The position numbers and the translations under genes were made by a program. From Chryseobacterium gleum (GTDB lineage: Bacteria; Bacteroidota; Bacteroidia; Flavobacteriales_D; Crocinitomicaceae), in contig CAMDFX010000004.1 of NCBI GenBank assembly GCA_945897805.1, positions 62,001-126,000 of the forward strand: a DNA stretch of 64,000 nucleotides. The letters are read 5' to 3'. Under the pieces are notes generated by a model. It ran no database searches. It saw only the letters and a list, made by a program, of their open reading frames with translations, and was not told where the DNA came from. This document shows positions 1-64,000 of the stretch, piece by piece. The first letter of the stretch is position 1; each line of letters opens with the position of its first letter.

Positions 1-563
1 TGATTTTTAGAGCTTTACTTTGTAAACACTTGGAAAAAGCCATTGATAACGGTAAAATAAAACTTCCCCAGGATGCAACTAGTTTTAAAGAGCTAAAAGA
101 TAAATGCTACAAAACAAATTGGGTAGTTTATGCTGAAAAGCCATTTTCATGTCCTGATAATTTGATTAATTATTTGGCAAATTATACGCATCGGGTAGCG
201 ATTGCAAATGAACGATTAATTCAACAAGATCAGAACAACGTTACTTTTTGCTACAAAGACTATAAAAATGCAGGTGTAAAACGCACGCTTACTATAGATA
301 AAATGGAGTTTATTCGACGTTTTTTACAACACGTTTTACCAAGTGGTTTTTGTAAAATCAGGTATTTTGGCTTTATGGCTATTTGTAACATTAAAACAAG
401 GTTAAACGAATGCTTTAAACTCATCAATAAGGTCTCATTTTTACCTAGTTTAGTTGGATTAAATGCTTTTGAAGTACTTGAAGTTTTAACTAAAAAAGAT
501 CCATTTTGTTGCCCAAAATGCAAAACAGGAAAACTGCTTCCTATATTAGCAAAACCAAGCTGA
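1..563 (+). CDS. IS91-family transposase, C-terminal part (5' cut by window)
   Basis: The reading frame is open to the window edge, so the real start lies outside; the TTG at position 30 is not a convincing start. The visible part has the features of an IS91-type (Y2 rolling-circle) transposase tail: YLANYTHRVAIAN, then EFIRRFLQHVLP followed by KIRYFGF, and a terminal CCPKC pair (near residues 160-164 counting from position 30). IS91-type elements move single strands and can mobilise neighbouring DNA. The catalytic tyrosines are not clearly visible in this fragment. It sits just upstream of the cassette array. Family assignment is good; whether the element is intact cannot be judged. Confidence 0.75.
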   Translation, partial: IFRALLCKHLEKAIDNGKIKLPQDATSFKELKDKCYKTNWVVYAEKPFSCPDNLINYLANYTHRVAIANERLIQQDQNNVTFCYKDYKNAGVKRTLTIDKMEFIRRFLQHVLPSGFCKIRYFGFMAICNIKTRLNECFKLINKVSFLPSLVGLNAFEVLEVLTKKDPFCCPKCKTGKLLPILAKPS

Positions 564-847
564 AAAAATTTAAAATAAAACGTTCTTTGTTTGTCAAAAT
601 GAACTTGATTGATTTACCACAAAATCAAAACGGGAAAAGTATGTCTAATTTAAAAATACCGGCTAAGGAGTTGTTGATTCTTCTAAAAAACACTTGGAAT
701 TAAATCAATAAAAGCAATGACTCATGGCTCAAATTGGACTTCAAAAAACAATTGAAACCTTAAAATGCCCATAGTCAAAAATCAAGTATCATGCTAAAAG
801 GGCTCAGTTCAACTTGGTTTTATACCTTATTTTTATTTGCTTTCTAA
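564..847. other. intergenic, no gene seen
   Basis: AT-rich DNA after the transposase. Short open frames here have no recognisable content. It probably holds the 3' flank of the IS91-like element and the edge of the cassette platform; no terminal structure was identified. Confidence 0.5.
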
Positions 848-925
848 TCATTTTTGTCAAAACTTGCAAAATTGTGTCATTTTGCTAAATTTGTTTGTAA
901 AAACAAGGAATAAAACGCTAATAAG
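848..925 (+). promoter_or_regulatory. attI-like leader with Pc-like promoter
   Basis: A stretch of about 78 bp that recurs at 58875-58951. Similarity between the copies stops exactly at the G that opens the core GTTATGG (925-931). It contains a strong Bacteroidota-type promoter: TTG at 864-866, a 19-nt spacer and TAAATTTG at 886-893, pointing into the HNH gene with a predicted leader of about 40 nt. Position, promoter and the sharp break at a G/TT junction fit an integron attI site with its cassette promoter. No integrase gene is visible, so attI remains an inference. Confidence 0.5.
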
Positions 926-940
926 TTATGGTTAATTATT

Positions 941-1975
941 ATGAAACCAATTATTCAGGAATTTTACAGCTCAGACAAATCTGTTGTTTCGACGCTCCGA
1001 ACTATAGTTCTATTCGGAAGAAATGTTTCAACATACAAATTTGCGTTAGCCTCAACATTACTTAATCTGAAGCCTAAAAACTTCATCTCCTACGAAGATT
1101 TGCGGGATGATTTCTTGAAATCATTATTGTCCCATTATCAAAAAAACCCACACCAATATCAAGCAGGTAAAAACAGTTTAACAAAGGCATTCGATCAATA
1201 TAAAATTGATAGCAATTGGAATGATTTATTAAAAACCGCTGAAAAGAATATTTACAATAATGTTTTTGATGCATTCCACAATGTTGGTGGTGGTGCTATT
1301 AAAAAAGAACACATTCTTTTTGAGCATTTACCAAATGAAAAAAAACTTGTTTTAACTGATAACATCAATGCCATACTAGAACAGCAGGATTTAATTGAAG
1401 AATTGAAGAATGAGAATGAAAGTCGTTGGAAAATTGTTGAGGAGGCATGGAAGAATAATTTATCTCCAAATTTCCTGGTCTATAATCAAGCAACGGCTGA
1501 ATTTGTCTCGGTGTCATCAACAGATCGAACTAACCTTCGGAGCGCCGTTTCAGTTCTTTTGCCATATCAGCATGGCTGTTGTTTCTATTGTAAAAAGAAA
1601 ATTAATTCTACTACAAATTCGGAAGATTCAGACTTTCCTGATGTCGATCACTTTATTGCACACTCGTATTTTAAACGACCAGATTTGAGTCATATAAATC
1701 CAGACGGTATTTGGAATCTTGTAATTGCTTGTAAAGAATTTAATCGAGGTTCAGGAGGTAAATTCGAGAGGCTCCCCGCTCTAAGCTATCAAAATGAAAT
1801 TGTTAATCGAAACGTTCTCTTTACTGAAGAACATCGTCATTCTCTGAAAAATTCAATACTGTTGAGTTTAAATGCCCAAAACCATATAGAAGTTCAAAGA
1901 AGAATGCTTTCTCTCTTTGATAAATTCAATATGATTGAAGGTTGGAAACCACTTCTAATTTATCACTATGAATAA
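941..1975 (+). CDS. HNH endonuclease-like protein
   Basis: 344 residues. The C-terminal half carries an HNH (beta-beta-alpha-metal) nuclease core: a C-x2-C zinc knuckle (CFYCKKK, about residues 214-220), the DVDHF segment with the catalytic histidine near 236, and WNLVIACKEFNRG with the N of HNH near 258. The N-terminal 200 residues are helical and unassigned. The stop overlaps the HIT gene by 8 nt, so the two are translationally coupled and probably act together. As first gene of a cassette array, a defensive or toxin role is plausible, but the substrate (DNA or RNA) is unknown. HNH fold confident; function inferred. Confidence 0.8.
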   Translation: MKPIIQEFYSSDKSVVSTLRTIVLFGRNVSTYKFALASTLLNLKPKNFISYEDLRDDFLKSLLSHYQKNPHQYQAGKNSLTKAFDQYKIDSNWNDLLKTAEKNIYNNVFDAFHNVGGGAIKKEHILFEHLPNEKKLVLTDNINAILEQQDLIEELKNENESRWKIVEEAWKNNLSPNFLVYNQATAEFVSVSSTDRTNLRSAVSVLLPYQHGCCFYCKKKINSTTNSEDSDFPDVDHFIAHSYFKRPDLSHINPDGIWNLVIACKEFNRGSGGKFERLPALSYQNEIVNRNVLFTEEHRHSLKNSILLSLNAQNHIEVQRRMLSLFDKFNMIEGWKPLLIYHYE

Positions 1976-2336
1976 TCCATTTATATCAATTCCTGAATCA
2001 AGAATATTATCTGAATCAGACGATTTTTTAATAATAAAAGATATATTCCCTGTATCCCCGGGTCACATGCTTATTATATCAAAGCGTAAGGCGTCTGACT
2101 TTTTCTCTCTAACTGATTCTGAAAGAAACCAGCTAAACAAAAGCATTTTAATTACAAAATCATTAATTGAATTGGAATATAAACCTAATGGATATAATAT
2201 TGGTATGAATTGTGGTGCGGCTGCCGGACAGACTGTATTTCATTTTCACTGTCATGTTATACCAAGGTACTTTGGGGATATGGAGAACCCAATGGGCGGG
2301 GTAAGACATTGTGTTGAAGGTAAAGGAAACTATTAA
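1968..2336 (+). CDS. HIT-family nucleotide hydrolase/transferase
   Basis: 122 residues, typical of a single HIT domain. The histidine triad HFHCHVIPRY lies at about residues 91-100, and the N-terminal half has the usual DIFPVSPGHMLIISK beta segment. HIT proteins hydrolyse or transfer nucleoside monophosphates (Ap4A, AMP-lysine, AMP-NH2 and similar). The start overlaps the HNH stop by 8 nt, which makes a stoichiometric two-gene unit. It might process a nucleotide signal or an adenylylated intermediate connected with the HNH protein; this is inference. The gene ends 7 nt before the attC-like site. Confidence 0.88.
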   Translation: MNNPFISIPESRILSESDDFLIIKDIFPVSPGHMLIISKRKASDFFSLTDSERNQLNKSILITKSLIELEYKPNGYNIGMNCGAAAGQTVFHFHCHVIPRYFGDMENPMGGVRHCVEGKGNY

Positions 2337-2343
2337 TAACAAA

Positions 2344-2401
2344 CCATAACAGCGTGTAAGCGCAACCCTACGGGTATACGCCTACTCGCAAAACGTTAGC
2401 C
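2344..2401 (+). other. attC-like recombination site 1
   Basis: A 58-bp imperfect inverted repeat. R''-like CCATAAC opens it and R' GTTAGCC (2395-2401) closes it; inside, GCGTGTAAGCG pairs imperfectly with CGCCTACTCGC around an ACCC-TAC-GGGT tip. The complement of CCATAAC is GTTATGG, exactly the start of this cassette at 925-931, as expected for an excisable cassette. The centre is strongly conserved with site 2. Confidence 0.6.
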
Positions 2402-2600
2402 CTTTTTTGAATTATCTTTATTTAACAATTTCCGCTAAGTTTTAGTTGGATTTTCTCTGGATGATTGAGATTTTCGCAAAATCAAAAGTTTTATTTCGTC
2501 CCTGCCGCGACGAGTTCTCGATGGTCGTGTTTTTTTTACCCATATTTCATCCCCAAAGGGATGGAACAGGTTTAGATTCTAAAAAAAATCCGTGCCATCC
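2395..2600 (+). repeat. cassette-front direct repeat, copy 1
   Basis: Begins at the R' core GTTAGCC and matches 4521-4730 closely over about 205 bp, including a conserved stretch reading CATCCCCAAAGGGATGG. A shorter third copy lies on the minus strand at 59970-60031. All three follow an attC-like core directly. Confidence 0.8.
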
Positions 2601-2876
2601 GTGGCAAAAAAAACCATGATTTCCGTGTCATCCGTGGCAAAAAAAATCCGTGATTTCCTTGCACTGCAAAGCAGACACGAAGTTAAATATAAGCACTGAA
2701 AGCATACAGCAAATGAAAAGTCGATTCGCCGATTTGTAAACTGAATAACCCAAAACACCAGTTTCGCCAAGCGATGCGACTTGGGTTGCACATGCGAAAT
2801 AAAAGTGCTATTTTTATCGTGTATAAATAAGTTAAGCATAATTATTAAAATCGTAAAATACTTAAAATAACGTAAA
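2601..2876. repeat. CCGTGG repeats and gene-free leader of the thioredoxin cassette
   Basis: Starts with degenerate copies of a unit resembling TCCGTGGCAAAAAAA with CCGTG(A/T) variants (from about 2585 to 2660). The rest is AT-rich leader with no convincing gene; open frames on the minus strand here are made of repeat sequence. Confidence 0.6.
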
Positions 2877-3683
2877 ATGACAAAGAAATTCTTCGTGACT
2901 ATGCTTGCAATAATAACGTTTATAAATATTGCAAACGCTCAAGTGAAAAATGAATTGAATGATTCATTAGCAGTAAAACATGAAATATTTAATAGTTTAA
3001 AAAAGGCAGAACCAGGCGATATTGATTCTGGTACGCCGATGATGTTAGATCCTTCAACTACTCCAATGTATTATGAGAATTTTGTATTGATTAAAGAAGG
3101 TGAATTTATGAAAATAATGATGTCGGGGGATTATATACCAGAGCCTTATATTGACAGTAAAAAAGTAGTAAAAGCTTTCGTGTTACGAAAAGCAACAGAG
3201 CTTGAGAAGGAGCAAATGAAGCAAATGCAAGGTAATATGCAAAATCCTGGACAAAATAACAATGAATTAATAGGGAAAGAGGCATTCCCATTTTCAGTGA
3301 CAGATATTTCTGGTAATAATTATTCGCTTGAAAAGTTAAAAGGAAAAATAATTGTTCTTAATTTTTGGTTCGTTGAATGCAAACCTTGCGTAATGGAAAT
3401 ACCAGACCTTAATGACTTAGTTGAAAAATATAAAGGAAAGGAAGTTGTTTTTCTTGGTTTTGCCACTAATGACAAATCGAAAATTGAGCGTTTTTTAAAA
3501 ACAAGAACCTATAAATACAAAATAATTGCAGACGGTAATGAGGTAGCAGGACTATATAAAGTAAATTCTTATCCAACCCATCTAATAATAGATACTAATT
3601 CAATAATCTCATACTATATTACGGGTTTAGGACCGACTACTATAGTTGACTTAGATAGGACAATTGAATCACTATTAAAATAA
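2877..3683 (+). CDS. TlpA/ResA-like exported thioredoxin-fold protein
   Basis: 268 residues. An N-terminal hydrophobic signal (about residues 1-21, ending IANA-Q) exports it. Residues 20-135 form an unassigned region rich in charged residues with a QMKQMQGNMQN stretch; residues about 140-268 are a redoxin/thioredoxin domain with a C-x2-C active site (ECKPCVME, near 168-171) and the cis-proline segment NSYPTHLI. Proteins of this kind reduce or exchange disulfides in the periplasm. As the only gene between two attC-like sites it appears to be a cassette cargo gene with an unusually long, repeat-bearing leader. Fold confident, substrate unknown. Confidence 0.85.
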   Translation: MTKKFFVTMLAIITFINIANAQVKNELNDSLAVKHEIFNSLKKAEPGDIDSGTPMMLDPSTTPMYYENFVLIKEGEFMKIMMSGDYIPEPYIDSKKVVKAFVLRKATELEKEQMKQMQGNMQNPGQNNNELIGKEAFPFSVTDISGNNYSLEKLKGKIIVLNFWFVECKPCVMEIPDLNDLVEKYKGKEVVFLGFATNDKSKIERFLKTRTYKYKIIADGNEVAGLYKVNSYPTHLIIDTNSIISYYITGLGPTTIVDLDRTIESLLK

Positions 3684-3687
3684 CTAT

Positions 3688-3746
3688 GCCAAACAGCGCA
3701 CAAGCTCAATCCTAAAAGGGTATGCGCCTGTTCGAAATCGTTAAAT
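3688..3746 (+). other. attC-like recombination site 2
   Basis: 59 bp, beginning 4 nt after the thioredoxin stop. R''-like GCCAAAC (3688-3694), R' GTTAAAT (3740-3746). The internal sequence aligns with site 1 over nearly its whole length (CAGCG..AAGC.CAA.CCTA..GGGTAT.CGCC). R'' is only a partial complement of the cassette's own GTTAGCC start (5 of 7). Confidence 0.6.
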
Positions 3747-3757
3747 GCAATTAAAAT

Positions 3758-4501
3758 ATGACAAGAAAAGCTATAATGATCGGTTCACCGGGGCCAAAGA
3801 ACACGAAGCGGTATTTAAGGGGCGTAGACATAGATTTACATCACTTTGTAAGTTTTTTAAAATCACCTATTGGTGGTTCTTGGGAGGATAATGAAATAAC
3901 AGGACTGTTTAAATGTCCATCTGAAAATTTGATCGAATTATTCCAAAGTACATATACTGATTTCTTACTTGTATATTTTTCCGGCCATGGTAAACAAGAT
4001 TTAAAAGAAACGAATATTGCAATAAATGACTCCGAATCACTTTCTGTTTCTCAATTAGTTTCGATTATAAAAGCACCTAAAGCCCTAATAATTATTGATA
4101 CTTGCCGAAAATCCATAGTTGAAGAATACTCAAGTTTCTCAGGCCCTGAATATTTATGCTTTAAATCAACTTTAAATCAACCAAATTCTAGTGAAAAATA
4201 CAAGCAAATAGTTTCTGAAAGTACAGACGGTATTTCTATAGCGTATGCTTGCTCTGTTGGAGAAATAAGTAATGATACAGAATTAGGAGGCGACTATACT
4301 TATTCATTGCTAAAAACATCTTTGGAATGGTATGAGAACCAAAAGAACGAAAGCGTATTATCTATAAATGGTGCGAATGATTTAGCTCATCAGTATTTGA
4401 AATTCAAATCAAATTTTGATCAGAATCCACAAGTTGTAACGATAAATGATAATGAAGAAAACTTGAATTTCCCATTTGCAATAAAATTAAACAGCCTTTA
4501 A
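3758..4501 (+). CDS. caspase-like (C14) peptidase
   Basis: 247 residues. The catalytic histidine lies in YFSGHGKQD (near residue 76) and the cysteine in IIIDTCRKS (near 116), the HG / DxC dyad spacing of clan CD caspase and metacaspase p20 domains. It begins with an AIMIGSPGP beta-strand and has no signal peptide, so it is cytoplasmic. There is no second domain; bacterial caspase-like proteins in defence loci usually cleave a partner or a suicide substrate, but no partner gene is adjacent. As a single-gene cassette it may act on host proteins or with a protein encoded elsewhere. Family confident, role inferred. Confidence 0.82.
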   Translation: MTRKAIMIGSPGPKNTKRYLRGVDIDLHHFVSFLKSPIGGSWEDNEITGLFKCPSENLIELFQSTYTDFLLVYFSGHGKQDLKETNIAINDSESLSVSQLVSIIKAPKALIIIDTCRKSIVEEYSSFSGPEYLCFKSTLNQPNSSEKYKQIVSESTDGISIAYACSVGEISNDTELGGDYTYSLLKTSLEWYENQKNESVLSINGANDLAHQYLKFKSNFDQNPQVVTINDNEENLNFPFAIKLNSL

Positions 4502-4527
4502 AATAGCATACACGCAAAGCGTTAGCC
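4486..4527 (+). other. attC-like site 3, shortened
   Basis: Only 42 bp, overlapping the end of the caspase gene: AAACAGC (shared with sites 1 and 2) at the left and CGCAAAGCGTTAGCC at the right, nearly identical to the right end of site 1. The central hairpin is largely missing, so this site is probably decayed. Confidence 0.45.
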
Positions 4528-4730
4528 CTTTTTTGAATTACAGGCATTTAAAAATTTCCGCTAAGTTTTAGTTAGGTTTTCTCTGGATGATTGAGATTTC
4601 CGTAAAAGCAAAAGTTTTATTTCGTCCCTACCGCGACGAGTTCTCGATGGTGGTGTTTTTTTTTACCCACATTTCATCCCCAAAGGGATGGAGCAGGGTT
4701 GGATTCTAAAAAAAAAAATCCGTGCCTTCC
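4521..4730 (+). repeat. cassette-front direct repeat, copy 2
   Basis: Second copy of the segment at 2395-2600, starting at the same GTTAGCC core. No gene follows it for 600 bp, so this cassette is empty or has lost its gene. Confidence 0.8.
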
Positions 4731-4925
4731 CTGGAAAAAATCCGTGCCTTCCATGGAAAATAATCTGTGCCTTCTGTGTCATCCGTGGCAAAAAAAACCG
4801 TGATTTCCGTGCCTTCCATGGCAAAAATAAAACATGATTTCCGTGACATCTGTGACAAATAATCCTTGATTTCTGTGCCATCCGTAGCAAAATTAATCCG
4901 TGCCTTCCGTGTCATCCGTGGCAAA
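4717..4925. repeat. degenerate tandem CCGTGNCWTCCGTGG repeats
   Basis: About eight degenerate units mixing ATCCGTGCCTTCC, GTGTCATCCGTGGC and A-tracts. The same family occurs at 2585-2660 and around 12538-12672. Long minus-strand open frames here are repeat-derived and not called as genes. Confidence 0.75.
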
Positions 4926-4930
4926 AAAAC

Positions 4931-5140
4931 ACTTTACTTCAATCAACTTTTTCAATTCGTTTTTCAATTGACTTTTAACGCAAAAAAAAAGGCAAAATTT
5001 ACTTTGCCCTTCCTGATTTTTGAATTTGAATTTATATTTTGATAACTATAAATTCACAGCACAATATAATTCAGGCGGATTTCCTTTACATGAAATCGCA
5101 AAAGATTCAAATGCAGAAGATTTTTCCAATCATACTTTTT
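4931..5140. other. intergenic with hairpin and possible gene remnant
   Basis: Holds a hairpin GGCAAA-ATTTAC-TTTGCC (4991-5008) flanked by an A-run and a T-rich stretch, possibly a terminator working both ways. From about 5041 a plus-strand frame reads like protein (DNYKFTAQYNSGGFPLHEIA) without a start, and could be the end of a lost gene. Evidence for that remnant is weak. Confidence 0.35.
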
Positions 5141-5196
5141 TCAACTGTGATGATAAGGTTCTCCTCTCAAAATAGTCATTCCGCGATATAATTGCT
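5141..5196 (-). repeat. copy of the rlmH 3' end (possible att site, left)
   Basis: 56 bp matching 6948-7003 with four differences, starting exactly at the stop codon complement. Translated on the minus strand it still encodes an RlmH tail ending RGEPYHHS; three of the four differences are silent and the fourth turns RREP into RGEP. That pattern suggests derivation from a related functional rlmH rather than random decay. Confidence 0.8.
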
Positions 5197-5210
5197 AAGC
5201 CGAAACTTTA

Positions 5211-5336
5211 TTATAATGTGATTTTGATTGATTTTATCAGTTATTCAATTGTTGTTTAACTTAAAAATCATATTAAAATGTGATTTAGGATGATTATTGA
5301 ATATTAAATTATTATATTTGAATTAAAAATCACATT
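5211..5336 (+). promoter_or_regulatory. hipBST promoter and operator boxes
   Basis: Three 10-bp boxes of one motif: AATGTGATTT at 5215-5224 and 5277-5286, and its complement AAATCACATT at 5327-5336; a weaker AAATCATATT at 5265-5274 forms a palindrome with the second box. A TAnnTTTG element (TATATTTG, 5313-5320) places the transcript start on or beside the last box, which ends just before the start codon at 5340. This fits autorepression by the HTH protein encoded downstream. Confidence 0.6.
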
Positions 5337-5339
5337 ATA

Positions 5340-5546
5340 ATGTTAGTTAAGGCTTTTGGGGAAAGAATAAAAAACAGGCGAAAAGAGTTGGAAATAACGC
5401 AACCTCACTTGGCAGAATTGGCAAATGTGAGCACGAATACGTTGTATAAATTGGAAAGAGGGCAGGGAAATCCTTCATTAGATGTATTAGCTAAACTAGC
5501 TGAAGTTTTAGGGATGGAACTAACGCTTGGTGTTAAGAAACTTTGA
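5340..5546 (+). CDS. hipB: XRE-family HTH antitoxin, HipB-like
   Basis: 68 residues, almost entirely one Cro/C1-type HTH (ERIKNRRKELEITQPHLAELANVSTNTLYKLERGQGNPS). HipB proteins bind operators upstream of their own gene and, with the other components, repress the operon; matching palindromic boxes are present just upstream. The gene lies 4 nt before the small HipS-like gene, and all three open frames are consecutive with tiny gaps or overlaps. Unlike E. coli K-12 hipBA there is a separate small gene between regulator and kinase, as in HipBST systems. Confidence 0.85.
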   Translation: MLVKAFGERIKNRRKELEITQPHLAELANVSTNTLYKLERGQGNPSLDVLAKLAEVLGMELTLGVKKL

Positions 5547-5550
5547 TTGA

Positions 5551-5880
5551 ATGCGTGAATTGGAAGTATACAGAAATGGAATTTTAGCGGGAATCCTAAC
5601 TGAAGTTGTTGGTCAAAATTTTGTTTTCAGGTATGAGGATGAATATTTCAACGATGGAAGTAAACCTGGGATTAGTTTAACACTGCCTAAAACTCAAAAA
5701 GTGCACCGCAGCGAATTTTTGTTCCCGTTTTTTTTTAACATGTTGAGCGAAGGTGTAAATCGAAAATTGCAAAGTACGGTTTTGAGAATAGACGAAGAAG
5801 ACCATTTTGGTTTGCTTGCAGCAACAGCTCAATATGATACGATTGGAGCAGTAACCGTGAAACCAATTTTGGCAAGATGA
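5551..5880 (+). CDS. hipS: HipS-like (HipA N-terminal subdomain) protein
   Basis: 109 residues corresponding to the N-terminal subdomain 1 of HipA (LEVYRNGILAGIL; then SLTLPKTQ; then LFPFFFNMLSEG). In the tripartite HipBST system of enteropathogenic E. coli the equivalent small protein HipS, rather than HipB, neutralises the kinase. The stop overlaps the start of the kinase gene by 4 nt (ATGA), so synthesis is coupled. No frame damage is seen, so the split is natural and not a frameshift of hipA. Confidence 0.8.
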   Translation: MRELEVYRNGILAGILTEVVGQNFVFRYEDEYFNDGSKPGISLTLPKTQKVHRSEFLFPFFFNMLSEGVNRKLQSTVLRIDEEDHFGLLAATAQYDTIGAVTVKPILAR

Positions 5881-6884
5881 ACTTAGAGGATTTAAAATAT
5901 TGCCCAGGCACATTGACTGAGAATTTTTCAACGTATAATCCGAAGTGCTTGCGGAATATGTTTAGTGGCAAGAAAGTGAGTCATGTTTTACCTTATGAAT
6001 TGCCCCAACAAAGTGAAGAGGTTGCGGAACAATTCATGGAAAATCGCAAGCGCATTTCTATTTCAGGTGTGCAGGAAAAATTGAGCTTTTCAATCGAAAA
6101 AAACACCTTGCGGTTAACAAAATCCGGAGAACAAGGCGAATATATACTCAAGCCAATTCCAAGAGATTTAAAAAAGGTTGATCAAGTTCCTGCCAATGAA
6201 CATTTGACTATGCAAATTGCCAAACAAGTTTATGGTTTGAATACGGCCGAAAATGCTTTAATTTTTTTTAAAAATGGTTCAGCTGCATATATTACAAAGC
6301 GTTTTGATGTCAAAAAAAATGGAAGTAAATTGGGCATAGAAGATTTTGCTTCGCTTGCCGGAAAAACAAAAGACAATGCAGGTGCGAATTTCAAATATGC
6401 ATATAGTTATGAAGCGCTAGGATTGTTGATTCAAAAATTTGTCCCTGCGTGGCGCATTGAAATCGAAAAGTACTTTTCTTTGGTTGTCTTTAATTATCTT
6501 TTTTCGAACGGAGATGCCCATCTAAAAAACTTTTCTTTACTTGAGTCAGCAAGTGGTGATTATTTCTTAAGTCCGGCTTATGATCTTGTCAATACAAAGT
6601 TGCATGTCGACGATTCTGATTTTGCATTAGATGAAGGACTTTTTGCGGACGGTTTTAAAAGTGAATATTTTAAGCGCAGCGGTCATCCATCAAAAATCGA
6701 TTTTATAGAATTTGGAATTAGAATAGGCGTTGCACAAAGTAGGCTTGAGAAAATATTAAATCCGTTTTTAGAGAGACAACTTTTTGCAGAAACGTTAGTT
6801 AGTCGTTCTTTTTTAGCTGAAAGCAACAAAAGGGCCTACTTATTCATGTATCAAACTCAGAGAAATCATTTAATTGCCAAATAA
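5877..6884 (+). CDS. hipT: HipT/HipA-like serine/threonine kinase toxin
   Basis: 335 residues. The Gly-rich loop contains RISISGVQEKLSF with an S-I-S motif at residues 61-63, the autophosphorylated motif known from HipT kinases. The catalytic segment is NGDAHLKNFSL (about 211-221) and the metal-binding segment SPAYDLVN (about 231-238). Kinases of this family phosphorylate aminoacyl-tRNA synthetases (GltX for HipA, TrpS for E. coli HipT) and stop growth; the target here is unknown. It lacks subdomain 1, which is supplied by the upstream small gene. The gene ends 63 bp from rlmH, which converges on it. Confidence 0.87.
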   Translation: MNLEDLKYCPGTLTENFSTYNPKCLRNMFSGKKVSHVLPYELPQQSEEVAEQFMENRKRISISGVQEKLSFSIEKNTLRLTKSGEQGEYILKPIPRDLKKVDQVPANEHLTMQIAKQVYGLNTAENALIFFKNGSAAYITKRFDVKKNGSKLGIEDFASLAGKTKDNAGANFKYAYSYEALGLLIQKFVPAWRIEIEKYFSLVVFNYLFSNGDAHLKNFSLLESASGDYFLSPAYDLVNTKLHVDDSDFALDEGLFADGFKSEYFKRSGHPSKIDFIEFGIRIGVAQSRLEKILNPFLERQLFAETLVSRSFLAESNKRAYLFMYQTQRNHLIAK

Positions 6885-6947
6885 AATTGAAACCAAAAGG
6901 TTGTTCTAAGTATTAAAGTAAACTTCTAATTTTCAAAAGTTTTCACT

Positions 6948-7003
6948 TCAACTATGATGATAAGGTTCTCTTCTCAAAATAGTCATGCCGCGATACAATT
7001 GCT
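6948..7003 (-). repeat. rlmH 3' end repeat (possible att site, right)
   Basis: The last 56 bp of the intact rlmH gene, repeated at 5141-5196 in the same orientation. The interval between the copies (1.75 kb) contains only the hipBST-like operon and its control region. Confidence 0.8.
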
Positions 7004-7421
7004 CAAATAAAATCATGCGCACCATTTGATGGGAAAATGTCAATTCTGAAAGCGATATTTTTCCAGTTGCCGCTTGGTAAACATCCTCGGAAAAACCATA
7101 CGGGCCACCAATTACTAGCGTCAGCGCATGTCCACCTTGATTGAATCTTTGCTGCAAAAAGTCGGCAAATTTCTCCGAAGTAAACGTTTTCCCGTGTTCG
7201 TCCAATAAATACAGTTGTTCGCCGCTGTTCACCTTCGAAAGAATTAAATCGCCTTCCTGTTTTTTAATTTGATCTACAGTCAAACTTTTCGCATTCTTCA
7301 AGTCAGCAATTTCAATTCGTTCAACTGCAACATAATGTTTCAATCGATTCAAATAAGTCAATTCTCCTTCCTCCAGGAATCCCTTCCCCGTTTTACCAAT
7401 ACAAATGACTTTGATTTTCAT
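6948..7421 (-). CDS. rlmH: 23S rRNA (pseudouridine1915-N3)-methyltransferase
   Basis: 157 residues, full length for the SPOUT-class RlmH. It shows the SAM-binding knot: LVIGGPYGF, then LSLSELTFSHQMVRMILFEQLYRG, with the characteristic C-terminal tail EPYHHS. The enzyme methylates the modified base at position 1915 in helix 69 of 23S rRNA, using SAM. The gene stands alone, convergent with the HipT-like gene. The orthologue in Staphylococcus (orfX) is the insertion target of SCC elements, relevant because its 3' end is duplicated here. Confidence 0.97.
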   Translation of the reverse strand: MKIKVICIGKTGKGFLEEGELTYLNRLKHYVAVERIEIADLKNAKSLTVDQIKKQEGDLILSKVNSGEQLYLLDEHGKTFTSEKFADFLQQRFNQGGHALTLVIGGPYGFSEDVYQAATGKISLSELTFSHQMVRMILFEQLYRGMTILRREPYHHS

Positions 7422-7515
7422 GCCTACAATTGAGACTACAAGATTACATTATTTTTTCAAATTTACGATTAGTGTTAAAAGTTAAATTAATACCACGTTT
7501 TAGTTTTCACTCGAT

Positions 7516-7571
7516 CACACTGAGCTTGTCGAAGCACACTCTTCACACTGAGCTTGTCGAAGTGCACTCTT
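7516..7571. repeat. two tandem 28-bp repeats with CTGAGCTTGTCGAAG core
   Basis: Copies 7516-7543 and 7544-7571 differ at two positions. The core ACTGAGCTTGTCGAAG is a widespread dispersed intergenic repeat in many bacterial genomes. It lies between rlmH and gldF, outside the predicted promoter. Confidence 0.8.
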
Positions 7572-7630
7572 CACTCCCCCCAAAAAAAAGTTCCAAACAA
7601 TAGACCCTTGATACAATTCAAAAGATAGTG

Positions 7631-7661
7631 TTGAATAATTGCAACATTAATCCTATTTTTG
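7631..7661 (+). promoter_or_regulatory. gldF promoter
   Basis: TTG at 7631-7633, a 20-nt spacer and TATTTTTG at 7654-7661, matching the Bacteroidota -33/-7 consensus. The predicted transcript starts about 15 nt before the gldF start codon. Confidence 0.6.
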
Positions 7662-7681
7662 GGCGTTATTTAAAATTTTAG

Positions 7682-8413
7682 ATGAAAGCTTTATATTTTA
7701 AAGAAATTCGGAGTTTCCTGAGTTCAATCATTGGATACATTTTTATTTTGATTTTCTTGATTACCTCAGGATTATTTCATTGGATTATATCCTACAATAC
7801 CAATTTGTTAGAAGGTTCAGAATCTGATTTGATTCCATTTTTTAATTTGTCCCCACTGATTTTTTTAATCCTCATTCCTGCCATTACGATGCGCTCAATC
7901 GCTGAGGAAAGAAGAACAGGAACCATCGAATTATTGTTCACCAGACCAATTTCTGATCTGCAAATCTTGCTTGCAAAATATTTTGCGGGAGTAACTTTGG
8001 TAGTCATTACTTTGATTCCAACGTTGATTTTTTACGTTTCTATGCATTATTTAGGAAATCCAGTGGGCATTATCGATGATGGTGCCACTTTCACTTCCTA
8101 TATTGGATTGATTCTTTTGGGTTCAACTTTCGTTGCCATTGGAATATTCGCATCTTCAATCACTTCGAGCCAAATTGTTGCCTTTATTTTAGCGATGTTT
8201 TTGTGCTGGATTTTTTATGATGGTCTAACTTTACTTGGTTCATTCAGTTTGATGGGAAGTTTTGACTCAATTATCAAATATTGCGGAATCAGCTTTCACT
8301 ATGATTCTATCAAACGCGGTGTAATTGACACAAGCGATGTCATTTACTTTTTGGGAGTAATTACTATTTTCATGGCTTCAGCGCTTACAGTTATTAAATC
8401 ATTAAAGAAATAA
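7682..8413 (+). CDS. gldF: gliding-motility ABC transporter permease GldF
   Basis: 243 residues with six hydrophobic segments, an ABC-2 type permease (segments near 10-30, 55-75, 100-125, 140-165, 170-190 and 220-240). The conserved cytoplasmic element RSIAEERRTGTIELLFTRPIS follows the second segment. GldF works with GldA (ATPase) and GldG; in Flavobacterium johnsoniae all three are needed for gliding. gldA is not adjacent here. It is followed 4 nt later by gldG. Whether this strain glides cannot be told from this pair alone. Confidence 0.92.
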   Translation: MKALYFKEIRSFLSSIIGYIFILIFLITSGLFHWIISYNTNLLEGSESDLIPFFNLSPLIFLILIPAITMRSIAEERRTGTIELLFTRPISDLQILLAKYFAGVTLVVITLIPTLIFYVSMHYLGNPVGIIDDGATFTSYIGLILLGSTFVAIGIFASSITSSQIVAFILAMFLCWIFYDGLTLLGSFSLMGSFDSIIKYCGISFHYDSIKRGVIDTSDVIYFLGVITIFMASALTVIKSLKK

Positions 8414-8417
8414 GGAA

Positions 8418-10208
8418 ATGGAAAAAAAGAAACTTTTCAAAGGAGTTTACAATTGGACATTTTTAATGATTCTAATTGCTTCAGTCGTATTGTTAAATAT
8501 TATTGGTTCTTACATTTATGCACGATTTGATGTCACTGAAGATAAAAGATATTCCTTGTCAGACGGTACGATTGAATATTTGTCAAACACCAAAAATTTT
8601 GCAGATAGGGTTTCAATCAAAATCTATTTGTCAGGAAATCTTCCTGCTGAGGTGCAACGTTTCAAAAATGCAATCGAAGATAAACTGAAAGAATTCAAAG
8701 AATACGCTGGTTCAAGAATTGAATACACTTTCGTTGATCCTTTGGCTGGTTCAGAAGAAGACAGATTGTATATGCAAGAAACCATCTACAACAAAGGAAA
8801 AGGGATTGTTCCAATGGGTTTGATGTACATGAAAGATGGTACACAAAATCAATTATTGCTTTGGCCCGGTGCTGAAATCGATTATGGCGGAAGTACGGTC
8901 AATCACATCCAATTTTTGCCGGGTACACCGCAAGGAAAATTTTATACTTTGAACGAATCTTTCGACGATCAAATTCAAAATTCCATCAACAATTTGGAGT
9001 ACATGATTATTAGCGGAATTCGTCGCGCAACACAATCTGACAAGCCAAGAATCGCATTTTTGCAAGGTCATGGCGAGTTAACATTGGCGCAAACACTTCG
9101 CGCAAGAACATTGATTTCGCCATATTACACAGTGGAAGATATTACTTTGAATGATTCAGTTGAGGCGTTGAATGGGGTGAGAGGTTTGGTGATTGCTAGA
9201 CCACGTGCGGCTTTTTCTGAAAAAGACAAATACATCATCGATCAATTTGTGATGAACGGCGGAAGATTGATGTGTTTTGTTGATAAATTAGCATTCGAAG
9301 AAGATACCATTTTAAGAACCGGCGTGGCGCATACCACCAGAACAAATATTGATTTAGACAAAATGTTGTATGATTACGGAATAAAAGTAAACGACAATTA
9401 TGTGTTTGATGTGCGTTGCGCCCCAAAAGCAATTCCCTCTTCAGAACAAGGCTTTATTCCCTGGTTTTTCTTCATTCGTGCGACGCAAACAAAGCATCCG
9501 ATTGCCAGAAACATTGATCCAGTTTTGTTGAAATATGCTTCTGAAATTCAGTTTGTTGGAAATAGTACCAATGTAGCTTCTCCGATTTTGACTTCTTCAA
9601 CCAATTCTTCCATGACTGGTTTGGCTCCGATGATCAGTTTATCAATTCCAGCAAGTTATGGTAAAAACCCAATGTTGGCACCAGATCCTGAGGATGAAAA
9701 CAACAAACTTTGCTTGGCTGGATTAGTTGAAGGAAAATTCACTTCGCACTACAAAAATAGAATTGTTGAATCGTATGCAAAAAACAAATTGTCTAAATAC
9801 AAAGAATCTAGCGTTGCAGAAGGAAAAGTTTTAGTGGTCGGAAATGGTTCTTTCCTTCAAAATAGGTATGACTCTGTTCCTGATAAATTGTCTGGAAAAT
9901 ACAATTATATTCCGAACGCCTTCAACGAATTGAAATTTGATGAAACCGTTGCGCAAATGCAAGGTGTGCCGCCATTGATATATGGAAATCAAGAGTTCTT
10001 TCAAAACATGGTTGATTACATGATGGGCGATAATTCAGTGTTAGACTTGAGAAGTAAACAAATTGACATTCATGCGATTGATAAAGAGAAAGTGCAAGTT
10101 GACGCTGGTTTTTATAAGTTCATCAATATGCTTTTGCCCAGTGGAATCATTCTGATTTTTGCCGCATTGATGCTTTATTTGCGTAAAAGAAAATACACGA
10201 GAAATTAA
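8418..10208 (+). CDS. gldG: gliding-motility ABC transporter auxiliary protein GldG
   Basis: 596 residues: an N-terminal membrane anchor (about 14-36), a long extracytoplasmic region with the ABC-transporter auxiliary (IftA/GIFT-like) domain starting RFDVTEDKRYSLSDGT and including RIAFLQGHGEL, and a C-terminal anchor (about 572-590) followed by RKRKYTRN. It is the usual partner of GldF. The next gene starts 44 nt downstream, so the pair likely extends as an operon towards the DUF4340-like gene. No disruption seen. Confidence 0.93.
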   Translation: MEKKKLFKGVYNWTFLMILIASVVLLNIIGSYIYARFDVTEDKRYSLSDGTIEYLSNTKNFADRVSIKIYLSGNLPAEVQRFKNAIEDKLKEFKEYAGSRIEYTFVDPLAGSEEDRLYMQETIYNKGKGIVPMGLMYMKDGTQNQLLLWPGAEIDYGGSTVNHIQFLPGTPQGKFYTLNESFDDQIQNSINNLEYMIISGIRRATQSDKPRIAFLQGHGELTLAQTLRARTLISPYYTVEDITLNDSVEALNGVRGLVIARPRAAFSEKDKYIIDQFVMNGGRLMCFVDKLAFEEDTILRTGVAHTTRTNIDLDKMLYDYGIKVNDNYVFDVRCAPKAIPSSEQGFIPWFFFIRATQTKHPIARNIDPVLLKYASEIQFVGNSTNVASPILTSSTNSSMTGLAPMISLSIPASYGKNPMLAPDPEDENNKLCLAGLVEGKFTSHYKNRIVESYAKNKLSKYKESSVAEGKVLVVGNGSFLQNRYDSVPDKLSGKYNYIPNAFNELKFDETVAQMQGVPPLIYGNQEFFQNMVDYMMGDNSVLDLRSKQIDIHAIDKEKVQVDAGFYKFINMLLPSGIILIFAALMLYLRKRKYTRN

Positions 10209-10252
10209 TTTTGATATTGTATCATTTGAAAATTCGATAAAAAAACTGTTTA

Positions 10253-11323
10253 ATGAAAAAAAATATAGTTCTAATTGTTGCCATCGCTGTACTGGGTTTC
10301 TTGGCTTTTTTAGCTACCAATTTGGTTAGAAATAGCGGTAAATCTGATACAGAATTGCTTGAGTTTTCAGTTGAAGATACAACGAGTATTGATAAAATTA
10401 TTTTGACGGATGCGTACAACAATAAATTTGAGTTGAAACGCGCCGCGGGTGGAGAATGGACAGATGCAAAAGGAGATTGTATTATTCAACAGCCGGTTTA
10501 CATGATGTTAGAGACATTCAGAAACATTGAATTCAAAGGTTATGTTCCCGAGCAAGCGCGCAAAAATATCACCAACAGAATGTCTGCAAGCAATATCAAA
10601 GTGGAAATTTTTCAGCAGGGCGAATGGTCCAAAACGTGGTACATCGGATTTTCAACGCAGGATCATTATGGAACCTACATGTTGTTGGAAACGCCAGACG
10701 AAAAAAGTGATTTGCCAGTAATCATGAAAGTGAAAGGCTTGAATGGAATAATCGAACCGAGATTTTTTGCAGATCCAAGGCGCTGGAAATGCACTAATAT
10801 TTTCTCGCTTGAAAGAGATGAAATCGCCAAAGTGGATGTAAAATTCAACGATGTTCCTAATAGAAGTTTTTCTGTGGAAAAAAATGGCAATCAATTTACA
10901 GTGAAACATGTGGGGAAAATCATTCCGAATATCGATACAAACATGGCGGTTCGCTACTTGAACAATTACAGAAAAATCCATTTTGAATTGGTAAATTATG
11001 AATTTGGACCAAAACAAATCGACAGTTTGAAAAAATCCGTTCCTTTTTGCGAACTATCTGTAAAAGAAGTGAATGGAAATTTAAATAAATTAAAAATGTA
11101 CCGAATGAAAGGTACGGGCGTAAAAGAAGTAAATGATTTTGGGGATTCAACCACTGCTGATGTCAATCGATTTTGGTGTATTTTACCTTCTGGAGATTTA
11201 GTAAAATGTCAGTATTTTGTGTTCTCACCATTGATGATGGGCCATATTTATTTTGGTCAAGCGCCTAAAAATGTTGGAAATAATGAAAAGCTTTTAAAGA
11301 AAAAATCTGCCAACAAAAACTAA
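10253..11323 (+). CDS. membrane-anchored DUF4340-like protein
   Basis: 356 residues with one N-terminal membrane anchor (about 4-24) and a beta-rich extracytoplasmic domain that begins with the pattern FSVEDTTSIDKIILTD...FELKR, as in DUF4340 proteins. Such proteins are often encoded beside ABC_transp_aux (GldG-type) genes and are presumed accessory subunits of that exporter. It follows gldG and precedes dnaN. The function is not established; the family call is moderate. Confidence 0.65.
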   Translation: MKKNIVLIVAIAVLGFLAFLATNLVRNSGKSDTELLEFSVEDTTSIDKIILTDAYNNKFELKRAAGGEWTDAKGDCIIQQPVYMMLETFRNIEFKGYVPEQARKNITNRMSASNIKVEIFQQGEWSKTWYIGFSTQDHYGTYMLLETPDEKSDLPVIMKVKGLNGIIEPRFFADPRRWKCTNIFSLERDEIAKVDVKFNDVPNRSFSVEKNGNQFTVKHVGKIIPNIDTNMAVRYLNNYRKIHFELVNYEFGPKQIDSLKKSVPFCELSVKEVNGNLNKLKMYRMKGTGVKEVNDFGDSTTADVNRFWCILPSGDLVKCQYFVFSPLMMGHIYFGQAPKNVGNNEKLLKKKSANKN

Positions 11324-11328
11324 AAATG

Positions 11329-11336
11329 TATATTTG
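11329..11336 (+). promoter_or_regulatory. dnaN promoter -7 element
   Basis: TATATTTG, matching TAnnTTTG, 20 nt before the dnaN start codon. No clear -33 element. Confidence 0.45.
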
Positions 11337-11356
11337 TTATCAAAAGAATAAATAAG

Positions 11357-12475
11357 ATGAATTTTATCGTTTCGAGTACCACGTTATTGAGACACCTTCA
11401 AAGTATCAGTGGCGTACTTAGCACTAGCAATACATTGCCAATATTGGATAATTTCCTTTTTGATATCGTTGAAGGTGAATTAACTATTTCTGCTTCAGAT
11501 TTAGAGACAACTATGCGCACAAAATTGGACGTTGAAGCCAATGAATCAGGTAAAATTGCCATTCCTGCTAAAATTTTATTGGATATTTTAAAAAATCTTC
11601 CGGAGCAGCCATGTACTTTTTTGATCGATTTTCCGAAATTTGGGATAGAGATTTCATACGACAATGGCAAGTCAAAAATGGTTGGATTCAATGGGGATGA
11701 TTTTCCAAAAGCTCCTATGATTGAAAATAGCGACAAAATTCTTGTTTCTGGTGATATCATTTCAAAAGCAATTAGTAAAACATTGTTTGCAACTGGGAAC
11801 GACGATTTACGTCCTGTTATGAGTGGCGTTTTTTGCCAGTTTTCGTCAGCAGAGATTATTTTTGTTGCTACAGATGCACATAAATTAGTAAGATACAAAA
11901 GAACTGATTCGCAAGCTACAGGAAGTTCATCTTTCATTTTGCCAAAGAAGCCTTTAAATATGTTGAAATCCAACTTGAGAGGTGACGAGGAAGTATTGAT
12001 TGAATATTCCGATTCAAGTGCGATTTTTACGTTCAATGATTTGGTTTTATCTTGTCGCTTGATTGATGGAAAATACCCAAATTATGAAGCCGTAATTCCA
12101 AAAGAAAATCCAAATGTTTTGACAGTCGATAGATTGCAATTCTTGGGCTCTATCAAACGAGTTTCGATTTTCTCAAACAAAACTACGCACCAAATAAAGC
12201 TTAAAATTGCCGGTTCTGAATTGTCACTTTCTGCCGAAGATTTAGATTTCAGTAACGAAGCCAACGAGCGTTTGACTTGTTCTTACGATGGTGTGGACAT
12301 GGAAATTGGTTTCAACTCAAGATTCTTGATGGAAATGTTGAGCAACATCGACACACCTGAAATCAAAATTCAAATGAGCGAACCAAGCCGCGCGGGATTA
12401 TTAGTTCCTGCAACTTCAGACAATGAACATGAAGATATTCTAATGTTGGTGATGCCAGTAATGTTGAACAGATAA
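11357..12475 (+). CDS. dnaN: DNA polymerase III sliding clamp (beta subunit)
   Basis: 372 residues, full length, three clamp domains. It begins MNFIVSSTTLL, carries the standard GKIAIPAKILLDILKNLP segment of domain 1 and ends with the conserved MPVMLNR motif that contributes to the partner-binding pocket. It encircles DNA as a dimer and tethers polymerase III and repair factors. A promoter element and a strong terminator frame it as a single transcript. Its position after the gld genes is a known flavobacterial arrangement. Confidence 0.97.
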   Translation: MNFIVSSTTLLRHLQSISGVLSTSNTLPILDNFLFDIVEGELTISASDLETTMRTKLDVEANESGKIAIPAKILLDILKNLPEQPCTFLIDFPKFGIEISYDNGKSKMVGFNGDDFPKAPMIENSDKILVSGDIISKAISKTLFATGNDDLRPVMSGVFCQFSSAEIIFVATDAHKLVRYKRTDSQATGSSSFILPKKPLNMLKSNLRGDEEVLIEYSDSSAIFTFNDLVLSCRLIDGKYPNYEAVIPKENPNVLTVDRLQFLGSIKRVSIFSNKTTHQIKLKIAGSELSLSAEDLDFSNEANERLTCSYDGVDMEIGFNSRFLMEMLSNIDTPEIKIQMSEPSRAGLLVPATSDNEHEDILMLVMPVMLNR

Positions 12476-12498
12476 TTCTCAAAAAAAATATATTTTGA

Positions 12499-12529
12499 AA
12501 GCCATCGATTAGATTCGGTGGCTTTTTTT
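12499..12529 (+). terminator. rho-independent terminator of dnaN
   Basis: Stem GCCATCG / CGGTGGC (one G-U pair) with an 8-nt loop followed by seven T. Confidence 0.85.
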
Positions 12530-12889
12530 GTGGTTTTTTTGCCACGGATTTCACATATTTCACGGAAAAAGTGGGGTTAAAAAATGATTGGATTATTTTT
12601 GAAGATAATTCTTGACATAAAATTTCGTAAACTTTATTTTCTCTCAAAAAAAATCCCTGCATCCGTGGCCAAAAACTCATTTAGTCTTAAAATCTAAAAA
12701 AATGACCCGCTTCGCTAAAAGATTTTAAGATATTAGGAGTCGCCGCCGCGCAACTGTAGGACTAGATTTTTGCTAATGCTTTAAAATTGTGAGTTGAATG
12801 CCAAAATTCAAGCGAATCAGAAAGTCTTAACATCTTAAAATCCTAGCATCTTAATATCTTAACACCCTAAAATGTCTAATGAAAATAAG
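12530..12889. other. repeat-rich intergenic region before mutS2
   Basis: No gene. It holds inverted CCGTGG-type repeats (TTGCCACGGAT near 12539 and ATCCGTGGCCAAAAA near 12660), related to those at 2.6 and 4.8 kb, and a run of degenerate ATCTTAA units at about 12826-12866. Confidence 0.7.
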
Positions 12890-12897
12890 TATTTTTG
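12890..12897 (+). promoter_or_regulatory. mutS2 promoter -7 element deciding the start
   Basis: TATTTTTG fits TAnnTTTG. The ATG at 12902 lies only 4 nt downstream, so transcription would begin at or next to that ATG; the ATG at 12872 would not be in the transcript. This implies a leaderless or nearly leaderless mRNA. Confidence 0.5.
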
Positions 12898-12901
12898 CAC
12901 C

Positions 12902-15028
12902 ATGAATTCATTCGATCAGCAAACGTTACAAGACTTAGAATTTACTACGATTCAAGAATGGTTGGAGGAACTAGGAATTGGTCCTACGGCCAAAAAGCGA
13001 TTGAGAGAATTGTCGCCTTCGTCGCAAAGTGATTTTTTGCGTTTGGAATTGGATAAACTGAAGGAATTTCACACAATTAGGACTGAAGGTGAATCTTTTC
13101 CTGGTTTAGATTTTGAAGAATTACAAAAGGAATTGCGGTTTCTTCCGATTTACAATGCAGTGCTTGAACAAGAAGGATTTGTGCGCATTTCGCGTGCTTC
13201 CGAACTGGTAAATGCGATTTTGTATTTCTTTGATAAACGAGAAAATGAATATCCTAATTTGGTCGGATTGCTGAATGAAGTTTATTACACCAAAGAAATT
13301 ATTGAGGCGATTGAGAAAGTTTTTGATCGCCGTGGAAATATCAAAGACGACGCTTCGCCTGCACTTTACGCCATTCGTCAAAAAATCAATGCGGTTAGAA
13401 ATCAAATCAACCGAAATTTTGACAAAGAAATGCGCAAATTGCTGAAAGAAGGATTTTTGGGTGACACCAAAGAAACTTTTGTCAATGATCGCCGCGTGCT
13501 GACAGTTCAATCTACACACAAAAGAAAAATCAAAGGTTCTGTCGTTGGTTCCTCGAAAACAGGAAGTTTGACTTACATCGAACCGGAAGTAAATGTGGGA
13601 CTAAACAGCGAATTGGAATTGTTGACTGATGATGAACGCAAAGAGATTTTTAGAATTTTGCAAGCGCTCACCAAATCTATCGCGCATCATTTTTCTTTGA
13701 TTCAAGGGTATCAAAATTTATTGACGGAATTGGATTTCATCAACGCCAAAGCAAAATTAGCGATTGATTTAAATGCAGATTTACCCTCAATTTCGAACGA
13801 ACCGCACATTGAATTAATCAATGCTTTTCATCCAATTTTGTGGAAAAATAACCGCGCTGTCGGAAAGAAAACGTTGCCTCAAAATTTGATTATGGACAAA
13901 TTTTCTCGCATGTTGGTTATTTCTGGGCCAAATGCTGGAGGAAAAAGTATTACATTGAAAACCATTGGTTTGACCCAGTTAATGTTGCAGTCTGGTTTGT
14001 TGATTCCTGTTGATGCAAACAGTAAAATGAGTTTTTTCCAATCTCTTTTAACAGATATTGGTGACAATCAATCTATTGAAAATGAATTGAGTACTTATTC
14101 CTATCGTTTGAAGCGAATGAAACATTTTTTGGAAGTTTCGAATCGCAAAACATTGTTGTTGTTAGATGAATTTGGAACAGGTTCTGATCCAGATTTGGGT
14201 GGCGCTTTGGCAGAAGTTTTCTTCGAGCAATTGTACAACAAAAAATGTTTTGGCGTCATCACCACGCATTATGGAAACATCAAATTGAAAGCAGATCGTT
14301 TGAAAAATGCCATCAATGGTTGTATGTTGTTCAATACCGATACTTTAGAGCCTTTGTACCGTTTTTCAATTGGTCAACCGGGAAGTTCATTTACGTTCGA
14401 AGTGGCACAAATAAATGGAATTCCGCTGGAGTTGATTGAAGAAGCGAAAACGAAAATTGACGAACACAAAGTAAACATGGACAGCTTGTTGAGCGAATTA
14501 CAACGGGAAAAAACCTATTTGGAAAAACTCAATGGCGAACACATTGAAGCGCAAAAATTGGCTGAAGAAGCGCGTGTTTCATGCAACGAAAAGAAGAAAC
14601 GTTTTGAAGATAAATTGGCGCAACAGCAAATTGCGATGGAACGCGATAATAAATATGTTAATTTAGGAAAAAAGCTCAAAACATTTATTGATAGATACCA
14701 AAGCAACACAAGGAAAAAAGATGCGAATAAACCTTTGATAGAGGAGGTTAAGAAGTATTTGACGGTTGAAAGAGGGAAAATTGAACAAGTGAAATTGACT
14801 GAAAAGCTGAAATCTGAAGTCAATGCGAATAATCCCAAAAAGGCAAAACCAGGAAAACCGGAAATTGATACTTATCAAAGAGATAAAATTAAAGTTGGTT
14901 CTGTTGTGAAATTGATAGAAACCAAGCAATCAGGAAGTGTGGAAGAAATTTCAGGAACAATTGTAACCGTTACTTTCGGTTTCTTGCGCATGAAAGTGGA
15001 ACGCGAAAAATTAATGTGGATAAAATAA
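12902..15028 (+). CDS. mutS2: MutS2-type ATPase without Smr domain
   Basis: 708 residues from the ATG at 12902, preferred over 12872 because of the promoter element between them. MutS core and clamp helices (about 1-300), ATPase with Walker A SGPNAGGKS (near 341-349) and Walker B LLLLDEFGTGSD (near 420), a long coiled coil (500-650) and a C-terminal KOW-like segment (KVGSVVKLIE...). It ends without the Smr nuclease domain typical of MutS2 in Firmicutes. MutS2 proteins act on recombination intermediates or collided ribosomes rather than mismatches; with no Smr domain, nuclease activity is doubtful here. Confidence 0.9.
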   Translation: MNSFDQQTLQDLEFTTIQEWLEELGIGPTAKKRLRELSPSSQSDFLRLELDKLKEFHTIRTEGESFPGLDFEELQKELRFLPIYNAVLEQEGFVRISRASELVNAILYFFDKRENEYPNLVGLLNEVYYTKEIIEAIEKVFDRRGNIKDDASPALYAIRQKINAVRNQINRNFDKEMRKLLKEGFLGDTKETFVNDRRVLTVQSTHKRKIKGSVVGSSKTGSLTYIEPEVNVGLNSELELLTDDERKEIFRILQALTKSIAHHFSLIQGYQNLLTELDFINAKAKLAIDLNADLPSISNEPHIELINAFHPILWKNNRAVGKKTLPQNLIMDKFSRMLVISGPNAGGKSITLKTIGLTQLMLQSGLLIPVDANSKMSFFQSLLTDIGDNQSIENELSTYSYRLKRMKHFLEVSNRKTLLLLDEFGTGSDPDLGGALAEVFFEQLYNKKCFGVITTHYGNIKLKADRLKNAINGCMLFNTDTLEPLYRFSIGQPGSSFTFEVAQINGIPLELIEEAKTKIDEHKVNMDSLLSELQREKTYLEKLNGEHIEAQKLAEEARVSCNEKKKRFEDKLAQQQIAMERDNKYVNLGKKLKTFIDRYQSNTRKKDANKPLIEEVKKYLTVERGKIEQVKLTEKLKSEVNANNPKKAKPGKPEIDTYQRDKIKVGSVVKLIETKQSGSVEEISGTIVTVTFGFLRMKVEREKLMWIK

Positions 15029-15090
15029 AAAGTTAATTACAAACGGATTAAACTTTAAATTCGTTACTTGATAACTCAAAATATAGAACT

Positions 15091-16641
15091 ATGAAAAAAA
15101 TATTACTCTTAACAATTGTTGTTTCATTGACGATGAATTCATGGTCTCAAGATTCACTTTACAACAAAGTTTTATATCAACCGAACATCGATTTTGAAGC
15201 AAATTCAGTTTTGGCAACCAATGACGGTGGATTATTGCTAGCAGGTTTTTCTGGTTTTGATTCAGGATTTATATGTAAAGTAGATTCTTTAGGCGATTAT
15301 GTTTGGAACGAATTTTTAAGTTTTCAAAGTCCACTTTCAAATGAAATAACTTTCAACCAATTGATCGAAACCAGCGACAATGCGTATGTTGCAGTAGGAA
15401 AAGCAATCAATAATGACAATTTGCAATACGAAGGGTATGTATTGAAATTAAACAATTTAGGTGATACGCTTTGGTCGAAATCGCTGGCAATTGCCAACAA
15501 TTCAAATTATGAAATAAGTGCAGTCACAGAAACTAACGATGGTGGATATGCCGTGGCTGGAAATATCAATTATGGAGAAAGTGTTTTTGTTGCCAAATTA
15601 ACTGCAAATGGAAATTTAGATTGGACACACACTTTAGATGTTGCGGGTGATTCTGCGGTTTATGTCAACGCAATTAAATCTACTGTAACAAATGGAATTT
15701 ATGTTTCAGGCTATAACGACAGTACAACCGCCATTAAATTTGGGACTTTGCATCATTTCACAGATGCTGGAGATTATGAATGGACAAAAAAATATGCGGA
15801 TGTAAAAACGTATGGTTTAGAAATGACCAATCAAGGAGTTGCTATGTTGACACTCGATTTAAATAATTATTCATTTGCTTTAATAAAAGCTAATTTCAGC
15901 GGAGAAAATGCAAACGAAACAATTTTCTTTGGCCAAGATTGTCAATTTCCTGAAAAAATGAAATTTGAGATGCAATCTGACAGTTCATTTATTTTCATGA
16001 ATCCCAATGATTTTGATTCTAGGATTTTTAAGGCAAATAAAGAATTAAACGCAACTGTGGCTTACAAAAGACCCTTTATGAAAGGTTTTGCCATTGTTGA
16101 AACTAAAAACAAAAACGTTTTTACTGTTGGAAACGGACCTATTTATGGTATTAAAGTTTGTCTTCAAAAGCATGTTGGGATTATTAAACTGGACCAAAAC
16201 TTTCAAAATCTCAATGCTTTGTGTTTAAATGAAGATAACGCTGCTACAGTAGTTACAAATACAATAGTTGCAAATGATAAATTGTTTGCTTCATCAACAG
16301 GTTTAACTACTTTTTCAAATCCTGCGACAATTTCAACGCAAGTTTTGGCTTCAGAAATTACTTGCGTGAGTTTCTTTGGAAGTATTGACGAACAATCCTT
16401 GGCTGAATTGATCAAGATTTATCCAAATGTTTCAACAGGAATTTTCCATATCGAGCAAGCTGAAATGAATGACATTGAAGTGAGTGTTTTTGATGCTTTG
16501 GGACAAAAAGTTCACCAACAAGAATTTAAGGACTACACCACGGACATCGATTTATCTAATCAACAAGCAGGCATTTATTTTTATCAGATGAAAGATGCGA
16601 GAAATAGAACGGCTTCAGGTAAATTGATTTTGATGAATTAA
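15091..16641 (+). CDS. secreted protein with T9SS type A sorting domain
   Basis: 516 residues. A signal peptide (about 1-19, ending SWS-Q), repeated beta-propeller-like blades with ATNDGGLLLAGFS, ETNDGGYAVAGN and similar elements (residues 40-330), and a C-terminal sorting domain of about 75 residues (IYPNVSTGIFHIE...ALGQKV...LSNQQAGIYFYQM). The tail directs export across the outer membrane by the type IX system and surface attachment. The recurrent NDGG..VAG units suggest a delta-60/propeller repeat protein. Substrate or adhesion role unknown. Single gene between mutS2 and an insertion element. Confidence 0.88.
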   Translation: MKKILLLTIVVSLTMNSWSQDSLYNKVLYQPNIDFEANSVLATNDGGLLLAGFSGFDSGFICKVDSLGDYVWNEFLSFQSPLSNEITFNQLIETSDNAYVAVGKAINNDNLQYEGYVLKLNNLGDTLWSKSLAIANNSNYEISAVTETNDGGYAVAGNINYGESVFVAKLTANGNLDWTHTLDVAGDSAVYVNAIKSTVTNGIYVSGYNDSTTAIKFGTLHHFTDAGDYEWTKKYADVKTYGLEMTNQGVAMLTLDLNNYSFALIKANFSGENANETIFFGQDCQFPEKMKFEMQSDSSFIFMNPNDFDSRIFKANKELNATVAYKRPFMKGFAIVETKNKNVFTVGNGPIYGIKVCLQKHVGIIKLDQNFQNLNALCLNEDNAATVVTNTIVANDKLFASSTGLTTFSNPATISTQVLASEITCVSFFGSIDEQSLAELIKIYPNVSTGIFHIEQAEMNDIEVSVFDALGQKVHQQEFKDYTTDIDLSNQQAGIYFYQMKDARNRTASGKLILMN

Positions 16642-16725
16642 ATTCAGGAATAAAAAAGACATAAAAAAAGGGTTAATGGACAAAAAGTAGGCTGAAAGCT
16701 CTGGAAAGCGTTATGTTTAGTAGCT

Positions 16726-17655
16726 TTGGAGCAAATCAAAGACTTTGAACAAAAAAACTGCTTTTATTGTAACTCTACAATTACCAAGAAAAATGGTAAA
16801 AAAGATGAAAAACAACTTTATAAATGTCTAGCCTGTGGGCGACAGTTTGTTGGAGGGAACCGCCTCAATTCTAATCAAATTTGGATTGATTATGTTGAAG
16901 GAAAACAAACTTATAAGCAACTTGCTGAAAAATATCATTGCTCAACAAAAACTATTCAACGCAAAATTGATAGTGTAATTGTAAGTCCGAAAACTGAATT
17001 TCCGAATGTTGTAAATGTGTTAATGGATACAACTTATTTTGGCCGCACATTTGGCGTAATGGTTTTTAAAGACAGTATTACTCGAAAAGTTTTATTCAAG
17101 CAATATGTTAAACAAGAAACCAATATATTGTATCTTAAAGGTCTTGAAGAAATATCGAGAAGAGGAATAAAAATACAAGCGATCATTTGTGATGGACGAA
17201 GGGGATTATTTCAATTACTTCCAGATATTCCTGTTCAAATGTGCAATTTTCATCAAGTTGCAATTATTCGAAGATACTTAACGAAAAACCCGAAAATGCA
17301 GGCTAGTAAAGAACTTTGGGAGCTTACTTTACTGTTAGTAAAGACAGATAAAGAAAGTTTTGAAGGTGTATTGGCAGAATGGTTTATTAAATGGGAAAGT
17401 TTTTTGAATGAAAGAAAAATAGACGAAAAAGGGAAAAATCGTTACGTTCACAGAAACTTAAGAAGCGCATATCGCAGCCTACGAACAAATCTCCCTTGGC
17501 TATTTACATGGTATGAACAGATCGATCTAAACATCCCTAAAACGACAAATTCCATAGATGGGCATTTCGCTGGATTAAAGAATAAACTTAGAAATCACAA
17601 CGGACTTTCACTTAAAAGAAAACAGAAATTTATTGATGAGTTTTTAAAGGTATAG
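16726..17655 (+). CDS. IS256-family transposase, variant Zn-binding type
   Basis: 309 residues, start TTG. The N-terminal zinc ribbon has two pairs of cysteines (CFYC near 12-15; CLACGRQF near 36-43), followed by an HTH (KQLAEKYHCSTKTIQRKI) and a DDE domain: LMDTTYFG (first D, near 102), AIICDGRRGLFQLL (second D, near 158), the VQMCNFHQVAIIRRYLT helix and TNSIDGHFAGLKNKL (with the region expected to carry the final acidic residue). The gene is intact and fills the element. The mechanism is copy-paste or cut-paste by the DDE recombinase. Confidence 0.9.
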   Translation: MEQIKDFEQKNCFYCNSTITKKNGKKDEKQLYKCLACGRQFVGGNRLNSNQIWIDYVEGKQTYKQLAEKYHCSTKTIQRKIDSVIVSPKTEFPNVVNVLMDTTYFGRTFGVMVFKDSITRKVLFKQYVKQETNILYLKGLEEISRRGIKIQAIICDGRRGLFQLLPDIPVQMCNFHQVAIIRRYLTKNPKMQASKELWELTLLLVKTDKESFEGVLAEWFIKWESFLNERKIDEKGKNRYVHRNLRSAYRSLRTNLPWLFTWYEQIDLNIPKTTNSIDGHFAGLKNKLRNHNGLSLKRKQKFIDEFLKV

Positions 17656-17669
17656 GAATTCGAAAATAA

Positions 17670-17696
17670 TAATGGGAAGACTAAATCTTCCCATTA
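17670..17696 (+). terminator. transposase terminator hairpin
   Basis: Perfect 11-bp stem TAATGGGAAGA / TCTTCCCATTA with loop CTAAA, 14 nt after the transposase stop, inside the element. Confidence 0.7.
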
Positions 17697-17824
17697 CTCA
17701 TTATTTTGTCATTCATCAAAGCATCCCTGGCGAGTTGCTCTCCAGCAGAGCTCGATTCCGTTTAACTTTGATAATTCAAAAATAAAGAAGTGAGATATTG
17801 CTTCAACAAAATATCAAAAATAAA

Positions 17825-17880
17825 CAGCCTACTTTTTGTCCACTTGAACAAAACGTCTAAAAATTAGCCTACTTTTTGTC
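17825..17880. repeat. two right-end copies of the IS terminal repeat
   Basis: CAGCCTACTTTTTGTCC at 17825-17841 and AGCCTACTTTTTGTC at 17866-17880, same orientation, 41 bp apart. The outer copy could be left from an older insertion. Confidence 0.75.
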
Positions 17881-17949
17881 TATTACTCCAACTTTTAGAA
17901 ACTATTTTTTTGTAAAAAAAAAAGTATTAAAATAATGGAAAAGAATATA

Positions 17950-18474
17950 TTATGATTTTTTCCATAGACCTAATTCTTTTTCACGAGCATGAACTTGTAA
18001 TTTGTAAAAATGGTCAGCGTATTTTGAATTTGGTTGCACTGTCATCATAGTGGCAAAACCTTGCTTGATAAGCTCCTCATTTAGAAACGTGCCGTCTTCT
18101 AAAAAGACGTAAGCCAGGGTGCGACCAAATGAATCTGTTGGATCGACATCCAATTCTAAACGAACTTTTTTACCTAACAAGAGATTTTTTGTAAATAAAC
18201 TTGCTTCGTCACCAAAATATTCTTTTGGTTTACCAAAACGTGCTTTATTTTCTGGTGTATCTACTCCAATTAATCTGATTTTTAATCCTTTTTTCGAACC
18301 GTCGTATATCCAAAACGTATCTCCATCAACAAATTTTTTAATTGAATAAAATTCTTTGGAGGTATTTTCTGTAATTGTTTTTTTTTCTTTACGGTATTCA
18401 CTATTGACATTTCTATCTCTAGAATTACAAGACAGTAAGAATAGAAGATAAAAACTAATTAAAAGTAATTTCAT
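17950..18474 (-). CDS. lipoprotein nuclease with staphylococcal nuclease (SNase) domain
   Basis: 174 residues from the ATG at 18474 (an alternative start is 18489). A lipoprotein signal with LLFLLSC puts it on the membrane. The SNase/TNase domain (about 42-174) keeps the catalytic arrangement: VDGDTF, IRLIGVDTPE (Arg and Glu) and DSFGRTLAYVFL (second Arg). It hydrolyses DNA or RNA with calcium. It is the last gene of the ten-gene operon and overlaps the preceding protease gene by about 20 nt, which ties it to that system. A periplasmic nuclease paired with an ion-driven motor would suit degradation of incoming DNA; that is inference. Confidence 0.88.
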   Translation of the reverse strand: MKLLLISFYLLFLLSCNSRDRNVNSEYRKEKKTITENTSKEFYSIKKFVDGDTFWIYDGSKKGLKIRLIGVDTPENKARFGKPKEYFGDEASLFTKNLLLGKKVRLELDVDPTDSFGRTLAYVFLEDGTFLNEELIKQGFATMMTVQPNSKYADHFYKLQVHAREKELGLWKKS

Positions 18475-18985
18475 TTTTATTGTAATCAATAGTTATTTTA
18501 CCAAATTTATTCATTGCCGATTGACCAAAAAGCAATGGTGCTACCTGATTGTGAACTATAGATGCTTCAATATTATAAATTGTTTTATTACCAATCTTAA
18601 CTTCTTTTAAATTAACAGTTGAACCTTCTGAAATATCACCATTAGCATCTGTGAACTGCTGTGTGCCTCTAAAATCTTCATCTTTTAATTTACCTTGTTT
18701 CAATAAAAACAATGCTTCCGTTTGCGACAATGAGATTATTGAGGCACCCGTATCGAAAATAAACTCCATCGAAACACCATTTATTTCAATTGGTACAAAA
18801 AATACTCCGTTTGAAAGTCGCATTTTTATAATTTCATTTGATTTCAATTTATTTTCAGGTTCATCTCTCACAGAAGATTCCTCATTGGATAAAACATCTC
18901 TATGCCTTGTTCTAGAGCAACCATTGCAGCTGTTTAAAAACAATGTAATTTGGAAGATTAAAATGTAAAAAAAAGTCTTTTTCAT
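18455..18985 (-). CDS. retropepsin-like aspartic protease lipoprotein
   Basis: 176 residues. Lipobox LFLNSC with Cys20, then a linker and a single clan AA domain (about 55-176): the active-site motif IFDTGASIISLS (Asp78) and a LLFGQSAMNKFG segment matching the family's second conserved loop. Enzymes with one domain dimerise to build the active site. It sits between the ZorB/MotB-like gene and the nuclease gene, 11 nt after the former. Possible roles are regulated cleavage of an envelope component of the system. Fold confident; target unknown. Confidence 0.82.
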   Translation of the reverse strand: MKKTFFYILIFQITLFLNSCNGCSRTRHRDVLSNEESSVRDEPENKLKSNEIIKMRLSNGVFFVPIEINGVSMEFIFDTGASIISLSQTEALFLLKQGKLKDEDFRGTQQFTDANGDISEGSTVNLKEVKIGNKTIYNIEASIVHNQVAPLLFGQSAMNKFGKITIDYNKNEITFN

Positions 18986-18996
18986 TGATTATTATT

Positions 18997-19680
18997 TTAT
19001 TCGTTTATGTCTCCAATTTTAGGAAAAATTTGTATCAAAAATCTTTGATTATCTGAATCAACAACTGTCCTACCAATACCCCCCTCACCATTACCTGCGA
19101 TTTGTAAATCAACAAGTTCACTATACTTAGGGTCCTCAAAATCTATTCCTCTTTTTTTCCAATAATCCCGCAAGCTTAATGCTCTTCTATAGCTTAATTG
19201 ATAGTTGTGATTTTCTTCACCTGTTTTTGAGGCATAGCCTGCAATAACAACCACATATGATATTTTTTTTAACTCCTTTTTTATGTTTCTGTCATTATAT
19301 AAATCATCAATAATAGTTTTAAGCTTTAAGCCAGCACTATCAATTTTATTATGCGTATATTCTGCATTATAAATTTGATTTTTATCATTTAAATTATCTT
19401 TATCTTCAATGAACTTTACATCAAATGCCAATTTAAATCTTTTATATTTTTGTTCATATTCAAAAAGCAAAGTGTCATTTTTTAAAGGTTTAATATTTTC
19501 ATCTACTAAATCGAAAACCTCTACTTTTTTCTTGTAGTTTGCTAAGTCTAATTCGGTTTGAACCTGCTTTTTATTCAGAACAATAATTATCAAAACAAAT
19601 AAAACTAGCATGATAAAGAATAAACTTGTCATCATGTCTGCATAGCTTGCCCAAAAGAAATCATTTTTTTTCTTCGACAT
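18997..19680 (-). CDS. ZorB/MotB-like motor subunit with OmpA domain
   Basis: 227 residues. N-terminal transmembrane segment (about 16-37) preceded by FFWASYADMMTS, where Asp15 takes the place of the ion-binding aspartate of MotB/ExbD/ZorB. A coiled linker follows, then an OmpA-like peptidoglycan-binding domain (about 125-225: VVVIAGYASKTGEENHNYQLSYRRA). With the ZorA-like protein this should form a rotary, ion-driven stator anchored to the wall. The start abuts the end of the ZorA-like gene (no gap). Confidence 0.85.
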   Translation of the reverse strand: MSKKKNDFFWASYADMMTSLFFIMLVLFVLIIIVLNKKQVQTELDLANYKKKVEVFDLVDENIKPLKNDTLLFEYEQKYKRFKLAFDVKFIEDKDNLNDKNQIYNAEYTHNKIDSAGLKLKTIIDDLYNDRNIKKELKKISYVVVIAGYASKTGEENHNYQLSYRRALSLRDYWKKRGIDFEDPKYSELVDLQIAGNGEGGIGRTVVDSDNQRFLIQIFPKIGDINE

Positions 19681-20997
19681 TTAAAATTTAATTAGAAATG
19701 ACAAATAGGCTATAAATGAAATAATACCCAAGGATAAAAAAGTTATTATTAAATATTTGAAATATTTTGGAATTTCATAAGGAGTAGGAGATGATCCGGA
19801 GATATTTTCAATTTTTCGTGTTCGTTCATTCAATACATTTACAAGTTTAGATATTTCATTTTTTAATTCATAAATTTGCTTAACATCTGTTCTTATTTCT
19901 TTAATATTAGCCTTTTCATCATCAAATAATTTAGTTGTTGTTTTTCTGATATCTTCAAACATTGTCTTAAAACCAACATTTAACTGAACATCCAAATCAC
20001 TAAATTCTTGGGTTCTTTTAGCAAAAGTAATTTTTAATTTTTCTAACATTTCATTAATGGAACTGTCAAATTTCCCAATTGCATCAGAAAAAGCCTGTTC
20101 ACGAGATTCTGAAACTTTAAAATGCTCTGCTAGAAATCTTGTTAACAATATCTGATTTGCTGCATTTTCTTTTAGGCTTAAGACAATTTCAGAGATATTG
20201 CCTACTAGCTGCAACTGCTCATTAACTGAATAGTTTAAATTTTTAATGTTTGCTAAAAAAGCATTCATGTTATTCATATATTCAGAGAACTTTTCAAATT
20301 CTGTAACTGAATGTCTTAATTCTTTCAATACTGTTACATTTGCTTTTGCAAGTGTTGCAACATCAACTTTTTTTAATTCATTAATTAATTCAACCTGACT
20401 TCCTAATGTTAGGTGAACGTCTTTCAAAATCGATTTAAAACCAGTCATGTTGCCTTTAAAATCATCATTGAATTTTAATAAATTATTTTGAAGAGTATAA
20501 AGACTTGAAGCAGTATTTGCAGAAAGTTTAGGTAATAATTGAGATTGGATAAAAGTATAGAATTTATTTTTTAATTCTTCGACTTTTTGTTTTGCTCCCT
20601 TGTAAAGATAGCCGGAAGTGTAAATTGTTAAACATAAGCCTATTGCACTCGCAATCATAGCGATTTTAACACTTGACAATAGTGAATTTATTCCATCAGT
20701 ATTTGAACCTATCACTGTAATTGCTGGAAGAAAAAATAATCCAAAAATTATACCTAGCATGGTACCAACTAATCCTAAATATAAGGGAATGGATAATTTG
20801 TTATTTATTTCTTCATCCTCAGAATCAATATGCCTATCAACTACATCTTTTATTAAATTGAAATCACTAACAGCACCCTTGTTTCTTATCAAATAGGTAT
20901 TGATAGAATTGACAATATTTTGTTTTATAGGATTTGAAGTCGTTTCATTTTCTATAATCGTAATTTCATAAAATATATCTTTTTTACTCACAGTCAA
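19681..20997 (-). CDS. ZorA/MotA/ExbB-like motor subunit with long coiled-coil tail
   Basis: 438 residues. Segments at about 70-92 and 108-130 with the MotA/TolQ/ExbB signature IPLYLGLVGTMLGIIFGL; then about 270 residues of predicted coiled coil running to residue 400, and an extra C-terminal membrane segment (about 415-436). ZorA of Zorya defence systems likewise has a long cytoplasmic tail that signals to effectors; the added C-terminal membrane helix here is unlike that and would make the tail loop back to the membrane. Directly upstream of the ZorB-like gene. ZorC, ZorD and ZorE are absent. Confidence 0.82.
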   Translation of the reverse strand: MTVSKKDIFYEITIIENETTSNPIKQNIVNSINTYLIRNKGAVSDFNLIKDVVDRHIDSEDEEINNKLSIPLYLGLVGTMLGIIFGLFFLPAITVIGSNTDGINSLLSSVKIAMIASAIGLCLTIYTSGYLYKGAKQKVEELKNKFYTFIQSQLLPKLSANTASSLYTLQNNLLKFNDDFKGNMTGFKSILKDVHLTLGSQVELINELKKVDVATLAKANVTVLKELRHSVTEFEKFSEYMNNMNAFLANIKNLNYSVNEQLQLVGNISEIVLSLKENAANQILLTRFLAEHFKVSESREQAFSDAIGKFDSSINEMLEKLKITFAKRTQEFSDLDVQLNVGFKTMFEDIRKTTTKLFDDEKANIKEIRTDVKQIYELKNEISKLVNVLNERTRKIENISGSSPTPYEIPKYFKYLIITFLSLGIISFIAYLSFLIKF

Positions 20998-21040
20998 ATT
21001 ATTATTTAATGTTCACATTTTCATTTAGATGTTCGATACT

Positions 21041-21379
21041 TCATTCACCTTCATCTAAACCTTGAGGATTTTCAAAATCATCAAATGAGATTGCACTTTG
21101 AAAAACGCTTGAGTCACGTTCTTGTTGAAAAGAATCAATTGCATCGAGTGATGTATGGTCGGGGTTTTTTGAATAATGGCTAATGTTATCTAAAATATGT
21201 TGTGAATCAATTGTTTCAATTTCCTTTGCAGAAATATATATTTTGTAAGTTTTAAAACTTTGGGGGTTTCTCATTATTGATTCATATGACTTTATTTTAT
21301 TTCTTGTTTCCCAAAATATTTTTACTTGCAAGCCTATTATTATTGAGACAGTTGCCCAAATTATAATTGTATGTAACAT
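21041..21379 (-). CDS. small membrane-anchored protein
   Basis: 112 residues with one N-terminal membrane segment (about 2-20) and a hydrophilic remainder ending in acidic DDFENPQGLDEGE. No known domain. It starts 1 nt after the preceding coiled-coil gene and lies 43 nt before the ZorA-like gene, so it belongs to the operon. It could be an adaptor between the motor and the cytosolic NTPases; this is a guess from position. Confidence 0.6.
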   Translation of the reverse strand: MLHTIIIWATVSIIIGLQVKIFWETRNKIKSYESIMRNPQSFKTYKIYISAKEIETIDSQHILDNISHYSKNPDHTSLDAIDSFQQERDSSVFQSAISFDDFENPQGLDEGE

Positions 21380-21380
21380 A

Positions 21381-22283
21381 TTAACTGAATTTAATTTTTG
21401 CTTTTAGGGTAACAACCCAAATGTCACTTCTAAGTTCAACTTCCCCTTTTGATTGATTTTCAATAATTGAGTTAAAGCTATCGCTGGTATTGATAAAATC
21501 ACAAACTAAACCTAAATGGGTGTTAGGATTATTAGAAATTAATTTTGACATCATTTTATCTCCACAATACTCAAAGTTTGCTTTTTTTTCTGAAATTAGT
21601 GTTAATTTGAACATTGAAATTGAAGGTTCAAAATTTTCAATTCTTAAATCATTATTAAAATGTCCATCATTTGTGGGTTGTCTAAAATAAAATGATTTAT
21701 TACTTTCGATCTTTAAAATTTCAATATCTTCAGTCTTTTGTTCCGCAGGAATAGTTTCTAAATCTAAGTTTGCATTACTCTCTGAAGTCATTCTTTTTTG
21801 ACAATCTTCTAGCTCTTTCTCTAATTCAGCTATTTTCCCTGTATGCTCTTGAGATCTATTTTGTTCAATTATTTGATTGGCTAAAATTTCACTTTTTTCA
21901 GTTTTTAGATTCGAGATTAAAGTTTCTAAATCTGTTTTTGCTTTATTCTCTGATGCCATTCTTCTTTTTAATCCTTCTAGTTCCTGCTCTAAGTGCTTTA
22001 TTTTACTTTTATATTCTTGAGATTTATCTTGGTGAATGGTGTTCTTATTAAAGCTATTTTTACTTTTTTCATTATTTTCTAATTTTCCAGGTGATTTTTT
22101 GACTATGAGTGTTGATTTCCTTCCGAATATAGTTAATAAAATAATCGTGATTGCTAGTAAACAAATGATAATAATATTTGCCAAACCGAAATAGTTAGAA
22201 GATACATCATTATTAGTGTCTTGAGCAAAACTTACCGATGAAGAAAAAAGTAGAAATGCTACAATACTAATTTTCATTTTCAT
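21381..22283 (-). CDS. membrane protein with coiled coil and C-terminal globular domain
   Basis: 300 residues from the ATG at 22283, chosen because it gives a clean signal sequence and only a 17-nt overlap with the ATPase gene. Signal peptide (ending SSVSFA-Q), a second membrane segment (about 33-55), then two repeated coiled-coil stretches (KIKHLEQELEGLKRRM and KIAELEKELEDCQKRM) and an unassigned beta-rich domain (about 190-300). The duplicated coiled coil suggests an elongated oligomeric linker. No family recognised. Confidence 0.65.
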   Translation of the reverse strand: MKMKISIVAFLLFSSSVSFAQDTNNDVSSNYFGLANIIIICLLAITIILLTIFGRKSTLIVKKSPGKLENNEKSKNSFNKNTIHQDKSQEYKSKIKHLEQELEGLKRRMASENKAKTDLETLISNLKTEKSEILANQIIEQNRSQEHTGKIAELEKELEDCQKRMTSESNANLDLETIPAEQKTEDIEILKIESNKSFYFRQPTNDGHFNNDLRIENFEPSISMFKLTLISEKKANFEYCGDKMMSKLISNNPNTHLGLVCDFINTSDSFNSIIENQSKGEVELRSDIWVVTLKAKIKFS

Positions 22284-25200
22284 GGTGACCAAAGTTATTA
22301 TGTAATTCGAATGCAAGACCACTTAAAACACCTGCTAAAGGATAAAAAGAAAGTGTTTCAGTTATTTTATCCGTTTTAAAAGAAGATCCTAATTCACTTT
22401 CTTTTTCTAACAAGCCTCTTCTTAAACTATTTTCAGAATTTTGTGAAATATATTCTTTGCTAAAATCGACAACATCATTATTTATTCCAAATAGTTCATT
22501 GAATGAAATTTTACTATTAAGATTATAAAAATCATTCATGAAACACTGAAATTCTTCATGTGTTTTTGAAATAAATGACTCATCTATTTCTGTGTAAGTA
22601 ATATTTGATTCTTTAGATAATACTTTGTCACCCGTGAAAATTGTTTTTATATCATCAGGATCCACAAGATGATCTGTGTCCATGTACAAACCACCTTTAC
22701 AAGTCAACTCTTTAGGATTCAGAGGCAAAGTGACTGTAACATTAGAATCATCATAAAACATTGAAAAAATATGATTGACAAACTTAGAAAAAGTTGTTGT
22801 TTTATCTGATGAATCTAATATTGTAATTAACTTAGATGCTGTGCCACTAAAGGTAATATCACTCGGAGATTTTAATTCTTTTGCTTTCATTGTTTTAGCA
22901 ATGTGATATACAATTGCGCCATAAAAAATTAAGAATATTATCTTGAAATCATTATCTCTTTTTAAATCATCTATGAAATTAAAATGTTTATTTTGAGAAG
23001 TTAATTTATGGTTTGTTTGCAAGCGAAATAGCGCATTGATTATATCAACGGAATTACCATTTTCTTTTATTTGAGTTAAGGCATCTTTCTCTTCGTTACA
23101 ATCATTAATCTGAAGTAATTCTATATATCTACTGTAATATTTATTAACAAATCCATTTATTACCAAATTTCTCCCATAATTATCACCAAATATAGTGTTT
23201 CCAGCAAACTTAAAAGAAGTCAAAAGGTTTGGCTTATTGTTTTCATAAATTACCACATCAGTTGTACCGCCGCCCAGATCAATAGCTACAGCAGGTTTTG
23301 TTAAAACAGTTTTGCCACCTTCATATGTGTACCAATAAAAAGGTGCAAGACTTTCACAAACTTTATGAATTTTTGCCTTGGATCCAATATAGTTAGAAAC
23401 ATTAGCTGACCATTTTTCCTCTAAGCTGTTTTGTTGATGAAGGGACATGCTTGAGGGAAAAAACCAAATAATTTTTGTTGAATCTAAACTTCCATTGTTA
23501 AGTAAAATTTTTGTTCGAATCAAGAGTAACAATTTTTCAAAATAATGATTTATTATTTTTTCATTTTTTAGAGTATTTGCCGACCATTTTAAGTTTGTGA
23601 TTGCTTTCAAATTTTTACTATACGCGTATTTTTCATAAGTCAGAGGTATACTTATATCTGCAAAACTAAAAGTAGGTTTACTAAAGTCTAAATTTTGACG
23701 ATGAAGCACTGCAGATCTTGTTGGAAAGGAAAATTCAAAATCTTTTCCAATAATTTCCGGAATAAAATCTTGATTCATAAATTCTAAAATATATTTTAGA
23801 ATTGGAATATTTGCTTTTGACAAAGAATTATCGTCATATCTGTGGGTTTTTGCAAATTGAATTTCACTTTTATCAATTTCAAATGGTTTTGGTGTTCCTT
23901 GATCAACCCTGTATTCTATATGAGTATTTGAAGTACCAAAATCAATTGCAAATGTAAATTGTGAAGTCCCAGAATTACTTTTAAATAGAGGAATGAAAAT
24001 CCCTTTACCAAAATCATTTGCAACTTGTAAATAATTGAAATTTTCTTTTAGAATATATGTATTTGATGAAACAGCATCTTCCGACTTAATCCTTTTTATA
24101 CTATTGTGGACATTTTCAATTTTTGAATTGTCATTCTTGAAAAACGTCAGTGCATATTTATTTTGTTCAAAGATAGAAACGTAATCTGCTTCATATAAAG
24201 CCACGCGATAATCAGGTTGCACATTTTCAGGGTATTTAACGAAAGGAAATAAACCAACAGTGAATAAGTTTTCTAATATGATACCAGTATTATTCGATTC
24301 GTTAAAAGTTGGAATTGAATTTAAATTAACTGGGTTGTTATATGTTCTTTTGAAAATTATGTATTTTTCATTTTTGATAGGTATTCTTATAATGCATTCA
24401 ATTGATCTATTTGAAAGTAATTTTAATTCAAAGAACTTAGATCCATCTCTGTGATTTTTTGATAAATCATCAACATTAAAATAATCAAAAAACATTGGCT
24501 TAATTGGCAATAAATACCCATTTTCTGGTTTATCAATGTTACCATCAAAGAAAAAGCTGCTGTTAACTGGTAATATTGTACGAATTAAAACTGGCTCTAA
24601 AAAGTCGGAAATCGTTACATAAGGATATTTATCATTGACAATTGGTAATCTGCGTTCTTTTATTTGATTTTTATCGTAATATGGAGCTTTGTAGTTTAAG
24701 TCCCAGAAACCAGTTGTATATGTAAGGGATTCATTAAAAATATCATTTGGTAAAACCAATGGTTTCAGTCCAGCATAATTATTTGCTGTCGGTGCTATGC
24801 AAAAATCACTTGTTTCTTCAATTAATTCTGTTGAATTTGCTTTCATTTTAATAGGAAAACCAATTATTTCAACGGCATTATGAGAATCATCAATATTTAA
24901 AACTTTTAAATTTTCATACCATGAATCAAGATTTGCATGACTTAATTGTTCTCGGAATTGCAAATCTAACTTGGAATATGTCAACTCTAAATATTCATTG
25001 ACAAAGGAAAATTTACTTGAGAAATTTGGAATTTGATTTTTAAGTGCATAAATAAATTTTATAAACTCTTTATCTCTTTTAAACAAAGGACAAAATTCAT
25101 TGTCGAAAAATTTATCATTTTCGGATTGAATATTTGTATAATCTAAGTTGTTAGCACTTGTAAAAAACAGAGAGGATGGGGATGTGCCCCCAATAATGTT

Positions 25201-25674
25201 TATTGGTTTTGGACCTTGCTTGTAGTTGATTAAGAAAATTCTATTTAAATCATTAAAATTATAAACATCGGCATCTTGCTCCAGGTAAAGTCTAATCGTT
25301 TCCCCTAAAACCTTATGTGATGGATTAGTCGAATTAACTAAATTTGATAAATCGGTTCTACTATCCCATGCAATGATTGAAATTTTCTCCGAATGTTTTT
25401 CATAATCAAAAAACAATTGACCAACATCAAATGCATCGGAAACCATTTTATGAAATATAGTTTTCCCTTCTAATTCTTTAGAGTTACAAATTGTTTTGAA
25501 CGCTGTTCTTACTAGGTCAATTCGTGCAAAAGGACTTGGAATTGAAGTGATTTGCTTTTTTGCTGTAGCACCCTCAGGATCCTTAATCGCATTAATATTG
25601 GTTTCATTCAAAGCCGAAGAATTCTGCCAATCTTTTAATGCTGTACCGTCATGAAATCTAAATACTTTTGCCAT
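22267..25674 (-). CDS. large Hsp70/actin-like ATPase
   Basis: 1135 residues. Residues 1-560 are unassigned. An actin/Hsp70-fold ATPase follows: phosphate-1 motif FAIDFGTSNTHIEYR (about 573-587), phosphate-2 motif AVAIDLGGGTTDVVIYE (about 792-808) and adenosine motif ITFSGTASKL (about 930-940). This is nearly twice a DnaK and has no DnaK substrate-binding domain. It starts 2 nt after the tubulin-like gene, so an actin-like and a tubulin-like NTPase are co-translated. Such ATPases build filaments or act as switches; the N-terminal half might bind partners. Confidence 0.82.
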   Translation of the reverse strand: MAKVFRFHDGTALKDWQNSSALNETNINAIKDPEGATAKKQITSIPSPFARIDLVRTAFKTICNSKELEGKTIFHKMVSDAFDVGQLFFDYEKHSEKISIIAWDSRTDLSNLVNSTNPSHKVLGETIRLYLEQDADVYNFNDLNRIFLINYKQGPKPINIIGGTSPSSLFFTSANNLDYTNIQSENDKFFDNEFCPLFKRDKEFIKFIYALKNQIPNFSSKFSFVNEYLELTYSKLDLQFREQLSHANLDSWYENLKVLNIDDSHNAVEIIGFPIKMKANSTELIEETSDFCIAPTANNYAGLKPLVLPNDIFNESLTYTTGFWDLNYKAPYYDKNQIKERRLPIVNDKYPYVTISDFLEPVLIRTILPVNSSFFFDGNIDKPENGYLLPIKPMFFDYFNVDDLSKNHRDGSKFFELKLLSNRSIECIIRIPIKNEKYIIFKRTYNNPVNLNSIPTFNESNNTGIILENLFTVGLFPFVKYPENVQPDYRVALYEADYVSIFEQNKYALTFFKNDNSKIENVHNSIKRIKSEDAVSSNTYILKENFNYLQVANDFGKGIFIPLFKSNSGTSQFTFAIDFGTSNTHIEYRVDQGTPKPFEIDKSEIQFAKTHRYDDNSLSKANIPILKYILEFMNQDFIPEIIGKDFEFSFPTRSAVLHRQNLDFSKPTFSFADISIPLTYEKYAYSKNLKAITNLKWSANTLKNEKIINHYFEKLLLLIRTKILLNNGSLDSTKIIWFFPSSMSLHQQNSLEEKWSANVSNYIGSKAKIHKVCESLAPFYWYTYEGGKTVLTKPAVAIDLGGGTTDVVIYENNKPNLLTSFKFAGNTIFGDNYGRNLVINGFVNKYYSRYIELLQINDCNEEKDALTQIKENGNSVDIINALFRLQTNHKLTSQNKHFNFIDDLKRDNDFKIIFLIFYGAIVYHIAKTMKAKELKSPSDITFSGTASKLITILDSSDKTTTFSKFVNHIFSMFYDDSNVTVTLPLNPKELTCKGGLYMDTDHLVDPDDIKTIFTGDKVLSKESNITYTEIDESFISKTHEEFQCFMNDFYNLNSKISFNELFGINNDVVDFSKEYISQNSENSLRRGLLEKESELGSSFKTDKITETLSFYPLAGVLSGLAFELHNNFGHHENEN

Positions 25675-25676
25675 GG

Positions 25677-27086
25677 CTATTGATTAAATTTTTCAGTGAT
25701 TAATTTGCTTGTAACATCAAAAAACAAGGAAATGAAATTTTGATTCGTTTCAGCAATTTGCTTATTTAGTATGTGCTTTTGCTTATTCAGTTCAACAATA
25801 TATTTGTCATAGTTTTTGTTTTTGAATAAGCCATCTTTGCTTGGTGAAATATTATTGACATACGTAAAAATTTCATTAGTTGATGGATTTAATTCAAACG
25901 GGTTAAAACCTCTTCTGTTATTTTTTAACTCCGTTAGCCATTCTTCAAAAAGTGAATTAAATTTACATAGTGCATTATAAAAATCCGATGACAAGAAGGC
26001 ATCATCAATTTTTGGCTCAATTATGCCATAAGCGAGTGTATTAGTTTTTTTAAGTTCTTTATTTAGAAACAAATTGAAATAAAAATATTGAGTCAAGGGT
26101 CTAAATAATATTTTTTTAGATTTGTCAGATAAATCATTAAATGTAAGAGAGTCAGCATCTCGTTCAATACCAAATTCTTTTACTAACGGCACAGAGTAGT
26201 CAGTTTGATTTGCAAAGTCTAAAATAGCCAAGGCTGAAATTATTTCCACAAAATGAGCATCGTTCTTTTGACCGGAATTACCTTCAACATTTTCATAATC
26301 TTTACTAATATCATCTCCAACATAATACATGTTATTGATTGAGCCATTCGTAACGTTATGTTCGTAATAATTCAAGGCTGCTTTTGTCTTAGAAATGAAA
26401 GTAGATTTATCAATACTACTATCTTCATTTGGTTTTACACCAAAATATGGAAGCACCGAAATAGCACCAATTGGACAAGATTTCAATAAAGCTGCATTCG
26501 GAGTGCCATCTTTTGGAGAACGAAGATTTTTTAACAACAATGGAAATCCTGCAGCACCAGTACCACCAAAAATAGAACTAATTATGAAAATTTTATCACC
26601 TTGTTCAAAGGAAGACTGAAAATCTAAATAATCTTTTGAATTTTGAAACTGATTTAAAACAACACTTCCAATATTCGGATTTCCTTTAAATCCAACATCC
26701 ATTTTTGAATCTAGATTTAAATCACTGAATAACATACTTACAAGAGCTTGATTATTTGTATCAAGATTAGAATAATCGATGAATTCTTTGAATTTCTTAT
26801 CAGAGTTCTGAATATTTAACTTAAAATTTTGAGTTATATCTCGTAATTCAGGCTTAAAAAAAGATTCATCTAAACTATCAATATGAGGTAATTCTTTTCT
26901 GATTTTCTGATACGTTTTTAAAATGTCAATTGTTCTTGTTACATCACCATTTGCAGCATCTGGGTCAATAATAATAGGAACAACTGTGGAAACATTCAAC
27001 TTTGCACCAGATGCCATTAGGAATGATAAGGATTTTAGAACTCGAGAACCAGTTCCTCCGATTGCGAAAACAAATAATTTAGACAT
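25677..27086 (-). CDS. tubulin/FtsZ-like GTPase
   Basis: 469 residues from the ATG at 27086, which sits 2 nt after the upstream gene and begins MSKLFVFAIGGTGSRVLKSL, the N-terminal nucleotide-binding strand of tubulin-superfamily proteins. The signature glycine loop FGGTGAAGFPLLLKNL lies at about 168-183 (consensus GGTG(T/S/A)G). It is far from FtsZ in the rest of the chain and has no FtsZ C-terminal tail. Divergent FtsZ-like families in operons with membrane and vWA proteins have been described computationally (Makarova and Koonin, FtsZl families); this resembles them. Polymerisation is not shown by the sequence. Confidence 0.8.
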   Translation of the reverse strand: MSKLFVFAIGGTGSRVLKSLSFLMASGAKLNVSTVVPIIIDPDAANGDVTRTIDILKTYQKIRKELPHIDSLDESFFKPELRDITQNFKLNIQNSDKKFKEFIDYSNLDTNNQALVSMLFSDLNLDSKMDVGFKGNPNIGSVVLNQFQNSKDYLDFQSSFEQGDKIFIISSIFGGTGAAGFPLLLKNLRSPKDGTPNAALLKSCPIGAISVLPYFGVKPNEDSSIDKSTFISKTKAALNYYEHNVTNGSINNMYYVGDDISKDYENVEGNSGQKNDAHFVEIISALAILDFANQTDYSVPLVKEFGIERDADSLTFNDLSDKSKKILFRPLTQYFYFNLFLNKELKKTNTLAYGIIEPKIDDAFLSSDFYNALCKFNSLFEEWLTELKNNRRGFNPFELNPSTNEIFTYVNNISPSKDGLFKNKNYDKYIVELNKQKHILNKQIAETNQNFISLFFDVTSKLITEKFNQ

Positions 27087-27088
27087 AA

Positions 27089-27505
27089 TCAAAAAGGTAT
27101 TTTGGAACAATTAACACTTTTCCATTTTAATAAAAAAGAGTAAATGATCGACAGTATTAAACTCGAAATAAAATTTGAAAGGCCAATACCTATGAATTCG
27201 TTAGAATAAGGTAAGTCTTGATTTAATGTAACTACATAGTAATAAGACATCTCATTGTATGCAATTAAATAGGATGCAATAAAGTTAATGCTACAACCAA
27301 CAAATACCCAAAGTGACCATCGCAAAATTGTACCCCATTTCGGAGATTTAAGTATATAATAATATGCAACAATCCAAACGAAAGTAAATAAAAACAGGAA
27401 CAGTGATATACTGAAATTTACATTATTGTTGTGCAAATCGTTCGACAATCCTTGAAAATATATTAGTCCAAATAACTCTTGGATTTCCGCAAAAAAATCT
27501 TTCAT
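27089..27505 (-). CDS. small polytopic membrane protein
   Basis: 138 residues with about four hydrophobic segments (near 30-52, 60-80, 88-105, 108-128) and no known motif. Six nt after the vWA-like lipoprotein gene and 2 nt before the tubulin-like start. Probably a membrane partner of the tubulin-like or motor proteins. Confidence 0.6.
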   Translation of the reverse strand: MKDFFAEIQELFGLIYFQGLSNDLHNNNVNFSISLFLFLFTFVWIVAYYYILKSPKWGTILRWSLWVFVGCSINFIASYLIAYNEMSYYYVVTLNQDLPYSNEFIGIGLSNFISSLILSIIYSFLLKWKSVNCSKIPF

Positions 27506-27511
27506 AAATGT

Positions 27512-28924
27512 TTACCTTTTAATTTTAACTACTACAAAAACTATTATTACTACTACAACTAAAAAAATAAGGATACCTATCCAAGAAACACCACCCTTCT
27601 TGTTTTCAACGTTTATTTTTTTGGTGAAATAGAATGAATTATCAGTGTAGGATGGAAAACTCCTTTTAATTGCTTCAGTAAAATTTCGAAATCCATAAGT
27701 CATCAAATTCTTTAATTTACTTTCATCATCTGAATTACTTTGGATAAGAATTGGTGAAATTTTTCTTCTAAATGAAATTTCAATATTATCAACAATTTTT
27801 AGATTAGATTTCAAAAATAATAAATGCGTTGGTTTTACTTTTGAAAATGCATTTAAGTCTTTACTGTCAACTTTAGAAGGTACACCATTAAATTCAAAAT
27901 TATTGCCATTCAACTGGGAAATTTGTTCAATTTTAAAACCATTAGAAACAATTTCAAAGTTGCTAGTATCTAATTTGTACTCATCTGAAACTGGTATTTT
28001 TGATAAATCAATTCCTATACAAATTTGAAATTCATCTGTTTCTCTATCAGGTTTCACATCAACAATATCAAGAATTCCTTCATTTGTTTTACTGTCTCTA
28101 GAAGGCCTGAAGGTGCCAATTGAATTCGTGAATTGCAGTATTGTCCAATTTATGGGATTATCAATAATATCATATCTTTTTTCATTGTAAATGGAGAAAT
28201 CTTCAAAGCCTTTGAAATTTAAATCCCCTAAACTACGGTGATTTAAATTTAGTTTTTCAATCGCATCATTGTCACCAAAAAACCAAACATAATATGGTTT
28301 AATAGTATCAATCTTTTTAGGACCCTTAATGATTTTATTATAATCTGAAACATAACTAAAATAACCATCAAAAATTGAACTGAATTTTAGAATTGCAATA
28401 GAAAAATTTCTAGTTTTAGTTTTTTTATCATTGAGTATTTGGAATATCTGAGTTTCAGCATTATCATTGGATAAGCCTTTGTCTGTGGCATGAATAAAGT
28501 CGGAAACAAAAACTGAAATTGTATTGCCATTTGATTCAGTTATTACCTTATTTAACATCGCAGGATAATCAGTCCCTTCAAAATTTCTTTTTTCAAGATC
28601 AATATTATCTATTTTCTTAATTAAACTAAACTTATCTGTAGTGATACTCTTAACATTTAAATCATCACCAGAAATTAAATTGAAATTAATTTTATTGATT
28701 TGTGGAAAATTTGAAAACAATTTTGCAATGTCTGTTGTGAAATTCGATTTTTTTTCAAAGAAACCATGCATACTAATGCCGTCTTCAATATAAATTTTGA
28801 GATTAGGTATTATAGTACTAACTTCTTTTTCTGATGTAGATTTATTAACTTCGATTTTTGGCTTTCTATCTCGACATGAAATAAAAAATAAAATACTTAG
28901 TAGGAGAGTTAAACGTAAAAACAT
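27512..28924 (-). CDS. vWA-like lipoprotein with C-terminal membrane anchor
   Basis: 470 residues from the ATG at 28924, giving a clean lipoprotein signal (LLLSILFFISC); a TTG start at 28948 is less likely. After a short linker comes a von Willebrand A-like domain: IYIEDGISMHGFF in place of the MIDAS DxSxS strand, EGTDYPAML (threonine position) and SVFVSDF (aspartate position), so metal binding may be altered. A central beta-rich region and a C-terminal transmembrane helix (about 443-465) follow. First gene of the ten-gene operon. vWA assignment is by pattern only. Confidence 0.6.
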   Translation of the reverse strand: MFLRLTLLLSILFFISCRDRKPKIEVNKSTSEKEVSTIIPNLKIYIEDGISMHGFFEKKSNFTTDIAKLFSNFPQINKINFNLISGDDLNVKSITTDKFSLIKKIDNIDLEKRNFEGTDYPAMLNKVITESNGNTISVFVSDFIHATDKGLSNDNAETQIFQILNDKKTKTRNFSIAILKFSSIFDGYFSYVSDYNKIIKGPKKIDTIKPYYVWFFGDNDAIEKLNLNHRSLGDLNFKGFEDFSIYNEKRYDIIDNPINWTILQFTNSIGTFRPSRDSKTNEGILDIVDVKPDRETDEFQICIGIDLSKIPVSDEYKLDTSNFEIVSNGFKIEQISQLNGNNFEFNGVPSKVDSKDLNAFSKVKPTHLLFLKSNLKIVDNIEISFRRKISPILIQSNSDDESKLKNLMTYGFRNFTEAIKRSFPSYTDNSFYFTKKINVENKKGGVSWIGILIFLVVVVIIVFVVVKIKR

Positions 28925-28945
28925 TACTAACAAATTAATTAAGTA

Positions 28946-28953
28946 CAATGATA
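28946..28953 (-). promoter_or_regulatory. possible promoter of the ten-gene operon
   Basis: TATCATTG on the minus strand, one mismatch to TAnnTTTG, 21 nt before the lipoprotein ATG. No convincing -33 element. Confidence 0.35.
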
Positions 28954-29072
28954 TAAAATATTATCCGAAAAAATGTGACTTAGGTAAAAAAAATCGTTAG
29001 AGTGTAAATAAATATATTTTTCGAAAAGCAATGTTTTACAGTTACTGAATACACTAAAACACTAAATATTGG

Positions 29073-29097
29073 AGTTTCCCAGATGGTAGGGGAAACT
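29073..29097. terminator. hairpin between pseudogene and operon
   Basis: Perfect 8-bp stem AGTTTCCC / GGGAAACT around a 9-nt loop. No T-run follows it on either strand, so it may be a structural element rather than a terminator. Confidence 0.4.
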
Positions 29098-29213
29098 TAC
29101 CCAAGCTTTTGAATTGTTAAAGGATCAATTATTGACAGAATTAAGATGAAAATTCTCTTCCGTATCTTCAATTAGACCTAAATTATTGCTCACAAACTTC
29201 AAATGATAAAAAT

Positions 29214-29519
29214 TCAGTACAACATTCCAAAAAGCCACAAAGGGATCGTGTTTTCAATACCAAAAGCAATGTCATCCTGCACAATATAGGCGTTTTCTAT
29301 TCCCTGAATTTGTGATCTAGTTTTATTTTTTCCGCCTATTTCAAAGACATACTTTTCGTTTACCGTAAAATCTGCTCGATCATGATATGTTACCAGATGC
29401 TGCTCACTTAATTGATTCAGAAAAAAGGTTTCTCTTATGTTTCCGATATTTGGCTCGTTGGTGCTCAAGGCAATGATGCTTACCCGCTGATATGGGCTGG
29501 TTAATAAAGGTTTCAGAAC
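29214..29519 (-). pseudogene. C-terminal remnant of an AAA/DUF4143-type ATPase
   Basis: The frame reads SPYQRVSIIALSTNEP, then NIGNIRETFFLNQL, and ends FGIENTIPLWLFGMLY, the typical end of DUF4143-type ATP-binding proteins (NIGTIRETFF, FEIGGKNK). The ATPase half is missing; the fragment runs straight into the stop of the DnaA-like gene. It is a relic of an earlier gene at this spot. Confidence 0.7.
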
Positions 29520-30215
29520 TCAATTGTTATTTATGAATCTATTCAGTAAATTATTCACGATTTGAATATCAGGGGTAGTATCCCCTAATGTCCTTTTCGC
29601 AAAAATGGATATTATCAACCCTTCAATTTCTCTTACACTTAAATTACTAAGACCTCCAATGTAATTGATAGATTCTAAACACAAATCCATTTTTTCAGAC
29701 TTGAGTATTTGGTTAATGATTATTTCCTTTTCTATCACTGATGGCCTAGAGATGTTTATCTCTTTTTGAACTATTGGAACTTTTGTTCCTTCGTTATACG
29801 TGAAAATTATTTTCGTATTTACATTTTTGAGAACATCAACGATCTTATTACTGATTTCCTTATTTGAGCTTTCGTAAAAACTATCGATAAGAATCAAGGA
29901 TTTGCTATTTAAGAATTCTTTATTAAATATTGTCAATTCATTATTTTTAGAGTTATTGGAAATCAATCTTTCAAAGCTTGAATAAAATACTTCCTTTCCC
30001 CTTTCGTTGCCTTCAATTTTTTTTAGGATAGCTAAAGCAAGATGTGTTGCACCATTTCCAATTGTACTGGAAATGCCTAGCACATTATACGGAGTCAGTG
30101 ATAGAGCAAATTCAATTGCAGTTGATTTTGCTGTTGTATTTGTATCGACAGAGATGAAATTCTCGAAACTTGCACGTTCTTTTGCAGGATAAGTGCTTGA
30201 ATATTTGTTTGTCAT
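29520..30215 (-). CDS. DnaA/Hda-like AAA+ protein with decayed ATP site
   Basis: 231 residues, resembling the AAA+ core of DnaA or Hda without the DNA-binding domain IV. The N-terminus FENFISVDTN...AIEFALSL fits the DnaA entry helix. The P-loop position reads TIGNGATHLALAI (residues 51-63), where DnaA has GLGKTHL, so the Walker A lysine is Ala56. The Walker B position reads LILIDSFYE with Ser for the second acid. It is probably unable to hydrolyse ATP and may be a regulatory decoy or adaptor. It is oriented like the ten-gene operon, but its link to it is unproven. Confidence 0.6.
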   Translation of the reverse strand: MTNKYSSTYPAKERASFENFISVDTNTTAKSTAIEFALSLTPYNVLGISSTIGNGATHLALAILKKIEGNERGKEVFYSSFERLISNNSKNNELTIFNKEFLNSKSLILIDSFYESSNKEISNKIVDVLKNVNTKIIFTYNEGTKVPIVQKEINISRPSVIEKEIIINQILKSEKMDLCLESINYIGGLSNLSVREIEGLIISIFAKRTLGDTTPDIQIVNNLLNRFINNN

Positions 30216-30700
30216 TTTTTTTAATATTTATCTGTAGGTTGTTGGTTTTTAACTTACCAATAACATTTCGCCTGAGTCTGCTCATTAAAATGTGTCAAAT
30301 ATTTTTTTCAGGTTTAATTTTTAAAGATAAAAACGCACTATCAAAAACAAAAATTTTTAAACCGCATAAATTTGATTTTCACCTCTTCGTTTTTTAGTCA
30401 GGTAAACCAACTGTAAACCAAATCTAACAATTTATTTAATAATTGCAGATTAAATTTCCAATCTAAATTTTGTATTTTTCAAAATACTAATTAATTCATT
30501 TTTTGTATTGTCAAGAATACAAAATGCACTTTGATGGATGTAATTCTGAATAATTTTTTTAGAAATTTTTAAATTAATAATTAATTTACAAAAGTGAAAC
30601 TTTAAATTTTGCAACTAGATTAAAAGCACTTTTCCCCAAAAACAAAATAAAAAACTAATTTTATATCAATTAATTCTCGAATTCCTAAAAAGTAATCCAA
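30216..30700. other. AT-rich divergent control region
   Basis: About 485 bp between the DnaA-like gene (minus) and the next operon (plus). No gene. Promoters for both sides are expected; one minus-strand TAGATTTG (30419-30426) fits TAnnTTTG. Very AT-rich (runs of A and T), which could also be bendable DNA. Confidence 0.4.
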
Positions 30701-32029
30701 ATGGACAAATTAAAATTTGAAGTAAATGACTCAATTATCAGAATAGTAGGTGTTTTTGAATCAAAGAAACATCTAAAACTTGCAAATGAATTATTGAAAT
30801 TTGGATATTCTAAAGAACAACTTACAGACGATTCCAAAAAGTTCTACAAAGACTATTGGTATCCAGAATTTCGAGATTTGTTGTTTTTTAAAGAGAATGA
30901 AACTAGTTCAACCATTTTAGTTAAAGATTTTAATCAATCGTTGAACTTTATTAAAGGTCAAGATAATATTAATAATACAATTGTTACCATTCCGGCTGAA
31001 ATTGGAAAAGTGGAACTCATTTTATTTCCAAATAACTTGCATTTCTTTTCTATTGAGTTAATACCGTCAAAAAACAATCTTGAACAAATTGCAGATTTAA
31101 TTTTTTGTGCACGAGAATTTAACAAAGAAATCTTAGTCGAAAACACAAAATTTACTTGGGTAAATTGGATCGAAACAAATTGTCTTAATGGCATAAAAAT
31201 CAAATCTAATGATTTAAATGATGTTATTCATACTGATGGATTTTCAGGGTCTAAATTTAAACTATTTACTTTGGTTGATTTTGTGGAAATAGATGAGTTG
31301 AAAGATTCCAAAGTTAGAGATGAATTACTTTATGATCTTGGTTGTGTAAGTCCTATCAACACTGCAGGTGGAGATTTATCTTTTACTCCAAGTAATTCTT
31401 ATTTTAATCATTTATTAAATGATAGAATATCTGTTTTTAATAATTACACAATTCTTCCATTGTTTGATACATTTACTGTTGTTGGTTACAATCTTTTGAA
31501 TGATGACGCTAGAAGATTTAAACGTAAAACTTGGACAGAAACTTATTTTAGAATCTATTTATACAACCTTTTTATTAAGTATAATTTATATCGCTACAAT
31601 TTGGATATGAATGAAGATTCACTAAAAGTAAGGGATGCTTTTGAATCGTTTTTAAATACTTACCAAGTGAGCCATATTTCCTATAATTTCTTACCAAATT
31701 TAATTTTTCATAAGCACAGAAAAAGTCTTCAAATTGAAGATGAATTAAAGAAGTTTCAGGAACGGATAAATCGAATTTCACAGGCAATACAAGAAGATCA
31801 ACAAAAACGATCTAACTTATTACTTGGTATTGTTGGTGCGATGACTTCAATCAGCAGCATTAGTCCTGTTTTAAATGTGCTCGAATCTACAAGAATTAAG
31901 TTGAATTTGAACTCGGCACTTTTTTATTCACTATCAATTTTAATTGCTGTTTCGATTGCGATTTCAGTGCTCCTGTATTTATTTCCAGAGAAGAAAAAAC
32001 AAGTTCTAAGAAAGTGGAAGAAGCGATAA
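30701..32029 (+). CDS. unknown protein with C-terminal membrane hairpin
   Basis: 442 residues. A large soluble N-terminal region of about 340 residues without known motif, then a coiled coil (HRKSLQIEDELKKFQERINRI, near 345-365) and two closely spaced membrane helices (about 372-390 and 405-430), ending in a basic KKKQVLRKWKKR tail. The arrangement recalls CorA-type channels or coiled-coil effectors that disturb membranes, but no family is recognised. First of four genes; its stop overlaps the next start by 16 nt. Confidence 0.6.
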   Translation: MDKLKFEVNDSIIRIVGVFESKKHLKLANELLKFGYSKEQLTDDSKKFYKDYWYPEFRDLLFFKENETSSTILVKDFNQSLNFIKGQDNINNTIVTIPAEIGKVELILFPNNLHFFSIELIPSKNNLEQIADLIFCAREFNKEILVENTKFTWVNWIETNCLNGIKIKSNDLNDVIHTDGFSGSKFKLFTLVDFVEIDELKDSKVRDELLYDLGCVSPINTAGGDLSFTPSNSYFNHLLNDRISVFNNYTILPLFDTFTVVGYNLLNDDARRFKRKTWTETYFRIYLYNLFIKYNLYRYNLDMNEDSLKVRDAFESFLNTYQVSHISYNFLPNLIFHKHRKSLQIEDELKKFQERINRISQAIQEDQQKRSNLLLGIVGAMTSISSISPVLNVLESTRIKLNLNSALFYSLSILIAVSIAISVLLYLFPEKKKQVLRKWKKR

Positions 32030-32574
32030 ATATTAATATTACTGAGGATTCTTTAATTTATAATATTCGACATTTCAAGAGTATTGATTCTCAATTTGAA
32101 GAAAAACTAAAGAGATTAGGTTATTCACAAACAGAAATTTTGGGCAGATTATCGATTATTGGCTCAAAATTTAATGAAGATTTTGTAGCAAATCCCGTTG
32201 AACTTGTAGAGATACTTAATCAAATAAGCCATCAAAAAACTGTCTTTCAGGAAAACGGGAGGATTGCATTAATTTTTCAATTTTCTTTTTCTATTGGAAC
32301 TGATTCCTTGATTGAAATAATGCAAATTATTCCTGAAGAGAGAAAAAACATCTATTTAGAAGAAAGAGGTAATTTTAATGTAGGCGTAATTCAAATGGAT
32401 AATTTACCTCAAACCAATCAGATTGTTGTAATTATAGATGCTACAAGTCATAATCTTGTAACACTATATCCAGGGATTTATGCTCCCTCTTTTCCTGCTG
32501 AAGACCATTCAAAAGGTAATAATCAAATTTCATTAGATTTTTGGCGGAAACATATTTTTATTAAAACCACATAG
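32014..32574 (+). CDS. unknown soluble protein
   Basis: 186 residues with an N-terminal helical part and a C-terminal domain with VVIIDATSHNLVTLYPGIYAPSFP and DFWRKHIFI. This ending is reminiscent of the C-terminus of some secreted nuclease-type toxins, but the resemblance is from memory of short patterns and weak. Coupled to the upstream membrane gene by a 16-nt overlap and 1 nt before the barrel gene. Confidence 0.5.
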   Translation: MEEAININITEDSLIYNIRHFKSIDSQFEEKLKRLGYSQTEILGRLSIIGSKFNEDFVANPVELVEILNQISHQKTVFQENGRIALIFQFSFSIGTDSLIEIMQIIPEERKNIYLEERGNFNVGVIQMDNLPQTNQIVVIIDATSHNLVTLYPGIYAPSFPAEDHSKGNNQISLDFWRKHIFIKTT

Positions 32575-32575
32575 A

Positions 32576-33376
32576 ATGTTTAGATTATTATTAGGCCTTA
32601 TCTTTTTAAATTCTTTCTTGGGATTTACTCAAATTTTGAATGTAGATAGAGAAAATGGACAAGATTCTTTGAAAAGAAAACTCGCTTTTTCCTACAATGT
32701 GAATTTTAGTAGTGACAAACAAAAGAAGAATTTACTTGAATTTGCCAATCAGATGGAAATTGATTTATTTCTAAAAAAAGATAAAGTAGCAATTTTTTTA
32801 GGACAAACAGATGTGTCAATCAATGGTAAATCTACATTAGAAAATAACGGATACTTTCAGTTAAGATTGCGAGATAATGACAAGAGAAGAGTTGCACCCG
32901 ATTATTTTGCCCAATATCAATGGAATGGAATATTAGGGATGCAGAATCGCGTTTTGGCAGGTTGCAATGCTCGTTTTCGGTTTTGGGAAGATAAAAAAGA
33001 CGACTTTTACATGAGCGTTGGTGCATTTTATGAAGTTGAGAAATGGAATCCAACAATGACCAGCTTTGGTTTTGATAATCAGAACTTGCAAATTATTAAT
33101 AGACAAATTCCAAGACTTAATGTTTCTGCTAAGACAGCAATTCAGTTAAAAAAGGGAATTGATTTTAGTGCAAGTACATTTGTCCAATTCCCCATGAATG
33201 ATAAATTTCAACATTTTATGAATCCAAGGTGGTTTTTTGATATGAATCTTTTCTTTGAAATAAACCGATATTTAGGCGTGAAAATACATTATGATCACAA
33301 CTTCGATGACTATCGTCCCTTGCCTATTGATTCTTATTATTATAATTTGAATCTTGGATTTCAGTTAAAATGGTAA
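32576..33376 (+). CDS. outer-membrane beta-barrel protein (DUF481-like)
   Basis: 266 residues. Signal peptide (1-18), then alternating amphipathic beta-strands (LAFSYNVNFSSDKQKK; YFAQYQWNGILGMQNRVLAGCNARF; FFEINRYLGVKIHYDHNFDD) ending YYYNLNLGFQLKW with a terminal aromatic residue next to last, as in outer-membrane barrels of about 10-12 strands. DUF481-like YdiY proteins share this look. Its presence among apparently cytosolic and inner-membrane genes suggests a system spanning the envelope. Function unknown. Confidence 0.65.
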   Translation: MFRLLLGLIFLNSFLGFTQILNVDRENGQDSLKRKLAFSYNVNFSSDKQKKNLLEFANQMEIDLFLKKDKVAIFLGQTDVSINGKSTLENNGYFQLRLRDNDKRRVAPDYFAQYQWNGILGMQNRVLAGCNARFRFWEDKKDDFYMSVGAFYEVEKWNPTMTSFGFDNQNLQIINRQIPRLNVSAKTAIQLKKGIDFSASTFVQFPMNDKFQHFMNPRWFFDMNLFFEINRYLGVKIHYDHNFDDYRPLPIDSYYYNLNLGFQLKW

Positions 33377-33380
33377 AAGT

Positions 33381-33770
33381 ATGATTAAAGCAATTTTAAA
33401 TACACTACCTTTTTATCAAAGGGACTCCTTGTTTTTTGATGCACTTTTCGAAGCCAATCTTTCCTTTTTCGAGCAGGATAAGATTCCGAATTTTGACATT
33501 GTTTTATACCAAACACCGAATATTCACTTGGAAACATGGCGAATCAATTCTCAAGTGAAAGCTGAATTATTATTGCAAGAATCATTCGTGATCAAGCGTA
33601 TTAGTCATTTTGGAAACCGTTTGACTATTCCAATAGGAACTGAAGAAATCCGCACCGTTTATGTTGATCATTCACTTTTGCCTCGAATGGGTTCAGGACG
33701 AAAAGAGACCTGGAACCTAAGCGAAGGAAAATGGATTTGTTTGGAATCGAAAGGAACCTGGATAGGTTAA
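33381..33770 (+). CDS. unknown small protein
   Basis: 129 residues, soluble, no motif recognised; it ends KWICLESKGTWIG. Four nt after the barrel gene, so it is part of that operon. It meets the STAND-type NTPase gene tail to tail, with the two stop codons overlapping (33767-33770); the end of the NTPase gene may have been cut at this junction. Confidence 0.5.
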   Translation: MIKAILNTLPFYQRDSLFFDALFEANLSFFEQDKIPNFDIVLYQTPNIHLETWRINSQVKAELLLQESFVIKRISHFGNRLTIPIGTEEIRTVYVDHSLLPRMGSGRKETWNLSEGKWICLESKGTWIG

Positions 33771-35254
33771 ATCGTCGCTTTTTCCACAACGGCATATTTA
33801 AATTCATCCGATACTAAAAATGACTTAAATGCTTCATCAACAGCTACTGGTGACAATCCCCTTAAGGGTTGAAGAATAGAAACTTCTGCCAATTCATTCA
33901 TTTTAGGAAACTGATAAAATGATTCTTTTCCGTCCTCTTCACAACGATAAGTAAAAATCCAGCGGATATTTGATGCACTGCGCCAATCTTCTTCAGGTTC
34001 TTCTTTTTCGTTGTAGGTGTAAAACCAATCAGAGATTTTGAGTTGAGAATAAGCTACTTGGGCTTCATCAAGTCCATCAATTAGCACTACCAAATTGCCG
34101 GACAAATTATTCTTTTGAAATTTTAGATTATCTGATAATAAATTTTGAAATAGATGAATAACATCTATATATTTTGAAGGTAGTCTTTCTAATTTTCGCT
34201 GAATAGTTTCATCTGAAACTTCCCAAAATTGGCCTCGTTTCCCTTGCAGAATAAAATGGTATAAAGTTGCATGTAAACTATTTTGAATTCCCGCTCCACA
34301 AAAATGATATAATACCTGCGTTTTGTCATTCTTTAATTGTTCAATTACATCTGCTATAAGGGCACCTTTTCCCATTCCTGCTGGTGATTTTACACAGAGA
34401 ATATTTTCCTCAAATTCAGAATTACAGAAATCAAGTATAGCTGCCTTTTCTTTATCGCGACCAACAAAACAAGATTGATAGTAAGAGATTCTCTCTGAAT
34501 GATCAAATACTTGACCAGCTCCACCTCTAATTGCTTCCTTTATTGGCTCAAAAATTGGTTCGAGATGATCACTTGCCGCTTGTTTGTTTTCGTTTCCAAA
34601 TTCTAAATTCAATAAATGAGCTTGCGTCTTATTTTCATATAGTCCTTGAAAAATATAAGGCTCTTGCTCATTTATACCAGGTTGAACATATGGGTATAAA
34701 GAAATTTTCTTTCCATTTTGATTCCATGAAAATTTCCCATCAACTAGTACTAAATTTCCATTTGAAAAAAGAGAATTTAACGCAACCATTTCATCCAAAA
34801 TATCGATGGCTGTGATTATTTGTTTTAAAAAAGGTTCTTCCAGACGAATAAGCTGATGAACATAACGATTGCGAAAAGTAATGAATCTGCTCAATAACGC
34901 CTCGTCATTTTTTTGTTTTGTAATGGGCTTAAGCCAAGTTTCATCCTCTGCAGAAAGAGCCCATAAATTCTTCCAACTTGTATCTGATGGTAAACTTTCT
35001 CGCAGATTATCTAATATTTGTTTCATAAAAAGAGCATCGCCTTTATCATCAAGGCATTCAATTTTTTGACATAATTGAATTACCGCACCAAATCGTAAAA
35101 TTAGCGTACTCATTCCCAAAGCTGCCATGAAAAAGTTATTTAATCCAACTGGATCATTTTCAATAAGTGAGCGAATTATCTCTTCATCTCTTTGAATTTC
35201 TTTTTCTGATTTTATTAGTAAATAGCGATCGTGGTATTTTTGAATTGGGTTCAT
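33767..35254 (-). CDS. HEPN-motif STAND/NACHT-type NTPase, C-terminally truncated
   Basis: 495 residues. An N-terminal helical domain contains ITFRNRYVHQL with a HEPN-type R-N-x3-H motif (Arg128-His133), the catalytic signature of HEPN ribonucleases. A P-loop NTPase follows: YYQSCFVGRDKE (entry), Walker A SPAGMGKGAL (290-299; Lys296 present, Ser/Thr replaced by Gly), Walker B LVVLIDGLDEA, and a sensor-like WIFTYRCEE. It stops at PLRGLSPVAVDEAF...VVEKATI, where STAND proteins normally continue into a winged helix and repeats. That missing part closely resembles the protein at 40487-43657. Likely an infection sensor whose activation frees an RNase; inferred. Confidence 0.75.
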   Translation of the reverse strand: MNPIQKYHDRYLLIKSEKEIQRDEEIIRSLIENDPVGLNNFFMAALGMSTLILRFGAVIQLCQKIECLDDKGDALFMKQILDNLRESLPSDTSWKNLWALSAEDETWLKPITKQKNDEALLSRFITFRNRYVHQLIRLEEPFLKQIITAIDILDEMVALNSLFSNGNLVLVDGKFSWNQNGKKISLYPYVQPGINEQEPYIFQGLYENKTQAHLLNLEFGNENKQAASDHLEPIFEPIKEAIRGGAGQVFDHSERISYYQSCFVGRDKEKAAILDFCNSEFEENILCVKSPAGMGKGALIADVIEQLKNDKTQVLYHFCGAGIQNSLHATLYHFILQGKRGQFWEVSDETIQRKLERLPSKYIDVIHLFQNLLSDNLKFQKNNLSGNLVVLIDGLDEAQVAYSQLKISDWFYTYNEKEEPEEDWRSASNIRWIFTYRCEEDGKESFYQFPKMNELAEVSILQPLRGLSPVAVDEAFKSFLVSDEFKYAVVEKATI

Positions 35255-35257
35255 AGT

Positions 35258-36790
35258 TTATAATTTTGAATTTGATAATATCTTATGTCGATACTCTAGC
35301 TTCACATCGCGTCTTCCTAAAGTTAGAAAAATTCTTGAACTCTCCTCGATGGTTTTAGGGAAACCATAAAGTTCATCAATCTCATCTTCTTGAAATGATT
35401 CATTTTCCAATTGATAAAATGGACTCAAAATTCCAAAGGCTTCGTGAACGAATTCAATAGGATACTTATTTTTATCAGCGAATCGTCTGGCAACAACTCG
35501 CATATTATTTTGTAGTTGTTGATGAATTTCAAAAACAATCTTTTTCAATAATTCATAATCTTCGATTTCTGATTTCTGGTCACCACTTGGTCCTTTGAAT
35601 CTGAGGTAGTTCTCAAAAGAAAATTCGACTTGATCCAGTGAAGCCGGTATTTTTTCGAGTGTTTCAAATTGAACATTAAAGAATCTTTTCAAGTATGGAT
35701 AATGCCAAGACGTTGCCAAAACCGGTACATCTAAGTCATAAAAAGTATTAAACAGACTAGTTAAATGATTTGGACTAAATAAAGCTAAATGCAAATCATG
35801 CAAGACAATTAAAGGTTTTTTAGCGAGTTTACCTTTTTGTGTTTTTAAAAACTTGAATGGATCTTTCAATGCTTTATCATCTGATGTTAGTAGATAGAGT
35901 CCTTTGCCTAATTCCTGTTCCAAAAAGGATGCGGTGAATGTTGCCCCTTTTGGATGTAAAGCATAATAGATCGGAAAGTACCTCTCTTTATTTAGCAGTT
36001 GAATGTGCATTCTATATGCAGATACACCTAATTCACTTCCTGGTCGATACCAACTAATCATTGCTCCCTTTCCTTTTTCAAGCAATTGATTTACATCTTC
36101 ATGTAGTCCATCGATTTTAGTGATTAACTTGTCAGCAAATTGATCTTCTTCCTCTCGAAAACTTGGAGCGTACTCATGAGCAACACGTTCAGCCAATTTC
36201 CCAAAAGCAAACCTATTGTCAAATAAGTCCCAAGATTCTACATGGGTAATATTCCATTGTCCGTTGAATCCATTTTGGTTGATAAAATGAAATTTACCGA
36301 ATGAGGTTTGGAATAATTTGGCCTTTGTAATATCATCAAGAATTGCCTCCATTTTTGTAGCCTCTTCCCGGTTGCGTTCAGGTGGTAGTACAAAAAAACC
36401 ATGCATAACCGCATTTCGCAGACTCGCCAAATGATGTATTTTCTCATTCAAGACTTTTTTACCTTCCTTATCTTGCCAGAAAAAGGGCTTCAACAAATCA
36501 ACTAATGGCCCTTCTGCATCTTTGATCATATTCGCTGCCCAACGATACAATGGTCCCGCGTTATAGGCATGTCCATTTGACAAAAACAAGGAAATCAGAA
36601 AGTCATTGAAGACTTCTTTCTGTTTGGGTTGTTGCAAATATGCAGCAATGCCCATAGCAGCCAGTTGTGATAGGATTTCTTCACCTAATTCGACAAGTTC
36701 ATCGGCTGCGTATTCTTCGCTTTCTTGTCTTACCGCTTCAATTTTGGTTTGAAGTCGTTTTGGGAGGGAGTTAAAGTTTTTGAATTGCAT
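35258..36790 (-). CDS. HEPN-motif protein with decayed P-loop NTPase domain
   Basis: 510 residues. HLASLRNAVMHGFF gives a second HEPN-type R-N-x3-H motif (Arg125-His130). The following domain keeps the order of a P-loop NTPase but the Walker A position reads SWYRPGSELGVSAYRMH, without the GK(S/T) core, while a Walker B-like LIVLHDLHLALF and a helical tail remain. It ends 3 nt before the HEPN-STAND gene and abuts the RhuM-Fic gene, so the two HEPN proteins are made together, perhaps as an active/inactive pair. The pseudo-ATPase interpretation is from motif reading only. Confidence 0.6.
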   Translation of the reverse strand: MQFKNFNSLPKRLQTKIEAVRQESEEYAADELVELGEEILSQLAAMGIAAYLQQPKQKEVFNDFLISLFLSNGHAYNAGPLYRWAANMIKDAEGPLVDLLKPFFWQDKEGKKVLNEKIHHLASLRNAVMHGFFVLPPERNREEATKMEAILDDITKAKLFQTSFGKFHFINQNGFNGQWNITHVESWDLFDNRFAFGKLAERVAHEYAPSFREEEDQFADKLITKIDGLHEDVNQLLEKGKGAMISWYRPGSELGVSAYRMHIQLLNKERYFPIYYALHPKGATFTASFLEQELGKGLYLLTSDDKALKDPFKFLKTQKGKLAKKPLIVLHDLHLALFSPNHLTSLFNTFYDLDVPVLATSWHYPYLKRFFNVQFETLEKIPASLDQVEFSFENYLRFKGPSGDQKSEIEDYELLKKIVFEIHQQLQNNMRVVARRFADKNKYPIEFVHEAFGILSPFYQLENESFQEDEIDELYGFPKTIEESSRIFLTLGRRDVKLEYRHKILSNSKL

Positions 36791-37807
36791 TTAATTATTT
36801 TTTAACATATTGATAATTAATTTAAGAAAAATTTCTCTCTGATTGGGATTACTTTGTGCAACTGCTAAAGCCAAAACAGTCAATACATTATCAGATATTT
36901 TTAGACTTTTATCCTTTTTATAACCATAATTATTTTGTGCTAAAAACCAAACGAACACAAAGGAACCAATCCTTTTGTTTCCATCGCTAAAAGGATGCCC
37001 CTTGATTATTGAGTAAAGTAGCTGGGCAGCTTGTTCTTCGATTGTTGGATAAGCCAATTGACCAAATACTGTTTGTGAAATACTTCCCAATATTCCTTTA
37101 AATGAGTCGTCTTTTTCGTTTCCAAAGAGGTTACTAGCTTCGCCTTTTTCAATTAGATTTTGCTTCAATTTGCTAATTGCATTTTTAACTTCATCATAAT
37201 TGATATTATAAGTCAAATTTTTTAATCCTTCTGATGATAAAGAGTCATTATCGAATCTATTTAGTAATTGAAAAGTATTTGAATAAAACTCAATAATTTT
37301 TAATACCCCGTCAGTGATTGAGTTTTGATAAGAAATTAGTTGATCATTTAAAAAATCTATTTCCTGTTTTAAATTATTGATTGCAAGCTCTTGTTTTTTT
37401 AAACTTTCAATATTCAATACATAACCTTTTATGAGGTATTCCTTTAATTTTTGAGTTGCCCATCGTCTGAATTCAATACCCAACTTAGAATTAACGCGAT
37501 ATCCTACAGAAATTATCAAATCTAAATTGTATAATGCAATGTTCCGCGCAACTTCTCTGTTACCTTCTTTTTGAACTTGGCGAGATTCCCGCCAAGTTGA
37601 TGCTTTCTGAAGTTCCTCAGAATCGTAAATGTTTTTTATATGTCCACCAATTGTTCTTCTTACCTTTCCAAATAGTAAACAAATTTGCTCCTCAGAAAGC
37701 CAAACGGTTTCTGTATTTGCATCTAAAATTACTTCAAACTCTTCTTCTCCTTTAGAAGGTTTAAAAACTATAACGTCATTTAAACTTATATTATCTTTCT
37801 TACTCAT
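36791..37807 (-). CDS. RhuM-like protein with Fic/DOC domain
   Basis: 338 residues. The N-terminal half has the RhuM virulence-family pattern (TETVWLSEEQICLLFGKVRRTIGGHIKNIY...LIISVGYRVNSKLGIEFRRWAT). A coiled helix follows at 140-170, then a DOC/Fic domain with the motif HPFSDGNKRIGSF (about 269-281; consensus HPFxxGNKR) and FVFVWFLAQNNY. Fic/DOC enzymes transfer AMP or phosphate to targets such as EF-Tu. The fusion is frequent in bacterial accessory regions, often as a toxin. It abuts the HEPN-pseudo-NTPase gene with no gap. Confidence 0.88.
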   Translation of the reverse strand: MSKKDNISLNDVIVFKPSKGEEEFEVILDANTETVWLSEEQICLLFGKVRRTIGGHIKNIYDSEELQKASTWRESRQVQKEGNREVARNIALYNLDLIISVGYRVNSKLGIEFRRWATQKLKEYLIKGYVLNIESLKKQELAINNLKQEIDFLNDQLISYQNSITDGVLKIIEFYSNTFQLLNRFDNDSLSSEGLKNLTYNINYDEVKNAISKLKQNLIEKGEASNLFGNEKDDSFKGILGSISQTVFGQLAYPTIEEQAAQLLYSIIKGHPFSDGNKRIGSFVFVWFLAQNNYGYKKDKSLKISDNVLTVLALAVAQSNPNQREIFLKLIINMLKNN

Positions 37808-37838
37808 AAATTATTCACTTATAACTTGATTAGAAATC

Positions 37839-37867
37839 ACCGCCTCGATTCTATGAAGGAGACTTGG
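37839..37867 (+). repeat. 29-bp repeat, copy 1
   Basis: ACCGCCTCGATTCTATG followed by AAGGAGACTTGG; 26 of 29 positions match the copy at 39429-39457. The two copies bracket the OLD-like ATPase gene. Confidence 0.75.
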
Positions 37868-37907
37868 GGGAAAACTAGTATTTTGAAAATTTATCATCGT
37901 ATAATTT

Positions 37908-39401
37908 CTATGTTAACTTTTTTTCTTCGATTTTCTTGTCCAACCAGTCAGACACCTCTTTTGTGTATGGATTCCAAACTTCACTTTCTGAGAATTTATC
38001 TACAGTTGATTTTAACGCAAGTGTTTTGTTGGTATATCCTAACTGGTTAAAAATTTGATTGATGTAGTCATGTTTATTTATTACCACTCGTATTGATTTA
38101 GCTGCTTCCACAACTTCCGACCCATCATTTATACGTTGAAGTGTTGAATGCAAAAATTCTTCAGGTGAAAATTCATCTTCAAGAACAAATTGCCGTATGC
38201 AATCCAACGAATCAACTATTTTTTCTTCGTTAGAAGGTTTCGTCCCTGTTAAGTGTTTTTGAATTTGAATTTTCCGAACTTCCCTTGTTTTATACAGATC
38301 ACCGTCTAAAATAACTAGTTTATCTTTCATGTTTTCACCTTTGAGTTTCAAACCTGCTAAAAGAGTAAAAGCATTATTAATTGAACCATATTTTATTATG
38401 GCACAGAATCTTCGAATATTTTTTTGTTCTAATATTCTGGAAACGATCAATTCCGCTAATTCATCTTCTACATAAATTTCAAATAATGCAGTTTGTTCTC
38501 CCGTCAACCTTCTTAAAGAATCAGGATGTGTATATTCAAGACAAATGGTTTTGTGTTCATTTTGATGAATATGACGGATATTAATATCAGTTCTTTCTGC
38601 TAAATTTTCCCTGTGACTCGAAAAAACAATTTGCAGTTTTTTTTCTACAGCAGATTTCTGTAACCAATCAATCAACCTGTTTAACGCTTCCGTATGAAGT
38701 GTAAGATCAATTTCATCAATTACAATTAGTGCATATTTTTCAGCCTGTGAAACAACTTGAAGAATGTTAAACAAGCGTTGTTCACCAGCACCCATCGCCA
38801 GCGAAGAATATGAGACATCTTTACGCTGAACACCAACCAAGGTTTTGCGGCTTTTAGTTACTTTATGAGCATTAAGCTCAGCGTATTCGGTATTCAATAT
38901 GTAGGATGCAATTTTTCGAATTTCTTCGGAAGTATGATCTGTTAAATTTTTTGTTTGGAAATGAACCAAACTTTGTGATTTAAACTTTTCTATTTCTGGA
39001 ACACAAGAATTGACACCTATAAAATAAGTCGGACGAATAGGTCTATGATTGTACCTTGGATTCCATCTTGAATCTTTATAATAGTTTCGTTTTACTTCAA
39101 AATACTCCACTTTTTCTTGACGATATGAATGTAAAAGTTCTAATGAACTTCCTTCGTATTTAGAATGCGGGGTGTGTATAAAAAACTGACTGAATTTAAA
39201 ATTTTGATCTGATTTTTTATCGGGCTTATACAAACAAAGCAGTGCGTATAAGATAGATGACTTTCCAGAACCATTCACGCCAAAAATTCCTGTCAAAGGA
39301 AAAGGCTCAAATGAAATTTCAACATCCTTCAGGTTTTTTAGCTGGTTAAATTTAAGCGAGTGTATACGTTGTTGACTGATATTCATAATATTATTTGACA
39401 T
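37908..39401 (-). CDS. OLD-like ATPase with TOPRIM nuclease domain
   Basis: 497 residues. ABC/RecF-type ATPase: Walker A GIFGVNGSGKSS (38-49), a signature-like LAMGAGEQR region (near 200), Walker B ALIVIDEIDLTLH (about 220-233) and SSHRENLAERTD. A C-terminal TOPRIM domain follows (EIYVEDELAELIVSRIL near 307, LVILDGDLYK near 360). This is the order of OLD (overcoming lysogenisation defect) nucleases, which cut DNA after sensing phage. A GajB-type helicase gene is not adjacent, so it is not a standard Gabija pair. Bracketed by a 29-bp repeat on each side. Confidence 0.82.
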   Translation of the reverse strand: MSNNIMNISQQRIHSLKFNQLKNLKDVEISFEPFPLTGIFGVNGSGKSSILYALLCLYKPDKKSDQNFKFSQFFIHTPHSKYEGSSLELLHSYRQEKVEYFEVKRNYYKDSRWNPRYNHRPIRPTYFIGVNSCVPEIEKFKSQSLVHFQTKNLTDHTSEEIRKIASYILNTEYAELNAHKVTKSRKTLVGVQRKDVSYSSLAMGAGEQRLFNILQVVSQAEKYALIVIDEIDLTLHTEALNRLIDWLQKSAVEKKLQIVFSSHRENLAERTDINIRHIHQNEHKTICLEYTHPDSLRRLTGEQTALFEIYVEDELAELIVSRILEQKNIRRFCAIIKYGSINNAFTLLAGLKLKGENMKDKLVILDGDLYKTREVRKIQIQKHLTGTKPSNEEKIVDSLDCIRQFVLEDEFSPEEFLHSTLQRINDGSEVVEAAKSIRVVINKHDYINQIFNQLGYTNKTLALKSTVDKFSESEVWNPYTKEVSDWLDKKIEEKKLT

Positions 39402-39428
39402 TTGAAATTCACATTGTTTTCCGTTTGA

Positions 39429-39457
39429 ACCGCCTCGATTCTATGCAGGAGGCGTGG
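39429..39457 (+). repeat. 29-bp repeat, copy 2, with hairpin
   Basis: ACCGCCTCGATTCTATG followed by CAGGAGGCGTGG. Contains the inverted repeat CGCCTC / GAGGCG with a 12-nt loop; copy 1 has lost part of this pairing. Lies 28 nt upstream of the OLD-like start. Confidence 0.75.
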
Positions 39458-39483
39458 TGGGAGGTTGGGTGGGGTTTGAAGGA

Positions 39484-39780
39484 TCATGATAACCAGATTC
39501 TTTGATCATTCAATAAAGCCCATTTGTATGACGTCGCTGTACCCGGATACATCGAAGGTCCTAAGTTGTTTTGTCGTGCTGGTAGCGAATTACAAATACT
39601 CAAACGCTTTTGTCTAAACAATATCCTCTGAGTATTCTCCATCGAAATCCAGGCAACATATTGCCCCACTATCTTATACGAAACATTTTTGCCTCCTTTT
39701 AAGGTAAATGCTGTTCCTTGATTTTCAATTAACCTCTGCCATATACAATCACAGCAGTTACATTTTTTTTTATGTTCCAT
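39484..39780 (-). CDS. small Cys-rich unknown protein
   Basis: 98 residues. It starts with CNCCDCIWQRLI, a cysteine cluster that could bind zinc, followed by a basic region. No family recognised. It begins 3 nt after the UDG-like gene and is clearly in one operon with it. Confidence 0.5.
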   Translation of the reverse strand: MEHKKKCNCCDCIWQRLIENQGTAFTLKGGKNVSYKIVGQYVAWISMENTQRILFRQKRLSICNSLPARQNNLGPSMYPGTATSYKWALLNDQRIWLS

Positions 39781-39783
39781 AAC

Positions 39784-40494
39784 TCAATCTATTTTTAGCC
39801 ATTTAAAAGAAAATTCAAAATACTTATCTGCATAAGTTCTCCAGTCATCACCCGTAAAACCAAATTGTTTCAATTGTCTTTGTGGTGAACCAGGCGAAGG
39901 AATTGAAATTAATCTAATTGTTTTTCCTTTGAATAGATATTGCTTACAAATTAGCTTTTTAATTTGCGATTCATCTCCTTTTAGTTTTGAAATGATTTGA
40001 GATTGCCATTTTCTTGACTCAGACTCCTGAAAAACAATATTTTTTGATTTCTTAACAACATGATCATGAAACATCTCCATTACTCCTTTGGATGTACAAA
40101 GTATTTTAGTAACTCCTGATTCTAAATACTCATTAATCATTTCAATGTTGTATACACGCTTTGATAAATCTGAATCCAAAGCACTTTTTCCTTTACGCTT
40201 GCAGGATGAAATAACATCTGACATTGAAATCATTTTCTCTTTTAGACTTTTTTTTGCAAGTTTAGGCTTTATTGGTATCTGTAGCTCACTATCAATGTAC
40301 AAATGATAAAGCCCCCAAAAACTACTTTTGCAACTTCCATAAAAGAATTGAACCGTGCCATCACTTGTACGAATTCTAAGTTTTTCTTCGTTATCAGGAA
40401 ACGTTATGGAATATACTGGAAATGAACCGAGTATTAACTTGGTTGTATTTGGTATTTTACCTAAATCTAAAAATGGATGGGTTTCTTTATTCAT
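39784..40494 (-). CDS. uracil-DNA glycosylase superfamily-like protein
   Basis: 236 residues. The pattern LILGSFPVYSITFP near the start, FFYGSCKSSFWGLYH (about 50-64) and ISIPSPGSPQRQLKQFG (about 197-213) match, in order, the water-activating loop, the FYG..N.FW segment and the C-terminal P-S-P leucine loop of Mug/UDG-type glycosylases. These excise damaged or unusual bases. In a defence block it could recognise modified phage bases. Its start overlaps the stop of the large repeat protein by 8 nt. Superfamily call moderate, activity unknown. Confidence 0.6.
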   Translation of the reverse strand: MNKETHPFLDLGKIPNTTKLILGSFPVYSITFPDNEEKLRIRTSDGTVQFFYGSCKSSFWGLYHLYIDSELQIPIKPKLAKKSLKEKMISMSDVISSCKRKGKSALDSDLSKRVYNIEMINEYLESGVTKILCTSKGVMEMFHDHVVKKSKNIVFQESESRKWQSQIISKLKGDESQIKKLICKQYLFKGKTIRLISIPSPGSPQRQLKQFGFTGDDWRTYADKYFEFSFKWLKID

Positions 40495-43400
40495 GATTTT
40501 TTATTTTTAAAAATTCAGACCATGCAATAATTGAGTATAATTCAGTTAAACTTGGCATTTCAATCATCCAATCGTAAATAGAATGATCAATAAAATCGTT
40601 TTTCTGTAATTTGTTAAAGAGAAGATTGATGAAATAATCTTTCTTTTTTATCTGTGAATTTTTCAAAACTTTCAGAATTTCGTATCGATTATTCTCACGA
40701 ATCGCCAATTCGAAAATTTCAGTTAAATCAAATTCAAACCAATTTTCTAAAATTAATTTGAAGTTATCTAAGAATTGAATTAAATCATATTCACCGCAAA
40801 TAAATTCTAAAATTGATTGTAACTGAAACTTATTGATTTCATTTTTAAATTGTAGGTTATTCTTTTCAGAATTAAAAAACTCCTTAATTTTTTTATAATT
40901 TGAAATATTTTTCAAAGAAATAAAAATTTGTAATTTGAATTCATCTTCACTTGGAAAAAATTCTGAATTAGGAAAATCTTTTAATTCATTAAACCAAGTT
41001 TTAGCAAGATTAAAATTTCCGATTCTCAGAAGATATCTTACTATATTTTGCCACGCACTGATTTTGGGATAGTTATCATGAGAATCCGTCGATAAATATT
41101 TTTCAAAATAATTTATTGCTAAATGAAGATCATTGTTTTCGAGGAAGTATGAAATAATATCAGAATGGGCTATCCCTTTCCAATAAGGATTGTCATATTC
41201 TTCAATTCTATTCATCCATTTTTTAAGGTCAAAAGAATTTGAATTTTTATAATCTAATTCAAATAGCTTTGATCTTAACAGATAGCAATCAAATTCATCT
41301 GTAATTTCTCCAGATTGGATAAACAAGCTTTCAATAATTTGATCTGTTTTTTTGTCATTTAATAATTTAAAATATTCCGAGAAAATCATTTCATTAACTT
41401 GGCCGTCAAAAAATATTCTGTCATAATTTGAAAATATAAACTTAACACATTCATTGCTAGAGGTTTTTAGCATCTCTTGAAAAGGCAATAAATCACTATT
41501 CCTTAAAGCGACTTCAGTCCCATGTTTATAATCAAGAATTCGTATTTTTTTTAAAAAATCTTTTTCTTTCACTACTAGGCCAAGCGAAATTAAAATTCTA
41601 TTAAAAAGATTTCGTACTGTTTCATTTGTTTTGGGGATAATTTTTCTAATGGAATCAATTATCTTATGTCGATTTCCCTCTGTTATCAAGAGAACTTGAG
41701 ATGCCAAAACTTCTTTGTGAGGGAAAAATTGAACCTTGTTTATCTTATCTAGAATTAAATTATCTTGATTATTCCTTTCAAATTGTGTTATCAATTCTAC
41801 TAATTCTAGTTCTCTAAGTGTGTAGTATAAATCAGGGTTAGACTTGTTACCTTGTTCAATTTTCATTTTTAATGTCCACTCGTCAAAATTATTTTTTAGA
41901 GCCAAATAATAAACATTTCCTACAACCCATGCGGTTATGCTTGCAATTTTGCCTAAAGCCTCCTCAACTGAACTCGCTAGATCGGCTACAACATATTTGC
42001 TATCAAAAAAGTATCGATTAATGCTTAATGAATTTGATGAATCGCTTAATTGAAATATTTTTTTTATTCTAATATCATTTTTTTTTGTGATCAATATTTT
42101 TAGCTTGGATTCTACTATTATTTTGATGTCATAGTCGATTTGATTTATTATGATTTCAAATAATACCGAAGATTTAATTCTTAAAGCTCTGAAAAAAAAT
42201 AAAAACATAAATTTTCTTTTTTCTTTTAACCTTAGATTATTAAAAAAAAATGATTTTATAAAATAAATAGCAGAGTGACAGATATCAAAATTCGACTTTT
42301 TTTTATTGTTCAATAATTGAAAATAAATTTCATGGATTTCTTTAAGTTCTATTTTGTTTGATTTGTGTAGAAAAATTAAAATATCAATGAAATGGGCATT
42401 GAGACCTAAATTAACCCCTCCTTTTTTCAATATAGAAACATCAGAAAGAGTAATATTGTTGATTAATAGTTGCTTTTGTTCTTGAGATAATTTATCCCAA
42501 ATTTCAAAAATAAATTTTAATGAAACATATCTACTCGATACTTTGTTTTTAAACCAAAAGATTCTTCGAAAATGATTTTCACTTAATTCTAAATAGGTAC
42601 TTTCGTGATGAAATTTAACCCAAATCGAATTCTTATTAATGACATCGTTGTAATCAATTAATTTTAATTCATAGATATAGTCGAATAAAAAAATTAGTTC
42701 ATCGGTTCGGTTTTGATCAAATTCAACGAGTATCACTAAACTTATTAATGGAATGTAAAAATCTAATGGAATAGTATCGCTTTCCAAATAATCTTTAATC
42801 TCATTTACTATGAAGTTAAAAATCTTATCATTTCTGGATTTTTCTAGAATCAATTCAGAAAGTGAGTAAATTAAATGTTGAAAATATAACTCGTTATCAC
42901 CAATACGATTTGATAGATTCTTTAGTTGTGAATGTTCTTGATTGTTAAAATCGGTAGCATTTTTTTTCAAAATAACCTTTAAATAATCAAATTCGTTAAC
43001 AACAATAGTGTTAGCTTTTATAATTAATTCATAAACAATAGGATTTCTCTTGAAACTGAAATATTGAATTGCTAATTTAAACCCAATAAAGATTGGAGAA
43101 TAATTTGATAGTTGTTTAAGTTGAATATCAAGGTAGTCATTTGTTAAAATCAAAAATTTAAATCTTTGATCATTCGGATTGCCAATTTGTGCAATCCAGT
43201 AATGAAAGAATCCAAAGTTTACATAATATTCAATTACTTCAGTTTCCTTCGATTTATTTAACACTGAAATTAATTGTTCATTCAGATTGATTATTTCAGA
43301 GGATGTAACTCTTTGCAACAAATACACTTTCAATCGTTCATGATACAACTGATATTTCCCACTTTCCGGGCTATTAAACCAAGCACTGTAAGTAGCAATA

Positions 43401-43657
43401 AAATCTTGAATTTCATCTTCCGATTCACCTAGAATCTCGGCTACAAATGCCGCACTAACTTCTTTCTTTAAAAGGGCCCAAACAGCAAATCTTTCTAAAA
43501 GCTTTTGACGTTTGTGAACTGGTTGACGTTCGTCAAAGGCTTCTTCATATAATCCAATCAAACCATCGGGTAACTCAGCGGCATTATCTGGGTGAATGCT
43601 CCCTTTCACAAGGCCATCGTATATGTAGCGTAGATATGTGGGTTCAAGTTGTGCCAT
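40487..43657 (-). CDS. C-terminal half of a STAND-type NTPase (winged helix and repeats)
   Basis: 1056 residues and no P-loop. The first 130 residues (PTYLRYIYDGLVKGSI, LPDGLIGLYEEAF, RFAVWALLKKEVSAAFVAEIL, YQLYHERLKVYLLQR) are the region that directly follows the NTPase domain in STAND proteins. The remainder is a helical-repeat-like array rich in Ile, Asn, Lys and Phe, suited to ligand sensing. The start is preceded by a 29-codon frame (43657-43746) whose stop overlaps it. Placed after the NTPase of 33767-35254, the chain would read ...VVEKA-QLEPTYLRY... Likely a detached half of that protein. Confidence 0.7.
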   Translation of the reverse strand: MAQLEPTYLRYIYDGLVKGSIHPDNAAELPDGLIGLYEEAFDERQPVHKRQKLLERFAVWALLKKEVSAAFVAEILGESEDEIQDFIATYSAWFNSPESGKYQLYHERLKVYLLQRVTSSEIINLNEQLISVLNKSKETEVIEYYVNFGFFHYWIAQIGNPNDQRFKFLILTNDYLDIQLKQLSNYSPIFIGFKLAIQYFSFKRNPIVYELIIKANTIVVNEFDYLKVILKKNATDFNNQEHSQLKNLSNRIGDNELYFQHLIYSLSELILEKSRNDKIFNFIVNEIKDYLESDTIPLDFYIPLISLVILVEFDQNRTDELIFLFDYIYELKLIDYNDVINKNSIWVKFHHESTYLELSENHFRRIFWFKNKVSSRYVSLKFIFEIWDKLSQEQKQLLINNITLSDVSILKKGGVNLGLNAHFIDILIFLHKSNKIELKEIHEIYFQLLNNKKKSNFDICHSAIYFIKSFFFNNLRLKEKRKFMFLFFFRALRIKSSVLFEIIINQIDYDIKIIVESKLKILITKKNDIRIKKIFQLSDSSNSLSINRYFFDSKYVVADLASSVEEALGKIASITAWVVGNVYYLALKNNFDEWTLKMKIEQGNKSNPDLYYTLRELELVELITQFERNNQDNLILDKINKVQFFPHKEVLASQVLLITEGNRHKIIDSIRKIIPKTNETVRNLFNRILISLGLVVKEKDFLKKIRILDYKHGTEVALRNSDLLPFQEMLKTSSNECVKFIFSNYDRIFFDGQVNEMIFSEYFKLLNDKKTDQIIESLFIQSGEITDEFDCYLLRSKLFELDYKNSNSFDLKKWMNRIEEYDNPYWKGIAHSDIISYFLENNDLHLAINYFEKYLSTDSHDNYPKISAWQNIVRYLLRIGNFNLAKTWFNELKDFPNSEFFPSEDEFKLQIFISLKNISNYKKIKEFFNSEKNNLQFKNEINKFQLQSILEFICGEYDLIQFLDNFKLILENWFEFDLTEIFELAIRENNRYEILKVLKNSQIKKKDYFINLLFNKLQKNDFIDHSIYDWMIEMPSLTELYSIIAWSEFLKIKNHE

Positions 43658-43746
43658 TAGAAGTATTTTATAAATTTCTTGTTTTTCAGAACTTTAGATG
43701 GCAATATTTCAATGTCTAAACTATCGAGGAATATTTTTTGTACCAT
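43657..43746 (-). other. 29-codon frame upstream of the repeat protein
   Basis: Minus-strand ATG at 43746 to a TAA that overlaps the next ATG (TAATG), giving possible translational coupling. The peptide (KIFLDSLDIEILPSKVL...) resembles nothing known. It may be a leader peptide or the leftover of a truncated gene. Confidence 0.3.
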
Positions 43747-43900
43747 TTTTAAGATTTAAAATTCAGTTCTTATTTGTTTGAACTCATGGGCTGAATATAT
43801 AAAATCTTTTTTTAAATGCTAGCTAAAAATGAAATTTGCTTTTACTATAAGATTCGAACAAAAAAAGCAGCAAAAATATTTAAAACCAGGATCATGAATC
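43747..43900. other. short intergenic gap
   Basis: Separates the conflict block from the envelope operon. AT-rich; no gene or clear signal. Confidence 0.4.
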
Positions 43901-44410
43901 CTAATGAATCTGAAGCACCTCAGGATAAGGAATTAATGCTTCACACAAAAGGCCACAATAGTCACTTACTATAAAAGAGATCCCAATAATTAAGGCAGCT
44001 GCTACTAGTGAAGAATTGATTTTTTTGTTCTTCAATTCTTCAATTTCGTTCACTTTCGTCATTTGGAAAATAGTCAATAATCCACCAATTATCACTACCA
44101 AGGTGGCCACAATACCTATAAAAGCAAAAAGTCCAAGGTAAGCAAAAGAGGAACCTAATTTTGATAATTCGATTTCTCCACTTGGATTCAACAATCTTAT
44201 TGCATTCACAGCTGGATCTACAATGGAGGAAAGAATCAATGAACCACTTAAAATTACTCCAACTTGAAAAATACTCAACGAAATATTGTCAGTATCATCT
44301 ATTTGATAATTGCGTTTTAAGAAAGTTGTAATAATTCTGTGAAGTAAAAATAAGCCTACAAATCCAATGATATAAGCGATTACTAACTGTAAAATGATAA
44401 TTGTTTTCAT
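43901..44410 (-). CDS. DUF350 (YjfL-type) membrane protein
   Basis: 169 residues, four hydrophobic segments (about 3-25, 47-65, 88-115, 132-152). The GVILSGSLILSS segment fits DUF350, a family of duplicated two-helix units. YjfL-type proteins are encoded beside ATP-grasp amidoligases or transglutaminase-like proteins in peptide-modification systems, and here the adjacent gene is transglutaminase-like. It is the last gene of the six-gene operon, 3 nt after its neighbour. Confidence 0.65.
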   Translation of the reverse strand: MKTIIILQLVIAYIIGFVGLFLLHRIITTFLKRNYQIDDTDNISLSIFQVGVILSGSLILSSIVDPAVNAIRLLNPSGEIELSKLGSSFAYLGLFAFIGIVATLVVIIGGLLTIFQMTKVNEIEELKNKKINSSLVAAALIIGISFIVSDYCGLLCEALIPYPEVLQIH

Positions 44411-44413
44411 GTT

Positions 44414-46042
44414 TTAATTATTATAAAATAAAGTAATATCCCAATTTGACATATTTTGCTGTTCGGGAGAAATCATTCCTAAACGGAATCTTTTAGCTGT
44501 TAATTCAGTTGCATAATGCTTAATTCCATTTATTTCTTTGTAGGATCCTGCACCAACTGGTAAACCAACTCCAACAATACTGTGCCCATAAGTTTCGCTG
44601 ATCCAAATAGAGCATGGAATTCCTAGTTTTTTCAATATGGTAAATGCCATGAGACTTCGGGTGTCACAATCACCTTTTAAATTATGTGCAAATTCATATG
44701 GAGATTGAACGCCTGCTGGAATTTCGGGTAAACAAGGTTTGTTTTCACTATGATAGTCAGCCATGAATTTAGAATTTGAATTTTGTACAGCTGTTTTACA
44801 GTCAAAATCATGGACTAAAAAATAAGGTATTTCCTGAATGAATGTTGTCACCATTTCAGCACTTCTTATTGGAGATAATTTATTCTTTGTAATTTTCAAC
44901 TTAAATAAATCTACTAAACTATCTAACTTACTGGCGTCGTTTGAATTTAATTCAAAGTAAAGCTGAGTATAAAATTCCTCGTTCGAAGTGACTGGGATTT
45001 TTCTTGCAGCTTTAGAATGAAATTCTTGACTATCAAAGAATGATAAATTCGAAGTGTTATAGCTAATACTATAGAATTTTTTATAAAAATCCCACCAATC
45101 AATTTGTTTTTGTGTTGTTAAATCGCTTTGATCTGTTTTCTTCGGAGGAGAAATTTTTATCGTACCATCTTTTTTATTCGTATTTCTTGAATCATCATTT
45201 GATTTTGGTAACCATTTAGTAATTAGAAAAAATGCCAATCCGAACATCAAAAAAGCCAAAAGAATACCCAAACATCCTTTTCTGAAAAATCTATACAATA
45301 AGATTGAGCCTATGATGATTAAACTCGGAAAAAATAACGCAGGAAATTTCCACAAACAGAGAAGGAGCCAACCGAATATTAACCATCTCCAAATTTTATT
45401 GTTACTTAATTTGGAAATAAAAGGTTGCTTAGTCACTTGCGATGCTTGATCTGTTTCATTATTTAAAGACCAAATATTGGTTATTGCAATTTTACTATCA
45501 ATATTTTCATTTTCAACAATCGCTTTTTCCGATACCACCGCTGCAGGGTTTACTATCGCTTTAGGCATGATTTCATGAACTTGAAAGTAAATCGTTCCGC
45601 TAGCTTCTCTTAAACCACCAAACCATTCTTTTCCATTTTCAACTAAAGTAATTTGTTTTAAGATGACCTCATGTAAATTTTCCCTTAACTGATATTGATC
45701 ATTCAACGGAATAATTATGTGTGTCCTTTTCCTTAGAACAGGAAATTGTAATCGAATAGTTCTAATCCAGGGGAATTTTTTTTGCGTTACAGTTTTAGGC
45801 CATCTGTTAACCCATTGACGCGGCCAGAAAAAATTTGAATAAGGCTTTAATTTTTTTCTATACCAACTATTACTTGTCTTAAGCTCCCAAGAGTTGTAAT
45901 AATCTAGTGTTTCAATGTTTGTTATTTTCAGTTGTTCCCACTCAATCGTATTGAATTGATGAAAGGGAAGACTTGCTCTATCATGTGAATGAAAGATACC
46001 AGTAAAATCTCCTTTAAAGTATTTTATTAGTCGATTATCCAT
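44414..46042 (-). CDS. membrane-anchored transglutaminase-like protein
   Basis: 542 residues. N-terminal cytoplasmic or unassigned region (1-200), two to three membrane helices (about 220-285; IWRWLIFGWLLLCLW and ILLAFLMFGLAFFLI), then a C-terminal transglutaminase-like cysteine protease fold with GDCDTRSLMAF (Cys near 452), YGHSIVGVGLP (His near 484) and a later acidic position. Such enzymes cleave or crosslink peptides. Starts on the last base of the OmpA gene stop. Catalytic dyad visible, substrate unknown. Confidence 0.7.
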   Translation of the reverse strand: MDNRLIKYFKGDFTGIFHSHDRASLPFHQFNTIEWEQLKITNIETLDYYNSWELKTSNSWYRKKLKPYSNFFWPRQWVNRWPKTVTQKKFPWIRTIRLQFPVLRKRTHIIIPLNDQYQLRENLHEVILKQITLVENGKEWFGGLREASGTIYFQVHEIMPKAIVNPAAVVSEKAIVENENIDSKIAITNIWSLNNETDQASQVTKQPFISKLSNNKIWRWLIFGWLLLCLWKFPALFFPSLIIIGSILLYRFFRKGCLGILLAFLMFGLAFFLITKWLPKSNDDSRNTNKKDGTIKISPPKKTDQSDLTTQKQIDWWDFYKKFYSISYNTSNLSFFDSQEFHSKAARKIPVTSNEEFYTQLYFELNSNDASKLDSLVDLFKLKITKNKLSPIRSAEMVTTFIQEIPYFLVHDFDCKTAVQNSNSKFMADYHSENKPCLPEIPAGVQSPYEFAHNLKGDCDTRSLMAFTILKKLGIPCSIWISETYGHSIVGVGLPVGAGSYKEINGIKHYATELTAKRFRLGMISPEQQNMSNWDITLFYNN

Positions 46043-47193
46043 TATCTTTCTTTTCTAGTTCTTGTTGTTTTTGTTGAATTTAACGTGGAAAGTTTTACTT
46101 CAACTCGTCTGTTCATAGCTCTACCTTCAGCTGTGTTGTTTTCTGTTACCGGCTGAGATTCACCTTTTCCGGTAGCTTTGACGCGGCTAGGACTCACTCC
46201 GTTTTCAATCAAATATTGTCTAACTTTTTCAGCACGAGCTTTTGATAAAATTCGATTTGCTTCATTGTCTCCATCACTATCAGTATGGCCAATAATTTCA
46301 GCTTCAATGTCTTTGTTCTCCAAAAGATATGAAACTAGTTCATTTAGTTGAGGAACAGAAGATCTTAAAAGTTTTGCTTTATTTTTCTCAAATTGCACAT
46401 TGGGCAAACTAAGCATTTTTACGGTTGTATTCGTTGTTTCATCCACATATGAAACAGTATCAACTTTTGAGTTTTTTTCGATGTATATGGTATCGTGAAT
46501 AACATTTTTAACTGCCCTTTCTTGATTTGTATTTGAATTTCCACAATCTCCAAAAAGGATACATCTGAATAACCATATCAATAGTCCAATCAAAAATAAG
46601 ATACCAAGTAATCCACAACCAGCTTTTTGACAACCACCTGCACTTGCACATCCTGCAGCAGGCATAGAAGGCAAGCAACCGCTTAATTGGCTGCCATCAT
46701 TGATTGAATCAAAAACCTCTATTCCATTTGCATCTAATATCTGTGTTCTTTTTAAGACTACTAAACCACTAATTCTGCCATGATTCGTTCCGTTTACATA
46801 AGTAATAAAACAATCATGTAAATATTTTGGATTAACGTGGTCTAATTTTAAATTATTCCATTCTATTTCTTGCGAATCAACTATTAGAGGATCTTTTTCT
46901 AATCCCATAAATATTAAGTCAGCATTTAATCTCTTGCCATCAATTGCATCCGTTAAGTTGTAGTAATCGACAATAACTCGATCTTCAAAACGGATGAAAG
47001 GAAAGTCAGATTTATTTAAAATAAATTGATTAAATTCTTCTTCTGTAATAACTTCAGCTGCATGTAATTCAAAAGTAGGCTCAAGTCTAATATGGCTTAA
47101 AATACGTTTATGTTCTTTACCAAACTCTTTGTGAGTATGTGTAGAAAATTGAGAGCGTAAAACTCCTTTGTAATATGTTACTATTGTTTTCAA
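46042..47193 (-). CDS. OmpA-domain membrane protein with Cys-rich linker
   Basis: 383 residues. A soluble N-terminal region (1-185), a Cys- and Gly-rich stretch (SGCLPSMPAAGCASAGGC...) leading into a membrane helix (about 197-217), and a C-terminal OmpA peptidoglycan-binding domain (about 265-370: LPNVQFEKNKAKLL, IGHTDSDGDNEANRILSKARA). The N-terminus therefore faces the cytoplasm and the OmpA domain the wall. It overlaps the upstream membrane gene by 4 nt (ATGA). Confidence 0.82.
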   Translation of the reverse strand: MKTIVTYYKGVLRSQFSTHTHKEFGKEHKRILSHIRLEPTFELHAAEVITEEEFNQFILNKSDFPFIRFEDRVIVDYYNLTDAIDGKRLNADLIFMGLEKDPLIVDSQEIEWNNLKLDHVNPKYLHDCFITYVNGTNHGRISGLVVLKRTQILDANGIEVFDSINDGSQLSGCLPSMPAAGCASAGGCQKAGCGLLGILFLIGLLIWLFRCILFGDCGNSNTNQERAVKNVIHDTIYIEKNSKVDTVSYVDETTNTTVKMLSLPNVQFEKNKAKLLRSSVPQLNELVSYLLENKDIEAEIIGHTDSDGDNEANRILSKARAEKVRQYLIENGVSPSRVKATGKGESQPVTENNTAEGRAMNRRVEVKLSTLNSTKTTRTRKER

Positions 47194-48203
47194 GATTCTA
47201 CTTTAGGTTGATTTTTAGTCTGAATTTCTAAGAATTTTACACGCCAATTTTTCCATGAAATATTTTCTCGGTTTATTTCAGCTGGTTTTTGAGTTAAATA
47301 TGGATTGTTTTTATCTAAAAACCCCAAATTTAACTGCTCAGGATTAAATCCTTTGATTTTAAGAATTGTTTTAGAGTTGTTTTTCAAGTCTTGGAAATCA
47401 TTAGTGATCAACGATGCAAAATATTTTTTTACAGCGTCAACATACGAGTTGTTTTGCTTTTTCATAAGTCTAAAAAGCAGAAAGTGGGGTAGTGCAAATA
47501 AAAAGAAAACCAGCAAAGAAATCGCAATAAATGATGGATACTCCATGCCTCGAAGAAATAGTTTGGTCGTGAAATATTCGTGACTTATTTTTTCTTCGTA
47601 CCATCTTATTTTTTCTTCAAATTCCGCATTCCTTGAAGCGTCAAAATGATATCTTTGAAATGTTACTTCGGTTTCTCTGTAAGTTTGTAATGCGTTCTCT
47701 CGTAATTCGTTGTTGTATGATTTGACATCTTCCCAATGAGACAATAAGGTCAAAGGAAAAATAATCACATATGACAAAAGACCTAGGTAAAGTAAACGAA
47801 AGAATAGAGTAAATCCAGGTATTGGTATATTAAAATTCCATTTAAATTTCTTGAATTTATTGGCGAAATATGTTTTGATTTTTGCTATTTTTTCTTTCCA
47901 AGTTGTTTTGATAACCACTTCATTTATTTGTGTGAATATCTTTATTTCTGGTTTTATCAAAATGAGAGAAAATCGCAGGATACTGATTAATATATAAGTT
48001 CCTAAAATTGCTATTAAAGCTGCAATCCAATTATTTCCGGAAACGAATAAACCAATAATAAAGGTTGCGACTAAAGAGAGGATCAAAATAATAGAAAAAG
48101 AAAACAATACAAGCTTTATGCTTGCTTTTTCAGAATTACTCGCTTGTTCATAGCAAGTTGGTTCTAAACCTAGTAATGATATGGCTAAAAAATCAAAAAA
48201 CAC
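47190..48203 (-). CDS. polytopic membrane protein
   Basis: 337 residues with four hydrophobic helices (about 30-55, 58-80, 130-155, 220-245) and a coiled segment between the third and fourth (ENALQTYRETEVTFQRYHF...KIRWYEEKI). The layout is like that of the DUF4407 protein next door, so the two may be diverged relatives forming one complex. No family name assigned. Starts 3 nt after the DUF4407 gene. Confidence 0.55.
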   Translation of the reverse strand: MFFDFLAISLLGLEPTCYEQASNSEKASIKLVLFSFSIILILSLVATFIIGLFVSGNNWIAALIAILGTYILISILRFSLILIKPEIKIFTQINEVVIKTTWKEKIAKIKTYFANKFKKFKWNFNIPIPGFTLFFRLLYLGLLSYVIIFPLTLLSHWEDVKSYNNELRENALQTYRETEVTFQRYHFDASRNAEFEEKIRWYEEKISHEYFTTKLFLRGMEYPSFIAISLLVFFLFALPHFLLFRLMKKQNNSYVDAVKKYFASLITNDFQDLKNNSKTILKIKGFNPEQLNLGFLDKNNPYLTQKPAEINRENISWKNWRVKFLEIQTKNQPKVES

Positions 48204-48206
48204 AAA

Positions 48207-49478
48207 TTAAGCGTTAGGATCTTGATTATCTGTATCAAAGAACTTTGTTGGATTTTGTTTTATTTCTTTCATTTTTTCAATTTCCCATTCTTCAATTATT
48301 TGCTTGTTCAAATTGATTTGCTTTTTCATTTTCTCTTCTCTTTCAGCTTTTGCACTTTCGTAGTCTAAATAGGTGTATTTTTCCATGTGTAAAACACCAT
48401 TTGCACTTTCATAAAGTTTTGTTTCTGAAATTACACCTGCTTCAACCTGTCTCAGTTTGTTGTAGTTTTCAACCATGTAATCGTATGGACCTTTGTTTAA
48501 CATCATTTTAAAAAAGATTGGGCCCATTTCGATGCATAAGAATACACCGAGTATAATCCAAGGAATCCACCCTCCAATTTCATGTGAAATTTGAATCCTT
48601 TTCAAAAGACCATCATATCCGTGGGAACGAGTTTCGTTTTCTTTGTATGCTTTTCTCAAATCATCTGAATTGCGATTTATTTGACCATCTACAAAGTCTA
48701 ATTGCTTTCTCCAAGATTTTACTTCAGCAGATTTTAATTTGATAAACTTGTCTTTTTCTACACGCTTGGTCTCAATGTCTAATTGCATTTTTTTTGCAAC
48801 AGGTCCAAAACCGTATGCTCGTTTATCTTGCATTTCAGTTTGTTGTCGCACGACAAGCTGATCAATGTCAGCATCATAAACCTTCAATTCAGTTTCGTAA
48901 ACTTTCAATTTTTTTTCATATTCACTCTTGTCTTTTTCAAGTTTAGATACTTTTTGCTTAAAGAGAATATCGGTTTGTTGATTTAATTTTTCTGCATATT
49001 CTTTTTGATATGCACTTAGCTCAGAGTCTATTTCAGACTCAAGAATTTTGATTTCTAAAGGAGCAGAAATAGCAAAACCTAATATTAAAGCAATAATAAT
49101 ACGAGGAAGTGCTTGGCCTAATTCCTTAAAAGTCACTTTATCAGTACCGTCACCTTTACCTGTTGAAGATACGATAAAGCGATCTAGATTTAGAATGATT
49201 AATCCCCATACAATTCCAAAAATACAAGATCCAACCAATGAACCCCAACTAAAAGTGTCATGTATAGCATTGTTTTTGGGACCAAAAATTGTATAAAATG
49301 CAAAAGCACCTGAAAAACAAGCTAAAAGACCTGTGCACAGAACAATACCGCCGATTCCAGCGTATTTAACACGATCTTGCATTGGAGACTTGTTTAAGAA
49401 ATGTGCATCTGCTCCTGCACACCACCAAAGCATTTTTGTAATTCTACTAACGCTTTGTATATAATCCGGGTTTTCCAT
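48207..49478 (-). CDS. DUF4407 membrane protein
   Basis: 423 residues, matching DUF4407: MLWWCAGADAHFLNKSP at the start, helices at about 40-62 and 78-100, GLIILNLDRFIVSSTGKGD, a helix with IIIALILGFAISAPLEIKILESEI, a long coiled coil (150-260) and a fourth helix near 285-305. Function of the family is not established; the pattern suggests a membrane scaffold with a cytoplasmic or periplasmic coiled coil. Follows the first gene by 4 nt. Confidence 0.85.
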   Translation of the reverse strand: MENPDYIQSVSRITKMLWWCAGADAHFLNKSPMQDRVKYAGIGGIVLCTGLLACFSGAFAFYTIFGPKNNAIHDTFSWGSLVGSCIFGIVWGLIILNLDRFIVSSTGKGDGTDKVTFKELGQALPRIIIALILGFAISAPLEIKILESEIDSELSAYQKEYAEKLNQQTDILFKQKVSKLEKDKSEYEKKLKVYETELKVYDADIDQLVVRQQTEMQDKRAYGFGPVAKKMQLDIETKRVEKDKFIKLKSAEVKSWRKQLDFVDGQINRNSDDLRKAYKENETRSHGYDGLLKRIQISHEIGGWIPWIILGVFLCIEMGPIFFKMMLNKGPYDYMVENYNKLRQVEAGVISETKLYESANGVLHMEKYTYLDYESAKAEREEKMKKQINLNKQIIEEWEIEKMKEIKQNPTKFFDTDNQDPNA

Positions 49479-49482
49479 ATTT

Positions 49483-49989
49483 TTAATTTATTAAATTTTC
49501 GTGAATTCGTTTATCTAGTTCATGCCAAGGCAAGAATATGGAGCTTGCAGCATTGATTTTAGCTGGACCTCCTATATCTTTTGGTTTTGGAATAGTTATC
49601 ATTTTACAACTTGCAATATTAATTTTTGGTTGTCTTTTTATTGGAAAAATGGTGTCATCAAATTGCACAATAGGCATTTGTTTTCTAAGTGTAACTTGTT
49701 GAACTTTAAGAGGCAAATTGATTATTTGAGGTTTAAGACCAAAAACAAATATTTTTAAGGATGGGTAAAAAACAGAAACTTTTGAATTAAACACACCTTC
49801 CTTCTTAAATAAAAATAAACTCTGCCAAAACCAAAAAGATTTTTTCCTAAATTTCGTGGTATTTGGTACAGCATTATACTTTATAAGTACAAACCAAGTT
49901 CTTGAAAAAGAAAAAGATAGGTTCAAGTCTTGCCCGTGAATTAAATAATTCACAGAGTCACTACCATTAAGAATAATCTTTGAAGACAT
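49483..49989 (-). CDS. unknown protein, first gene of the envelope operon
   Basis: 168 residues, basic, beta-rich, no signal and no known family. Tightly linked to the DUF4407 gene (4-nt gap). Codon and base use match its neighbours. Confidence 0.5.
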   Translation of the reverse strand: MSSKIILNGSDSVNYLIHGQDLNLSFSFSRTWFVLIKYNAVPNTTKFRKKSFWFWQSLFLFKKEGVFNSKVSVFYPSLKIFVFGLKPQIINLPLKVQQVTLRKQMPIVQFDDTIFPIKRQPKINIASCKMITIPKPKDIGGPAKINAASSIFLPWHELDKRIHENLIN

Positions 49990-50145
49990 TGGACGAATAT
50001 ATAAAAAATAATCGAAATTTTACTTGCTCGGTTAAACTTAATCTCAAACAATTATATAGTTGGCTAATTGATTTTTTAAAAGATACCATTTTGAAACCAA
50101 TTAAAAATCATTAGGCGAAATGAAAGCAATTAAAAAAACGAGTCG

Positions 50146-50655
50146 CTATAAAAACGACTCATTTTCACAATAAGGTCTAAATTCTCCAATGTATTTAATA
50201 TGTACAGTTCCTTTTTCCCCTTTTGAAAAATAAAATTTTTCTTGTTGAAAACGAAACAGCTTTATTGCTGAGGCTGGTATATCAGTATTGGTAAAAATAT
50301 AATTATGATTAGGGTCATTGCTTTTGAAATCGATCAAATTTCCAATAGCCCAATCGTCTTTAAACCATTTGTTTTCGATTTTTGAGGTATCGATTTGCCA
50401 ATAATCATAAAGTCTAACGGGATCGTATTTAATGTCATTTGCAAATTCATAATCATAAAAATCAAAAAAGAAAAACGGATACCAAGAGTAATCTGGTTGT
50501 CTTTTTTCGTTGTAAACATAGGTTCGCTCTGGCTTTTTACTTTTAAAATGATCTTTTTTAATTTTAATTCCTTTTCTTCTAATCTCTTCCCTTAATTCGA
50601 CATCCGCAACATAATAGACAAATCGCAGCGGGTTGATTTTTTTTGTTTTTCCCAT
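50146..50655 (-). CDS. unknown protein, possible ADP-ribosyltransferase-like fold
   Basis: 169 residues from the ATG at 50655 (a GTG at 50688 is the alternative). RFVYYVADVELREEIRRKGIKI and a later YIFTNTDIPASAIKLFRF give the spacing seen in KptA/DarT-like and related ART folds (entry strand with His/Tyr, then a xxGI loop). The catalytic residues cannot be matched with confidence, so this is a low-level suggestion. Single gene on the minus strand with 120-160 bp gaps on both sides. Confidence 0.4.
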   Translation of the reverse strand: MGKTKKINPLRFVYYVADVELREEIRRKGIKIKKDHFKSKKPERTYVYNEKRQPDYSWYPFFFFDFYDYEFANDIKYDPVRLYDYWQIDTSKIENKWFKDDWAIGNLIDFKSNDPNHNYIFTNTDIPASAIKLFRFQQEKFYFSKGEKGTVHIKYIGEFRPYCENESFL

Positions 50656-50813
50656 AATTTCAAGGCACGTTTGGTTAATACTATTCACCCTGACAAATAA
50701 ATTGTCAAGTTTTTTAATTAACCGTGCCGAAATTAATGGGCCTGAATGAGTCTAATATATAGAATAAATTTTAATAATTCAAAATATCTCAAAAACTTTT
50801 TTCTGTCTCCAAA

Positions 50814-51050
50814 TCATTTGCCATATTGTTCCTCCCACAACTCCGCACCAGTTCTGCTATCACGTTGTGGCCAGTTTGGGTTGTGATCTGGGCGATTTAT
50901 GAAAAATATTATCGAAATAATGGTATACAACCAAAAGAAAATGGCATATTTTCCGAAGTGACCTTTGAAATACCATCTTAACATAAAAAAAACTAAATAA
51001 ATAACAATAAACCCTTCAAGCACTTTAAACAGGGACCTTAAAAAACTCAT
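50814..51050 (-). CDS. small membrane protein
   Basis: 78 residues with two membrane helices (about 8-28 and 33-52) and a hydrophilic tail with HNPNWPQRDSRTG. No family known. It lies 27 nt after the next upstream gene and is likely co-transcribed with it. Confidence 0.5.
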   Translation of the reverse strand: MSFLRSLFKVLEGFIVIYLVFFMLRWYFKGHFGKYAIFFWLYTIISIIFFINRPDHNPNWPQRDSRTGAELWEEQYGK

Positions 51051-51077
51051 AAAAATTAAATTTTAATTGAACAATAA

Positions 51078-51548
51078 TTAATTGACTTCCATAAAATGAT
51101 TAATTGATTTTATTGACTTTTTTGGATGTCTTAAACTGTAAATTTTTAAATCTTTGAAAGTCACTGAAAATTGATAAACCGTTTCATTCAAATCAGCATT
51201 AGCAGGAGAATCAAAATTACTACTCACATAACCTTCCTCATTCCATTCATAAATAGGAACAAAACGAATTTCAATTACACGCTCACCAATTCTATTATCA
51301 TTACTGAATCCCAAATTAAAATAAACATATTCAGCACTTGTCAAATTAACATCATTATGGATTAATTGATGCAAATATCCCAAAGCTCTTCCCTTGTTCC
51401 ATCTACCAAAAAACACCCCATTATCATGAAGAAAATCTCCAGCATTTCTTATTATTCCAGAAATAAACGCAAGATAAAATTCATTTAAAATTGTCATGTT
51501 GTCTAGTTGTTCTTCGTTAGTAATTCTAATAATATTTACTTTTTCCAT
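51078..51548 (-). CDS. unknown cytoplasmic protein
   Basis: 156 residues from the ATG at 51548. Contains GDFLHDNGVFFGRWNKGRALGYLHQLIHND and a C-terminal beta segment. No recognised domain. Paired with the small membrane gene downstream. Could be a small immunity or regulator protein; no evidence for a role. Confidence 0.45.
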   Translation of the reverse strand: MEKVNIIRITNEEQLDNMTILNEFYLAFISGIIRNAGDFLHDNGVFFGRWNKGRALGYLHQLIHNDVNLTSAEYVYFNLGFSNDNRIGERVIEIRFVPIYEWNEEGYVSSNFDSPANADLNETVYQFSVTFKDLKIYSLRHPKKSIKSINHFMEVN

Positions 51549-51773
51549 ATTTTTAATTTTCTTATTTAATATAAACAAAATAGATTGGTGAACAGCAGTT
51601 TACCTGCCGCTCACAATATTAATTAATGTAAAAATTGAGATGAATTTTTTGAATATATTAAATTAAATTGGATAAAAAAAATATTGGAGAAAATTTTATT
51701 CAATACAAGTTATTTATTTGAAAACTTTAAATTCCAAAAAAATTTAATATATTCAAAAAAAAAACATTTTATT

Positions 51774-52775
51774 ATGAGTCCAGATTTAGAAAATTTAGAA
51801 AAATGGTTAGATGAAAAACTTATAAAATCTTTCAGACCTCATTTTGATTCAATCCCTATCAGTAAATCAAAAGGAATTTATTTTTGGTTTATGAAACAAG
51901 ACTGCTATAACCAATTGAGTAAGTATGTCGAGATAAAACCACTAAATTCTTGTTATTCAAAAGAAATTGATGGAGTAAAATATGATTTGGTTTATTTGGG
52001 CACAGCAGGAACAGGTAAGAAAGGACAAAGTAATTTATATGACAGATTTACGTGGCACATTTTACAGAAACACAATGAATCCAATGTTTGTCATGGAACA
52101 TTATCTACCTTAAGGGCTGGTCTTGGTTCTGTTTTATGTGACGATTTAATTCTTTCAAATGCAGAGGAAGAAATTAATTCATTTATGAAATCCAATATGA
52201 TTGTTTACTTCATTGAATATTCTGATGACAAAAATCTGATTGATAGTAATGAGCTTTTCTTAATAAAGGGAATAAAACCACTTTTTAATTTAAAAAATAA
52301 CCCAAATGCCTCTATACAAGGCAGCACTACGCGCTTTTATAAAACCCGAAGAGCTTTTGTATATCAAAATACTAGGTTAAGATTAAATTGTAAAACTGAG
52401 GTTAATTCAGTTTTGGAAAAGATAAATTTGCCAAAAGAAATTGCTCCATCATTTCAACATCAAGTTTTAACTGATGAAAAAGAATGTATAACATTTTTTG
52501 TGTTTAAAAGTCAGGATATCTCAGTTGTTACAAGAGGAATTGATAAATTACCACAAGGAATGTGTAAAATTGATATTTGGGACTCTAATGATACCAAAAC
52601 CACATTTGACAAATGGCATCGAACGACAGGAAAGAATCAAGATGGGCAAAATATCTATACTTATTTTAGTAACACTTCTTCAGACAATAAAACTAAAAGA
52701 TCAGAAATTATTTTTAATTGGATGAATGAAAATAATATCCAAGAAATCACAGTTAGAGTTTGTCCAATAATTTAA
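51774..52775 (+). CDS. GIY-YIG-like nuclease protein
   Basis: 333 residues from the ATG at 51774 (upstream in-frame TTG codons are AT-rich and unlikely). Near the N-terminus KGIYFWFMK gives the GIY strand, YDLVYLGTAGTG the YIG strand (YLG here), NLYDRFTWHIL the conserved Arg, and LFLIKGIKPLFNLKNNP the Glu/Asn helix. The C-terminal 130 residues are unassigned. GIY-YIG nucleases cut DNA as homing or restriction enzymes. The gene is 11 nt before the YaaA-like gene. A restriction role is plausible; no methyltransferase is present. Confidence 0.65.
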   Translation: MSPDLENLEKWLDEKLIKSFRPHFDSIPISKSKGIYFWFMKQDCYNQLSKYVEIKPLNSCYSKEIDGVKYDLVYLGTAGTGKKGQSNLYDRFTWHILQKHNESNVCHGTLSTLRAGLGSVLCDDLILSNAEEEINSFMKSNMIVYFIEYSDDKNLIDSNELFLIKGIKPLFNLKNNPNASIQGSTTRFYKTRRAFVYQNTRLRLNCKTEVNSVLEKINLPKEIAPSFQHQVLTDEKECITFFVFKSQDISVVTRGIDKLPQGMCKIDIWDSNDTKTTFDKWHRTTGKNQDGQNIYTYFSNTSSDNKTKRSEIIFNWMNENNIQEITVRVCPII

Positions 52776-52786
52776 AGCTAAAAAAT

Positions 52787-53902
52787 ATGAATATCAATTG
52801 TCTGAATGATAAAATAGCTAATGCTAATAACCCCTTAAGACCTATTATTTTGAGAGCAATTTTGAATATCTATCAAAATGGAAATAATCAAATTTCTGCT
52901 CAAATGGTGAAAATTGAATGTGGCTTTATTGAAAATACCATTTCTTGGAATAACAGGATTCCTGCAATTTGTAATGCCATGCGAAATTCGCTTGATTGCG
53001 GTGGGAGAATATCAGGAGAGAATAGAGATTTTAATGGTTTTACAATTGCATTCGGCGATAATATTGAGGGATATGTTGTTCCACAAATAAAAATCAAGGC
53101 AGAGACGATTAAGAAAGAGAGTGTCCCAGATAGCATCAAAAGCAACAATAATTTAAAAACATCGAATGAAATTCTTGCAAACCAAAAAATCGAAGATCTT
53201 TTTAATCAACTGAATTGGGAAAAAGTAAAAGATAAAAATAGAAAGAAGCTATTGATAATTGGTTGTTCAGATTCAAAAAATACAGGAGGTAAAATTTCTA
53301 ATTCAACGAATTATTTCATCAATGAAGAAATCTACAGCTCATTAATAGCAAACAGAGAGGAAAGAGTTAAAGAATATCTTCAAATTATCGATATTGAACC
53401 TAATTATTTGATTTACAAAGGTAATAAGTCATTCATCAAGCGAAACAATAAAACGATACCTAAAGATTATTTCAAACATTGTATGGAACAAGGATTGATT
53501 ATGCCTGCAATTGAAAGATACAGTGGGCGATATTACAGGGAAATCGTCAAACAACTTTATAAAGATAAAAATCAAAATGCTAATCTTCATATTTTAATAA
53601 TCTCAGGTTTATACGGTGTAATTGAATTTAGGGATTCTATAATTGACTATCATCTCGATATCAAAAAAAATCCTTGTTGGACAAATGAAAATAATTCAAT
53701 TGTTCACGATACAATTTGTAATTACATCAAAACAAATCAAATTGACAATGAAATGGTATTTTATTCTTTGTCACAATCTGGACCAAACTCATATGTAAAT
53801 GCATTGAAACCACGAGAAGAATGGAAAAACATTTGGATAACGCATGACCAAGGAGATACTTCCGTAAAATTCTTACGAGACTATTTTTTGCCACTGTTAT
53901 AA
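52787..53902 (+). CDS. YaaA/DUF6884-like protein with winged-helix N-terminus
   Basis: 371 residues from the ATG at 52787 (the upstream TTG at 52760 is less likely). Residues 1-110 look like a winged-helix domain (PLRPIILRAILNIYQ..., ISWNNRIPAICNAMRN). Residues 160-370 match a YaaA-like fold: KLLIIGCSDSKN, PAIERYSGRYYREIVKQL, LHILIISGLYGVI. YaaA relatives occur in DNA modification and oxidative stress loci. It overlaps the DUF2779 gene tail to tail by 22 nt. Confidence 0.65.
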   Translation: MNINCLNDKIANANNPLRPIILRAILNIYQNGNNQISAQMVKIECGFIENTISWNNRIPAICNAMRNSLDCGGRISGENRDFNGFTIAFGDNIEGYVVPQIKIKAETIKKESVPDSIKSNNNLKTSNEILANQKIEDLFNQLNWEKVKDKNRKKLLIIGCSDSKNTGGKISNSTNYFINEEIYSSLIANREERVKEYLQIIDIEPNYLIYKGNKSFIKRNNKTIPKDYFKHCMEQGLIMPAIERYSGRYYREIVKQLYKDKNQNANLHILIISGLYGVIEFRDSIIDYHLDIKKNPCWTNENNSIVHDTICNYIKTNQIDNEMVFYSLSQSGPNSYVNALKPREEWKNIWITHDQGDTSVKFLRDYFLPLL

Positions 53903-55866
53903 TTGTTTACCTCCCCAAAATGCTCCCAAATCATCACCATCGCTAAAGTATCTAATTCGCAATAGCTAAGCAATGCCTGAGTAATTTTCTCTCGTTCATT
54001 TTCTGTCATATCGGTGTATTGAAGAAACCCATAAGCTGTAAGCGCGGCACCTCCATTATTCAGGTCTTCAATATCAGAAAGTAATTCGTCTAATTCGTCG
54101 TTGCTCCAAGTTTCAAAAACAGAAGGTAACATTTTATATGGACTCTGAACTTCTCCATTTTTGAGGCTTAACCATGAATGATTTTCATCAAAGTTTTTAG
54201 AACTTATTCCAATGGAGCCAATGGGTTGGATGTATTTATTTTTTAAGAATTCACTTCTTCTCAAAAGTGCAGGCAACACTGCTTTAATGGAGTTTGAACC
54301 TTTCGTATGTGGATCGAAATAATACTTTTTGTAAACAGCACATAAATCAACCATGTCGCGGGGACCTTGCCAGAACTCAACACTGTCATTTTTAGAATGG
54401 GTAATTGATTGTATGAATTCAATTAATTCTGCTTTGTCAGATTCATCGCCTTCCTTTAATTGAACATAAATTGCATTCAAAATAGAATTTTCATGATTTG
54501 AATATCTAAAAATTGTTCCTGTTTCACCCAATGCTTTTTTTAATGCTCTAACAAATTCAAAGTTTGGGAAAATGCCTGCTTGGTTTAAGATAAATTCATT
54601 GGCATGTTCAATTTTTCCATTTTCATGCACAATGTGATGTGAAAATTGAAAAGCAACTTGTTCATACGGTTTTAATCCTTTATTGAAGGGGAGAGCGACA
54701 GCACTGGTTTCAAAATCAATGAAATGTAACGGGTAGTTCCATGTTTGCATTTCATCTTTAAGCTCTTTTTTTAGAACGAAAATTGAATCATCATTTTCAA
54801 CTTGTTTTTCAATTTGCAACCATTGGCGTTCGGTACGGCTAATTTTCCCAGCTTCTTCTTTGATTGGATATAAATCTTGATTCAAATCTTCCATCAATAT
54901 CACTTGATTTTCGTTGAACAGTTTTCCTCCACTTTTGAAATCCCAAACTTCCATTAAATTGGGCTTGTTAAATTCAGATTGACTCCAGTTTAGCTGTGTT
55001 TTAAAACATTCTTCAAAGCCAGATTTTAAATGTGGATTATTTGGATCATGTTTGAACTCACATTTTTTGCAAGTAGAAAAAGAGATTGGGAAATTAATTT
55101 TCGAATCAGCGACATAGTTTTTTGCCAAAAATTGGATTCCTTCTTCAAAATCTAATTCAAAATCAGTGCTATATTTATATTGATTCGTTGCTATTTTATC
55201 AATGATTTCATCGATGTTTATTCTGGACAAAACAGAACTTCCACCAATGTCGTTGATGTGGTTTACTAATTGTTTTGTATCTTTTCTTTTGTCTCCATTT
55301 TTTGAGATACGAAATAGTTGATTTAATCCATCAACTTTTGCTGTTTTGTTCTTATCCGCCATCTGCAAATAGGACTTTATTTGAAATTGCGGAAAGGAAT
55401 GCTGAATAACATAACGCTGAAAAGCGACATCAAATAAATAGGGTTTCCAACTTGGCACAAGGGCACCTTTTTTGCCAACAAAAGTATATGGATCTGAAGG
55501 GTCAAAAGACTTTGCTTTCACTTCAATTAATTCAATGTTATTTCCGGTTTTTACCAAAACATCAGTGCGTATGAATAAGTTATCAAACCCAAAAGCTGCT
55601 TCAAAAATCACACAATTCTCTTGTGATAAAAGTGCATTTGTTTCATCAATCGCTTTTTGATATTCATAATGTTCGACTTGAATCAATTGACCTTGTGGGT
55701 ATTCCAGACGCGCGAGTGCCTCTACTTGAAACCCGCCATCTGCTAATGCTTGCAAAAAAGGGTCGTCTAATTTGATGTTGGCATACTCTTTATTTTTATT
55801 CGTGTAATACAACTTAGTTGGACATTCCAAACCCAATTTGTATCTTGATTTTGTTAAGTATCTCAT
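53881..55866 (-). CDS. DUF2779 nuclease-like protein
   Basis: 661 residues. N-terminal Cas4-like PD-(D/E)xK region: LGLECPTKLYY (Cys), a later IELIEVKAKSF catalytic strand and a C-x2-C (STCKKCEF) with a further Cys, which would bind an Fe-S cluster as in Cas4/AddB. The C-terminal half has an RNase H-like exonuclease start (LHFIDFETSAV, acidic pair). The family's function is unknown but it occurs in accessory regions. It follows the ADP-ribosylglycohydrolase gene by 14 nt on the same strand. Confidence 0.8.
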   Translation of the reverse strand: MRYLTKSRYKLGLECPTKLYYTNKNKEYANIKLDDPFLQALADGGFQVEALARLEYPQGQLIQVEHYEYQKAIDETNALLSQENCVIFEAAFGFDNLFIRTDVLVKTGNNIELIEVKAKSFDPSDPYTFVGKKGALVPSWKPYLFDVAFQRYVIQHSFPQFQIKSYLQMADKNKTAKVDGLNQLFRISKNGDKRKDTKQLVNHINDIGGSSVLSRINIDEIIDKIATNQYKYSTDFELDFEEGIQFLAKNYVADSKINFPISFSTCKKCEFKHDPNNPHLKSGFEECFKTQLNWSQSEFNKPNLMEVWDFKSGGKLFNENQVILMEDLNQDLYPIKEEAGKISRTERQWLQIEKQVENDDSIFVLKKELKDEMQTWNYPLHFIDFETSAVALPFNKGLKPYEQVAFQFSHHIVHENGKIEHANEFILNQAGIFPNFEFVRALKKALGETGTIFRYSNHENSILNAIYVQLKEGDESDKAELIEFIQSITHSKNDSVEFWQGPRDMVDLCAVYKKYYFDPHTKGSNSIKAVLPALLRRSEFLKNKYIQPIGSIGISSKNFDENHSWLSLKNGEVQSPYKMLPSVFETWSNDELDELLSDIEDLNNGGAALTAYGFLQYTDMTENEREKITQALLSYCELDTLAMVMIWEHFGEVNNYNSGKK

Positions 55867-55880
55867 TTAAATAGTAGTTT

Positions 55881-56834
55881 TTAAATAGCAGTGAATGTTG
55901 TGCTCCATCTTTTTGCAAGATCGTAAAATTCGTCTTTTTTCGCCAATTTATTTAGCCATCTTTCAGGTATTTCTTTCGCGCCATATTCCAGTGTCGATAA
56001 AGCACCTGTTAATGCTGCGTTTGTATCTGTGTCTCCACCAAAAGAAATGGCATACCATGCACGCATTTCATATCTATTATACCGCATGTAGCAATGGAAA
56101 CACAACAATAATGAATCAACTACATAGCCAGAATTTGATATTTGTTCAACTGGAATCTTTTGAGCAAAATTGGAAAATATAAGTTCAAAATGAACCATTT
56201 CATTTTTCGTTTCTATTTTTTCCTTTAAATACTTTTCTGCCTTATTCATTGAATGGCCATAAACAATCAATTTACTTCCAGTTTTATCCTCCCAGATTTT
56301 TTGAGCCAATTCTAAATAGAGAAAGCAAGCTATTGCGGTGCGAATATTTCCATGCGTAATTGACGAAACACTTTTAATAAATTCAAATTTTTCATCCATT
56401 TCCATCTTCATGGTGTAGGGTAATAATGGAAGTATTCGCATTAAAGAACCGTTTCCACAATCATATTCATTATTGGTAATTGAGCCAGTTAAATCTCCAG
56501 TTTTCTCATATGCTTTAAGTGCAACAGAAGTTGTATTTCCAATATCAAACACCTCATTATGAGCAGTCCAATAATTTTCATTTTTCCATTTCAGAAAATT
56601 ATCTGCTATTCGTTTTATTGAGCGGTCATGAATGAGTGCTTCAATCGTACAGCACATCATGGAAGTGTCGTCAGAGAAAGTTCCGACAGGTTGATAGTAA
56701 GTTCCTTCACCTACCATTTCATCGCCATACTTAAACTCTATTTCATCCGCTTCTAAAAATTCAAAAGGGACACCCAATGCATCTCCAACTGCAAATCCCA
56801 AAATGATTGCTTCTGCTAATTTTTGTTCTTTCAT
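55881..56834 (-). CDS. ADP-ribosylglycohydrolase (DraG-like)
   Basis: 317 residues, full length. Metal and substrate motifs: ILGFAVGDALGVPFEF (start), GTFSDDTSMM (near 52-61) and the C-terminal SFGGDTDTNAALTGA (near 265-280). The enzyme removes ADP-ribose from modified proteins or small molecules using two Mg ions. Placement before DUF2779 suggests an antidote or regulator for an ADP-ribosylating activity; a candidate transferase-like protein lies 5 kb away (50146-50655) but no link is proven. Confidence 0.92.
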   Translation of the reverse strand: MKEQKLAEAIILGFAVGDALGVPFEFLEADEIEFKYGDEMVGEGTYYQPVGTFSDDTSMMCCTIEALIHDRSIKRIADNFLKWKNENYWTAHNEVFDIGNTTSVALKAYEKTGDLTGSITNNEYDCGNGSLMRILPLLPYTMKMEMDEKFEFIKSVSSITHGNIRTAIACFLYLELAQKIWEDKTGSKLIVYGHSMNKAEKYLKEKIETKNEMVHFELIFSNFAQKIPVEQISNSGYVVDSLLLCFHCYMRYNRYEMRAWYAISFGGDTDTNAALTGALSTLEYGAKEIPERWLNKLAKKDEFYDLAKRWSTTFTAI

Positions 56835-56935
56835 AAATGCTAAAAAAGGGAATATATTAATTTATTTTGGAAGAAAAAAAATCAGGGTAATTTATTTATT
56901 GAAAATTATTACCTTTAAGTTCAAATTTTACAAAT

Positions 56936-57778
56936 ATGAATCCTCCAGAAATAGGCTATACTACCGAGCGTTTTCAGGTAAATGTCTATGAAGTATATCT
57001 AGAATTTAAAAACATTTTGAGTGCTGAAGAAAATGCCAGTAATCCTCATGTCATCAATTTGTTGGGGCGTGTTGAAGAGCTTTTTAAGATTTTTTGTAAA
57101 GAAAATGGAATTGAAGACGATTGGAGCGAATACAATAAAAAACGAGTTGGTTTGATTGACAGTTCAAATGCTTTTTGGTTTACGTGGTTTGTATTTGAAC
57201 TGGCTTGTTTTAAAATCAGTAAAATAACTATTCACTTAAATAGTCATTATAATAAAGCTGAAGACAAATCAATTTTTCTCTCAAAAATGTATGACTCAAT
57301 TAACCTGTTAAGTAATATGGGATTGAATATTTTGGAACCAAAAATTGACAAAATATCAAATTGGATAGAGTCTAAAGAATATATTCTTGAACTTAATGAG
57401 GCAAGTAAAAATAAAAGAATTAAACTAGCATGTGATGATGAGGTTGTTTATGATTATTTCAACAAATTAGTTAATCACGAAAAACTAACTAGTGATCAAG
57501 TTGATAGACTAATAAGAGCCAATTTTGAGATTGGAATTAAAGAAAAAAGAACACCATTAATCATCAAACTTGAAAAATCACATCTGACCTATTTTATTAA
57601 AAAATTCTTTGATAAACACTATTGGAATGACAGTAAAACTGTCATAAACACTTCAATATTTCTGATGCAAAATTTTGCTAAATATGATGCAGAGCTAAAT
57701 AGTAAAGACAAACTCATAAATCTTCGTAAAAATTTATCTAAAGGTAGACCGGCAAAATACGAGCTCGACTTAATATAA
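56936..57778 (+). CDS. unknown protein upstream of a HTH gene
   Basis: 280 residues, mostly helical, without known motifs. It begins MNPPEIGYTTERF and ends with basic KGRPAKYELDLI. A TACCTTTA element at 56910-56917 (one mismatch to TAnnTTTG) precedes it. The layout with a downstream excisionase-like HTH recalls cargo of Bacteroidota integrative elements, but no integrase is visible. Confidence 0.5.
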   Translation: MNPPEIGYTTERFQVNVYEVYLEFKNILSAEENASNPHVINLLGRVEELFKIFCKENGIEDDWSEYNKKRVGLIDSSNAFWFTWFVFELACFKISKITIHLNSHYNKAEDKSIFLSKMYDSINLLSNMGLNILEPKIDKISNWIESKEYILELNEASKNKRIKLACDDEVVYDYFNKLVNHEKLTSDQVDRLIRANFEIGIKEKRTPLIIKLEKSHLTYFIKKFFDKHYWNDSKTVINTSIFLMQNFAKYDAELNSKDKLINLRKNLSKGRPAKYELDLI

Positions 57779-57781
57779 ATT

Positions 57782-57813
57782 ATACGGTATCATACGGCAT
57801 CATTTTGTCGTAT
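57782..57813 (+). promoter_or_regulatory. tandem ATACGGYATC operator-like repeat
   Basis: Two head-to-tail 10-bp units, ATACGGTATC and ATACGGCATC, followed by TCGTAT as a partial inverse. Lies between the 280-residue gene and the HTH gene, 45-75 bp before the latter's start. Confidence 0.45.
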
Positions 57814-57857
57814 TTAGTTATAAATTACCTTCACATAATAATTTTTAAAATCTTATT

Positions 57858-58193
57858 ATGAGAAACAAAAACAAATTAATTGGCTCGCTGAACATCTTTG
57901 AATTTCGAAGCATTATTGCCGATGTATTCGAAGAAAAGTTCGCAAAACTGACTAAAAAAACCAAAGAAAAGAAAGAGGATCTAGTTCTTATAAGTAGAAT
58001 CCAGGCAGCAAAGTTTTTTGCAGTATCCAAAACCACCATCGATAAGTGGCGAAGGTTCAAGATTTTACCTCCAGAGATCAGGATGTCTTCCAGGGTGTTT
58101 TTTGATAAAAATCAAATTGTTGAAGCTTTGAGACGAAAGCAGAATAATCCAAGTGAATTTTATAAATCCGGAAGCTATGATAAAGAAAATTAG
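57858..58193 (+). CDS. excisionase/MerR-like HTH protein
   Basis: 111 residues. The C-terminal half holds a winged HTH of the HTH_17 kind: SRIQAAKFFAVSKTTIDKWRRFKILPPEIRMSSRVFFDKNQIVEAL. Such small proteins act as excisionases or recombination directionality factors in integrative elements of Bacteroidota. The start lies 79 nt after the preceding gene and just past the operator-like repeat; it overlaps the next gene by 17 nt. Confidence 0.7.
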   Translation: MRNKNKLIGSLNIFEFRSIIADVFEEKFAKLTKKTKEKKEDLVLISRIQAAKFFAVSKTTIDKWRRFKILPPEIRMSSRVFFDKNQIVEALRRKQNNPSEFYKSGSYDKEN

Positions 58194-58545
58194 ATACCAG
58201 AGGGTCTGTCCGTGCTGCGATAAAGTATTTTTAACGACAAATAGTATTAAATTTTACTTTGATTCTTCGCATCAAAAAAAAGCAAACGATATAACTCAAA
58301 ATGAAAAAAGAAAACAGTTTCAAAAAATAAACAAGCCCATGAATGACACATACCAAATTTACAAGACATTGCTTGGCGAAAAGAATGAAGTTAGAAAATC
58401 TAAGGAATTCCTGAGAGGCCGTGGTGCAAACCTAATATATTTCAATCGTGTATTAAAAATAGAGAATAAAATAGTTAATGTGTTATTTGATATTGCTATC
58501 ATAGAAGAGGGAGAGTTTTTTAATCTAAAAAAAATAGGGTTATGA
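58177..58545 (+). CDS. small zinc-ribbon-like protein
   Basis: 122 residues from the ATG at 58177. N-terminal RVCPCCDKVF is one Cys pair (C-x2-C form); a second pair is not obvious, so zinc binding is uncertain. The rest is helical and basic. Co-transcribed with the HTH gene; its stop overlaps the next start by 4 nt. Confidence 0.5.
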   Translation: MIKKIRYQRVCPCCDKVFLTTNSIKFYFDSSHQKKANDITQNEKRKQFQKINKPMNDTYQIYKTLLGEKNEVRKSKEFLRGRGANLIYFNRVLKIENKIVNVLFDIAIIEEGEFFNLKKIGL

Positions 58546-58766
58546 TGGAAATAGAAATAGGAGAATTTAAAATGGTGGAACCTTCCATAACCTTGGATGG
58601 TCTAGAGCTTGAAAACACCTCACTTAAAAATAGCAAAAACACATTAACCGCAATTGCTGTCGTGACAGTCGTTATCGGTTTATTTGTTTATGCTCGCTAT
58701 TTGCAAGTAAAAGAACAGCTAAAGAAAAATGAAATTCGGATGCTAAAACCTGAAGATGTGGAATAG
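58542..58766 (+). CDS. small single-pass membrane protein
   Basis: 74 residues with one membrane helix (about 36-53: TAIAVVTVVIGLFVYARYL). No family. Last gene of this operon before a strong terminator. Confidence 0.5.
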   Translation: MMEIEIGEFKMVEPSITLDGLELENTSLKNSKNTLTAIAVVTVVIGLFVYARYLQVKEQLKKNEIRMLKPEDVE

Positions 58767-58835
58767 GTAGTTTAGAAGAATTATTAGGAAATTGAAAATA
58801 TATAATAATAGGTAGAATTATGATAATACAATAGC

Positions 58836-58865
58836 AAGCCCCGATTTTTTTTGGGGCTTTTTTTT
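58836..58865 (+). terminator. rho-independent terminator
   Basis: Stem AAGCCCC / GGGGCTT with a 10-nt loop followed by a run of eight T. Ends the 56.9-58.8 kb operon. Confidence 0.88.
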
Positions 58866-58874
58866 GTTATTTAT

Positions 58875-58951
58875 TCATCTTATCAAAACCTACAAAATTC
58901 AGTCTTTTTGCTAAATTTGTTCGTAAAAACAAACAATAAGAAGATAATAAG
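58875..58951 (+). promoter_or_regulatory. attI-like leader, copy 2
   Basis: Second copy of the 848-925 leader, including the promoter -7 element TAAATTTG (58912-58919); the -33 TTG is changed. Similarity stops at a G, as in copy 1, and the HAD-like gene starts 9 nt later. Confidence 0.5.
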
Positions 58952-58960
58952 TGAGAAACA

Positions 58961-59377
58961 TTGAGGCACAGAGTTTATTTAGATATTGATGGTGTTTTGC
59001 TGGATAAGAAACAAAAGCTACCGCATGGTGCCGTAAGATTTGTAAAATTTATCATTCAACATTTTGATTGTTATTGGCTAACTACTCATTGTCGATCAAA
59101 TATAAATAATGCAGTAATTTACCTTTCAAAGTTTTATGATCCTGAAACTATAGAATTACTTAAAACAATAAAACCCACTGACTGGGAAACACTGAAAACA
59201 GAAGCGATTGATTTTGATCAAAAATTTTATTGGTTAGAAGATTACCCCTTTGAATCAGAAATGAAGGTTCTTGAAAACAGGAATGTTATAAGTTCACTTA
59301 TCAAAGTCGATTTAAATGAAACAAATGAATTGGAACGATTGGAAAAACTGCTTTCAAGTTATCTGCTACTAACATGA
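58961..59377 (+). CDS. HAD-like hydrolase
   Basis: 138 residues, TTG start (no other in-frame start). HAD motif I YLDIDGVLLDK (residues 6-16), motif II-like WLTTHCRS (about 39-46) and a late EDYP acidic turn. It lacks a cap domain and may act on a small phosphorylated substrate. Position directly after the attI-like leader suggests a first-cassette gene. A short and possibly decayed member; function unknown. Confidence 0.65.
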   Translation: MRHRVYLDIDGVLLDKKQKLPHGAVRFVKFIIQHFDCYWLTTHCRSNINNAVIYLSKFYDPETIELLKTIKPTDWETLKTEAIDFDQKFYWLEDYPFESEMKVLENRNVISSLIKVDLNETNELERLEKLLSSYLLLT

Positions 59378-59567
59378 AATGTAAGCAGGTAAAAAAATAA
59401 AATACTTAATTTCAAGAGATTGCAAAATTGATATATAAATTCTTATATTTGATTGAAAAATAGGTGTTTTTGATGCTGTGAAAAAAGACTTCAACATTTT
59501 GTGTGAATCATTTTTTGTCATAAAACTAAGCCTTGAGCCATTTTGATAACCAATTAAAACTAAGATT

Positions 59568-59777
59568 TTGAAAAATAAAATTATCCTTCACATCCCCCAT
59601 TCATCAACAAATATTCCACTAACCGAAGGTTTTGTTGTTGAGGAAAAGTACTTAGCAAATGAAATGCTGAAATTGACCGATTGGTACACTGACGATCTTT
59701 TTTATTCTGAGGATGATGAAATGGTTAAAGCAGATTTTTCAAGTGAGCATACCAAATTCACCTCCAAAACAAACTAG
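59568..59777 (+). pseudogene. N-formylglutamate amidohydrolase fragment
   Basis: 69 codons from a TTG. HIPHSSTNIPLTEGFVV and LKLTDWYTDDLF match the N-terminus of the family; the chain is then lost after about residue 59 (KADFS), leaving about a quarter of the enzyme. Truncated relic. Confidence 0.75.
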
Positions 59778-59969
59778 CAATAACGTAAATAAATGAAATT
59801 GAATAGATTAAAGTATAAGCAGAGATAGTAATGGAAACGTAATGCCTAAACTTTTGATTTTGAATGAAAAAAGGAGTTGAAAACTACAAATTTCAATAAA
59901 AAGTCAACTGAAAAACGAAATAAAAAATAGAAAACTACTGAAAAAGAAGATCTAAACATCAATTAATCA

Positions 59970-60031
59970 AACTAAAACTAGGAGAAAATCCAGCAAAATT
60001 TTTAAATACCCATAATTCAAAAATTACTAAC
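59970..60031 (-). repeat. third, inverted copy of the cassette front
   Basis: On the minus strand, directly after GTTAG (60031-60027), the sequence TTTTTGAATTATGGG and then TATTTAAAAATTT aligns with the fronts at 2395 and 4521 (about 32 of 37 bp with the 4521 copy); fragments of the later GGATTTTCTC and AGTTTTAGTT parts are present but in a different order. Confidence 0.6.
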
Positions 60032-60108
60032 TCCTCTGCTGTAAACAACAGACTAAAGCCGCACCTTCATTGCATTACGCTTCGGTTCAAGCCATATATG
60101 TTATGAGC
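60025..60108 (-). other. attC-like site, minus strand (a)
   Basis: Reading the minus strand: R''-like GCTCATAAC (60108-60100) to R'-like GTTAGTA (60031-60025). R'' is complementary at 8 of 9 positions to GTTATGTGC, the start of the cassette that it would close (60709-60701). Internal pairing is weak. Supported by the cassette-front copy at its right core. Confidence 0.5.
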
Positions 60109-60116
60109 TGGTTATT

Positions 60117-60527
60117 TTAATAACAAGGTGTTATGCGATATCCATCACCATTGGGATTTACAGAATCATCTATATTAACAGTAAAATCGAACTTTTTACC
60201 ATCTTTGCTTATGTATAGGATGTAGTCATAATTTCCAGAGTGAGTAAAGTTGTATTTACCATTGATTTGACCATTTACTATCTCATTATATGACTCGGTA
60301 AAACTACCATATCCATTTTGAGTTTTTAGGCTGCCTTTTATCTTCTTTAATAAAATTGATGAATCTTGCCCTCTGTATTTTAGCGAAACAGGGGTGTCAT
60401 CAACATATTCTACAGAAATCTTAAGATTAACATTATTATTACATTCAAAACATCTAAATGACTTTTGTTGAGAAAATGCAAGAATAGCTGTAAAACAAAA
60501 AAAAGTTGTTAAAATATTTTTTATCAT
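60117..60527 (-). CDS. small secreted protein of unknown function
   Basis: 136 residues with a signal peptide (about 1-20, ending AFS-Q) and a compact beta-rich domain with two Cys early (FRCFECNN) and a final Cys (TPCY), which could form disulfides. No family recognised. It fills the cassette between two minus-strand attC-like sites. Confidence 0.55.
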   Translation of the reverse strand: MIKNILTTFFCFTAILAFSQQKSFRCFECNNNVNLKISVEYVDDTPVSLKYRGQDSSILLKKIKGSLKTQNGYGSFTESYNEIVNGQINGKYNFTHSGNYDYILYISKDGKKFDFTVNIDDSVNPNGDGYRITPCY

Positions 60528-60700
60528 AAATCAAAATTAAATAATTATTCCTACTATTTTGGTTTTTCTGATTACACCCCGTTTTTTAGAGCGGTTTCTG
60601 GTCTCCACTTTTGTTTGTCCTTTTTACAAAATATTCTTCAAGAACTATCAAAGTTGACCTTTGTTGGCACTCTTGTTTGTCCTCTATGTCTTTTAAACTT
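60528..60700. other. intergenic, no gene
   Basis: Leader of the cassette gene, reading leftwards; no recognisable feature except that it starts at the site core at 60701-60709. Confidence 0.4.
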
Positions 60701-60831
60701 GCACATAACGGTTTCGGGCTTTGCGTTCGTGCGGGTTTCGAAGCACAAAACTGTCCCCCAGCACTACACTTATCTAGAAGCACAAAGCTCCAAGTTTGCA
60801 AGTAACCCCGCCTGACGAAAAACCGTTTTAC
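60701..60831 (-). other. attC-like site, minus strand (b)
   Basis: 131 bp. Minus strand R''-like GTAAAAC (60831-60825), L''-like CGGTTTTTCGTCAGGC, then GGCGGGGTTAC...; closing GCCCGAAACCG and R'-like GTTATGTGC (60709-60701). The arms AACGGTTT(..)CG(..)GGC and GCCCGAAACCGTT pair with small bulges, and inner arms pair over GCGGGTT / AACCCGC. Length and end-to-end structure fit a long attC site. Confidence 0.6.
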
Positions 60832-60904
60832 AAGGCATTTTTCTTTCTGTTTTCATTGTTCTTGCTCGCATTTCGTCTTAAAGTCTGTCAATGTCTTGTT
60901 GTAT

Positions 60905-61279
60905 TTATTCAAACATATTTATTATCCCTGTAAAATCAATTTCAATCTTGTCTTCTTTGTAAATTTGTTTTTTTGAATCTGTCCCATTTGAAAATACTAT
61001 TCCCGCAAGTAGTAGTTTAACATTTCTTTTTTGGCAACTCCAAACGTAGCCTTGTATTTCATCATTAGAGAAAATGTCATTTAATTCATTAGGGCTTCTT
61101 TTAACTTTGATATATAGAAAATATGTTTCGTTATTCCTTTGAAGAATATATTGCGGCACAAAAGGTGGCTCTTGATATTGAATTATTTGAAAATCTTCTT
61201 GAAGTGCCTTCTGTTTAATGTAGTATATCCCCATTTCAAATAATTCATTGTCGTCAATTTCTTTGTCTGTTGGCTTCAT
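60905..61279 (-). CDS. unknown small soluble protein
   Basis: 124 residues. PPFVPQYILQRNNETYFLYIKVKRSP has the look of a PD-(D/E)xK-type beta strand with a YxKVK motif (compare EVK), and a later VKLLLAGIVF strand; a nuclease fold is possible but the acidic residues are not clear. It lies just upstream (in reading direction) of an attC-like site, so it is probably a cassette gene. Confidence 0.5.
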   Translation of the reverse strand: MKPTDKEIDDNELFEMGIYYIKQKALQEDFQIIQYQEPPFVPQYILQRNNETYFLYIKVKRSPNELNDIFSNDEIQGYVWSCQKRNVKLLLAGIVFSNGTDSKKQIYKEDKIEIDFTGIINMFE

Positions 61280-61885
61280 TTGTTGTTATTTTAAATGCCC
61301 TATAAATTAATTATATGTCTCCAAAAATAGGATATATACTCCTGAATCAAGTAGCATAGGTTTTATTTTCTGTGATTCTTTAATACCAAAAATACTATTT
61401 ATCCATTAAAACCAAAAAATTAATCTGCAAAAAAAATCACGAATGATATTTTCTTAACATTTAATTTTTTAAGGAACTTACGAATTCAAAGATCATAGAA
61501 TCAAAAATTCTAGATTCATAGAGTCACTTTATTTAACAATAAATCCAAGTTGCATCAACAACTGTCCTCTAGCAAGACTCTCTTCTCGTAATTTACCACT
61601 AACCGTTGCACCAATAAACTTCGACCAAAAACTGTTCCTAGCGTGGTAGAAATTGTCATATTTATGACAGAATCGCTTTAAATACTGTTTTTACGGATCT
61701 TAGTATATTCGCTAGTCAATTTTTTATCTCCAAATATTTTTGAGGTTTCTCATTAGTAGCTTCTATTAAATACAAGCTTCTATTTATCTCAAGCATTATA
61801 AGTTTGCACGTTTTTGTTTTTGTGATAATTCTACATAGGAACAATCAAACCTTTATATGGCCTATCAAACCCTTTTCTATTTGAA
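61280..61885. other. intergenic with gene relic
   Basis: About 600 bp without an intact gene. Contains the fragment at 61529-61684 and repeats such as TTCTAGATTCATAGA. No promoter consensus stands out. Confidence 0.5.
61529..61684 (-). pseudogene. C-terminal fragment of an unidentified protein
   Basis: Minus frame of about 50 codons, without a start, protein-like to its stop: RFCHKYDNFYHARNSFW, then GKLREESLARG, ending LMQLGFIVK. An upstream TAA interrupts it. I do not recognise the family. Confidence 0.45.
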
Positions 61886-62254
61886 TCAGTTTGAATGATT
61901 TTTTGTCAGTTTTATCTTCAGTCTATTTTTAATAAAAACTGTCTGATAAAGGGGAAATAGCGTTAATTCTGTCTTGAGATCAGTAGCTTTAAATCGTGTG
62001 ATTAGTTTAGACTCTTGCTTAACTTCAATTCGGTTTTGTGCTTCAAGTAAAAATCCAACATTTGCTGGCTTCGATGAAAGTCTGCTCCAGTGTTCAAAAC
62101 CATAGTGATTCAAGATCTCCAAATCGAATAGCATGTCTTCCCACCTAACATTATGTTTTTGAATTCTTTGATTCATATCATTAAACACATCGATAGGTAA
62201 TTCGCAATTCCAATAGCGAATTCCAATACCAAAAAGATTAATGATATAATTCAT
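61886..62254 (-). CDS. unknown small protein
   Basis: 122 residues. NYIINLFGIGIRYWNCELPIDVFNDM..., basic toward the end (RLKIKLTKNHSN). No recognised domain or signal. Stands alone, divergent to the helicase gene. Confidence 0.5.
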   Translation of the reverse strand: MNYIINLFGIGIRYWNCELPIDVFNDMNQRIQKHNVRWEDMLFDLEILNHYGFEHWSRLSSKPANVGFLLEAQNRIEVKQESKLITRFKATDLKTELTLFPLYQTVFIKNRLKIKLTKNHSN

Positions 62255-62524
62255 TTGTATATGGGTTGATTGAAATCAATCTTTTTACTGAAGTTGAATT
62301 TTAGTTGTAAAATCAAATCTGCTTTCAAATAGGTTTTTACTCCAAACAAATGTAAGGTTTTCTTTTTCTATTTGAGTATTGATTTAATTTTTACTTTATG
62401 AGTCAATTTTTGACACAAAAGAACATTAATTGATTCAATATAATTCTAAAAAGTGTCTTTTTATCGCTTTCTATTTTTTGGTACGGCAATTGACTATTGA
62501 GAGCCAATCGATAGAACCAAAACT
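62255..62524. other. control region of the helicase gene
   Basis: 270 bp, AT-rich with TTTGACACAA-type stretches; two diverging promoters expected. No clear consensus found. Confidence 0.35.
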
Positions 62525-63568
62525 ATGAATCAAGAGTTAAGATCGGCACAAATTGTCGAAAAATTAAAATTTACTTTGGAAAGAAATCACTTGAATGATG
62601 TGGTAAAATTAGATCAAATTCGAAATTTACTTACAGAATATGATGCTTCTTTTCAGTCTGAAGTAAAGTCAGAGTTGATTGGTAAATATTTCGATGAATT
62701 TTGTCAAAATGTTGAAAATCAAGATTCTTTTAATGTAATTAAAACTGGATTGACTGCATATGATAATGCACTTGGTGGTTTATTTCCAGGTGAATATGTG
62801 GTCATTGGCGGTCGACCTGCTATGGGGAAATCACATTTCTTGGTGAATATGGTTCTCAACATTGCCGCAGAGCACGAAGTCCTATTTTATTCCTCAGACC
62901 TTTCTGCTTACATGTTAACGACCAAATTTATTTCTGCATTGACAGGTTTTCATGTAAATGATTTTTTATATCAAAAATTGGATGAAAATCAGAAAAAAGT
63001 CGTTGAATTGTCTAAAATGGAAATTGATTTATTAAAGTTGAGAATAATTGATAAACAGACACAAAATATGAGTGTGTTTAAAGCTATTTGCAAACAGCAT
63101 GTAGAAGATTTTGGTGTAAAAGTAATCATCGTGGACTATTTACAATTATTGAGTTCAAATCGTTATAGAAATCAACGAGAATTAGAAATATCATACATCA
63201 GTCGTGAACTGAAAAACATAGCGCGTGAATTAAATGTTTGTGTAGTTGCTACCAGCCAATTGAGTAGATCGGTAGAAACTCGCGGGGGAGATAAGCGTCC
63301 AATGCTATCAGATTTGAGGGAAAGTGGTGCTATTGAGCAAGATGCTGATAAGGTTTTCTTTTTATATCGTCCAGAATATTATGGTCTTACAGTTGATGAG
63401 ATGGGTGAAAGTACCAAGCGACAAGTAGAACTAATTTTAGCAAAAAACAGAAATGGCAAATTAGCAAATATTCTTTTTAAGGTTGATCCGTTGTTTACCA
63501 CTTTTGTTCCAGATGATGAGGTGAATGGTATTTTTACTTTTGATGAAGATCGTATGGCTGAATTCTGA
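62525..63568 (+). CDS. DnaB-type replicative helicase, C-terminal ATPase domain only
   Basis: 347 residues against about 450-520 for DnaB. The RecA-like domain is complete: TGLTAYDNALGGLFPGEYVVIGGRPAMGKS (Walker A, near 98-106), IIVDYLQLLSS (Walker B, near 202), the ISRELKNIARELNVCVVATSQLSR segment and SDLRESGAIEQDADKVFFLYRP. The N-terminal 70 residues are short and not the DnaB N-domain that binds primase. Short DnaB homologues are carried by phages and integrative elements; a host dnaB is expected elsewhere. The gene looks intact. Confidence 0.85.
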   Translation: MNQELRSAQIVEKLKFTLERNHLNDVVKLDQIRNLLTEYDASFQSEVKSELIGKYFDEFCQNVENQDSFNVIKTGLTAYDNALGGLFPGEYVVIGGRPAMGKSHFLVNMVLNIAAEHEVLFYSSDLSAYMLTTKFISALTGFHVNDFLYQKLDENQKKVVELSKMEIDLLKLRIIDKQTQNMSVFKAICKQHVEDFGVKVIIVDYLQLLSSNRYRNQRELEISYISRELKNIARELNVCVVATSQLSRSVETRGGDKRPMLSDLRESGAIEQDADKVFFLYRPEYYGLTVDEMGESTKRQVELILAKNRNGKLANILFKVDPLFTTFVPDDEVNGIFTFDEDRMAEF

Positions 63569-63581
63569 TAGAATAATTTTT

Positions 63582-63754
63582 AGAGCCGTTGTCCAAACTT
63601 ATGCGTCGGATTGGGCGACCTGTGATTGTGTTCCTGCAATCCATTTATCACTAGAAGTTAGCAGCGCTTCGCTGAAGCTTCGCACTTCTTTGTGCTTCAC
63701 TGCGTTCCGCACAAAGAAGTACCCTTTGAAGATAAGTGGCAACGGCTCTTTTTT
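63582..63754 (+). terminator. large structured terminator-like inverted repeat
   Basis: Outer arms AGAGCCGTTG (63582-63591) and CAACGGCTCT (63740-63749) pair, extended by imperfect ACTTAT / ATAAGT, and are followed by a T-run. Inside are a perfect 12-bp hairpin ACTTCTTTGTGC / GCACAAAGAAGT (63684-63695, 63709-63720) and CAGCG-CTT-CGCTG. May end the helicase transcript or be a small mobile palindrome. Confidence 0.6.
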
Positions 63755-63767
63755 AATTTAAAAAAAC

Positions 63768-64000
63768 ATGAACGAATTTGAATCGCTATTTGATTGTTCC
63801 AATAATGTTCCGTTTTCAAAAAAAATGAAAGCGAAAACAAAAGAAGAGCAATTAGATTTCAAAATAAAGTATTTCAACCGACTCGCTAGATTTAGTGCTA
63901 AGTTTTTAGAAGTAACCAATGGAAATGACTTGGCATTTTTACTTAATACAGATTTTCATAAAGTTCAAATTTTAATCAATAATCCTATTTACAAAGAATA
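63768..64000 (+). CDS. unknown protein, N-terminal part (3' cut by window)
   Basis: 77 codons open to the window edge, beginning MNEFESLFDCSNNVPFSKK. A basic helical segment (KKMKAKTKEEQLDFKIKYF) follows. No family recognised. It lies 14 nt after the end of the structured repeat, with a likely own transcript. Confidence 0.6.
   Translation, partial: MNEFESLFDCSNNVPFSKKMKAKTKEEQLDFKIKYFNRLARFSAKFLEVTNGNDLAFLLNTDFHKVQILINNPIYKE

Follow-up and report, generated by a model that had tools for sequence, protein, structure and literature searches.

Why does the 3' end of rlmH recur on the far side of a toxin-antitoxin module in the window, the 64,000-nucleotide stretch of DNA analyzed here? A repeat search of the window identified a 57-bp sequence present twice in the same orientation, at 5140–5196 and 6947–7003, with 93% identity (53/57 bases). 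The recurrence noticed in the sequence-only reading is real, with the repeat corrected from 56 to 57 bp; the spacing of 1807 places the starts 1.81 kb apart and leaves 1.75 kb in between. Among lags of at least 60 in 3001–9000, lag 1807 gave the best ungapped 57-base match (53), and the runner-up matches (44, at lags 66 and 133) sit in a short-period repeat tract. The proximal copy (6947–7003, minus strand) is the functional rlmH 3' end plus one base. The gene itself (6948–7421, minus strand) is an intact 157-aa open reading frame with the C terminus RREPYHHS, recognized by NCBIfam NF000990 (212.6 bits, cut-off 207) and Pfam PF02590. The distal copy (5140–5196, minus strand), found by both the repeat and the genome search, is a stand-alone rlmH 3' end that differs at 4 of 57 bases. 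The functional C terminus is QLYRGMTILRREPYHHS-stop and that of the distal copy is QLYRGMTILRGEPYHHS-stop. Base comparison bears out the reported RGEPYHHS-stop tail and the four differences, TTG/TTA, GGC/GGA, AGA/GGA, and CAT/CAC, of which three are silent and one exchanges R for G. Searching the genome with the distal copy returned the two tails at E 5.8e-36 and 3.3e-18 and a next match at 0.22, so there is no third significant copy.

It is very improbable that an assembly chimera of two rlmH loci produced this arrangement. The genome is in 25 contigs, and an rlmH scaffold artefact is known from Gillisia limnaea (L179), a candidate second case rejected on the finding that the whole of rlmH and its neighbors is repeated between runs of N. 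Against a chimera here, the longest uninterrupted identity between the two copies is 16 bases, which is short for the usual assembly word, and there is no run of N in 4001–8500. In addition, rlmH and the caspase-like stretch, which lie on either side of hipBST in the window, are also near each other in the congener G001.

Open reading frames and Pfam confirm that hipB, hipS, and hipT are the sole genes between the tails (5197–6946, plus strand). The gene hipB (5340–5546, plus strand) encodes a 68-aa HTH protein (PF01381, E 6.6e-14; TIGR03070, E 2.7e-16, below its cut-off). The gene hipS (5551–5880, plus strand) encodes a 109-aa antitoxin-like protein that corresponds to the HipA N-terminal subdomain (PF13657, Couple_hipA; TIGR03071, 90.1 bits, over its cut-off). 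It overlaps by 4 bases with hipT (5877–6884, plus strand), which is convergent with rlmH and encodes a predicted 335-aa kinase toxin of the HipA family (PF07804, HipA_C; HipT(Lp) 8ezr, E 2.1e-30) that lacks that subdomain. The NCBIfam search placed RlmH and HipS over their cut-offs and returned no HipT model. HipT carries SIS beside a Gly-rich loop, NGDAHLKN, and SPAYDLVN. In HipBST modules, HipS neutralizes HipT, and HipT phosphorylates TrpS. The same gene order and split HipA, with SIS beside the Gly-rich loop, are described for HipBST of Escherichia coli O127 and Legionella pneumophila in PMC8262856 and PMC10627512, but the HipT of the window is only distant kin of the solved HipT proteins (best phmmer E 1.3e-30). 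HipT had one weak match in phages, and all 635 plasmid records matched at less than 60% identity. The host is a freshwater bacterium.

The rlmH flanks of congeners show what the locus looks like without the module. G001 and G004 have a single rlmH tail with SDR and cupin genes behind rlmH, and hipBST is absent there. The window has therefore gained hipBST relative to these congeners, and the earlier view of the module as foreign to this place is upheld. Neither the SDR nor the cupin gene occurs in the 36 kb surrounding the rlmH locus of the window (L047, L048), so the change was not a clean insertion; sequence was replaced. The caspase-like gene and its flank (3691–4755; PF00656) are a shared neighbor, 95% identical to G001 and also behind rlmH there. 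Locus comparison leaves a stretch from the distal tail to the intergenic repeats (4976–5139) whose single match is weak (E 0.002, 73% identity across 78 bases) and lies in G002 beyond the cupin gene. Treating the 45-aa reading of 5038–5172 as the remnant of a gene led to no result, the best foreign match among 199 genomes having E 0.013, and Rfam returned no matches on 4400–7600. The proximal tail differs from G001 and G004 at three sites and the distal tail at five, and the corresponding counts against G002 are eight and seven. By these site differences the native tail is not distinguished, and neither tail is assignable to a donor.

Is the repeat the footprint of a site-specific cassette? 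The sequence-only reading had proposed an rlmH-targeted element of the SCC type. The window has the same gene end as SCC elements and Enterococcus cassette chromosomes (ECC), with flanking direct repeats, one of which is the rlmH end, in a putative att role. The attL and attR of ECC are given as about 50-bp repeats at the rlmH 3' region in PMC6222049, a length near that of the window's repeats. The site, the repeat length, and the inclusion of the whole gene end would all suit a recombinase-less, rlmH-specific cassette in which the two 57-bp repeats serve as attL and attR and hipBST was inserted by a recombinase that acted in trans or has since been lost. Pseudo-SCC and cis-mobilizable element are names for kinds of recombinase-less cassette. 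Also in favor, the genome encodes a 553-aa large serine recombinase, but its gene is on another contig, away from rlmH, and overlaps the 3' end of a different gene, which resembles glmS. Open reading frames and Pfam detected neither a ccr serine recombinase nor any other recombinase inside the inter-tail segment, and two resolvase-family matches in the genome are both outside it. The att core TATCATAA reported in PMC6222049 is absent, and both tails have TATCATCA. Past the distal tail, the flank differs from that of the single-tail site in G001 and G004; after a clean insertion the two would match. A tyrosine integrase by an IS91-like transposase (C4:60.5–62.6 kb), which adjoins an ABC-F-type gene, was rejected as the integrase; roughly 5 kb separate it from the distal tail, and it has its own transposase.

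Other genomes did not repeat the pattern. A nearby second rlmH tail in the same orientation was found only in this genome among 399 genomes of the order and 395 of the phylum (this one included), where the tail pattern matched at all in only 238 and 65 genomes, respectively. Five genomes have two tail matches on different contigs (G120, G260, G202, and G280 in the order, and G701), and G531 has two on opposite strands of a single contig, with 396 kb between them; none of the six is a further case. No elements with other cargo were seen at the same rlmH site in the relatives surveyed, and the degenerate tail pattern had no matches in viral contigs. The suggested search for recombinases beside rlmH (tblastn with nine queries at 119 rlmH loci) yielded a single intact gene, for a tyrosine recombinase in L164 that lies 3.8 kb away from rlmH, plus a remnant of 46 aa in G001. 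The recombinase-less cassette is accordingly a quite unlikely explanation, and the proposal of an SCC-like element lacks support.

The SCC-like reading is weakened further because other genes carry similar end copies. Across 1.19 Mb of this genome, diverged 3'-end copies also occur for a biotin carboxylase gene, an acetyltransferase gene, and uncharacterized genes. The biotin carboxylase copy is 303 bp off with no gene between, and none is present within 1.5 kb in G001–G004. The acetyltransferase copy is 2155 bp off, stops 13 nt short, and is separated from its gene by a convergent 546-aa MORN-repeat open reading frame. An uncharacterized 419-aa gene on contig C2, which has no Pfam match, has a convergent Bro-N gene before its end copy. 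In other Bacteroidota, end copies were found for an asparagine synthase gene (L139, acyltransferase between), an SDR gene (L140), and an ATPase gene (L178). An ungapped scan for copies outside open reading frames gave three tails and no heads in 836 kb of this genome, and four tails and one head in 2.19 Mb of other loci. BLAST (at least 40 bp, at least 80%, same orientation, copy outside open reading frames; genes with more than four non-self matches dropped; L179 left out) gave three tails reaching the stop and three heads in 1.19 Mb of this genome, and three tails and one head in 2.17 Mb of other loci, a set that contains some loci from one genome twice. Two further BLAST tails fall short of the stop, one at the acetyltransferase gene and one at a C2 paralogue that matches the remnant of the 419-aa gene. 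The L193 tail of the ungapped scan (46 bp, 87%) is missing from the BLAST count and was left uncounted. We do not claim a bias of tails over heads.

The differences between gene ends and their copies are mostly silent at three genes: 3/4 for rlmH, 4/5 for biotin carboxylase, and 3/4 for acetyltransferase. Pooled, this makes 10/13, against an expectation of 21% for a copy free of constraint (P 2.5e-5). Should the functional copy, too, gather mostly silent changes, about half are expected and P is about 0.05, which is marginal. There is no clear silent excess at the 419-aa C2 gene (6/12, a paralogue cluster) or at L178 (5/13), and the coding tails of L139 are identical. The silent-rich differences at rlmH, biotin carboxylase, and acetyltransferase may well reflect alleles of two lineages, which they resemble. 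The earlier idea of a foreign rlmH tail survives to the extent that the two tails may be such alleles; the assignment of either one to a donor does not.

An event within the genome would require no foreign rlmH allele. The rlmH tail and hipBST could have been duplicated in tandem after hipBST landed, followed by deletion of the second hipBST and decay of the tail. Both tails read ACT where G001, G002, and G004 have ACC and G003 has ACG, as expected of close kin. The gene-end copies of varied divergence in this genome also fit, and the deletion step would fit the missing SDR and cupin genes. However, the three changes best polarized to the distal copy are all silent, with a chance of 0.006–0.019 if that copy was unconstrained, a value tempered by the ambiguous polarity of CAT/CAC, since G002 has CAC. 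Beyond the two tails, only TGAA is common to both. We regard the tandem duplication as unlikely.

Most likely, the distal tail is not a staphylococcus-style cassette footprint but a scar left by ordinary transfer and recombination of DNA. Specifically, it is somewhat more probable than not that DNA from a relative brought in hipBST, recombining via the rlmH end and forming a non-homologous joint as well. The donor would be a close relative with hipBST behind its own rlmH, and 5197–6946 would have been gained laterally. The incoming rlmH 3' end with hipBST would recombine through homology with the resident rlmH, and the other, non-homologous end would be joined illegitimately within an rlmH 3' end, at a point 57 bp short of its terminus. 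The route would be either re-circularization of a trimmed fragment followed by a single crossover or homology-facilitated illegitimate recombination (HFIR). The outcome would be an intact rlmH, then hipBST, then the leftover tail of the other rlmH allele, and the undamaged rlmH would explain why the change persisted. Loss of the SDR and cupin genes would belong to the same event or to a later one. A dedicated recombinase would be unneeded, with rlmH as a homology anchor rather than a specific target.

The window has the features of such a scar: the anchor gene is intact, its end is partly repeated beyond the cargo, and no recombinase is present. In the 12 hipBST loci read in other genomes, rlmH is absent and its tail pattern has no match; the tail therefore does not belong to the module. 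Against import, a sample comprising the rlmH flanks of 40 relatives and these 12 loci contained no case of the donor order rlmH-hipBST. Single-crossover end duplication and HFIR (E. coli lacZ; Streptococcus pneumoniae, A. baylyi, P. stutzeri) are described in PMC3240628: foreign DNA integrates at an anchor gene whose end becomes partly duplicated, and no recombinase takes part. Partial gene-end duplication surrounded the integrated DNA in 56/60 Lac− E. coli clones (14 sequenced, 109–950 bp). HFIR insertion is typically coupled with deletion (PMC3240628), and the gain of hipBST coincides with the absence of the SDR and cupin genes. In contrast to these clones, the window holds a natural scar only; also against import, its 57 bp is shorter than 109–950 bp. 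Likewise, rlmH is intact, unlike lacZ, which is inactive in the 56 clones; the anchor-intact outcome is that paper's ordinary single crossover, and true HFIR generally gives deletions. A single crossover alone leaves the missing SDR and cupin genes unexplained. In the T6SS effector-immunity arrays of Vibrio cholerae, new cargo at an anchored gene pushes the old 3' end downstream, and an HFIR-like route is proposed in PMC5361080; those arrays displace the effector gene itself, whereas here RlmH would be altered by at most one residue.

An attractive example of SCC-like elements beyond Firmicutes is weakened by these data. More generally, cargo flanked by a duplicated gene end does not prove that a site-specific recombinase was at work. 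In the 1.19 Mb of this genome sampled, the copies of three gene tails extend to the stop codon and a fourth ends slightly before it. If scars are as frequent as this sample suggests, they offer a simple way to read the entry of small modules such as HipBST into genomes with no visible mobile element. Tentatively, and with more doubt than confidence, diverged duplicate gene ends might mark a common recombinase-free route in Flavobacteriales, by which single genes and small toxin-antitoxin or defense-like modules are added beside unharmed core genes; the scars would then reveal both alleles and the anchor genome-wide.

The hipBST promoter region (5206–5348, plus strand; repeats D5, D8, I3, and I17) contains three similar near-palindromic sites at about 5208–5226, 5265–5286, and 5327–5348. 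Similar ATCACA/TATAATGTG-type sites are visible by eye upstream of other hipB genes, and the three sites are possible HipB operators.

The source genome is assembled as 3.19 Mb in 25 contigs, and the window covers C4:62001–126000. An intact rlmH lies on the minus strand at 6948–7421, and its closest RlmH matches belong to Flavobacteriia and Crocinitomicaceae MAGs. The second rlmH tail described in the sequence-only reading is real: the last 56 bases of the gene plus one base beyond recur at 5140–5196 in the same orientation, and of the four differences between the copies, three are silent. No further significant copy of the tail was found in the whole genome. The only genes between the two tails are hipB, hipS, and hipT, as that reading had it; they lie on the plus strand and converge with rlmH. 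The hipBST promoter region (5206–5348) contains three near-palindromic, ATCACATTATAATGTGAT-like sites, and the first starts ∼10 bp away from the distal tail; the tails therefore enclose little besides the module and its control region. Visual inspection showed comparable sites in front of other hipB genes, and the three sites are candidate HipB operators.

HipT aligns with Legionella HipT (phmmer, 2.1e-30) and retains the SIS serines and kinase motifs, and family matches were obtained for HipS and HipB. For E. coli HipBST, passages of two papers describe HipB as the operon repressor, HipS as the protein that neutralizes HipT, and free HipT as a kinase that phosphorylates TrpS (PMC8262856, PMC10627512). 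By analogy, the three proteins would have the same roles here. Counting the source genome, 19 of 299 genomes from the order encode HipT relatives (E ≤ 1e-40), the best being 81% identical; at that limit, none was detected in the congeners G001 and G003. Twelve hipBST loci from genomes with HipT relatives were examined, and none had rlmH or its tail pattern. Eleven had no direct repeat of >16 bp within ∼1.5 kb of hipBST, and the twelfth (L235) carries a repeat of 99 bp with no relation to rlmH. The gain of hipBST and the second tail are real, and the cargo is ordinary.

Comparison with congeners identifies the change as a replacement. G001 and G004 have a single rlmH tail (RGEPYHHS), with genes for an SDR and a cupin behind it, and hipBST is not in their rlmH flanks (downstream cover in G004 is only 4.7 kb). 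The congener G002 also has genes related to these two, ∼2.3 kb behind rlmH, and neither gene was found in 36 kb around the rlmH locus of the window. The predicted empty site with one tail was therefore recovered in G001 and G004, but at the window's locus the presence of hipBST and the second tail goes with absence of the SDR and cupin genes, so the change is not a plain insertion. Among 40 rlmH flanks of relatives, whose downstream length ranges from 61 bp to 15.7 kb (at least 4 kb in 33), none contains hipBST. Beyond the change, a caspase-like stretch (3691–4755) is 95% identical to a stretch that is also behind rlmH in G001, and an ABC-F-type gene bounds the region in both genomes; these shared features show that both sides of the changed locus belong together. 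The change also includes ∼160 bp adjoining the distal tail (4976–5139), with one weak match, to G002 beyond its cupin gene.

The variable stretch at 941–4501 encodes a weakly PtuB-like protein and HIT-domain, thioredoxin-like, and caspase-like proteins, and is possibly defense-related. On its ABC-F side, the variable region has an IS91-like transposase (Y2_Tnp plus zinc-binding domain) adjoining a tyrosine integrase (window 1–563 and C4:60.5–62.6 kb). An intergenic repeat of ∼118 + 59 bases at 2420–2588 and 4546–4715 (93% identical) adjoins 33-base CCGTG-type repeats, and G001 and G004 have similar copies behind rlmH.

Parts of a paper on Enterococcus cassette chromosomes (ECC) place these elements at the rlmH 3' region with att repeats of ∼50 bp (PMC6222049). 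The locus resembles ECC in its rlmH 3' site and its repeat length (57 bp), and the anatomy alone is suggestive of a site of the type used by ECC and the staphylococcal cassette chromosomes (SCC). A degenerate RlmH-end pattern (EPYHHx-stop) was present in 238 of the 399 genomes searched from the order and in 65 of the 395 searched from the phylum, own genome in both, with two matches in five and three genomes, respectively; only the source genome has a double tail that is close together and in the same orientation. In 119 rlmH loci (40, plus 79 from named records, partly the same genomes), with downstream DNA totaling 1.12 Mb, the final 24 bases of rlmH recurred once at ≥19 matches, and the reversed control gave 0. 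The recurrence, in Gillisia limnaea DSM 15749 (L179, 10474–15098), was rejected as a second double tail: the entire rlmH and its neighbors are doubled between runs of N, a probable scaffolding artefact. A tblastn search of the 119 loci with nine recombinases of the source genome, blind to types unlike these nine, gave one tyrosine recombinase 3.8 kb downstream of rlmH (L164) and a 46-aa remnant in G001. Two resolvase-family matches were found in the source genome. One is small and lies elsewhere on C4; the other is a 553-aa large serine recombinase on C8 (L250, 9071–10732), whose 3' end overlaps that of a glmS-like gene, and no tRNA was found at this site. The SCC core TATCATAA was absent, and one search of a limited literature library returned no paper combining Bacteroidetes, rlmH, and genomic island. 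Because the tail survey, the recombinase search, and the TATCATAA test came out against it, a dedicated rlmH target, and with it the SCC-type element first proposed, is not supported. A singleton rlmH-targeted element in the source genome could still account for the same anatomy, but with low probability.

The idea that rlmH is special was examined by searching for copies of gene ends lying within 12 kb of the originals. An ungapped scan of 836 kb of the source genome (669 ORFs) gave three copied tails outside ORFs, from biotin carboxylase accC, a GNAT acetyltransferase gene, and rlmH, and no heads; other loci (2.19 Mb, 1892 ORFs) gave four tails and one head. BLAST (≥40 bp, ≥80%) on 1.19 Mb of the source genome (944 ORFs) gave three tails that reach the stop (accC, a 419-aa gene on C2, and rlmH), with the acetyltransferase tail ending 13 nt short of the stop codon. 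It also gave three heads; C2:65039 (AAA/DUF4143) is clear, and two are near paralogues, as is the copied C2 tail. At the same limits, other loci (2.17 Mb, 1869 ORFs) gave three tails (L139 asparagine synthase, L140 SDR, and L178 ATPase) and one head, a local repeat in L235. A tail-over-head bias is not established.

The last 86 bases of accC and at least 15 beyond recur in diverged form 303 bp downstream, where one base is inserted (C1:192557–194358, L263); ∼200 bp without a gene separate the two, and no accC end copy was found within 1.5 kb in G001–G004. About 120 bases of the acetyltransferase 3' end are copied 2155 bp downstream (C1:538645–541251, L296), beyond a convergent 546-aa MORN-repeat ORF. 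The uncharacterized C2 gene and its 3' end copy flank a single convergent Bro-N gene (C2:80491–82998, L311), an arrangement like that of rlmH and hipBST, and paralogues of the C2 gene are close by. The Bro-N gene has relatives in G004 (97%) and G001 (87%), and its gain may therefore be older. In Fluviicola sp. isolate NORP3 (L139, 14735–17718), an acyltransferase gene lies between the asparagine-synthase gene and an identical 39-bp end copy, and each tail overlaps the beginning of the gene that follows. The intervening DNA holds a 348-aa ORF in L140 and three ORFs in L178. These data show that end-copy scars are not peculiar to rlmH.

A dead duplicate should have mostly non-silent changes in the second tail. 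Silent differences number 3 of 4 for rlmH, 4 of 5 for accC, and 3 of 4 for the acetyltransferase gene. The pooled 10 of 13 compares with 21% expected (P = 2.5e-5), but constraint also acts on the functional copy, which brings a fair null nearer to one half and makes the pooled P a marginal ∼0.05. The less clear cases gave 6/12 (C2 gene), 5/13 (L178), and 3/5 (L140), the coding part is identical in the L139 tails, and all seven cases together gave 24/43. Comparison with four congeners assigns TTA, GGA, and probably CAC, all silent, to the distal rlmH copy and the G to R change to the functional copy; ACT is common to both tails, compared to ACC or ACG in the congeners. The two tails are closely related, and the native one is not distinguishable.

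The second tail is most likely a recombination scar of an already known kind. In the simplest account, a relative's rlmH–hipBST segment would have been transferred, sharing homology only at its rlmH end; no donor was found in the 40 relatives' flanks or the 12 hipBST loci. An alternative route would be homology-facilitated illegitimate recombination (HFIR), usually coupled to deletion. Portions of two papers propose HFIR for V. cholerae T6SS arrays, where old 3' ends moved downstream (PMC5361080), and for variable segments in E. coli genomes (PMC2884548). For the one-sided transfer, sections of a study in E. coli report that DNA homologous to the lacZ end duplicated part of that end in 56 of 60 Lac- clones, explained by trimming, re-circularization, and a single crossover (PMC3240628). 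The anchor lost function in those clones, whereas rlmH is intact; an untrimmed circle with a single crossover leaves the anchor gene intact, the Lac+ class described there (PMC3240628). The rlmH case matches these precedents in part, with an intact anchor, a 57-bp tail repeat, a homology-free junction at 5196/5197, and loss of neighboring genes.
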